In this document: positions 1 through 37,365 of the stretch, one piece after another
Layout: every line of letters begins with the position of its first letter
Numbering within the stretch: the first letter of the stretch is position 1
NCBI GenBank assembly: GCA_021813825.1
Contig: JAKAJI010000009.1
Coordinates: forward strand, 1-37,365
Source of the DNA: Acidobacteriota bacterium
Lineage (GTDB): Bacteria > Acidobacteriota > Terriglobia > Bryobacterales > Bryobacteraceae
DNA: 37,365 nucleotides
Direction: 5' to 3'
The notes under the pieces: model-generated
Told to the model about the DNA's origin: nothing
The model's database searches: none
The model's input: the letters and a program-made list of their open reading frames with translations, nothing else
Position numbers and translations under genes: made by a program

Positions 1-2
1 TC

Positions 3-839
3 GCCGGCCAGGCCGGGAAGAGCTTCGAGGAAGCGGTTGTGGCGCTTGGCTGGGAGGCTCCGCCGGAAGACCCCGCCGTTCTTGCTGCTCGCTGGGCCGC
101 CGAGCTCGACCGTCATCACGTGGCCCGCGCCGCGCTGATTGCGAGCATCCCCGGCGATGAAGGCTCGGTTGTCTGCGCTGCGACGGCTCATCCGGGCCGC
201 TTCCGCGGTTTTATGATGGTCAACCCGGCCGCCGACCGCGCCGTCGAAAATGCCGCTGCGGCGCTGGCGGGCGGCCACATGCACGCCGTCTGTTTATTTC
301 CTGCGCTTCACGGTGTCCCGCTTTCCGACGCGCGAAGCATCGCCGTCGTCGAAGCCGCCGCCGCGCACTCCGCTGCGGTCTTTGTGCACTGTGGAGCGCT
401 CAGCATTGGCTTCCGCACCAAACTCGGTCTTCCCGGCGCCGCCGATATGACGCTGTCGAATCCCTTGGCACTGCACCCGATCGCGCAGCGGTTTCCGCGC
501 GTCCCGTTCCTCGTTCCGCACTTCGGCGCGGGACTGCTGCGGGAAGCCCTCATGCTGGCGGACCTCTGCCCCAACGTGTATCTCGACACCTCCAGCAGCA
601 ATCGATGGATGCGCTATGAAGGTTCGCACTGCGACCTGCGGGAAGTCTTCCGCCGCGCTCTCGAAGTCGCGGGCCCGCAGCGCCTCCTTTTTGGTACCGA
701 CTCCTCGTTCTTCCCCCGGGGCTGGCATGCGGCGATCTTTGAAGTCCAGTCACGGGCGCTCTATGAAATCGGCGTCAACGAGGAAGACGCAGCCCAAATC
801 TTCTCGGGCAACTTCGACCGGCTTTTCCCGGCGACCTGA
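3..839 (+). CDS. Amidohydrolase-family (amidohydro-rel, TIM-barrel) metal-dependent hydrolase, 5' end truncated by the window edge
   Basis: Frame is open to the window start (AGQAGKSFEEAVVALGW...). Contains VFVHCGA, FLVPHFGAG and LLFGTDSSFF...FSGNFDRLF, typical of amidohydrolase_2. Confidence 0.75.
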   Translation, partial: AGQAGKSFEEAVVALGWEAPPEDPAVLAARWAAELDRHHVARAALIASIPGDEGSVVCAATAHPGRFRGFMMVNPAADRAVENAAAALAGGHMHAVCLFPALHGVPLSDARSIAVVEAAAAHSAAVFVHCGALSIGFRTKLGLPGAADMTLSNPLALHPIAQRFPRVPFLVPHFGAGLLREALMLADLCPNVYLDTSSSNRWMRYEGSHCDLREVFRRALEVAGPQRLLFGTDSSFFPRGWHAAIFEVQSRALYEIGVNEEDAAQIFSGNFDRLFPAT

Positions 840-955
840 GGTATTCCCGAAGGCTATTCCCTGGCAGGGGCATAGGTCTACGTTACCGGGCGAGAGCATT
901 GGGTGATTGGCCTCACCAATCAGATGGGCACATCAGGCCATCGAGTCACCCGGAT

Positions 956-1513
956 ATGCAGATCTTCATGAGGTGGAAACCAGCCTCCCGGCCGACTTCC
1001 CGGCTGGCTGAGTACGAATCGCCGGTGCAACCGGTCCCGCGGACGGTTGTCCTCGAGCCGGGCTTTGCGGAAACAAAGCGTGTGAAAGTGTTTGGACAGG
1101 GTTGGGACGAGTCCGCAGCGCGGGTCCGGCCTGCTGTCATCGCCGCGCCAGCGCCGGATCTGATCCGGCTGGCGGAGCGTTGGGAATCCCGATGGGCGCG
1201 GCCGACGCACTTCCTGGTCATTCTTGGCCGCGTGGATACGGGCCCGGCCACAGCGGAGGAGCGGGATCTGCTCTGGGAAGCTTTCGGTCTCCCGGTGTTC
1301 GAGCAGGTGCTGGACGGTTCGAATCATGTGCTGGCCTACGAGTGCGACGCCCATGATGGCTTTCACGTGCGCCGGGTGGGCCTGCGCCTCAGCGGCTGCG
1401 TGCTCGAGAATTCTCTTTGTGCGTGTGGGGATCCCGCGCCCCGTCTGCTTCCGCTGCCGGCGCCGGCCTACGCCCTGACGCACCGCGCGGGGGAGGATTT
1501 CGCGAGACAATAA
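956..1513 (+). CDS. Hypothetical protein (about 185 aa)
   Basis: ORF 899..1513 with internal ATG at 956 (MQIFMRWKPASRP...). No family recognised. The overlapping antisense ORF makes the strand call moderate. Confidence 0.45.
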   Translation: MQIFMRWKPASRPTSRLAEYESPVQPVPRTVVLEPGFAETKRVKVFGQGWDESAARVRPAVIAAPAPDLIRLAERWESRWARPTHFLVILGRVDTGPATAEERDLLWEAFGLPVFEQVLDGSNHVLAYECDAHDGFHVRRVGLRLSGCVLENSLCACGDPAPRLLPLPAPAYALTHRAGEDFARQ

Positions 1514-1521
1514 GCTCACGG

Positions 1522-2946
1522 ATGTCTCGTTTGCGGTTTTATCTGTGGCTAGGGTTGGTGACAGTGCTCGGGGGGCTCCCCGGATCGAGCGTCGCAGCGC
1601 AGGACCGGGTTTCGACGCGCGTGCCGTCGCTGCGGGAGTTCAGCAGTTCGCTCGAATCGCTCTCAAGCCGCGTGCGGCAATCGGTGGTGCAGGTCTTCTC
1701 GATCGGTTATGCTCCGGTAGACGCGTCGCCGGACAGCGACTCGAGCGATCCGGTGGTCTCCAAGCAACACAGCAGCGGGTCGGGAATCGTTCTGTCCTCG
1801 GACGGCTACCTGGTCACCAATGCTCACGTGGTTCAAGGCGCGCGCCGGATTCAGGTAAGGCTGCCGGCGCCAGCCTCGGGAAGCGGCGTGCCGGTGCCGC
1901 AGGCCAAGATTGACGCCAAGCTTGTCGGCATCGACCACGAGACCGATATCGCGGTGCTGAAAGTGGAGCGGACCGGGCTCGAACCGCTCGAATTCGGTAA
2001 CTCAGACGAGCTGCGGCAAGGGCAGGTTGTGCTCGCCTTTGGCAATCCGTTCGGCCTCGAAGGTTCGGTGACGCTGGGCATCATCAGTTCGGTGGCGCGC
2101 CAGATCCGCCCGGACGACACAACGGCTTATATCCAGACGGACGCGCCGATCAACCCGGGCAACAGCGGGGGGCCGCTGGTGGACGACGCCGGGCGCCTGG
2201 TTGGGGTGAACACGCTGATCCTGTCGCAGTCCGGCGGAAGCGAAGGAATTGGTTTTGCGATTCCCAGCAATCTTGTGCAGGCAGTCTATGGCCAGATCCG
2301 CAAGAACGGTCACGTGCACCGGGGCCAGATCGGGATTTACGCGCAAACGATCACGCCGGCGCTGGCGAGCGGCCTCGATCTGCCGCAAGATTGGGGCGTG
2401 GTGGTGAGCGACGTGGACCCGGACAGCCCGGCGAGCGAGGCCGGCATCCGCATCGGCGACATCATTTCCGCCATTGACGGGGGGAAGGTGACGAACCTGC
2501 GCCAACTCGAGTTGGCGATCTTCCGCTACTCGCCCAACGACCGCGCCCACATTCGCGTGCTGCGGGGCAACAAGACGCTCGAACTCGCGGTGCGCGTGAT
2601 CGAGCGTACGGACGACCCGGAGCGATTCGCCGACCTGGCCACGAGCGAGGACAACCTTGTGCCGAAGCTCGGCATTCTTGGGGTCACGATCGACCGCCGG
2701 CTGGCCGATCTGCTGCCCGACCTTCGGCTTGCGGGCGGGGTTGTCGTGGCGGCGCTGTCGCCTGACGCCGACCCTGACGAAACGGGACTGGAGACCGGAG
2801 ACGTCATTCATGGTGTGAACACACACGTGGTTCCGAGTGTGGCCGTTCTCAACGAACTCTTGAAGGACTTTACGAGCGGGGACAATGTCGTGCTGCAGGT
2901 TGAGCGCGACGACCGGCTCATGTTTCTCGTCGTTGAGGTTGAATAG
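1522..2946 (+). CDS. HtrA/DegP-like trypsin-type serine protease with two PDZ domains
   Basis: Signal peptide MSRLRFYLWLGLVTVLGGLPGSSVAAQ. Catalytic triad contexts TNAHVV, DHETDIAVLKV and NPGNSGGPL, then two PDZ-like segments (VSDVDPDSPASEAGIRIGDIISAIDG; VAALSPDADPDETGLETGDVIHGVN). Confidence 0.9.
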   Translation: MSRLRFYLWLGLVTVLGGLPGSSVAAQDRVSTRVPSLREFSSSLESLSSRVRQSVVQVFSIGYAPVDASPDSDSSDPVVSKQHSSGSGIVLSSDGYLVTNAHVVQGARRIQVRLPAPASGSGVPVPQAKIDAKLVGIDHETDIAVLKVERTGLEPLEFGNSDELRQGQVVLAFGNPFGLEGSVTLGIISSVARQIRPDDTTAYIQTDAPINPGNSGGPLVDDAGRLVGVNTLILSQSGGSEGIGFAIPSNLVQAVYGQIRKNGHVHRGQIGIYAQTITPALASGLDLPQDWGVVVSDVDPDSPASEAGIRIGDIISAIDGGKVTNLRQLELAIFRYSPNDRAHIRVLRGNKTLELAVRVIERTDDPERFADLATSEDNLVPKLGILGVTIDRRLADLLPDLRLAGGVVVAALSPDADPDETGLETGDVIHGVNTHVVPSVAVLNELLKDFTSGDNVVLQVERDDRLMFLVVEVE

Positions 2947-2949
2947 AAA

Positions 2950-4344
2950 TTGGTGCGGCGTCTGATTTCGCTGTTATCGCTTGCCGCCGTTTTGGCCGCG
3001 CCCGCGGCGCCCCAAACGGCGAGGAAGAAGCACGCCGCGACAGCCGCTCCGAACCCGGAAACCGGAACGTTTCCCATCCTCAAGCTGGGTGTGCGAGGCA
3101 ACGACGCATTCACGGCGGCCCAGGTGCTCGCCGTTACCGGGCTTAGCCAGGGGGAACGCGTCAAGGCGGCCGACTTCGAAACGGCCCGCCAACGCCTGCT
3201 GGCGACCGGCGCCTTTGAACAGGCTGGCTTTGAATACCACTTCGGCTCGGACGCCAATGGCCCTGGTTTTTTGACCACCTTTGAAGTGAAGGAAGTCCCG
3301 CAGTTTTATGCGATGTCGTTTGAGGACCTGCCGGCGCCGGAGAGCGACCTCCGCCGCTGTCTTCAGCAAAAAGACCCGCTGTTCGGGCCGAAGATCCCCG
3401 TTACGCAGACCTTCCTCGACCGCTACACCGGCTTGATTGAGCAGTGTCTTGCCCCCTACAACTTTAAGGAACACGTGAAGGCTCAGCTCACTGCGGATTA
3501 TTCCCCGGACCTCACAATTCTTTTCCGCCCTTCCACGCCTCGTCCGAACATCGCGGAAGTGTTCTTCACTAACACCGGCGACTTACTGCCGGCCGCATTG
3601 CAGACGGCCATTGCCGGCGCCGCGATCGGCCTGGGTTATACCGAGCACCGTTTCCGGGCGATTCTCGATTCCACCATCCGTCCGCTGTATGAGGCGAAAG
3701 GCCACATCCGCGTCTCGTTTCCTTCGATTGTCACCAAGCCATCGGATAACGTGAAGGGGCTGGCCGTTACGGTGAAAGTGGACCCTGGTCCGGTGTACAA
3801 GCTGATGTCGGTTCGCGTCAGCGGGGCAGAGGACATCCCGCCGCTGATGAAATTCAAGCCAGGGGACGTGGCGGATTTTGACAAGGTGAAAGCGGCGCAG
3901 GCGCGGCTGGACGACATTTTGCACCGCCGTGGCTACCTGCACGAGACGACGGAGGAACTGCGCACCATCGATGATGTGGGACACACCGTGTCGGTGACGC
4001 TTCGCGCCAACCCGGGGCCGCAATACCTGACGGGGAAACTGACCATCGTCGGCCTGGACTTAATCTCGGAACCGGCGATCCGCAAGATCTGGGGCCTTGC
4101 GCCGGGCCAGCCATTTAATGCGGCGTATCCGGACCATTTTCTCAAGGTGGTGCGCGACGAGGGATTGTTCGACAACCTCGGCGCGACCAGTTCGGCGACG
4201 AAGATCCACGAAGATACGAAAACTGTGGACGTGACCCTGACTTTTTCCGGTCCAAAGCGGAAGCAGGATTGGGAGACGCACCCCACGGGAGCGGACCCGG
4301 TACAACCGGACCTCGGTGTTCCGTTTCCGCCTTACCCACCATAG
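2950..4344 (+). CDS. POTRA-repeat outer-membrane-assembly-like protein lacking a BamA-type beta-barrel
   Basis: Several POTRA-like repeats (LGVRGNDAFTAAQVLAVTGLSQGERV; VDPGPVYKLMSVRVSGAE; ANPGPQYLTGKLTIVGLDLISEPAIRKIWGLAPGQPF). Ends in a Pro-rich tail, PFPPYPP. Follows the HtrA gene after 3 bp. Confidence 0.7.
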   Translation: MVRRLISLLSLAAVLAAPAAPQTARKKHAATAAPNPETGTFPILKLGVRGNDAFTAAQVLAVTGLSQGERVKAADFETARQRLLATGAFEQAGFEYHFGSDANGPGFLTTFEVKEVPQFYAMSFEDLPAPESDLRRCLQQKDPLFGPKIPVTQTFLDRYTGLIEQCLAPYNFKEHVKAQLTADYSPDLTILFRPSTPRPNIAEVFFTNTGDLLPAALQTAIAGAAIGLGYTEHRFRAILDSTIRPLYEAKGHIRVSFPSIVTKPSDNVKGLAVTVKVDPGPVYKLMSVRVSGAEDIPPLMKFKPGDVADFDKVKAAQARLDDILHRRGYLHETTEELRTIDDVGHTVSVTLRANPGPQYLTGKLTIVGLDLISEPAIRKIWGLAPGQPFNAAYPDHFLKVVRDEGLFDNLGATSSATKIHEDTKTVDVTLTFSGPKRKQDWETHPTGADPVQPDLGVPFPPYPP

Positions 4345-4392
4345 ATTCGTGGCCAGACTCGTAGCGCGCCGCCGGAAGCCGCGGCACGCTGG

Positions 4393-4398
4393 TATCCT
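4393..4398 (+). promoter_or_regulatory. Candidate -10 element (TATCCT) for tRNA-Leu
   Basis: TATCCT ends 22 nt upstream of the tRNA 5' end. Confidence 0.35.
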
Positions 4399-4420
4399 GA
4401 CGAGAGAAGCGCACCGCGCC

Positions 4421-4507
4421 GCGGACGTGGCGGAACTGGCAGACGCACTGGATTTAGGTTCCAGCGGCCTCACGGCCATGGGAGTTCGACCCTCCCCGTC
4501 CGCACCA
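4421..4507 (+). tRNA. tRNA-Leu (anticodon UAG), CCA encoded
   Basis: GCGGACG/CGTCCGC acceptor stem, anticodon arm CTGGA-TTTAGGT-TCCAG, a long variable arm typical of class II tRNA, GGGAG-TTCGACC-CTCCC T arm, encoded CCA. Confidence 0.95.
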
Positions 4508-4633
4508 CATCTTTCGCACTCGATCGCCCAAGTTTGGAAGCGCGTACAAATCTTTGTTCAACCGGCCGCGGCCGGCGTATGCTGGTCCAAAACCCCGTAT
4601 GTGCGGCGCAACGGACCCCATAGGGACGGAAAG

Positions 4634-4655
4634 ATGCCCGCGGTTTGTCGGGCAT
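4634..4655 (-). terminator. Candidate terminator hairpin of the DUF883-like gene
   Basis: Perfect 7-bp arms ATGCCCG/CGGGCAT with an 8-nt loop, immediately 3' of the minus-strand gene. Read on the minus strand it is followed by TCTTTCC. Confidence 0.45.
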
Positions 4656-4659
4656 TCCT

Positions 4660-4956
4660 TCAGCGCTTGATCAGACGCGGCGCGAGGAACCCCAGCGCGG
4701 CGCCGGCCACCAGCGCAATCGCTATCGAGCTGCCCGGGTGGCGCTTGACTTGTCTTCCAGCGCGCGCAGCGCCATCTTCCAACGCCAGACGGCCCCGTTT
4801 CAGGAAACGGCCAGCGGACAGTCTGCCCGCCTCGATCCCCTCACAAAGCGCGGTTCCGGCCTGGCTGAGCCTCTGCTCGACAAAGGCCGCCGTTCGCTGC
4901 GCGCCCTCCACCCATGGTTTCCCTTCCACCTTCAACGGCTTCAGCATCGTCGCCAT
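4660..4956 (-). CDS. YqjD/ElaB-like (DUF883-like) C-terminal membrane-anchor protein
   Basis: Helical N-terminus followed by C-terminal RHPGSSIAIALVAGAALGFLAPRLIKR, typical of DUF883-like anchors. Start at 4956 is preceded by GGAGGC. Confidence 0.65.
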   Translation of the reverse strand: MATMLKPLKVEGKPWVEGAQRTAAFVEQRLSQAGTALCEGIEAGRLSAGRFLKRGRLALEDGAARAGRQVKRHPGSSIAIALVAGAALGFLAPRLIKR

Positions 4957-5089
4957 ATCGGCCTCCTGAACCCCAGAAGCTTGCAATACTCATGCCAGTG
5001 GCTATCTGAACAAATGCCAGGCAAAAACCGACGGGCGGAGTTATCCTGGACTATCAGTTGCACACCACCCTGTGGAGACGAGTTGGAAG

Positions 5090-6388
5090 ATGAGTACTCC
5101 GGACGTGATTCTCAATAATCACAGCGGTCAGGCACACAGGGCCTTTCCGCTTCAAACCTGGTTGCTGCGTCAACTCTCCCAGACCGTCGGCGCCGCCCCT
5201 GTCCGGTTGGCTCTGAAAAGCGGCGCCGAGGTGTCGCCACCTGGCGTCGACCCGCTGGCCACGATTGTCGTGAGGGATTGGCCTACTCTGTTGAAGCTCA
5301 TCGCCGATCCAGAGATGGCATTCGGGGAAGCCTACGCCGATGGCCGGATTGAAGTAGAGGGCGATCTCGCCGGAGCGCTGGCGGCGATTTACCAGGCGTG
5401 GGAAGGCTCCGGCACCGGCCTTTATGAGTGGCTTACGTCAAAGTGCCTGAACTGGCTGCAGGACAACACGCGCGACGGCTCGCGAAACAACATCCATCGC
5501 CACTACGATCTCGGGAACGATTTCTACGAGCTTTGGCTCGATCCCGAGCTCGTTTACACCTGCGCTTATTTCGCCTCGCCCGGCGATTCGCTTGAGACCG
5601 CGCAGAAGTCAAAACTCGACTATGTTTGCCGGAAGTTGCAGCTCCAACCCGGCGAGCGCGTCGTCGAGGCAGGGTGCGGATGGGGTGCGCTGGCGCTTCA
5701 CATGGCGGAGAATTACGGCGTTTCGGTCAGGGCCTACAATATCTCGCATGAGCAGATCGCCTGGGCGCGCAGGCGGGCGGCGTCGAGAGGACTTAGCCAC
5801 CGGGTTGAATTCATCGAAAATGACTACCGCTCGATCGAGGGCAAATACGACGTGTTTGTTTCCGTCGGCATGCTCGAACACGTGGGCGCCGCGCACTATG
5901 CGGATTTTGGCCGGATCATCCACCGGGCGGTTGGCAACGCGGGCCGCGGGTTGCTGCATTTCATCGGGAGGAGTTACAAAGGCGAATTCAGCCGGTGGAT
6001 CCGCAAGCGGATTTTCCCCGGGGCGTATGCTCCAACGCTCGGTGAAGCAGTGAGCGTGCTGCAACCGCATCGCTTCGCGGTGCTCGATGTCGAGAATCTT
6101 CGCGTCCATTACGCGCGGACACTCGAGTGCTGGCTGGAACGCTTCGACAGGGAGGCCGCGCAGGTCTCGGCGAAATACGATCCATGGTTCACGCGAGCGT
6201 GGCGTCTTTACCTGGCTGGCTCGATCGCCGCCTTCCGCGCCGGTACGCTGCAACTGTTTCAGATTACCTTCGGCGGTCCAAAGAGCAAGCAAGTTTCCTG
6301 GACTCGCGCTCCACTCTACGCGAGCGCGACTGACTCAGCGATACCCGGTGCTCCGGGCGCGTCAACATGGAAGCCTGCGACGTTCTGA
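5090..6388 (+). CDS. cfa: Cyclopropane-fatty-acyl-phospholipid synthase family SAM methyltransferase
   Basis: NIHRHYDLGNDFYELWLDPELVYTCAYF, SAM motif VVEAGCGWGALALHMAENYGVSV, and VSVGMLEHVG are characteristic of CFA synthases. Confidence 0.9.
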   Translation: MSTPDVILNNHSGQAHRAFPLQTWLLRQLSQTVGAAPVRLALKSGAEVSPPGVDPLATIVVRDWPTLLKLIADPEMAFGEAYADGRIEVEGDLAGALAAIYQAWEGSGTGLYEWLTSKCLNWLQDNTRDGSRNNIHRHYDLGNDFYELWLDPELVYTCAYFASPGDSLETAQKSKLDYVCRKLQLQPGERVVEAGCGWGALALHMAENYGVSVRAYNISHEQIAWARRRAASRGLSHRVEFIENDYRSIEGKYDVFVSVGMLEHVGAAHYADFGRIIHRAVGNAGRGLLHFIGRSYKGEFSRWIRKRIFPGAYAPTLGEAVSVLQPHRFAVLDVENLRVHYARTLECWLERFDREAAQVSAKYDPWFTRAWRLYLAGSIAAFRAGTLQLFQITFGGPKSKQVSWTRAPLYASATDSAIPGAPGASTWKPATF

Positions 6389-7473
6389 TCGTGGGTGGTG
6401 GCCCCGCCGGATCCTCGTGCGCCTGGGGACTGCGCCGTAGCGGTCTCGATGTGCTTCTTCTCGATAAGAGAACTTTCCCGCGCGACAAGGTGTGCGGCGG
6501 ATGGATCACGCCCAGGGTCCTTCACTCGCTCGGGATCAGCCCTCTCCAGTACTCCCGCTATAACCTGTTGCAGCCGATGACGGGATTTCGCGTCGGTCAG
6601 ATGGACGGGCCGGCGATCGAGACCAGTTACGGGGCACCCGTCAGTTACGGCATCCGGCGCTGCGAGTTTGACGAATACCTGCTCAGCCGCACCCGCGTGC
6701 GCGTGGCGCTTGGCGTCGGCCTGTCCAGCCTCGAACGCAGCGGGGGCGCATGGCTGGTCAATGAAAGTATCCGCGCCCGCGTCGTCGTTGGCGCCGGCGG
6801 TCACTTTTGTCCGGTCGCGGCACTGGTCGGAGGGAAGAAGCCGGACGAAACTCCGGTTGTCGCCCAGGAGACCGAGTTTGAAATGGACGGGACGCAGGCC
6901 GACGCCTGCCGCGTTCAAGGGGAAATGCCCGAACTCTACTTCTGCCGCGACATGAAAGGGTACGGCTGGTGTATCCGGAAGGGCAACTTCCTCAACGTCG
7001 GTTTAGGCCGAACCGATCCGCATCGTCTTTCCACGCACGTGGCCGGCTTCATCCGCTTTCTGAACGAATCGGGGCGCGTTCCTTTCTCCGTGCCCACGCC
7101 GCGCGGACACGCTTACCTGCTTCGGGGTACGTCGCCGCGCACCGTGGTGGATGACGGTTTGCTGCTGATCGGCGATTCGGCCGGCCTCGCGCATCCGCAA
7201 AGCGGGGAAGGCATCGGCCCGGCCGTCGCTTCCGGTTTGGCCGCCGCCAAGGCCATCCGCTCCGCGCGCCGGAATTATGAGCGCGAGAAACTCACCAGCT
7301 ACACTGAGTACCTCAACGCCAACCCGCCGGCGTGGGCCGCGAGAGCCGGCCGGCTTCTTCCTTCGGGATTGTCTGCCCTCGCCGCGAGGGTGCTGCTGCG
7401 CCAACCCTGGTTTGTTCGCCACGTCGTTCTGGACGGCTGGTTCCTGCACCCGGCCGGAAGCGCACGCAGCTAA
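6367..7473 (+). CDS. Geranylgeranyl-reductase-family FAD-dependent oxidoreductase
   Basis: N-terminal Rossmann motif DVLIVGGGPAGSSCAWGLRRSGLDVLLLDK, FPRDKVCGGWITPRV, and GLLLIGDSAGLAHPQSGEGIGPAVASG. Overlaps the cfa 3' end by 22 bp. Confidence 0.85.
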   Translation: MEACDVLIVGGGPAGSSCAWGLRRSGLDVLLLDKRTFPRDKVCGGWITPRVLHSLGISPLQYSRYNLLQPMTGFRVGQMDGPAIETSYGAPVSYGIRRCEFDEYLLSRTRVRVALGVGLSSLERSGGAWLVNESIRARVVVGAGGHFCPVAALVGGKKPDETPVVAQETEFEMDGTQADACRVQGEMPELYFCRDMKGYGWCIRKGNFLNVGLGRTDPHRLSTHVAGFIRFLNESGRVPFSVPTPRGHAYLLRGTSPRTVVDDGLLLIGDSAGLAHPQSGEGIGPAVASGLAAAKAIRSARRNYEREKLTSYTEYLNANPPAWAARAGRLLPSGLSALAARVLLRQPWFVRHVVLDGWFLHPAGSARS

Positions 7474-8576
7474 CCCCATCGCCGCGTCCGCGCCGCGTTG
7501 TCAATCCTCCGGGTGGCTATCGCGATGGCCGCGTCCCGGGTAGAGGCGTTGGTGCGTTTCGCGATTTCGATGACATCCGCCGTGTTCCGCCGGATCTTTT
7601 CCTCGATCACCCCAAACGCTGAGCTTTCCGTGCCGCCGTGATATTCGATCGCCGCGCAGATCACGCCTCCGGCGTTGACCACGAAGTCAGGCAACACGAG
7701 CACGCCGCGCCGGGCCAGCATCGCCTCGGCTTCCGGCGTGCAAGGGATGTTGGCGCCTTCGGCCACAATGCGCGTGTCGAGGATCCCGGCGTTTTCCCGG
7801 TTCACCACGTCCGGCCGCGCGGCCGGAATCCACACATCGCACGGCACACCAAGGATCGCTTCGGGGCCGCCTTTCTCGCCCTCGGCAAATTCCGTCACGG
7901 ACTTTCCCGCCTCTTTCAGTGCGATCAACACGTCAATGTCAAGGCCGCCGGCCGAGGACACGGTTCCCTTCGTGTCGCTGGCGGCGACAATCCGGCAGCC
8001 CTTGCCGGCGAGAAATCTCGCGGCATGTTTGCCCACCGCGCCAAAGCCCTGGATTGCGACGCGCGCGCCCTGCAAGGGGAGGTTCATCGTTCCGGCCGCG
8101 ACGTCGATGGCCACTGACAGGCCGAATCCTGTGGCGCCGATCTCATCGAGAGGGATCCCGCCCAATTCGCGAGGCAACCCCACCGCGCGCCCGATCTCGT
8201 CCTGAATCCACCCCATGGCGATTTCATCGGTACCCATGTCCGGCCCTGGGACGTAGTCCTGGAGGCCCGCAATCGCCCGCGCGAACGCACGAATCCACTG
8301 CTCCTTGTGCTGCGCGTCCATCTTCGGATCGCCGGCGATCACCGCCTTGCCGCCTCCGTGGGGAAGTCCGGCGGCTGCGTTCTTCAGCGTCATCGCGCGC
8401 GCAAGACGGCAGGCCTCCTCCGCTGTCACGTCCGGCTCGAAACGAACTCCTCCGATTGAGGGCCCGCACGCGGTGTTATCCACGGCCACCACTGACCGCA
8501 GCCCGAGCGTTGGCACATAGATGTGCAGGACTTTGCCTGGACCCATCTCATCGCCGAAACGAAAGATCTCGTCCAT
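7470..8576 (-). CDS. Glu/Leu/Phe/Val dehydrogenase
   Basis: MDEIFRFGDEMGPGKVLHIYVPTLGLRSVVAVDN, MTLKNAAAGLPHGGGKAVI (catalytic Lys motif), GPDMGTDE, VAIQGFGAVGKHAARFL. The longer track ORF to 9371 merges with antisense of the USP gene. Confidence 0.9.
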   Translation of the reverse strand: MDEIFRFGDEMGPGKVLHIYVPTLGLRSVVAVDNTACGPSIGGVRFEPDVTAEEACRLARAMTLKNAAAGLPHGGGKAVIAGDPKMDAQHKEQWIRAFARAIAGLQDYVPGPDMGTDEIAMGWIQDEIGRAVGLPRELGGIPLDEIGATGFGLSVAIDVAAGTMNLPLQGARVAIQGFGAVGKHAARFLAGKGCRIVAASDTKGTVSSAGGLDIDVLIALKEAGKSVTEFAEGEKGGPEAILGVPCDVWIPAARPDVVNRENAGILDTRIVAEGANIPCTPEAEAMLARRGVLVLPDFVVNAGGVICAAIEYHGGTESSAFGVIEEKIRRNTADVIEIAKRTNASTRDAAIAIATRRIDNAARTRRWG

Positions 8577-8611
8577 GTTCGCCTCCCGCCGGCCGGGGGT
8601 TCCTTCCCCGG

Positions 8612-9496
8612 TCAGCCGCGCTTTCGGATCACGTCTACGGAACAAGCTGCATTCATGGCCACCGCCTCCGATGTGCTGCCCAGCAGGAAACGGTCGAGGC
8701 CGCGGTGGCCGTGCGAGCCGACGACGATGAGATCGGCGTCCCACTCCTCGGCTTCCCGGAGGATCGCCACCTGCGGCGTCTCCAGGAGCACGGAAACCGA
8801 TTCCGACGCAGTCCATCCCGCCTCTTGCAGCACGGCCGCTGCCGTAGCGATCGCGTTCTGGGCCCGCTGCATCGCTTCCGCCCGGTTGGCCTCGAGGTAT
8901 GTCGTGTCGAGAAACGGCGGCTCCAGAAACGCGCGAGCCGCCGGCAGCATGAGTTCTACCGCGCTGAGGACGCGAAACTCGGTGCCGGCGGGCCACGGCC
9001 TCCCGGCCAGCGACCGCGCCGCTTCGCGCGAGAATTCCGAACCGTCGGCCGCCAGCAGCACGCGCATTCCCTCGCGTCCCTCCCGGTGCTTCCGCGGACG
9101 AACTACCTCGACAGAACATCCGGCGTAACGCAGGACGGCCGCCGCCACGTTCTCCACGAGGAGTCTGCGCAAGGCTGAGGCCCCATGCGGCCCGATCAGG
9201 ATGAAGTCTGCACCGGCAGCCTTCGCTTGATCGAGAATCACCGTTTTCGGGTCGCCCGTGGGCGTCATCCCCGTCGCTTGAAGCCCCCTCGCTTCCAACT
9301 GCGCAACTGCGCCGTGAACCACTTCTTCGGCGCGCCGCGCGGAATCCTGCGCGGCAGCCAACGTAGTCCACAGGTGGGTCGGCTGAATCACGCTCAGCAC
9401 TTGAAAGGACGAATCCGCCGGCCAGGGCCGCCCGGCGGCTTCCTCAATAACCGCCCGGCTCGCCGCGGATGTATCAACCGCAACCAGGATTTTCAT
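8612..9496 (-). CDS. Universal stress protein, tandem UspA domains
   Basis: Two USP repeats: MKILVAVDTSAAS...FILIGPHGASALRRLLVENVAAAVLRYAGCSVEVVRP, then MRVLLAADGSEFS...LIVVGSHGHRGLDRFLLGSTSEAVAMNAACSVDVIRK. AGAGAGG-like SD precedes 9496. Confidence 0.9.
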   Translation of the reverse strand: MKILVAVDTSAASRAVIEEAAGRPWPADSSFQVLSVIQPTHLWTTLAAAQDSARRAEEVVHGAVAQLEARGLQATGMTPTGDPKTVILDQAKAAGADFILIGPHGASALRRLLVENVAAAVLRYAGCSVEVVRPRKHREGREGMRVLLAADGSEFSREAARSLAGRPWPAGTEFRVLSAVELMLPAARAFLEPPFLDTTYLEANRAEAMQRAQNAIATAAAVLQEAGWTASESVSVLLETPQVAILREAEEWDADLIVVGSHGHRGLDRFLLGSTSEAVAMNAACSVDVIRKRG

Positions 9497-9782
9497 CGCG
9501 CCTCTCTCCGTTCTCGGGTCAATGGACGTGTCCCCGGCCTGTTTGGCCAAATTCGTTTGCCGCACTCACGCATCGAAAGCGTTGCGAGCTTCGGCGCCGG
9601 CTTCGATGAGTAAAGCCTCACCTGATCGACACACTGCTTCCTCGGACACGTGCCTGTCCTCTGTGAATATGCTGAGCAAGTAACGGACCAAGCACTTCGG
9701 TCTACGGTTGGCGAACCGTGCCGGTGGTGGGCAGCGGCATCGTCGAGGTGCGTTCGAGCATGGCTTCGCGCTCCGCCGGTGA

Positions 9783-9788
9783 TACACT
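9783..9788 (+). promoter_or_regulatory. Candidate -10 box (TACACT) 7 nt upstream of a GTG start (leaderless candidate)
   Basis: TACACT-N7-GTG(9796), no SD. Confidence 0.4.
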
Positions 9789-9795
9789 TCGGCCA

Positions 9796-11010
9796 GTGGC
9801 AACAAGCTATCCGTTCCCCTTCGCCCCGGATTCCCGCGGCGCCGCGCCGCGCATCGGGTCCTTGCTCGTAAAGCCGGTCTCGGCGGTGTGCAACCTCGAC
9901 TGCGCGTACTGTTTCTATCTCGACCGGGACACCGATCCCTACCAGTCGGCCGCCGTGCACCGGATGAGCGAGGACACGCTTGAGCGCCTGGTCGATTCCT
10001 ATCTCTTCTACTCGTATCCGACGACTACGTTCGCCTTTCAGGGCGGGGAACCGACGCTTGCCGGCGTCAAATTTTTCGAACGGCTTGTGGAACTCGAACA
10101 GCGGTACGGGCGGAATGGGCAGTCTGTCTCAAACGTGATGCAGACCAACGGCATCGTCCTCGATGACCGCTGGTGCGCGCTGTTTAAGGAATTTCAATGG
10201 CTGGTTGGCATCTCGGTGGACGGCCCGGAAGCCGTGCACGATTTGTATCGCGTCAGCCGCCAGGGCGCCGGTTCTTGGCGCAAAGTGATCGCGGCGGTTG
10301 AACGGATGCGCAAGCACGGCGTTGAATTCAACGTGCTTTGCGTGGTGAGCCAGGCCAACGTACATAAGGCCGCGGAAGTCTACCGGTTTTTTCGCTCGCT
10401 GGGCATCGAGTACGTGCAGTACATTCCGCTGTCTGAGTTCGACCGCGACGGCAACCCTCTCCCGTTCACGATCACGGCCGAGCAATATGGACGCTTTCTG
10501 ACCGAGTTGTTCGACCTCTGGTGGCCCGACCGCCGCAAGATACGCATCCGATTCTTCGACAACATCGCGGAGGTGCTCGCCGGACAGGAGCCGAGCACCT
10601 GCACGCTGCGCGAGACCTGCGACAGCTACGTCGTGGTCGAGTATAACGGCGACGTCTATCCGTGCGATTTTTTTGTCGAATCGTCCTGGAAGCTGGGAAA
10701 CATCGAAGCCGACTCCTGGCCGGAGATTGCACGCCGTCGTAAGCGGTATGAGTTTGCGGCGAAAAAGTCGATCGCGCATCCGGACTGCCAGGTCTGCTCT
10801 TATCAGCAGATCTGTCACGGCGGCTGCCCCAAGCACCGCCATGACCGGCGCAGCGACTTCGCCGATCTCGACTACTTCTGTGCGGCGTACAAACAGATCT
10901 TCGCCAAAGCCATCGGGCCGCTTTCGAAAGAAGTGGAAAAGCTGACTGGGCGCCCGGCGTCGTTTGTATTGCCTACAACGCCTCAGCGCGGTGCGTCCGC
11001 ATCGCAATGA
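9796..11010 (+). CDS. Anaerobic sulfatase-maturating enzyme-type radical SAM/SPASM protein
   Basis: CNLDCAYCFY radical SAM motif, FAFQGGEPTLAG, VMQTNGIVLDD, and SPASM-type C-terminal cysteines (CTLRETCDSYVVVEYNGDVYPCDFFV; CQVCSYQQICHGGCPKHR). Start chosen as GTG 9796 rather than 9718. Confidence 0.9.
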   Translation: MATSYPFPFAPDSRGAAPRIGSLLVKPVSAVCNLDCAYCFYLDRDTDPYQSAAVHRMSEDTLERLVDSYLFYSYPTTTFAFQGGEPTLAGVKFFERLVELEQRYGRNGQSVSNVMQTNGIVLDDRWCALFKEFQWLVGISVDGPEAVHDLYRVSRQGAGSWRKVIAAVERMRKHGVEFNVLCVVSQANVHKAAEVYRFFRSLGIEYVQYIPLSEFDRDGNPLPFTITAEQYGRFLTELFDLWWPDRRKIRIRFFDNIAEVLAGQEPSTCTLRETCDSYVVVEYNGDVYPCDFFVESSWKLGNIEADSWPEIARRRKRYEFAAKKSIAHPDCQVCSYQQICHGGCPKHRHDRRSDFADLDYFCAAYKQIFAKAIGPLSKEVEKLTGRPASFVLPTTPQRGASASQ

Positions 11011-12283
11011 GTTGCGCCTGGAGCGGGGTGCCGGCCGGGTGCGGGACGTGGAACAGCAGCTCAAAGGACTCAACGTGAGCGAGATCCTTTTCGCCGAGCA
11101 CCGCCAGTAGCCGCGCCGCGCTTCCCGGCGCCAGCAGAAAGTCCGAAGCGCTTTCGGTTGCCTGCGCGCTGTTGCCGGAAATGAGCAGGACGTGGCCCGT
11201 CTGGGTTCCGTTCGGCACCCAGGCGATGCGGGCGTAGTCGCCGGAATCGTCGAGACGGCAGTCGCCGTACTGCGACTGCTCGCCTTGCTTCGGGGAACGA
11301 TTCAAAAAACATCCCGGGCCGACATTGTTGAAGCGGAAGCGGAAGTTGAATTGCGGCTCGAACAGTTCCACCCAGGGGTTGACTCGCGGGCCGCCGAGAA
11401 TTACCGCGTCATCGTAAAGAAAATCGCGACTGTTCACGTTCCGCGCATGACGGATCTGGACCCGGTCCCGCAATGGCCCTTCCGAGCGGAGGATTCTTGC
11501 GATGAAGGAAACGTCGACGAGGCTTGTCAGCGGTGTTTTCCCGATCAGATCCGGAATCGAGCCGGGTGACGCGTTGCTGGCCGGGGTCAGAAGATACGAG
11601 TGGCGCGCATAGTCCTCGACGTTCGAAACGCGTCCCCGTAGCGCCTGTAACATGATGAGCGTCGTATCGGCGACCACCACGTTCACCTGGCGCGAGCCTG
11701 GGAGCAGTTCCTCGATCGCGGCCGGCGGCCGGACTGCCGCGGCGACCTTGTGCGGTAAACGGCCCGCTTCCCGGCTGCCGCCGAGTAGGTAACCCGCAAG
11801 AAGGCAAGCCAGGCCAAGTCCCATCGCCCGGAACATGCTCGCCGGCGCGGCCATCCCCTCGGCCCAGCTTCGCCACTTTGACGGCGCTGTGAGTGCTTTC
11901 CTGGGAGCCGGTTGCGGCACACACTCCCGAAGGTGGAACTCCAGCCGATACCCTCCCTTGGGAATTTCGACAACCAGCCGCTCGCCCGAACCTTCTCCTT
12001 CGAAGTACTGTTGAAGCCGAACCCGGAGTTGTCTGGCCGCCACGCGGACGATGTTGTCTTCGGCCTGGTTATACCCGTGGGGGCGTCCGAACACGTGGCG
12101 CCCGATGTGTTGTTCGCTGATCTCCGCCGCCCTGCCTGCCGCCTGCTCGGAGGCGATGAAGCGCAGCAGTTCTTTCTGCCTTGGCGACCTGCGAAACGGG
12201 CCGCTCGTAAGGATCCTTTCCACAAGCGCAGCGCAGTCGGCTTGCGCGGGTAACGAGGGGGTTACATGCTGATGTGCGTCCAC
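10973..12283 (-). CDS. Membrane-tethered one-component regulator: N-terminal winged-helix domain, one TM helix, extracytoplasmic sensor-like C-terminus
   Basis: wHTH-like segment LLRFIASEQAAGRAAEISEQHIGRHVFGRPHGYNQAEDNIVRVAARQLRVRLQQYFEGEG...VEIPKGGYRLEF, TM MFRAMGLGLACLLAGYLLGG, then a domain with DDAVILGGPRVNPWVELFE. GTG start at 12283 with SD AAAGGAG. Confidence 0.75.
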   Translation of the reverse strand: MDAHQHVTPSLPAQADCAALVERILTSGPFRRSPRQKELLRFIASEQAAGRAAEISEQHIGRHVFGRPHGYNQAEDNIVRVAARQLRVRLQQYFEGEGSGERLVVEIPKGGYRLEFHLRECVPQPAPRKALTAPSKWRSWAEGMAAPASMFRAMGLGLACLLAGYLLGGSREAGRLPHKVAAAVRPPAAIEELLPGSRQVNVVVADTTLIMLQALRGRVSNVEDYARHSYLLTPASNASPGSIPDLIGKTPLTSLVDVSFIARILRSEGPLRDRVQIRHARNVNSRDFLYDDAVILGGPRVNPWVELFEPQFNFRFRFNNVGPGCFLNRSPKQGEQSQYGDCRLDDSGDYARIAWVPNGTQTGHVLLISGNSAQATESASDFLLAPGSAARLLAVLGEKDLAHVESFELLFHVPHPAGTPLQAQLIAMRTHRAEAL

Positions 12284-12311
12284 TTGGCGGCTCCTTTCCC
12301 TGGTGAGCGAC

Positions 12312-12334
12312 GGGGAAATCGCGGAGAATTCCCC
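12312..12334. promoter_or_regulatory. Inverted repeat GGGGAA-N11-TTCCCC in a divergent intergenic region
   Basis: Perfect 6-bp arms at 12312-12317 and 12329-12334. Confidence 0.4.
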
Positions 12335-12362
12335 TGGCATCATATCGCGGGTCAACGCAAAA

Positions 12363-12380
12363 TGAAACATTCCTGTTTCA
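12363..12380. promoter_or_regulatory. Inverted repeat TGAAAC-N6-GTTTCA, operator candidate
   Basis: Perfect 6-bp arms with a 6-nt spacer, 45 bp upstream of the TBDR start. Confidence 0.45.
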
Positions 12381-12424
12381 AGGGCGGGTTCGTACGACCC
12401 GAAACCCGTGGGGGACAACTTTCG

Positions 12425-15400
12425 ATGACTCTGCTGAAACCGTTTCGAACGATCCGCTGCGCGGCGCTGGCCGTGCTGCTCGTGGGCGCCACAGTACATT
12501 CCGTGCGCGCGCAAGATACTGCCACCATCGTGGGCGTGGTGACCGACACTTCCGGCGCCGCGGTCCCTGGCGCCACCGTGACACTGGTCAACACGGCGAC
12601 GGCGTTCTCGCGAACCGTCACAAGCGACGGTGACGGCCGCTACGTCGCTTCCGCCATTCCCACCGGCCACTACACCATCACCGCCGAGAAGGCCGGGTTC
12701 GAAACGCTCAAGCGCTCCGGCATTCAACTCAATGCCGCCACGACACTTTCGGTCGATCTCCAACTCACCGTGGGCAGCCAGACACAGAGCGTCTCGGTTG
12801 TCGCCAGCGCGCCGCTGCTGCAAACGCAGACGGCGACGGTGTCGAATCTTGTCGACAGCCGGCAGATGCTCGCCCTGCCGCTGGTCAGCCGCGATTTTAC
12901 CGATCTTGTTCTGCTGACGCCCGGGGCCCATGTGGGTTCGGCCGGCAATCTCGGCGAGGGCGGCAGCCCGTATGCGATGCGCGGCGGGGCCAACTACAGC
13001 GTCAACGGTTCCATCGCCGGAGGCAACAGCTACCTCATTGACGGCGTCTACAACCGGAATCTCTGGCTGAATACCCTCGTCATGGTGCCCGTGGTGGACG
13101 CCATCCAGGAATATCGCGTCATGTCGAGCGACTACACGGCCGAATACGGCGAGGCCGCCGGCGCCGTCACGGAAGTGGAAACCAAGTCCGGCACCAACCA
13201 ACTCCACGGAAGCGCCTGGGAGTTTCTTCGCAATGACAAGCTCGACGCCAACACGTTCTTCAATAACGTGGATGGCATCAAGCGACCTCCGTTCCACCGC
13301 AACGAATTCGGCGCTACGCTCGGCGGCCCGGTGATTAAGGACAAGACGTTCTTCTTTGTCGACTACCAGGGCATCCGTCTCAGCCAGCCGGAGACACTCA
13401 CCTCCACGATCCCGACCGCGGCGGCGCAGCAAATGGCCGGGGTAGGGAACTTCAGCTTCCTCACTGTTCCCATCTACAACCCGTTTTCCACCTCGAAGAC
13501 GTCGTCGGGCGCCACGGTCCGCGCTCCGTTCCCCAATAATCAGATCCCCAGCTCCATGCTCGACCCTGCGGCGGTAAAACTGCTTCGCCTGCTGCCCACA
13601 CCCACCACCGCGGCCAGGACCAACAATTTCACCTTCGATCCGGCGCTGACCCAACAGACCGATCAGTTCGACACGCGTGTGGATCAGAATCTCGGCGTTT
13701 CGGACCGTCTGTTCTTCCGCTACAGCTTCGATAAGAGCGACCAGGTAAATCCCGGCGTGATCCCATCGCCTGCCAACGCCGGCATCCCCATCGGACCATA
13801 TCTGAGCACCGGCACGAACGCCACCACCACGCCTCTGTTCAACCAGTCGGCCACGCTTGGCTACACGAAAGTCATCAGCCCGACCACGGTGAGTGAGACG
13901 CACTTCGCCGTCGTACGCTGGAACGCAAACATCACGCCGCTGGGCAATGCCTTTGCCACGGCAAACGCGATCGGCATCCCGGGCATCAACATCAACAATA
14001 AGTCCGGCGGCCTGCCTGCCTTTACGATCGCCGGTTATCAGGAGTTAGGCGATAACTCCACTTACCCGGAAGACAGCCAGATCACGACGTTCCAGCTTGA
14101 CTCGGCACTCACCATGATCCGCGGGGCGCACACGATCAAAACGGGCATCCTCTTTCTGCGGGATCGCTTCAACGGGTTCTCGGCCTTCCCAACGCGTGGC
14201 GCCTACGACTTCAACGGCCAGTTCACCCGGCAGATCGGGACGGCCGGGGCGCAGACGTCGCTGGCGGACTTCCTGCTGGGCGCTCCGGACAACGTGAACC
14301 GCAACATTCTGGATGGTACGTTCGGCATGCGCCTCTGGACGCTGGCGCCGTTCGTTCAGGACTCGTGGCGCGTGACCAACCGCCTCACCGTGGAACTCGG
14401 CCTTCGCTGGGAACTCGACGCGCCCCCCTACGACGTCCACAACCATTGGGCCAACGTGAATATCAACACGGGCCTGCTCAACGTCGCCGGCATCGACGGC
14501 AATGGCCGCGCGCTGCGAAACATGGACTATAACACGCCCGCGCCGCGTGTTGGCCTTGCTTACTCGCTCGACTCCGACCGTAAGACCGTCATCCGGTCCG
14601 GCTTCGGCATCTCCTACGTCGACATGGACGCCGGCGGAGCGCAACTGTACAAGAATCCGCCTTACTTCTTTAGCCAAACCATTACTTCCAACATCAGCGG
14701 GACGCCTCCCATTCTCATCAGCCAGGGTCTTCCGACTCCGGTGCCGCCGAGCATCAACAACGAAGCCGCGCTGTCGTCCGGCAATCTCAACGCCTGGGAC
14801 TACAACCTGAAGGAAACCCGCATCATCCAGTGGAGCTTCGGCGTGCAGCGCGAACTCCGGCCCGATCTTATGCTGGATGTGAGCTATGTCGGTACGCGCG
14901 GCCAGGGGCTTGTCGTGAATTCGTTAAATCTCAATCAGTCCATCCCCGGCCCTGGCGCACAGGGGCCGCGCCGTCCCTACGCCGCGCTGAATCCGAACCT
15001 CATCAATCTGGCCTACCGCACCAACGCGGGCGACTCGAAGTACGAGTCCCTCCAGGTGCATCTGGAAAAGCGGTTCTCCCACGGCCTGATGCTCGACTTT
15101 GCCTACACCTATGCAAGCTTCCTCGCCGACTCCGGCAACATAAACGGAGGCGGCAACGGCGATATTCAGAACGCGTTCTGTGTTGCCTGTAACTGGGGCC
15201 CGACGCCGGACGACTATACCCATGTGGTGAGCATTAACCACGTCTGGGAAATCCCCTTCGGCCCGCATCGCTCGTACCTCAATCATGGCATCTTGAGTCA
15301 AATACTCGGCAATTGGGACATCAACGGAATCTGGAGCATGAATAGCGGAGGCCGCTTCACGCCGATCCTCGGCACGAACGTATCGAACTCGGCGGGCGGC

Positions 15401-15751
15401 GGCAGCCAACGGCCGAACCGTATTGGGAGCGGCGTGCTGCCTTCGGGCCAGCAGAACATCTACCACTGGTTCAACACCGCTGCTTTTGTCGCACCCGCTG
15501 CGTATACTTTCGGCAACTCCGGCACCGGCATCCTGACCGGTCCCGGCATGTTTAACCTCAACGGCGGCCTCGTCCGCCAGTTTTTTATCACGGAACGCTA
15601 TGGCCTGCAATTCCGAGCGGAATGGTTCAATGCCTTTAACCATGCCAATTTCAACGTGCCCAACGCAGTCATCGGCACCGCGCCCGCCGGCATCATCGGC
15701 GGCACGGGGCCGGCACGCATCATTCAACTCGCACTAAAACTCGATTTCTAA
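12425..15751 (+). CDS. Oar-like TonB-dependent receptor with N-terminal carboxypeptidase-regulatory-like domain
   Basis: Signal peptide MTLLKPFRTIRCAALAVLLVGATVHSVRAQD. GVVTDTSGAAVPGATVTLVNTATAFSRTVTSDGDGRYVASAIPTGHYTITAEKAGF (CarboxypepD_reg), plug and barrel regions (FRNDKLDANTFFNN...; terminal FRAEWFNAFNHANFNVPN...). Confidence 0.9.
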   Translation: MTLLKPFRTIRCAALAVLLVGATVHSVRAQDTATIVGVVTDTSGAAVPGATVTLVNTATAFSRTVTSDGDGRYVASAIPTGHYTITAEKAGFETLKRSGIQLNAATTLSVDLQLTVGSQTQSVSVVASAPLLQTQTATVSNLVDSRQMLALPLVSRDFTDLVLLTPGAHVGSAGNLGEGGSPYAMRGGANYSVNGSIAGGNSYLIDGVYNRNLWLNTLVMVPVVDAIQEYRVMSSDYTAEYGEAAGAVTEVETKSGTNQLHGSAWEFLRNDKLDANTFFNNVDGIKRPPFHRNEFGATLGGPVIKDKTFFFVDYQGIRLSQPETLTSTIPTAAAQQMAGVGNFSFLTVPIYNPFSTSKTSSGATVRAPFPNNQIPSSMLDPAAVKLLRLLPTPTTAARTNNFTFDPALTQQTDQFDTRVDQNLGVSDRLFFRYSFDKSDQVNPGVIPSPANAGIPIGPYLSTGTNATTTPLFNQSATLGYTKVISPTTVSETHFAVVRWNANITPLGNAFATANAIGIPGININNKSGGLPAFTIAGYQELGDNSTYPEDSQITTFQLDSALTMIRGAHTIKTGILFLRDRFNGFSAFPTRGAYDFNGQFTRQIGTAGAQTSLADFLLGAPDNVNRNILDGTFGMRLWTLAPFVQDSWRVTNRLTVELGLRWELDAPPYDVHNHWANVNINTGLLNVAGIDGNGRALRNMDYNTPAPRVGLAYSLDSDRKTVIRSGFGISYVDMDAGGAQLYKNPPYFFSQTITSNISGTPPILISQGLPTPVPPSINNEAALSSGNLNAWDYNLKETRIIQWSFGVQRELRPDLMLDVSYVGTRGQGLVVNSLNLNQSIPGPGAQGPRRPYAALNPNLINLAYRTNAGDSKYESLQVHLEKRFSHGLMLDFAYTYASFLADSGNINGGGNGDIQNAFCVACNWGPTPDDYTHVVSINHVWEIPFGPHRSYLNHGILSQILGNWDINGIWSMNSGGRFTPILGTNVSNSAGGGSQRPNRIGSGVLPSGQQNIYHWFNTAAFVAPAAYTFGNSGTGILTGPGMFNLNGGLVRQFFITERYGLQFRAEWFNAFNHANFNVPNAVIGTAPAGIIGGTGPARIIQLALKLDF

Positions 15752-15757
15752 TATTCC

Positions 15758-17260
15758 ATGTCTGAATTCTCACGCCGACGTTTCCTCCAATCCGCCGCGG
15801 CGCTGGCGGCCTGCCCTGCCGGCGCCCGGCCCACGCCATCCTCGTCCGGCAAGCCGCCGAACGTCGTCCTCCTGATGTCCGATCAGCATCGCCGGGACGC
15901 CATGGGCGCGGCCGGGAGCCGGGTTGCACAGACACCAAACCTTGACCGGCTGGCGCGGGAAGGCGTCCGTTTCACGAACGCCTACACCGCCAATCCCGTC
16001 TGCACCCCGTCGCGCGCGTCGATGCTGACGGGCCTGTTCAGCCATCACAACCAGACGTATAACAACACCACGCCCTGGCCGCGCCGGTATCCCACCCTCG
16101 CGCACTATCTATCGCGCGCCGGATACCAGACCGCTCTGATCGGCAAAATGCACTTTGTCGACGACCAGACCCACGGCTTCGACTATCATCTTGACTTCAA
16201 CGACTGGTTCCAGGAACTCGGCCCGAAGACCCGCCTCTACGCCAACGAGCTTGCATTCCCCAACTCCGGGTCCGGCCTTCCGCAGATTGACGACCTCTGG
16301 CGCGACACCGGCGATCCCTGGAAGAATGACCGGGAATCCGACGGGCGGCTCGGCCCTGTTGCGGTCGGCCGCGTCTCCCGCATTCCCGAGCAGGACCAGT
16401 TTGAGACCTTCGTCGCCCGGGAATCGGTCCGTTTCCTTCGCCAGCACGGCCGCGAAGCTCCCTTCTTTCTCGTTGCGTCCTTCCTGAAGCCGCACGATCC
16501 CTTCATGCCCATTCAGCGCTTCGCGGACCGCTTCCGCCCCGAAGACATGGTGCTGTCGCCCACTTTCGGCAAGGTCGATCTTAGTACCGCTCCGGAAGAA
16601 GTCCGCCGGTCGATTCTCCGCAACCGTCCGACGCCCGAGTTGAGCGACCCGGAACAAGCGCGGCGCCGCATGGCGTATTACTTCGCCTCGATCGCCGAGA
16701 TGGACGACTGCGTGGGCAAGGTGCTCGCCGCCGTCGACGAACTGGATTTCACGCGCGACACGATCGTTCTCTATACATCCGATCACGGCGAGATGCTCAG
16801 CGACCACGGCATGTGGCAGAAGTTCCAGTTTTATGAACCTTCCTGCGGCATTCCGCTTCTGGTTCGCGCTCCGGGCATCGCCCCGGCGGGAAGCTTGTGC
16901 GAGATGCCTGTCAGCAACGTGCAGTATGTAAACACGATCTGCGAACTGTGCGGGGTTCCGCAGCCGGAAGGCCTCGACGGCGCCAGTTTCGCCCACCAGG
17001 TCCGCAACCCCGGTGACGCGCCACCCACTACGGTCTATTCCGAGTATGCCCTGCACTCGCGCGGCGCAAAATATATGATCCGCCAGGGCAGCCTCAAGTA
17101 CACGTTCCGCACTCATGACGAAGAGGAACTTTTCGACTTGTCCTCCGACCCGGAGGAAATGCGCAATCTTGCTCTGGAGCCGGGCGGCAAGCAACGGGCC
17201 GCCGAAATGAAGCAAAAGCTCTTCGCATGGTACACTCCGACCGAGATATCCATGTCTTGA
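15758..17260 (+). CDS. Sulfatase (S1 type), Tat-exported, Cys-type active site
   Basis: Twin-Arg SRRRFLQSAAALAA; NVVLLMSDQHRRDAMG; FGly motif CTPSRASMLTG with Cys codon at 16001; YTSDHGEMLSDHG. Confidence 0.92.
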   Translation: MSEFSRRRFLQSAAALAACPAGARPTPSSSGKPPNVVLLMSDQHRRDAMGAAGSRVAQTPNLDRLAREGVRFTNAYTANPVCTPSRASMLTGLFSHHNQTYNNTTPWPRRYPTLAHYLSRAGYQTALIGKMHFVDDQTHGFDYHLDFNDWFQELGPKTRLYANELAFPNSGSGLPQIDDLWRDTGDPWKNDRESDGRLGPVAVGRVSRIPEQDQFETFVARESVRFLRQHGREAPFFLVASFLKPHDPFMPIQRFADRFRPEDMVLSPTFGKVDLSTAPEEVRRSILRNRPTPELSDPEQARRRMAYYFASIAEMDDCVGKVLAAVDELDFTRDTIVLYTSDHGEMLSDHGMWQKFQFYEPSCGIPLLVRAPGIAPAGSLCEMPVSNVQYVNTICELCGVPQPEGLDGASFAHQVRNPGDAPPTTVYSEYALHSRGAKYMIRQGSLKYTFRTHDEEELFDLSSDPEEMRNLALEPGGKQRAAEMKQKLFAWYTPTEISMS

Positions 17261-17275
17261 TTGATTCACTGACCT

Positions 17276-18682
17276 ATGCCAGTTACTAACTCGAACCTAT
17301 CTTCACCGACCCGCCGCGACTTACTCGCAGGCGCCCTTGCTACTGCCGCTGCTTCCCGAGCCGCGGCGCAACCAGCCAACCCATCCCGCCCTAACATTCT
17401 CTACATCCATTCCCACGACACGGGGCGCTACCTCTCGCCCTACGGCCACGACATTCCCACGCCGAACCTCCAGAAACTGGCCGGCCAGGGCGTTCTGTTC
17501 CGGTCCGCTTTCAGCGCCGCGCCGACCTGCTCGCCCAGCCGCGCCTCACTGCTTACGGGCCAATGCGCTCACCAGAACGGAATGCTCGGCCTGGCGCACC
17601 GCGGCTTTTCCCTATACGACTACCGTCACCACATGCTTTATCCGTTGCGCGCCGCCGGCTACCGCTCGATTCTCGGCGGTGTCCAGCATATTGCCGCAAA
17701 GCCGGAAACCATCGGCTACGACGAGATTCTGCATTACCGGACGCAGCACGTTGCCGACGTGGCTCCCGCCGCTGCCGCCTTCCTCGATTCGCGCCCCAAG
17801 GAGCCTTTCTTCCTCGACGTCGGCTTCTTCGAAACCCACCGCGAGTACGCTGCGCCAACGCCTGACGATCAACCCCGCTTCACCCAGCCTCCGCGTACGG
17901 TTCCCGACCGTCCGGAAACCCGTGCCGATATGGCCGCCTTTCATGCAAGCGCGCGCATCCTCGACCAAGGCGTTGGCCAGGTGCTCGACGCCCTCGAACG
18001 CAACGGCTACGGCTCCAATACGCTGGTTCTCTCCACAACCGACCACGGCATCTCCTTCCCGCGCATGAAATGCAACCTCACCGACGACGGTTGGGGCGTT
18101 TCGATGATTCTGCGCGGTCCCGGTCTGTTCCCGGGCGGCCGCACGATCGACGCGATGATCAGCCAACTCGATGTCTATCCCACGTTGTGCGACTTGCTTG
18201 GGATTGAGCATCCGGCATGGCTGGAAGGGAAGTCGTTCCTCCCTCTGTTGCGCGGCGAAAACCGGCAGATCAACGAACAGATCTTCGCCGAGGTCAACTA
18301 CCACGCCGCTTACGAGCCGATGCGTGCCGTCCGCACGCAGCGCTATAAGTACATCCGGCGCTTCGGCGGCCGCAGGACTCCAGTTCTGCCCAACTGTGAC
18401 GATGGCCTCAGCAAGTCAGTTTGGCTCGAATATGGATGGAAGAACCGGCCGGTGCCCGAAGAGGAGTTATACGATCTGGTCTTCGATCCCGGCGAAGAAA
18501 ATAACCTGATCGCCGCGGCTAACTCGGCCGGGGCGGCGGATGAAATGCGCGGTCGCCTCGATGGCTGGATGCACGCCACCAACGACCCTCTGCTTCGAGG
18601 TCCAGTCGAGGCGCCGCACGGGGCCGTCGTCAACGACCCGGACGGCATCTCCCCCAAAGAGCCGGTTATCCGCGTGCCGTAG
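17276..18682 (+). CDS. Sulfatase, N-sulfoglucosamine-sulfohydrolase-like, Tat-type signal, Cys-type active site
   Basis: [40 protein letters not shown]; FGly motif [22 protein letters not shown] (Cys codon at 17528), resembling SGSH [22 protein letters not shown]. Confidence 0.9.
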   Translation: [468 protein letters not shown]

Positions 18683-18747
18683 AACGATCGCACGCAGCGC
18701 GACTGCTGTGCCGGGCCTCTTGCGGCCTGAAGTGATAAGCTCTGCGC

Positions 18748-19188
18748 ATGCCGTTGACCGCGCCGCGCACGACGCCGGAGAACCCGGAGGAACGCCAGGT
18801 ACGGGCCGTTCTGCGCGCGGCGGAAGACGCCTGGAACCGGCATGATCTCCAGGCTTTCACCGCGCTATTTGCCCCCGAAGCCGGCTACATCACCCGAGAC
18901 AACGTCATGCTGCGGGGCCGCAACGAAATTGAACGCGCACAGGAAAACGCCCAGGCAGGGCCCCTGCGAGGCATGCAGTTGAAACTTACCGCGAACCGCA
19001 TCGAATTCCTTGCGCCGCAAGTGGTGGTGGTGGATGCGCTCGTGTGCCTGATCCCGGAACAATACGGGGTCAGACCAACCGACGCACTGTCAACACTGGT
19101 TTTAGCCAGAGGGGAGGAAGGATGGCGGATCTATGCGGCTCACACCAGCTATCGAACGACCCCGGAGGGCGAAGGACGCCTTACTTAG
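18748..19188 (+). CDS. SnoaL-like/DUF4440 (SgcJ/EcaC-type) protein
   Basis: VRAVLRAAEDAWNRHDLQAFTALFAPEAGYIT...TLVLARGEEGWRIYAAHTSY is a typical DUF4440 pattern. Confidence 0.8.
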   Translation: MPLTAPRTTPENPEERQVRAVLRAAEDAWNRHDLQAFTALFAPEAGYITRDNVMLRGRNEIERAQENAQAGPLRGMQLKLTANRIEFLAPQVVVVDALVCLIPEQYGVRPTDALSTLVLARGEEGWRIYAAHTSYRTTPEGEGRLT

Positions 19189-19630
19189 ACGATCCCTTCT
19201 CTACCGGATAACCCTGCTCGATCCAATCCGCGCTGAAGTTATCGTCCAGTTCAAGCACCTTGACGTTGTGGTAGCCCATGTCGGCGAGCGTCTTGAAGGC
19301 CGGCCGCAGGTTCGGGCAGTCCTTCATCGGGCAGCATCCGCAGTAGATGACGATCTCGGCTTTCGGATCTACGCCCTTGACTCCGTTCTTCAACAGAGCG
19401 ATACCGTCGGGTTGCGACGCCGGGCCGGCGTAAATCGCTTTCGGGATGTGCTTGGCCCGGTACAGGACATTGAATCCCACCATCAGGATCACCGGTTTCT
19501 CGCCGGCGCCCAGACGGATTGAAAGCGCCGAGGGCTGTAGCAGGTCGGAGTCCTTCCAGGGTTCGCGCAGCGGGCGCGAGAAGACCGCTAGGGCAAACAG
19601 TAGAACGAGGAGGAGGGACTTGAGCTTCAT
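19181..19630 (-). CDS. Exported rhodanese-like domain protein with Cys-rich active loop
   Basis: N-terminal MKLKSLLLVLLFALAVFS; rhodanese-like AKHIPKAIYAGP...IVIYCGCCPMKDCPNLRPAFKTLADMGYHNVKVLELD...GYPVEKG. Confidence 0.8.
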   Translation of the reverse strand: MKLKSLLLVLLFALAVFSRPLREPWKDSDLLQPSALSIRLGAGEKPVILMVGFNVLYRAKHIPKAIYAGPASQPDGIALLKNGVKGVDPKAEIVIYCGCCPMKDCPNLRPAFKTLADMGYHNVKVLELDDNFSADWIEQGYPVEKGSSK

Positions 19631-19637
19631 GTATGAC

Positions 19638-19643
19638 ACTATA
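19638..19643 (-). promoter_or_regulatory. Candidate -10 box (TATAGT on minus) 7 nt upstream of rhodanese ATG
   Basis: TATAGT-N7-ATG, no SD. Confidence 0.45.
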
Positions 19644-19724
19644 CCCTGTCGCCGGGACCTTTAGATAGTTGGCGGCAGAAATGGCGTCCTTCGGCCGGAT
19701 GCTGCCTGGATTTAGCGTACGTTT

Positions 19725-19749
19725 AACCGCGGCGGCGCATACTGCGGTT
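19725..19749. promoter_or_regulatory. Inverted repeat AACCGC-N13-GCGGTT spanning candidate -10 (CATACT 19738-19743) of the czc operon
   Basis: Perfect 6-bp arms. CATACT lies in the spacer, 8 nt upstream of GTG 19752. Confidence 0.4.
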
Positions 19750-19751
19750 GA

Positions 19752-20999
19752 GTGAACTTTCGAAAGCCATACGTGGGCGTAGGCCTGCTGTGCGCTGTGG
19801 CCGCAATTGCCGCGCCCGGCCCCGGGGCCGCGCAAGACACGCTCTCCCTCCACCAGGCGATCGACACCGCGCTGGCACAGAACGCTCTGGTCGCCGCCGG
19901 TGTACAACGCGTCCACGCGGCCGAAGGCGCCAAGACCCAGGCCGGCCTTGCGCCGAATCCGCGCTTCATCTTCCAACACGAAAACATTCGCCTCTGGGGC
20001 TCGCCTTTGTACGGGTATTGGCAGGACACCGACACCTATGCCTACGTCAGCCAGGTGATTGAAACCGCCAACAAGCGGGGGCATCGCGTCGAAACCGCCT
20101 CGGCCGGCCTGAACGGCGCCAAGGCCGAGCAGGATGTCCTGAAGTTTCAGATCTCGGCCCGTGTGGCGGCGGCTTACTGGGCCGCTGCCGGCGCCGACCG
20201 CATGCGACGGTTGCTCCGGCAGCAGGAGCAGAACATCATGCAGACCCTCAGCTACACCGAGGTGCGTGTGAAGGAAGGCGCCGCCGCCGGCGTGGACCTT
20301 ATGAGAATGCGCCTGGAACAGCAGCGCGTTTCCGCCTTGCTTTCTACGGCGGAGGCAGACGCCGTGCGCACCCGGGCGATGCTTTTCGAAGCGATGGGCA
20401 TTCCAGCGCGCGACGACGTGACGCTCAGCGAAGACCTGGAGTCCATTCGCGTCCCCGTGGTTCCCGACACCGCGCAAGTGCTCGAGCAACGTCCCGAAGT
20501 GCGAGCGCTGCGGCGCGCCGCGGACACCGCGAAGGCGAACGTCAAACTGCAGCGCGCGGTGGCCACGCCGGACGTCGAGGTGCTCGGTGGTTACAAACGC
20601 ACCGCCGGAGTCGACACGCTCATCGGAGGCGTGCAGTTCAACCTTCCCTGGCGAAACCGGAATCAGGGCAACATTGCCTCGGCCGAGGCGGAGGTGCGCG
20701 GCGCCGAAGAGAATCTCCGCGCGATGACGGTCCAGGTGGAAACCGAAGTGAGCGCCGCCGTGGCTGATTACAACGTAAAACGGGCGCTGGTTACCGAAGC
20801 GTTTCCTGAGATGCGCCGCAACGCCGCCGAGTCGGCCCGCATCGTCACGGCCGCGTGGAAAGAAGGCGGAGCCGACATCCTCCGGTGGCTCGACGCCGAG
20901 CGCGTGCGCATTGATGTCGAACTGCAGTATGCCCGGGCGCTCGTCGACTTCCAACAAAGCGCACTCCAGTTAACCATCGCCACGGGAGCGAACCCATGA
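19752..20999 (+). CDS. czcC: TolC-family outer membrane protein of a heavy-metal efflux system (CzcC-like)
   Basis: TLSLHQAIDTALAQNALVAAGVQRVHAAEGAKTQAGLAPNPRF..., and location directly upstream of an MFP and an HME-RND pump. Confidence 0.85.
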   Translation: MNFRKPYVGVGLLCAVAAIAAPGPGAAQDTLSLHQAIDTALAQNALVAAGVQRVHAAEGAKTQAGLAPNPRFIFQHENIRLWGSPLYGYWQDTDTYAYVSQVIETANKRGHRVETASAGLNGAKAEQDVLKFQISARVAAAYWAAAGADRMRRLLRQQEQNIMQTLSYTEVRVKEGAAAGVDLMRMRLEQQRVSALLSTAEADAVRTRAMLFEAMGIPARDDVTLSEDLESIRVPVVPDTAQVLEQRPEVRALRRAADTAKANVKLQRAVATPDVEVLGGYKRTAGVDTLIGGVQFNLPWRNRNQGNIASAEAEVRGAEENLRAMTVQVETEVSAAVADYNVKRALVTEAFPEMRRNAAESARIVTAAWKEGGADILRWLDAERVRIDVELQYARALVDFQQSALQLTIATGANP

Positions 21000-22264
21000 C
21001 CCAGAAGAACATCTTTTCCGACGAGACGGCGCGCCTCCAGATGATGGTCGTCGGCCTCGCCGTCGCCGTGGCGGCGTTGGTTGCCTACATCGTCCTGTCA
21101 AAGCCGGGTGAACCGCCTGCTCCGCCCGCACCGCAGGAAACCGCGCCTCCCGCCGCGGCCCGGCCACGGTCGAGGATCGTGTTGTCCGCCGCGGCGCAGC
21201 AGGAGGCAGGCATTCAACTCACCGTATTGTCTCCTCGTACGGAACGCTCCACGATCCAGGCCAACGGTCAACTCGTGCTCAATGAGAACGAAACCTGGCA
21301 TGTCGGCTCACTGGTGGAGGGAAAGGTGACCGAGGTGAGGGCCAACGCCGGCGATCGCGTCCGGAAAGGACAGGTGCTGGCTCTGGTCCACAGCCACGCG
21401 GTCCATGAAACCCGCGCTGCGTACGCGCAGGCTCTCGCCGAACTGGACCGCGCCAAAGCCGCCCGCGAACTTGCCCGCCGCAGCGCCGCTCGTGCCGATC
21501 GCCTGTTCCGTCTTCAGGCGGTCTCGCAGGAACAGGTCGATAGCGCCAACAACGACCTCCGGGCCGCGGAAACCGGTGTCGAGAAAGCCGCCGCCGATGT
21601 CGAAAAAGAGCGCCGCCACCTGATCGAGTTCCTCGAAGTGAATCCCGACACGCCGCACGCCGCCGCCGAATCTCCGGAAGCGGACTCCGTCCCGATCAAA
21701 GCCCCATCGTCGGGGACCGTCATCCGGCGCCTCGTCAGCTCCGGTTCGGTTCTCTCGGTCGGCCAGGAAGCTTATACGATTTCGAATCTCAGCAGCCTCT
21801 GGCTCATCGCTGCCGTCAATGAAGCCGACCTTGCGGCCGTGCATCCGGGCGTGGCCGCGCGAATTTCTGTCCGCGCCTATCCGAACCGGACCTTCGCCGG
21901 GCGCGTGCTCCAACTCGGCGAAGAGATGGACCCGGCCACGCGGTCGCTCAAAGTTCGCATCGCCGTCGCTTCGCCGTCGGAAGAATTGAAACCCGAAATG
22001 TTTGCCCAGGTTGAAATCGACGGCGCCGGCGGCCGCCCGGCGATCCATCTGCCCGAGACGTCGCTCGAAGACATCGACGGCGAACGCGTTGTCTTCGTCC
22101 AGACGTCGGCGGATTCTTTCGAACCTCGGACCGTCAAGACGGCGCCCGCTACCGCCGGTCTCGTCGAAGTCGTCAGTGGCGTTACGGCCGGCGAGAAAGT
22201 GGTCACCAAGGGCGCGTTCATTCTCAAAAGCGAAATGCTGAAAAGCCGGCTTCAGGGAGATTAG
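20996..22264 (+). CDS. czcB: Efflux RND periplasmic adaptor subunit (CzcB-like)
   Basis: MFP features: GSLVEGKVTEVRANAGDRVRKGQVLALVHSHAV, IKAPSSGTVIRRLVSSGSVL, VVSGVTAGEKVVTKGAFILKSEMLKSRL. ATGA overlap with czcC. Confidence 0.9.
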   Translation: MTQKNIFSDETARLQMMVVGLAVAVAALVAYIVLSKPGEPPAPPAPQETAPPAAARPRSRIVLSAAAQQEAGIQLTVLSPRTERSTIQANGQLVLNENETWHVGSLVEGKVTEVRANAGDRVRKGQVLALVHSHAVHETRAAYAQALAELDRAKAARELARRSAARADRLFRLQAVSQEQVDSANNDLRAAETGVEKAAADVEKERRHLIEFLEVNPDTPHAAAESPEADSVPIKAPSSGTVIRRLVSSGSVLSVGQEAYTISNLSSLWLIAAVNEADLAAVHPGVAARISVRAYPNRTFAGRVLQLGEEMDPATRSLKVRIAVASPSEELKPEMFAQVEIDGAGGRPAIHLPETSLEDIDGERVVFVQTSADSFEPRTVKTAPATAGLVEVVSGVTAGEKVVTKGAFILKSEMLKSRLQGD

Positions 22265-22268
22265 CCGC

Positions 22269-25200
22269 GTGCTGCTGAAGATCGTCGAATCCGCGCTCTC
22301 CCACCGCTTGCTTGTTCTCGGCGGCCTTCTCGCCGTTGTCGCCCTCGGCATCGGCGTCATGCTCCGGCTTCCCATCGACGCCTTTCCGGATCTTACAAAC
22401 AACCAGGTGGTTGTCATCACCGAGTGCCCGGCCATGCCTCCACTCGAAGTCGAGAGCCGCGTCACGTTCCCGATTGAATCGGCGATGATGGGCCTTCCCC
22501 GGACACTGGAAATCCGCTCCACGTCGAAGCTCGGCCTGTCCATGGTGACCGTCATTTTTGAAGACGCCGTTGACACCTACTTCGCCCGCCAACTGGTGAA
22601 TGAACGCGTCCAGGAAGTCCGGAGCCGTTTGCCGGGCGGCCTCGAACCCTCGCTCGGCCCGGTGGCCACGGCGTTCGGCGAAGTATTGCAGTACACCGTC
22701 GAAGGCAGCGGAACGTCTCTCATGGATCGCAAGACCCTCCACGACTGGAGCATCCGTTACCAACTTCGTTCCGTGCGAGGCGTCAACGAAGTCAATAGCT
22801 GGGGCGGGGAAACGAAACAGTACGTCATTGAAGCCGATCCGGATAACCTCCAGCGCTATGGCCTCACCTTGCGCGACGTCTTCCAGCGGGTCCAGCAGAA
22901 CAACGAAAACTTCGGTGGCGGTTTCATCCAACACAGCGAGCAGCAGTACACCGTTTACGGCAGCGGCCGCGCCGCCAACCTGGACGACCTGGGCAAGACC
23001 GTCCTGCTGGCCCGGGCCGGCGTTCCGGTGCTCCTCCGCGATGTCGCCGTGCTTCGCGAAGGCGCGATGCCCCGGCAGGGCGCGGTGCTCCGCGACGGCA
23101 AAGGCGAAACCGTATCCGGCATGGTCATCGCTCTCAAGGGCGCCAACGGTCTGGATGTCATCGAACGCGCCAAGGAAAAGATCGCCTCGCTCCATCTTCC
23201 GCGCGGGCTTCGGATTGTGCCGTTCTACGATCAGTCCGAGGTGATTTACGGAACCATCCACACCGTCAAAAAGAATCTCTTTGAAGCCGGTGTGCTTGTG
23301 ATTGCCGTGCTGCTTCTCTTCCTCGGCAATTTTCGCGCAGCCGTCCTCGTTGCTCTTGCCATCCCGGTGTCGCTGCTGTTCGGCTTCATGGGCATGGCGC
23401 TGTTCGGCGTCTCGGCGAACTTGATGAGCCTCGGCGCGATCGACTTCGGCATGATCGTCGACGGCGCCGTGGTGATGGTGGAGAACTCGGTCCGCCGGAT
23501 CGGGGAAAGCCGCGGCGCGCCGGTCCGTTCTACGATGCGGGAGGCCGCGGCCGAGGTCGCCCGTCCCATCGCGTTCGGTGTCGCAATTATCATCGCCGTC
23601 TATCTGCCAATCCTCACGCTGGAAGGCCTCGAAGGGCGAATGTTCCGTCCCATGGCCATCACCGTGTGCTCGGCCCTGGTCGGCGCACTCGTCATGGCGC
23701 TCACCGCCGTCCCCGTTCTCGGTTCGTATGTGTTGCGCCCGTCGGACCGGGAAAGCCACGCCCGGTGGTTTGAAGCCATCCAGCACCACTACGGCAACGT
23801 CCTCGACTACGCCATGCGCCACTCGATGAAGATCGTCGCGCTCGCAGTCATTCTTCTCGCCGCCGCCCTCGGCTCCCTGCGCTACATCGGCACCGAGTTC
23901 ATGCCCCGCCTCGACGAAGGCTCCATTCTCGTGCAGACGCGAAAAATGCCCGGCATCAGCCTGCCCGAATCGACTTCCATTTCCACGCGAGTCGAGAAGG
24001 CCGTGATGGAGTTCCCCGAGGTGACGGGCGTCGTTACAAAACTGGGCCGCCCCGACGTCGCCACAGAAGCCATGGGCGTATACGAAGCCGATGTCTACGT
24101 GCTGCTCAAGCCCCACTCGGCGTGGCGCCGCGGGCTCGACAAAGAAGCGCTCATCTCGCAGATGGCGGACCGTCTGGGCCGCATCCCGGGTCTGCTGTGT
24201 AACTTCACGCAACCAATGGCCATGCGGCTGGACGAAGTCGTGTCCGGCGTGAAGGCCGACGTCGCGGTGAAAATCTTCGGCCCGGAAATCTCCACGCTCG
24301 AGTCGCTCGGCGACCGGGCGCTGAAGGTCCTCTCGTCGGTCCGCGGCTCGGCCGACGCGCAGGCGGAAATCCTCACCGGCATTCCCGAACTGCGCGTGTC
24401 GGTAGACCGCGAAGCGCTGGCGCGTTACGGACTCGACATCCGCGATGTCCGCGACCTGCTTGACTCGACCACCGGCGGGGTCACCGTCAGCGATCTCATC
24501 GACGGCGAACGCCGTTTCCCCATCGTAGTCCGCCTGCCGGAGCGATATCGCAACGACCTCGGCGCTCTCGGCGATCTGCAACTGCAGTCGGTGTCGGGCG
24601 AGCGCGTCCGTCTGAACCAGATCGCGTCCATTTCCATCGCCCAGGGTCCGGAAGTCATCAATCGCGAAAGCGCCCAGCGCCGGATCGTTGTGCAGAGCAA
24701 CGTGCGCGGACGCGATCTCGGCTCCTTTGTCGCGGAGGCGCAGCGGCGCATGAGCGGCGCCATCGTTCTCCCGCCCGGTTACTCGGTCGCCTGGGGCGGC
24801 CAGTTCGAGAACCAGCAGCGCGCCACTCGCCGGCTGATGATCGTGCTGCCGGTGTCGATCCTCATCATCTTCGGCCTGCTCTACGCCACCTTCCATTCCG
24901 TCCGCCAGGCCCTGCTGATCTTTAGCGCCGTCCCGTTCGCTCTTGTGGGCGGAATTGGCGCATTATGGGTGCGGGGACTCACGCTGAATCTCTCGGCCAT
25001 GGTTGGTTTCATCGCTCTGTTTGGTGTCGCGGTGCTGAATGGCATCGTTATGGTCAGTTGCATCAACGAACTGATTGGGGCGGGCCGCCCGATGCGGGCC
25101 GCCGTGCGCGAGGGCGCGCTTCTGCGTCTGCGGCCGGTGATGATGACCGCGATGGTCGCCAGCCTCGGCTTCATCCCGATGGCGCTCTCGCAGTCGGCCG

Positions 25201-25373
25201 GCGCCGAAGTGCAGCGCCCGCTCGCCACCGTCGTCATCGGCGGCCTCTTCAGTTCCACAATGCTCACACTTCTCGTCCTGCCCGTCGTCTTTCCCTGGTT
25301 CGGCGGACCGGCGGCGGGAGCGGCTCCGAGCGAAGAGCCGCAATTGGCCGGAGGAAGCCTGTCGCGCCTATGA
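22269..25373 (+). CDS. czcA: HME-RND heavy-metal efflux pump (CzcA family)
   Basis: 1034 aa RND protein. TM4 signature DFGMIVDGAVVMVEN; ALGIGVMLRLPIDAFPDLTNNQVVVITECPAMPPLEVE. Confidence 0.93.
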   Translation: MLLKIVESALSHRLLVLGGLLAVVALGIGVMLRLPIDAFPDLTNNQVVVITECPAMPPLEVESRVTFPIESAMMGLPRTLEIRSTSKLGLSMVTVIFEDAVDTYFARQLVNERVQEVRSRLPGGLEPSLGPVATAFGEVLQYTVEGSGTSLMDRKTLHDWSIRYQLRSVRGVNEVNSWGGETKQYVIEADPDNLQRYGLTLRDVFQRVQQNNENFGGGFIQHSEQQYTVYGSGRAANLDDLGKTVLLARAGVPVLLRDVAVLREGAMPRQGAVLRDGKGETVSGMVIALKGANGLDVIERAKEKIASLHLPRGLRIVPFYDQSEVIYGTIHTVKKNLFEAGVLVIAVLLLFLGNFRAAVLVALAIPVSLLFGFMGMALFGVSANLMSLGAIDFGMIVDGAVVMVENSVRRIGESRGAPVRSTMREAAAEVARPIAFGVAIIIAVYLPILTLEGLEGRMFRPMAITVCSALVGALVMALTAVPVLGSYVLRPSDRESHARWFEAIQHHYGNVLDYAMRHSMKIVALAVILLAAALGSLRYIGTEFMPRLDEGSILVQTRKMPGISLPESTSISTRVEKAVMEFPEVTGVVTKLGRPDVATEAMGVYEADVYVLLKPHSAWRRGLDKEALISQMADRLGRIPGLLCNFTQPMAMRLDEVVSGVKADVAVKIFGPEISTLESLGDRALKVLSSVRGSADAQAEILTGIPELRVSVDREALARYGLDIRDVRDLLDSTTGGVTVSDLIDGERRFPIVVRLPERYRNDLGALGDLQLQSVSGERVRLNQIASISIAQGPEVINRESAQRRIVVQSNVRGRDLGSFVAEAQRRMSGAIVLPPGYSVAWGGQFENQQRATRRLMIVLPVSILIIFGLLYATFHSVRQALLIFSAVPFALVGGIGALWVRGLTLNLSAMVGFIALFGVAVLNGIVMVSCINELIGAGRPMRAAVREGALLRLRPVMMTAMVASLGFIPMALSQSAGAEVQRPLATVVIGGLFSSTMLTLLVLPVVFPWFGGPAAGAAPSEEPQLAGGSLSRL

Positions 25374-26053
25374 GAGTTCTGCTGGTCGAAGACGAACGCG
25401 ACGCGGCGCTGATGCTCGCCAAGGGTCTGCGCGAACATTCCTTTGCCGTCGATATCGCCGAGGATGGTCCGAGCGCGCTTGAAAAGATTCACGAGAACAC
25501 CTACGATCTCGTGCTGCTTGACCTGATGCTGCCCGGCATGGATGGTCTCGACGTCTGCCGCCAGATCCGCCGCGAAGGTGCCGTTCTGCCGGTGCTCATG
25601 CTCACTGCCCGCGACGCCGTCAGCGCCCGCATCTCGGGCCTCGACTCCGGCGCCGACGACTACCTCTGCAAGCCGTTCGACTTCCAGGAACTGCTGGCCC
25701 GTATCCGTGCGTTGCTCCGCCGCGGGCCCGCGCTCGAAGACCCGATCATTCGCGTCGACGGCCTCAACATCGACACCCGCGATCACACGGCGCGGCGAGG
25801 CGACCGTGTAATCGAACTCACCGCCAAGGAATACGCTTTGCTCGAATACCTCGCCCGCCGCCGCGGCGAAGTTGTCGGACGTGCGGAAATTTCCGAACAC
25901 GTCTGGGACGAAACCTACGACCCGTTTTCCAACCTTATCGAGGTCTATGTTCAGCGCCTTCGCCGCAAAATCGACCAACCCGGCGAACTTCCCCTGATCC
26001 GCACGCGGCGCGGCGAAGGCTACATTCTCGGCGGCGAAGACGATGTTTCCTAG
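25370..26053 (+). CDS. OmpR-family response regulator
   Basis: MRVLLVEDERDAALMLAKGLREHSF...DLVLLDLMLPGMDGLDVC...KPFDFQELLARIRALLRR...FSNLIEVYVQRLRRKID. ATGA overlap with czcA. Confidence 0.92.
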   Translation: MRVLLVEDERDAALMLAKGLREHSFAVDIAEDGPSALEKIHENTYDLVLLDLMLPGMDGLDVCRQIRREGAVLPVLMLTARDAVSARISGLDSGADDYLCKPFDFQELLARIRALLRRGPALEDPIIRVDGLNIDTRDHTARRGDRVIELTAKEYALLEYLARRRGEVVGRAEISEHVWDETYDPFSNLIEVYVQRLRRKIDQPGELPLIRTRRGEGYILGGEDDVS

Positions 26054-27509
26054 CTCCATCCGCACGCGTCTCACGCTTTGGTACCTCGCGGTGCAAACGG
26101 TGACGCTGGTCGTATGCGCCGTCATTGTTTACGGGCTGCTTTCCCGGAGCCGCTACGAACGCATCGAGGCCCGTCTCGACGTGGCCATCCATGTCATCGC
26201 CGCTTCACTCGAACACGAAATTCAGGAACACGCAGGAGACCCGGCCGGCGAGGCTTCCTTCCGCGGCGTGCTGGTGACGATTCACCACCTCACCTTTCCC
26301 GATCTCTCCCTGGCTGTCGCGCGCGATGGAAACATCGTGGCCGAAAAGGCGGACTCCGACGGCATTCGCATCCCGGCCGCTGCCTTCGCGAAAGCCGAAT
26401 CGGCGCCGGAACTCCGCGCGGGTCTTCGGACCCAAATGTTGAATTGGTCCGGAAACGGCTGGCGGTATGCGGCGATGCGCATCGAAATCGATCGCGGCCA
26501 CTCTTATCTCTTCCTCGGCGGCATGCCCGAGCGCGAAGCCGCCCAGGAGGCCCTCGCGATCCGCAACGCCTTTCTCTGGAGCCTTCCTTTCCCGTTGCTT
26601 CTTTCCGCCGCCGGTGGATGGTGGCTCGCCCGGAAAAGCTTTGCCAAGGTGAACCTGATGATGGACGCCGTCGAAGGCATCACGGCGAGCGCCCTCAACC
26701 GCCGCCTACCGGAACCGAAATCGGAAGACGAACTTGCCCGCCTCGCGCGCACCTTTAACCATCTCCTGGCTCGCCTGGAAGGCTCGTTCGAACAGCAGCG
26801 CCAGTTCATGGCCGACGCCTCCCACGAACTTCGCACGCCAGTCTCGGTCGCGCACACGGCCGCCCAGGTGACTCTCGACGCGACGCACCGGGATGAATCC
26901 GAATACCGCGACGCGCTGGAAGTAATTGAAGCGCAGATGCAGCGCATGAGCCGCATCGTCCACGATATGTTCCTGCTCTCCCGCGTGGACTCGGCGGCCG
27001 TGCCCATCGAACGCACGAAGTTCTATCTCGACGAGGTGCTCGACGAGTGCCTGCGCGCAGCGCGCGTACTCGCCAACACGCGGCAAACTGTCATCGAAGC
27101 CGATCCGTGGACGGAATCCCCCTGTTGCGGTGACGAGTCCCTCCTCCGGCAGGCGGTCATGATCCTGCTCGATAACGCCATACGGCATTCCGGAGACGGC
27201 GCCCGCGTCCATGTGGCTCTCTCGAAATCCACCGCCGGCACTCCCGCCCAGGAGTTCTACGACATCACCGTGTCCGACACCGGACCCGGCATCCCGCCGG
27301 AAGCCCAGGCGCAGATCTTCGAGCGTTTTTTCCGGCTCGACAAAGCCCGCTCCCGCCGTGCCAAGCATTCCGGTGGCGCAGGCCTCGGCCTCCCCATCGC
27401 TTCCTGGATCGCCAAGGCCCACGGCGGAATGTTGAAGCTGGTGTCGTCCTCGGACCGCGGCGCCACGTTCCGGCTCACGTTTCCCGTTTCCGGCCCTTGC
27501 GCCGGCTGA
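26043..27509 (+). CDS. Sensor histidine kinase (HAMP, HisKA, HATPase)
   Basis: FMADASHELRTPVSVAHTAAQVTL (H box), ILLDNAIRHSG (N box), VSDTGPGIPPEAQAQIFERFFRLDKARSR, GGAGLGLPIASWI. Confidence 0.92.
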   Translation: MFPSSIRTRLTLWYLAVQTVTLVVCAVIVYGLLSRSRYERIEARLDVAIHVIAASLEHEIQEHAGDPAGEASFRGVLVTIHHLTFPDLSLAVARDGNIVAEKADSDGIRIPAAAFAKAESAPELRAGLRTQMLNWSGNGWRYAAMRIEIDRGHSYLFLGGMPEREAAQEALAIRNAFLWSLPFPLLLSAAGGWWLARKSFAKVNLMMDAVEGITASALNRRLPEPKSEDELARLARTFNHLLARLEGSFEQQRQFMADASHELRTPVSVAHTAAQVTLDATHRDESEYRDALEVIEAQMQRMSRIVHDMFLLSRVDSAAVPIERTKFYLDEVLDECLRAARVLANTRQTVIEADPWTESPCCGDESLLRQAVMILLDNAIRHSGDGARVHVALSKSTAGTPAQEFYDITVSDTGPGIPPEAQAQIFERFFRLDKARSRRAKHSGGAGLGLPIASWIAKAHGGMLKLVSSSDRGATFRLTFPVSGPCAG

Positions 27510-27564
27510 GCGATTCAACCGGGCGCGGTACGGCATCGCCGCGGTTTGCTAGTGTGTCAAACAG

Positions 27565-28113
27565 ATGGCTGTGCGGAAACCGAAACTTCTGGAAGGGCCG
27601 GCGCTGGTGGACTACGCCGCTCGCCTCCTCAGCGGCCGCGCATACACGTTCGGTGAGATGCGCGAAAAACTCCGCCGCAAGGCGCAAAACGCCGCGGACG
27701 TCCCCACGGCTATGGCGCGTCTAAAAGAACTGGGCTACCTCGACGACGAGCGCTTTGCAAAGGAGTACGCTGCGCTTCGCCGGGACAACGACGGCGTCGG
27801 CAAGAGCCGCGTCATGCGCACGCTGCGAGCCCGCCGTGTCGCTCCCGCCGTCGCCGAGAAGGCCGTCGAAGAAGCCTACTGCGGGTCGGACGAAAGCACG
27901 CTCATCGAATCCTGGCTCGAACGAAAATACAGCGGCAAGAACCTTCGCGAGTTCTTAAGCGTCGAGAAAAACCTTGCCTCCGCGTTTCGCCGTCTCCGCA
28001 CCGCGGGATTCTCAGCGTCGAATTCCATTCGCGCCCTGCGGCGTCACGCCCGCGCGGCCGAGGAAACTCTCGAGGCGCTTGAGAACGAAGCCTCGGGCGA
28101 GGAAGCCGGATAG
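27565..28113 (+). CDS. recX: RecX-family regulatory protein
   Basis: YAARLLSGRAYTFGEMREKLRRKA...MARLKELGYLDDERFAKEYAALRR...GKSRVMRTLRARRV. Confidence 0.85.
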   Translation: MAVRKPKLLEGPALVDYAARLLSGRAYTFGEMREKLRRKAQNAADVPTAMARLKELGYLDDERFAKEYAALRRDNDGVGKSRVMRTLRARRVAPAVAEKAVEEAYCGSDESTLIESWLERKYSGKNLREFLSVEKNLASAFRRLRTAGFSASNSIRALRRHARAAEETLEALENEASGEEAG

Positions 28114-28122
28114 AATCCGGCT
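28104..28122. terminator. Short perfect hairpin overlapping the stop codons of both convergent genes (possible bidirectional 3'-end element)
   Basis: AGCCGGAT-AGA-ATCCGGCT (8-bp arms, 3-nt loop). recX TAG is 28111-28113; the DUF420 stop is the complement of 28121-28123. No clear U tract on either side. Confidence 0.4.
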
Positions 28123-28531
28123 ACAGAATATATAGCATCAGATAAACCAGCACGCCCGTCACGCTGACGTACAGCCAGATAGGAAACGTCCAGCGCGCGA
28201 TAGCGCGGTGCTTGTCGAAGCTCCCGCGCCAGGCCCGGCGAATTGTAATCACCGCCAGCACCGGCACGGCCGCCGCGAGCACGACGTGTGTGATCAGGAT
28301 CGGAAAATACAGGGCAGGGAAGGCGCCGTGATAATACACTGTCCCGGCGCGCAGATGATAAATGACGTAGCAGACGAGAAAGGCGATCGAAACGCCAAAT
28401 GCCGCCAGCATCGTCGCCCGGTGCTGCTCGCGCCGCTTCTGCCGGATGAGCGAGTAGCCGCGCAGCAGGAGCACCGTCGCCGTGGCATTTAACGTCGCGT
28501 TGACTGTCGCCAGTGCGGGAGCTGCCATCAA
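28121..28531 (-). CDS. DUF420 membrane protein (cytochrome oxidase assembly-associated)
   Basis: NATLNATATVLLLRGYSLIRQKRREQHRATMLAAF...YHGAFPALYFPILITHVVLAAAVPVLA...HRAIARWTFPIWLYVSVTGVLVYLMLY. Confidence 0.85.
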   Translation of the reverse strand: MMAAPALATVNATLNATATVLLLRGYSLIRQKRREQHRATMLAAFGVSIAFLVCYVIYHLRAGTVYYHGAFPALYFPILITHVVLAAAVPVLAVITIRRAWRGSFDKHRAIARWTFPIWLYVSVTGVLVYLMLYIL

Positions 28532-29085
28532 CCCTTCGAGCCTTCTAAACGTTGGATGTCGACGAGAAGGCGGGTGATGGCATCGCTTTCCGACGTGTCG
28601 TAGTATCGGCGAATGTGGCGGTGCTGATCACAAAGCACGAAACGTGAGCTGTGCTGCATGCTTCCGTCCACGTTCCCCAGCTTGAAGACATCGCGGTCGA
28701 GCTTTTGCAAAGCCGGTTGCGGTCCGGTGAGAAAATGCCACACCGCGGTGTTGGCGTCATGCTCGCGCGCGTACTCGGCGAGCCTCGGCGGCGTGTCGTT
28801 GGCGGGATCGACGGTGAAGGACACCAGTTGGACGCCGGGCTGCTGTTTCAGCGCCGTTTGCACTTCGTGCATCTGGCTGGTCATGCGGGGGCAGACGCCG
28901 GCGCAGGATGTATAGATGAAGTCCGCGACCCACACGTGCCCGTCCAGGCTTGTCGCGTCGAAGGGGCGCCCGTCTTGCGCGGTAAGGACGAACGGAGGCA
29001 CAACGCCGAAATCGTCAAACGCAGGGGCGGACTTGTGACAGGCCGCCAGCGGAAGAATCAATGCGAGGAATAAAGTACGTCTCAT
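28528..29085 (-). CDS. SCO1/SenC-family copper chaperone
   Basis: Lipoprotein-like LALILPLAAC; VWVADFIYTSCAGVCPRMTSQM (CxxxC), QLVSFTVDPANDTPPRLAEYA, MQHSSRFVLCD. Confidence 0.9.
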   Translation of the reverse strand: MRRTLFLALILPLAACHKSAPAFDDFGVVPPFVLTAQDGRPFDATSLDGHVWVADFIYTSCAGVCPRMTSQMHEVQTALKQQPGVQLVSFTVDPANDTPPRLAEYAREHDANTAVWHFLTGPQPALQKLDRDVFKLGNVDGSMQHSSRFVLCDQHRHIRRYYDTSESDAITRLLVDIQRLEGSKG

Positions 29086-29975
29086 GCCGGACGGTCAAGC
29101 ATCATGAGCACAAGAAGCGCGGGGAGATACAGCACGGATGCAAGCAACACCTGGCGGGCGCTCTGGCGCGTGCGGCTCAGGGCCGCGCGGACGCTTGAGT
29201 AGAAAAACATCGAACCAAACACCAACGCGCCGAAAACGTATAGGTTCCCGGTCATCATCCAGAACTTCGGCAAAAGGCTCACGGGAATCAACACGCCGGC
29301 AAAAAGCAAAATGTGCCAGGCTGTCGCCTCTCCGTCGCCGTCAATCACCGGAAGCATGCGGATGCCCGCGCGCTGGTAATCTTCCCGGTACATCCACGCA
29401 ATCGCGTAAAAGTGCGGGAATTGCCAGAGGAAGATGATCAGAAATATGATCCACGCCTCGGCAGTGATGGTCCCATGCGCGGCCGCGTAACCGATCAGCG
29501 GCGGCATGGCGCCGGGAACCGCCCCGATGGTCGTCGAATGAAACGACCGGCTCTTCAGCGGCGTGTACACAAACAGATAACTGAGGAGCGTGAACATGCC
29601 TATCGCGCCGGCCAGGAAGTTCACGCCGAAGGTAAGCTCAAAAAAGCCGAGCGCCGAAATCACGATGGCGAAAATTACCGCACTCCGGGCGCTCAACAGC
29701 CCGGCGGGCAGCGGCCGCGCCTGCGTGCGCCGCATCTTGGCGTCGGCCTCGCGCTCCCAAACCTGGTTCAGTGCAGCCGTGCCGCTGGCAATCAGACCTG
29801 TGCCCAAGATGGTGTGAAACAGGCTCAGCCATGCGATGCTCACCCCGCGGGCGCCGAAATAATACCCCACCCCGGTCGTCATCAGGATCAGCCACGTAAT
29901 GCGCGGCTTCGTGAGCGCAAAGTACGAGGCCGCCGCCGTGGATTGCCGGGCGGACGGGAGCACGGTTGAAGCCAT
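29082..29975 (-). CDS. ctaB: Protoheme IX farnesyltransferase
   Basis: LTKPRITWLILMTTGVGYY, ALNQVWEREADAKMRRTQARPLPAG, TTIGAVPGAMPPLIGYAA, WQFPHFYAIAWMYREDYQRAGIRMLPV. Confidence 0.95.
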   Translation of the reverse strand: MASTVLPSARQSTAAASYFALTKPRITWLILMTTGVGYYFGARGVSIAWLSLFHTILGTGLIASGTAALNQVWEREADAKMRRTQARPLPAGLLSARSAVIFAIVISALGFFELTFGVNFLAGAIGMFTLLSYLFVYTPLKSRSFHSTTIGAVPGAMPPLIGYAAAHGTITAEAWIIFLIIFLWQFPHFYAIAWMYREDYQRAGIRMLPVIDGDGEATAWHILLFAGVLIPVSLLPKFWMMTGNLYVFGALVFGSMFFYSSVRAALSRTRQSARQVLLASVLYLPALLVLMMLDRPA

Positions 29976-29982
29976 TGCCGTT

Positions 29983-29988
29983 ATTGTA
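29983..29988 (-). promoter_or_regulatory. Candidate -10 box (TACAAT on minus) 7 nt upstream of ctaB ATG
   Basis: TACAAT-N7-ATG, no SD. Confidence 0.45.
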
Positions 29989-30137
29989 CCTCGCCGTACC
30001 TTTCCCTGACACCTTGCCCTTCGACACGCTCCCGGCTGCCTTTGCGCTTCCGTTTGTCCACGGCGCATGACAGGCGTTTCGGAACCTGCGGCCTTCCGTG
30101 TGGCAAAATGGGAATGGATTGAGTTAGTTCAGAACCG

Positions 30138-30181
30138 TTTCATCGATTGTTAACATTCTAGTCATCATAGACTCATTCGCT
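30138..30181 (+). promoter_or_regulatory. Pho-box-like array of four 11-bp units upstream of pstS
   Basis: TTTCATCGATT / GTTAACATTCT / AGTCATCATAG / ACTCATTCGCT in 11-bp register, followed 6 nt later by TATTCT (-10 candidate at 30188-30193). Confidence 0.5.
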
Positions 30182-30286
30182 CGTGGGTATTCTCTGGGGG
30201 TGGCCAAACCGGATCATGGCCGCAGACGCAAGCCAGTCATCTGGCGGATCTAACCGCCCAGAGAGACGCGAAACGAGGAGAAACTT

Positions 30287-31300
30287 TTGAAAGAGATCAT
30301 CACAGGGCTTCTGGCGCTAGCCACGCTTACGGGGGGGACCGCCTGGGCGACCGACCTCAATGGCGCGGGTTCGACTTTTGGCGCGCCGATCTATCAAAAA
30401 TGGGCCGAGCAATTCAAAGCCTCGCACCCGTCGGTTCAGATCAACTATCAATCGATCGGTTCCGGGGGCGGCATCCGTCAGTTAATCTCCGGGACGGTCG
30501 ATTTCGGCGCGACGGATATGCCAATGACCAACGAGCAGATGTCTCAGGTCAAGAACGCGAAGGTTTTGCACTTTCCCACTGTCCTCGGTGCGGACGTGCC
30601 GAGCTACAACCTCTCTGGCGTGAAACAGCAGCTCAAGTTCAGCCCCGAAACCTTAGCCGGCATTTTCCTTGGCAAGATCACGCGTTGGAATGACGGGCGG
30701 ATCAAGGCGGAAAATCCGGGCGTGAATCTTCCCTCGACCGCGATCATGGTGATCCACCGGTCTGACGGCAGCGGCACGACATTTGTCTGGACCGACTATC
30801 TGTCGAAGGTCAGCCCGGAATGGAAGCAGCGCGTCGGAGCCAACACTTCGGTAAACTGGCCAGTTGGGTTGGGCGCCAAGGGCAATGAAGGAGTGGCAGG
30901 ACTGATCAAACAGACTCCCAACTCGATCGGGTACGTGGAATTGATCTTCGCGATTCAAAATCACATGGGATACGGTTTGGTGCGAAATTCCGCGGGCGCC
31001 TATGTCAATGCGGATCTGGCCAGTGTGACCGCTGCCGCAGCCGGCGCCGCAAATAATATGCCCGACGACTTCCGCGTCTCGATTACGAATCCCCCGGGTA
31101 AGGATTCTTATCCGATCTCCAGCTTTACCTGGCTGCTTGTTCCGGACTCGATTCCCAATGCCGCCAAGCGGGCCGACCTGAAGAATTTTCTTCACTGGAT
31201 GCTCACTTCGGGACAAGGCTATTGCGCCGCGCTCGCCTACGCCCCGCTGCCCAAGCAAGTCGTGGCGAAAGAATTGAAGCTGATTGACCAGATTCACTAA
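30287..31300 (+). CDS. pstS: Phosphate ABC transporter substrate-binding protein
   Basis: LNGAGSTFGAPIYQKWAEQFKASHPSVQINYQSIGSGGGIRQLISGTVDFGATDMPM...; TTG start with GAGGAG SD. Confidence 0.95.
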   Translation: MKEIITGLLALATLTGGTAWATDLNGAGSTFGAPIYQKWAEQFKASHPSVQINYQSIGSGGGIRQLISGTVDFGATDMPMTNEQMSQVKNAKVLHFPTVLGADVPSYNLSGVKQQLKFSPETLAGIFLGKITRWNDGRIKAENPGVNLPSTAIMVIHRSDGSGTTFVWTDYLSKVSPEWKQRVGANTSVNWPVGLGAKGNEGVAGLIKQTPNSIGYVELIFAIQNHMGYGLVRNSAGAYVNADLASVTAAAAGAANNMPDDFRVSITNPPGKDSYPISSFTWLLVPDSIPNAAKRADLKNFLHWMLTSGQGYCAALAYAPLPKQVVAKELKLIDQIH

Positions 31301-31312
31301 CCTCGCCCCTCT

Positions 31313-32287
31313 ATGTCCGCGCCAGCCAGCATCGGAGTGACCGAAAGGAAGCCCGACGGCCTGTTTCTCCAGCGGCTCAAGGGCGGGGACCCGATCGCCC
31401 ACGCGATCACGTGGCTGGCCGCCGCCAGCGTTTTGCTGGTGACCGTTTGGCTGGTTGCTCAGCTTTGGATGCAATCGACGCCGGCGATCCACGCTTTCGG
31501 CTTCGGGTTCCTTTGGTCGAGCGAATGGGACCCGAACGCCGAAAAGTTCGGCGCGCTGCCGTTCATCTACGGAACCCTCGTTACCTCCGCGCTCGCGCTT
31601 GCAATCAGCGTCCCGCTCGGCGTCGGCGCGGCGATCTTTCTTTCCGAACTCGCGCAGCCGGGGCTTTCTGCGGTTCTTACGTTCCTGGTCGAACTTCTGG
31701 CTGCCGTACCCAGCGTGATCTTCGGACTGCTTGCCATATTCACGCTCGTGCCGCTCGTCCGCGACGTGATTGGACCGGCGCTCGATAAAACGTCGGGTGT
31801 ATTTCCGTTCTTCGCCGGACCGTCCTATGGCGTCGGCGTCCTCACCGCGGGTCTGATCCTCGCCGTCATGACGTTCCCCTTCGTCATCTCCATCTCGCGC
31901 GAAGCCTTGCTCGCCGTCCCCCGCGAACAGCGGGAGGCGGCGCTCGCGCTCGGCGCCACCAAGTGGGAAGCCACGTGGGACGCCATCATCCCGTTCGCCC
32001 GTCTGGGCATTCTCGGATCCATCTTCCTCAGTCTTGCGCGCGCCCTCGGCGAGACCATGGCCGTTACGATGGTGATCGGGAACGATCCCAAAATCACGCC
32101 CTCGCTTCTGGCGCCCGGCTACACCATCGCATCGGTCATCGCCAATGAATTCACTGAGGCCACCAGCAATCTCCATCTCGCCTCTCTCATCCTGCTGGGC
32201 CTTGTTCTGTTTCTCATCACGATCATCATCAACGCGGGCGCCAGACTGCTCATCCTCGCCACCACGCGCCAAGGGAGCGCAACGTGA
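31313..32287 (+). CDS. pstC: Phosphate ABC transporter permease PstC
   Basis: Permease EAA-like loop REQREAALALGATKWEATWDAIIPFARLGILGS; first permease after pstS. Confidence 0.93.
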   Translation: MSAPASIGVTERKPDGLFLQRLKGGDPIAHAITWLAAASVLLVTVWLVAQLWMQSTPAIHAFGFGFLWSSEWDPNAEKFGALPFIYGTLVTSALALAISVPLGVGAAIFLSELAQPGLSAVLTFLVELLAAVPSVIFGLLAIFTLVPLVRDVIGPALDKTSGVFPFFAGPSYGVGVLTAGLILAVMTFPFVISISREALLAVPREQREAALALGATKWEATWDAIIPFARLGILGSIFLSLARALGETMAVTMVIGNDPKITPSLLAPGYTIASVIANEFTEATSNLHLASLILLGLVLFLITIIINAGARLLILATTRQGSAT

Positions 32288-33138
32288 ACGCACGACTTCT
32301 GCGCCGGAAGGTTATCAACGCGGTGATGCTGGCGCTCACCGGCCTCTGCACCGCCGTCACCACTTCCACGCTGTTCGTCATCCTCGGTTATCTCGTCTGG
32401 AACGGCGCGAGCGCGATTGATTGGGATTTCTTCACCAAGTTGCCGCTCAGTCCCGGGGAAACCGGTGGCGGCATGGCGAACGCCATCGTCGGTTCGTTCC
32501 AGATCCTGCTGCTGGCTGCGGCTGTGGGCATTCCGGTCGGCGTCGCCGCGGGCATCTACCTCGCCGAATTCAACCCCAATAGCGTCTTCTCCTTTCTCGT
32601 CCGATACACAGCGGACCTTCTCAATGGTGTGCCTTCCATCGTCGTTGGCATCTTCGCCTGGGGCGTCGTCGTCGTCCCCATGAAGCATTTCTCCGCGCTT
32701 TCCGGAGGCCTTGCCCTCGCCTTGATGCTGATCCCCATCACCGTTCGTACCACGGAACAGTTTCTGAAGGACGTGCCGGTCTCCATGCGGGAAGGCGCGC
32801 TCGCCCTCGGCGCGAGCAAGTGGCGGGCGGTGGCCACCGTAGTGGTTCCCGCGGCTCGCACCGGCATTCTCACCGGCCTGATTCTGGGCGTCGCCCGCAT
32901 CGCCGGCGAAACCGCACCGCTGCTTTTTACTGCCCTCAACAATCAATTCTGGGCCAAGGGTTGGAGCGCCCCAATCGCGTCGCTCCCTGTAATGATTTAT
33001 ACTCATGCCATCTCCCCGTATGAGGACTGGCATCGTCAGGCATGGGCCGCGGGACTCGTTCTTCTGGCCCTCGTGTTGCTGGCAAATATCGCCGCACGCC
33101 TCATCCTTTCGCGAGGAGCGAATGCACAGCGCAGCTGA
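32284..33138 (+). CDS. pstA: Phosphate ABC transporter permease PstA
   Basis: GVPSIVVGIFAWG, SMREGALALGASKWRAVATVVVPAARTGILTGLILGVARIAGETAPLLFTA; 4-bp overlap with pstC. Confidence 0.93.
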   Translation: MNARLLRRKVINAVMLALTGLCTAVTTSTLFVILGYLVWNGASAIDWDFFTKLPLSPGETGGGMANAIVGSFQILLLAAAVGIPVGVAAGIYLAEFNPNSVFSFLVRYTADLLNGVPSIVVGIFAWGVVVVPMKHFSALSGGLALALMLIPITVRTTEQFLKDVPVSMREGALALGASKWRAVATVVVPAARTGILTGLILGVARIAGETAPLLFTALNNQFWAKGWSAPIASLPVMIYTHAISPYEDWHRQAWAAGLVLLALVLLANIAARLILSRGANAQRS

Positions 33139-33150
33139 TCCGAGGACTTC

Positions 33151-33990
33151 ATGAGCTCGACACCGGAGAGCAGAGTGAAAACCGCCATTCCGGCCCAAAT
33201 TCTGCCGCAGGCTTCCGACGGCGTGCAAACGGATTTACCGGCCGTCAAGCTGAAAGCGACGGGAATCAACTTCTTTTACGGCGCCTTCCAGGCCCTGTTC
33301 GACGTTTCCATCGAGTTCTTCGAAAACCGGATCACGGCGCTGATCGGCCCGTCCGGCTGCGGAAAGTCGACGTTTATCCGCAATCTGAACCGCATCAATG
33401 AGACGATCCGGGGCGCGCGGTGCGAAGGCGAGATTTTGCTCGATGGAGAGAACATCCTCGGTATCGATGTGACGCAGCTTCGCCGCCGGGTCGGCATGGT
33501 GTTCCAACGTCCGAATCCGTTTCCGAAATCGATTTTCGATAATGTCGCTTACGGCGTGAAGATCAACGGCTTGGCCCGCGGCAAACGCGCGCTCGAAGAA
33601 ACGGTGGAAAAGAGCCTGCGCCGCGCCGCTCTCTGGGACGAAGTCAAGGACCAGCTACACAAGTCCGCCTACGCTCTTTCCGGCGGCCAGCAGCAGCGCC
33701 TTTGCATCGCTCGCGCCCTGGCTGTCGATCCGCAGGTGCTGCTGCTCGACGAACCCTGTTCGGCGCTCGACCCCATCGCCACCGGAAAAATTGAAGACCT
33801 CCTGTTCACTCTGAAAGACCAGTGCACCATCGTCATCGTCACGCACAACATGCAGCAGGCTGGCCGCGTCTCCGACTACACCGGCTTTTTCCTTCTCGGC
33901 CGGCTCATCGAATTTAACAAGACCGGGGTCATCTTCCGCACGCCGGCGCAGAAAGAGACAGAAGACTACATCACCGGCCGGTTCGGCTGA
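33151..33990 (+). CDS. pstB: Phosphate ABC transporter ATP-binding protein
   Basis: [19 protein letters not shown] (Walker A), [41 protein letters not shown]. Confidence 0.96.
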
Positions 33991-34000
33991 GGCCCGCCCC

Positions 34001-34690
34001 ATGGTTCACTTCCAACAAGAGCTACGCGACCTGCACGAACGTTTGCGCGAAATGGGCGCGCTCGTCGCCTCCTCCATCCATAAAAGCGTGCTGTGCCTGA
34101 CGCAGCATAACGAAGATCACGGCCAGCAAGTGCTGCGCAACGAGTCGATGATCAACCAGATGGAGATGCAAATCGACGACATCACCACTACGCTGCTCAC
34201 CCTCAATCAGCCCGTCGCCCGCGACATGCGGATGCTGGTCGTCGCACTCAAAATCAGTACCGACCTCGAACGCATGGGGGACCTCGCCGTCAATATCGTG
34301 GCCCGCGCCCTCACGCTGATTCATCAGCCTGATCTCGACGTCACCGTCAACATTGAAGGTATGGGTGCTCAGGTAGAAAACATGGTTCTCCGCTGCCTCG
34401 ATGCCTTCGTGAAGGAAGACACCGAGCTTGCGCGTGGCGTGCTTCTGTCCGACGATGTTGTCGACCAGACCCGTAACGAAATCTACGAAACTCTCACCAG
34501 GGTGATGGAACGGGATCCCTCGAAGGTTCGCCGCGCTCTGGCCACGATGTTCATCGCCCGCAACCTCGAACGCATCGCGGACCACGCCACCAACATCGCC
34601 GAGGACATCATCTTCCTCCGCAGCGGCATCGATGTTCGACACCGGCGGGAAGACCTGCTCGAAAGCGCGCCCACCAGCGCGGAGTCCTGA
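34001..34690 (+). CDS. phoU: Phosphate signalling complex protein PhoU
   Basis: Two PhoU repeats: VARDMRMLVVALKISTDLERMGDLAVNIV and RRALATMFIARNLERIADHATNIAEDIIFLRSG. Confidence 0.94.
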   Translation: MVHFQQELRDLHERLREMGALVASSIHKSVLCLTQHNEDHGQQVLRNESMINQMEMQIDDITTTLLTLNQPVARDMRMLVVALKISTDLERMGDLAVNIVARALTLIHQPDLDVTVNIEGMGAQVENMVLRCLDAFVKEDTELARGVLLSDDVVDQTRNEIYETLTRVMERDPSKVRRALATMFIARNLERIADHATNIAEDIIFLRSGIDVRHRREDLLESAPTSAES

Positions 34691-34798
34691 TCCGCCGCGC
34701 GGAATTTGCGCAACCGTCATCCGTCTGTAATCGTGCCGTGACGCGCAGGAGGCTATCTTCAGGCAGGGCGTCTCGTCGTGCCCTGGAGAGGTCACCCC

Positions 34799-35509
34799 AT
34801 GAAGAAAATCGTTCTCATCGAGGATGACAGGGATCTTTTTTCGCTTCTGCAATACAACCTCGAGAAGGAAGGCTACGCCGTGGCCGGCGCGCACACCGGC
34901 CGGGGAGCGGTGGATCTCTGTCTGCGCGAGAGGCCCGACCTGATCATCCTGGACATCATGCTGCCGGACTCTGACGGTCTTGAAATCTGCCGCCGTCTCC
35001 GCACGCATGCCCTGTTTGTCGCTACTCCCCTGATGTTCCTCACCGCGCGCGCCTCGGAAACCGACCGCATTCTGGGCCTCGAATTAGGCGCCAACGATTA
35101 CATCGTCAAACCCTTCTTCCTTCGCGAGGTAATCGCTCGCGTCAAAGTCCAGCTCCGCAGTCCCGGCGACCGGGCGAAGGTGCTCAGCGTTTCCGGCATC
35201 GAACTCGACCGCGCTCGCTGCCGGGTCTTCCTCGATGGCAACGAAGTGCAACTGACAGCCACCGAACTTCGTCTTCTCGATTTCCTCATGAGCCGCGCCG
35301 GCATCGTCTTCACGCGCGATCAACTCCTTGACGCCGTCTGGGGCAGCGACCGCGCGGTAACCGGCCGCACCGTCGATGTGTATGTTCTCCGCCTCCGCCA
35401 GAAGCTCGAGCCGGATCCGGCCAATCCGCGCCTCATCCGTGCCGTGCGCGGCTTCGGCTACAGCTTCAACGACGCCGGCGTGCATGCCGAAGCCCTGCCT
35501 CGCGCCTAG
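34799..35509 (+). CDS. phoB: PhoB-like OmpR-family response regulator
   Basis: MKKIVLIEDDRDLFSLLQYNLEKEGYAV...DLIILDIMLPDSDGLEICRRLR...IVKPFFLREVIARVKVQLR...VWGSDRAVTGRTVDVYVLRLRQKLEPDPANPRLIRAVRGFGY; located after phoU. Confidence 0.88.
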   Translation: MKKIVLIEDDRDLFSLLQYNLEKEGYAVAGAHTGRGAVDLCLRERPDLIILDIMLPDSDGLEICRRLRTHALFVATPLMFLTARASETDRILGLELGANDYIVKPFFLREVIARVKVQLRSPGDRAKVLSVSGIELDRARCRVFLDGNEVQLTATELRLLDFLMSRAGIVFTRDQLLDAVWGSDRAVTGRTVDVYVLRLRQKLEPDPANPRLIRAVRGFGYSFNDAGVHAEALPRA

Positions 35510-35525
35510 CAACCCGCGCGCCCGC

Positions 35526-35531
35526 TATACT
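35526..35531 (+). promoter_or_regulatory. Candidate -10 box TATACT, 7 nt upstream of the cas6-like TTG start
   Basis: TATACT-N7-TTG(35539). Confidence 0.45.
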
Positions 35532-35538
35532 GCAGGCG

Positions 35539-36354
35539 TTGGACTTCCGCTTCTACCGCCTCTGCTTTGAGCTTCGCGCCCGCGGGGAACTGCGCTTCCC
35601 TCCCTCCGGCGCGGCGAACGTCCTCCGGGGAGCCCTCGGCCTTGCCTTGCGCCGCACCGCGCCGCCCGAGGTTTATGAGCGCATTTTCGAACCCCGCCCC
35701 GCCGGGCCCAGCGGGCTCCGCCACCCGCCCCGGCCGTTTGTTCTCCGCGCTCGCGCCTGCCCGCAGGGAGCCGTCTCCGGTGAGCCTTGGCGCTTCGGGA
35801 TGAATGTGTTTGAAACAAATCAAACCATCGTTGATTCCATCGTTTTTGCGGTCTATCGCATGGCCGGTGAGGGACTCGGCCCCGTCCGCGCCCCCTCCGA
35901 TCTCGTCGCAGTCGTCTCCTCCGCCTGTTCGGTGGACCTCTCCACTCCCGAACCCGTCTCCCAAATCCGCGTCCGCTTCGTCTCGAACACCGAACTGAAG
36001 GCGGCCGGCCAACTCCCGGCCGTACCAACCTTTGCGCAACTGTTCTCCCGCGTCCGGGACCGTATCTCAAACTTGAGCACACTCTACGGTAGCGGCCCCC
36101 TTGAAATCGACTTCCGTGGTCTCGGCCATCGCGCTGCCGCCGTTCGGCTCGTCTCCAGCCGGCTCGAGCATGTTTCCCAGACCCGCCGCAGCAGCCGTAC
36201 CGGCGAAGTCCACCCCCTCGGCGGCTTCACCGGCGAGGTCACTTATTCCGGCGACCTCGCCGAATTCCTCCCCTTCCTTCGCGCCGCCCAATATACCGGG
36301 GTGGGACGCCAGGCGGTCTGGGGCAAGGGCGAGATCGAGGTCGAGCCGCAATAA
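35539..36354 (+). CDS. Cas6-like RAMP-superfamily protein (CRISPR_Cas6 C-terminal type), apparently orphan
   Basis: C-terminal GGFTGEVTYSGDLAEFLPFLRAAQYTGVGRQAVWGKGEIEV resembles the Cas6 signature (GGF.GEVTY.GDL..FLPLL......VGK.TSFGLG). N-terminal ferredoxin-like start FRFYRLCFELRARGELRFPPSGAANVLRGALG. Confidence 0.75.
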   Translation: MDFRFYRLCFELRARGELRFPPSGAANVLRGALGLALRRTAPPEVYERIFEPRPAGPSGLRHPPRPFVLRARACPQGAVSGEPWRFGMNVFETNQTIVDSIVFAVYRMAGEGLGPVRAPSDLVAVVSSACSVDLSTPEPVSQIRVRFVSNTELKAAGQLPAVPTFAQLFSRVRDRISNLSTLYGSGPLEIDFRGLGHRAAAVRLVSSRLEHVSQTRRSSRTGEVHPLGGFTGEVTYSGDLAEFLPFLRAAQYTGVGRQAVWGKGEIEVEPQ

Positions 36355-36368
36355 CGCCGCTCGCCCGC

Positions 36369-37365
36369 TCAGTGCCGTGGTGCGCCGGGCGTCAGCGCGA
36401 CCTCGTAGAAGAGCCCGGTCCGGAAATACAGGCCGATGACCGGAAATCCATTGGACACGCTCAGCGGAATCATCGTGCTCGGCGCCGCCATCGGCATCGT
36501 CGCCGGCAGCCCGCGCCACGATACTTCCGTGCCCTGATTGTCGGGGAGCACCGTCCGGATGTAGAACGGGCTGTCGTGGCTCAATGTCACACAGACACCC
36601 GTGGCGTCGTACTCGGTGCACGGCGCCGACGCTACGAAAATCTGGGTGCTGCCGTTCTCCATCGGCGCGGACACGGCCTGAAAGCTCTTCGGCCAGTACT
36701 CCTCGGCGTAGTCGGTCAGGCTGAAATTTGTTGGTGCAAGCGTGAGCACATCGTACTCCACCGCGCCGACCGAGGGCTGCATGCGCAGCAGTCCAAACGC
36801 CCCGGGTCCGAACGAGTAAGGCATCAGCACCGGCGCCGCGATCGGCTTGGCCGGAAGGCTCGCCTCCAGGCTTACCGACGAGGCATTGATCTGGTAGATA
36901 TCCATCACCGATGCGTCCATCGAGTTGTCAACGGCCAGGTAACGCACGCCTGAGTCTCCTTCGGGCTCGAACAGGATAGCGGCGTCCCCGCTCACCCCGG
37001 GTTGCGACCAGTCGGCGCTCATCCGGTTGTTGGATCCGATGACGTAATCGATCAGCGTGCCGTTCATCAACAACGCAAAGTGTGCCTGATGGTTCAGCGT
37101 GTAGCCGGTCGCTGCCTGGGGTAGCTGACCCATCGAATTGGTGTCCACCGGGGAGATGACGCCTGCCGGCGATACCACGCTCAGGGTATATTCACCCTCG
37201 CCGCCAATGGTGAGCAGGTAAGTGGTTCCGTTGACTTGGACCGATGACACGACCGCGGCATTCGGAGGCGCCGTCGTAAGCGCCGTTACCGTCGTGGGGG
37301 CCGGCACGAGTTGCTTGGTGAATGTCGGCGACAGCGCGACACCGGTCTGCCCGTCTCCGAAGTCA
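36369..37365 (-). CDS. Hypothetical beta-rich, probably surface/secreted protein; N-terminus beyond the window
   Basis: Minus frame is open to the window end (DFGDGQTGVALSPTFTKQLVPAPTTVTALTTAPPNAAVVSSVQVNGTTYLLTIGGEGEYTLSVVSPAG...). No catalytic motif recognised. Confidence 0.6.
   Translation of the reverse strand, partial: DFGDGQTGVALSPTFTKQLVPAPTTVTALTTAPPNAAVVSSVQVNGTTYLLTIGGEGEYTLSVVSPAGVISPVDTNSMGQLPQAATGYTLNHQAHFALLMNGTLIDYVIGSNNRMSADWSQPGVSGDAAILFEPEGDSGVRYLAVDNSMDASVMDIYQINASSVSLEASLPAKPIAAPVLMPYSFGPGAFGLLRMQPSVGAVEYDVLTLAPTNFSLTDYAEEYWPKSFQAVSAPMENGSTQIFVASAPCTEYDATGVCVTLSHDSPFYIRTVLPDNQGTEVSWRGLPATMPMAAPSTMIPLSVSNGFPVIGLYFRTGLFYEVALTPGAPRH

What the first reader, a model, noticed from the sequence alone, without database searches (positions are those of the whole stretch)
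35539..36354. Orphan Cas6-like gene without a CRISPR array or other cas genes, adjacent to phoB
The C-terminus GGFTGEVTYSGDLAEFLPFLRAAQYTGVGRQAVWGKGEIEV looks like the Cas6 RAMP signature. Upstream is phoB (29 bp away); downstream is an unrelated convergent gene (14 bp away). No repeat array was seen in the window. Possibilities: a trans-acting Cas6 for a distant CRISPR locus, or a domesticated RAMP endoribonuclease with a cellular RNA target. The first histidine I see is at about residue 62 (GLRHPPRP), so the canonical N-terminal catalytic His may be missing or displaced.
Basis: partly seen in the sequence, partly recalled or inferred. Interest (0 to 1): 0.7.

Follow-up and report, generated by a model that had tools for sequence, protein, structure and literature searches.

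The report
Trans-acting Cas6 conserved across Bryobacteraceae
The gene next to phoB is a genuine Cas6 (a CRISPR-RNA-cutting enzyme) that stands alone here but is kept by about nine in ten species of its bacterial family, together with a distant, even more widely kept type III-A (Csm) gene set, so it probably makes guide RNAs for complexes encoded elsewhere in the genome.

Summary
In detail: window 35539-36354 (+) encodes a 271-aa Cas6 (Pfam, PADLOC; AlphaFold model pLDDT 94.6 whose best PDB matches are all Cas6). Its MAG has no other detected Cas6, Cas1 or Cas3 and no detected array. The phoB link is trivial: only one other genome shows it.

The larger result is that this Cas6 belongs to a family-wide clade, found in 174 of 195 family genomes, usually as a lone gene with changing neighbours. 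A compact type III-A operon csm1-csm5 (Cas10 without HD domain, GGDD mostly kept), unlinked to cas6, arrays or cas1, occurs in 187 of 195, including this MAG. Clade members also sit inside type I-A operons (e.g. L043, L118, L299), one sits beside type III-D genes and arrays (L063), and genome G030 carries a type I-A locus without cas6 whose only detectable Cas6 is the lone one. The clade has an invariant His225 in lone and CRISPR-linked members alike.

Best reading: a resident, trans-acting pre-crRNA endonuclease shared by class 1 effectors, here most likely the Csm complex. Where guides come from in array-negative genomes is open; a domesticated, array-independent Csm-Cas6 complex is not excluded.

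The parts
35539..36354 (+). cas6 (lone), 271 aa, TTG start
35971..36336 (+). PF10040 CRISPR_Cas6 domain (residues 145-266)
36184..36234 (+). beta-hairpin region (residues 216-232, RRSSRTGEVHPLGGFTG less its first residue) with the clade-specific invariant His225 (codon 36211-36213)
36298..36330 (+). glycine-rich loop GVGRQAVWGKG (residues 254-264), the Cas6/RAMP signature
34808..35509 (+). phoB response regulator, upstream neighbour; linkage genus-level only
36369..37307 (-). convergent downstream neighbour, function unassigned; kept in G001

Best explanation
The gene is the resident Cas6 of a bacterial family (Bryobacteraceae by the record titles of its closest named relatives). It acts in trans: it binds pre-crRNA repeats and cuts them to give guide RNAs for class 1 effector complexes encoded elsewhere. 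In most family members, and in this genome, the available partner is a vertically inherited, compact type III-A complex (csm1-csm5, Cas10 with palm domains but no HD nuclease); in some genomes it is a type I-A or type III-D system. Shown: Cas6 fold and family, clade membership, near-universal co-presence of cas6 and csm1, in-cis use by type I-A loci, and a cas6-less type I-A locus in a genome with only the lone Cas6. Inferred: the cutting activity, use by the Csm complex, and the source of guides in this genome.
For: Cas6 by HMM and fold. Match in 174/195 family genomes, 65 of 68 genera; compact csm1 in 187/195; Csm3-type RAMP hits follow nearly the same family boundary in 60 relatives; the two genomes of genus g224 (98% and 91% complete) lack both. 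The fetched csm loci of the family carry csm1-2-3-4-5 in order where not cut by a contig end (G057 of another family is a distant variant), G000 included, its two contigs overlapping by 225 bp. Tree: family lone Cas6 form one clade (SH-aLRT 99) with type I-A-linked and III-D-linked members nested inside. In-cis loci: L043 (cas6-cas3-cas8a-cas7-cas5-cas1-cas2-cas4), L118, L126, L143, L299 with an array of 18 repeats, L063 beside two arrays and type III-D genes. G030: type I-A locus with a 63-repeat array and no cas6, only Cas6 the lone one. G029: arrays of 74 and 93 repeats, no csm or cas6 beside them, only RAMP effector the family csm, only Cas6 the lone one. Same residues in lone and linked members, His225 106/106 and 10/10. 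Purifying selection.
Against: No array was found in this genome or, with the pattern used, in about half of the family. Csm1 is present without a window-type Cas6 in about 20-30 genomes (e.g. G033, G003; some others, like G002, are assembly gaps), so within the family the two genes are not strictly coupled. No enzymatic data. The array search was limited to two repeat-end patterns.
Confidence: 0.72

Rival explanations
1. Domesticated, array-independent Csm-Cas6 ribonucleoprotein: the family keeps csm1-5 and cas6 as core genes for a cellular role, with guides cut by Cas6 from non-CRISPR transcripts.
For: csm1 in 96% and Cas6 in 89% of family genomes, against arrays with ATTG-type repeats in 51%; about 39 genomes at least 95% complete have both but no such array (hand count); csm lies next to the same ATPase gene in 12 loci of 8 genera; strong purifying selection; no cas1 at the csm loci.
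Against: Members of the same Cas6 clade serve ordinary CRISPR loci; G029 and G030 offer arrays for the lone Cas6. Arrays ending in ACTGAAAC were not searched, and at least one counted genome (G018) proved to have such an array. No conserved non-coding RNA was found next to csm.
Confidence: 0.15
2. Cas6 alone is domesticated to cut a cellular RNA, unrelated to CRISPR or Csm.
For: Lone position with no conserved neighbours in most loci.
Against: Nested with CRISPR-linked members that have the same invariant residues; csm present in nearly all the same genomes.
Confidence: 0.06
3. Relic of a lost CRISPR system, on its way out.
For: No array or cas1 detected in G000; sporadic absence (G003, G033, g239).
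Against: dN/dS 0.17, intact frame, all motifs kept, 89% family retention.
Confidence: 0.05
4. G000 holds a normal type III or I-A system whose array and adaptation genes were lost in assembly. This differs from the best explanation only in where the guides come from, so the two overlap.
For: 563 contigs, 94.6% complete; the csm operon itself is split, probably by strain variation; repeats assemble badly.
Against: The same picture recurs in near-complete relatives such as G340 (100%, 30 contigs) and G492 (100%, 2 contigs), within the limits of the repeat patterns used.
Confidence: 0.3

Closest known systems
Cas6 provided in trans to type III systems (PMC12669027; Sokolowski et al. PMC4041471, abstract only)
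   Same: PMC12669027 states that most type III systems apparently use Cas6 supplied in trans by other loci
   Different: Here the Cas6 is mostly not part of any CRISPR locus at all and is near-universal in a bacterial family
Type III-A CRISPR-Cas (csm1-5)
   Same: Complete csm1-5 order, Csm2 and Csm3 conserved, Asp of the Csm3 GGxDNPV motif kept, GGDD kept in most Cas10
   Different: Cas10 only ~480-490 aa without HD; no array, cas1/2 or cas6 at the locus; core-genome distribution with conserved synteny
HRAMP / ARAMP, array-less type III derivatives (PMC12669027, PMC8730458)
   Same: Type III-derived modules described without arrays
   Different: HRAMP has highly diverged Cas5/Cas7 and added nucleases, in Haloarchaea; ARAMP is its distant relative in Asgard archaea; here all five Csm subunits are recognisable and Cas6 is retained
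Subtype III-G (no array found, PMC12669027)
   Same: No adaptation module, no array at the locus
   Different: III-G has an inactivated Cas10 cyclase, an apparently active HD and no conserved catalytic Asp in Cas7: the reverse of what is seen here
Thermus thermophilus Cas6 (4c9d, 4c98) and the Cas6 of 4ill
   Same: Nearest folds to the model
   Different: 15-22% identity; no His in the first helix, where Thermus Cas6 TTHA0078 has His37 (4c97 is the H37A mutant)

Membership tests
Cas6 | Profile match over curated cut-off | tested here: met
   PF10040 53.8 vs 25 bits; PADLOC Cas6 6e-56; no NCBIfam model matched
Cas6 | Tandem RAMP/ferredoxin fold | tested here: met
   model pLDDT 94.6; best PDB matches all Cas6, probability 1.00
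Cas6 | C-terminal glycine-rich loop | tested here: met
   GVGRQAVWGKG; G256, G262, G264 conserved in all rows that reach there
Cas6 | Catalytic His in the first helix | tested here: not met
   no His in residues 25-40. From general knowledge this His is not universal in Cas6. CRISPR-linked members of this clade carry the same signature
Cas6 | Linked to arrays or cas genes | tested here: not met
   not in the window; met in clade members L043, L063, L118, L299
Cas6 | Cuts CRISPR repeat RNA | not testable with these tools
   needs biochemistry
Type III-A CRISPR-Cas (partner) | csm1-csm5 operon in the same genome | tested here: met
   G000 contigs C262 and C321
Type III-A CRISPR-Cas (partner) | Cas10 palm with GGDD | tested here: met
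   PF22335 1.1e-18; GGDD in G000 and 12 of 15 aligned
Type III-A CRISPR-Cas (partner) | Cas10 HD nuclease domain | tested here: not met
   aligns only to solved Csm1 from residue ~250 on; HD is optional in III-A (PMC11229360: present in 65%)
Type III-A CRISPR-Cas (partner) | Csm3 catalytic Asp | tested here: met
   invariant D43 in GGADNPV aligns with the Asp that is Ala in two solved Csm3 chains (6o7h, 6mur: IGGIANPV for IGGIDNPV), which I take to be catalytic mutants
Type III-A CRISPR-Cas (partner) | CRISPR array | tested here: inconclusive
   none with ATTG-type repeat ends in G000; ACTGAAAC-type not searched genome-wide
Type III-A CRISPR-Cas (partner) | Adaptation genes cas1/cas2 | tested here: not met
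   no Cas1 in G000, none at the csm loci; often absent in type III
HRAMP/ARAMP | Diverged Cas5/Cas7 with nucleases, no Csm operon | tested here: not met
   all five Csm subunits recognisable, no nuclease gene seen conserved at the locus

The most novel reading that the evidence does not exclude
A whole bacterial family keeps, as core genes at unlinked sites, an array-independent RNA-guided Csm complex and its own Cas6, with guides cut from cellular transcripts: a domesticated CRISPR effector for endogenous RNA control or signalling.
Probability: 0.15. Interest if true: 0.88.

Novelty: new variant of a known kind. Interest (0 to 1): 0.6.

Why it matters
CRISPR-Cas loci are normally patchy. A type III-A effector in 96% and its Cas6 in 89% of the sampled genomes of one family, unlinked to each other, to adaptation genes and often to any array of the kinds searched, is unusual. 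It shows that cas6 can become a resident, housekeeping-like gene serving several effectors, and it makes testable whether a vertically inherited, HD-less Csm complex works with borrowed guides or has left immunity. The clade also shows a relocated histidine, a handle on how Cas6 active sites change.

Tried and rejected
(1) Functional link to phoB or phosphate: rejected, neighbours are not conserved outside G001. (2) 'Csm3 lost its catalytic Asp' (my own early reading, K34): rejected after aligning with solved Csm3 chains; the Asp is D43 and invariant. (3) Lone Cas6 as a clade separate from CRISPR-linked ones: rejected, type I-A-linked members are nested inside. (4) Conserved guide-like RNA beside csm: nothing beyond a conserved patch near the csm1 start, similarity upstream among close relatives, and similarity downstream that reads as the ATPase gene. 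(5) Sequence search of the PDB with the Cas6 protein or profile: no hits; only the fold search worked. (6) Statistical coupling of cas6 and csm1 within the family: too few absences to test; only genus g224 lacks both. (8) Literature: no paper found on lone Cas6 or on Csm in Acidobacteriota.

Full report
What is there. The ORF at 35539-36354 (+) is real, 271 aa, 29 bp after phoB and 14 bp from a convergent gene. It is a Cas6 by Pfam (PF10040, twice its cut-off), by PADLOC over its full length and by fold: the AlphaFold model has pLDDT 94.6 and its best PDB matches are all Cas6, led by the Thermus TTHB231 product complex. It evolves under constraint (dN/dS 0.17 against G001, similar to phoB at 0.13). 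The window is one whole contig of MAG G000 (94.6% complete). No array lies in it, and genome-wide no Cas1, no Cas3-HD and no second PF10040 hit were found.

Who else has it. In 61 genomes (own plus relatives) orthologues occur almost throughout the same GTDB family and in one further family of the class, and are absent from the sampled sister families f2 and f3. In a larger sample of 195 family genomes 174 have a match at E <= 1e-10 (the few matches weaker than about 1e-35 are probably CRISPR-linked Cas6). Named records found with the clade's motif GR[QH]T[VT]WG[KNH]G are labelled Bryobacterales, Bryobacteraceae, Solibacter or other Acidobacteriota. Neighbouring genes are not conserved: only G001 keeps pst-phoU-phoB-cas6. 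G002 is cut by its contig end right after phoB, and G003 has an unrelated permease-like gene there. So the phoB link is recent and local.

A conserved partner. A RAMP search across the same relatives showed a ~280-aa Csm3 homologue in nearly every genome that has the lone Cas6, and RAMP hits in no f2 and only one f3 genome. Fetching these loci revealed a compact operon csm1-csm2-csm3-csm4-csm5 (PADLOC, Pfam, order). Csm1/Cas10 is ~480-490 aa, aligning to the palm regions of solved Csm1 but not to the N-terminal HD; GGDD is kept in 12 of 15. The Csm3 Asp of the GGxDNPV motif is invariant; it is the residue replaced by Ala in two solved Csm3 chains, which I read as catalytic mutants. This csm1 is found in 187 of 195 family genomes. 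In G000 the operon is split over contigs C262 and C321, whose ends overlap by 225 bp at 97.8% and which are collinear with G002. The locus has no cas1, cas2, cas6 or array, but in 12 loci of 8 genera it is followed by the same ATPase gene, which points to vertical inheritance at a fixed site.

What the Cas6 does elsewhere. Of 80 named-record loci, 73 hold the Cas6 without recognised cas genes nearby and 7 hold type I-A-like genes. L043 is a full type I-A operon starting with cas6; L299 is a type I-A locus with cas6 and an 18-repeat array (repeat end GGGGACTGAAAC); L063 lies beside two arrays (repeat end GGGGATTGAGAC) and type III-D genes. In the tree (quick method) these are nested inside the family clade (SH-aLRT 99), while CRISPR-linked type III Cas6 of the same genomes fall outside. 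The clade has its own signature, shared by lone and linked members: His225 invariant and Gly254, where CRISPR-linked Cas6 of other lineages have Met/Val/Leu and His.

Evidence for action in trans. G030 has a type I-A locus with a 63-repeat array, cas4, cas1, cas5, cas7, cas8a and cas3 but no cas6; its only detectable Cas6 is the lone one on another contig. G029 has arrays of 74 and 93 repeats, one of them beside a cas1 and a possible CARF gene, with no cas6 or csm at either; its only RAMP hits are the family csm and its only Cas6 the lone one. These cases make a shared, trans-acting pre-crRNA endonuclease the best reading. PMC12669027 states that most type III systems apparently use Cas6 in trans from other CRISPR loci; what differs here is that the Cas6 mostly belongs to no CRISPR locus and is near-universal in its family.

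What is open. About half of the family (95 of 195), G000 included, shows no array with ATTGNRRC repeat ends. By hand count about 39 of these are at least 95% complete and have both genes. A wider GATTNNNRC pattern found only scattered matches in 24 genomes (G000 and 23 near-complete relatives), against serial arrays in two controls, G010 and G357. But repeats ending in ACTGAAAC, recognised only later (L299, L305, L315), were not searched genome-wide, and G018, counted as negative, proved to have such an array. Array absence is therefore not established, and the domesticated reading stays at 0.15.

Coupling of the two genes within the family is not strict: csm1 occurs without the lone Cas6 in some 20-30 genomes, part of them assembly gaps; the genus g224 genomes lack both.

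Verdict. Observation confirmed; interpretation partly supported (trans-acting Cas6 yes, phoB link no, lone domestication unlikely). New variant of a known kind; interest 0.6.

Noticed in passing
L063 (G010:C13) 400-6163: Type III-D-like locus with a 1221-aa fused Csm3/Cas7 protein and a 701-aa Csm4-like protein next to two arrays; PADLOC also gives a gRAMP match. The compact csm1 is not found in this genus.
   Followed up: partly
L283, L301-L304 (G029): One genome with several kinds of CRISPR parts: type I-G-like genes, a Cas9-like gene with an array of 81 repeats, and two large arrays (74 and 93 repeats) with type III-A-like repeats but no effector genes beside them.
   Followed up: partly
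L281 (G021:C270) 31-657: Nine-repeat array (repeat end GCGATTGAGAC) with no recognised cas gene within 10 kb; the genome's only Cas6 is the lone one.
   Followed up: no
csm loci in genera g5 and g239: csm1 matched in two separate pieces in nearly all sampled genomes of these genera: possibly a split Cas10 or an insertion.
   Followed up: no
L253, L256, L257 (csm1): Cas10 cyclase motif altered to GGDE, GHDQ and GSDD; the GHDQ form (L256) may be inactive while the operon is kept.
   Followed up: no
window 15758-18682: Two adjacent sulfatase-like genes following a TonB-dependent receptor-like gene (read from the translations only).
   Followed up: no
window 4421-4504: tRNA gene, the only Rfam match in the window.
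   Followed up: no
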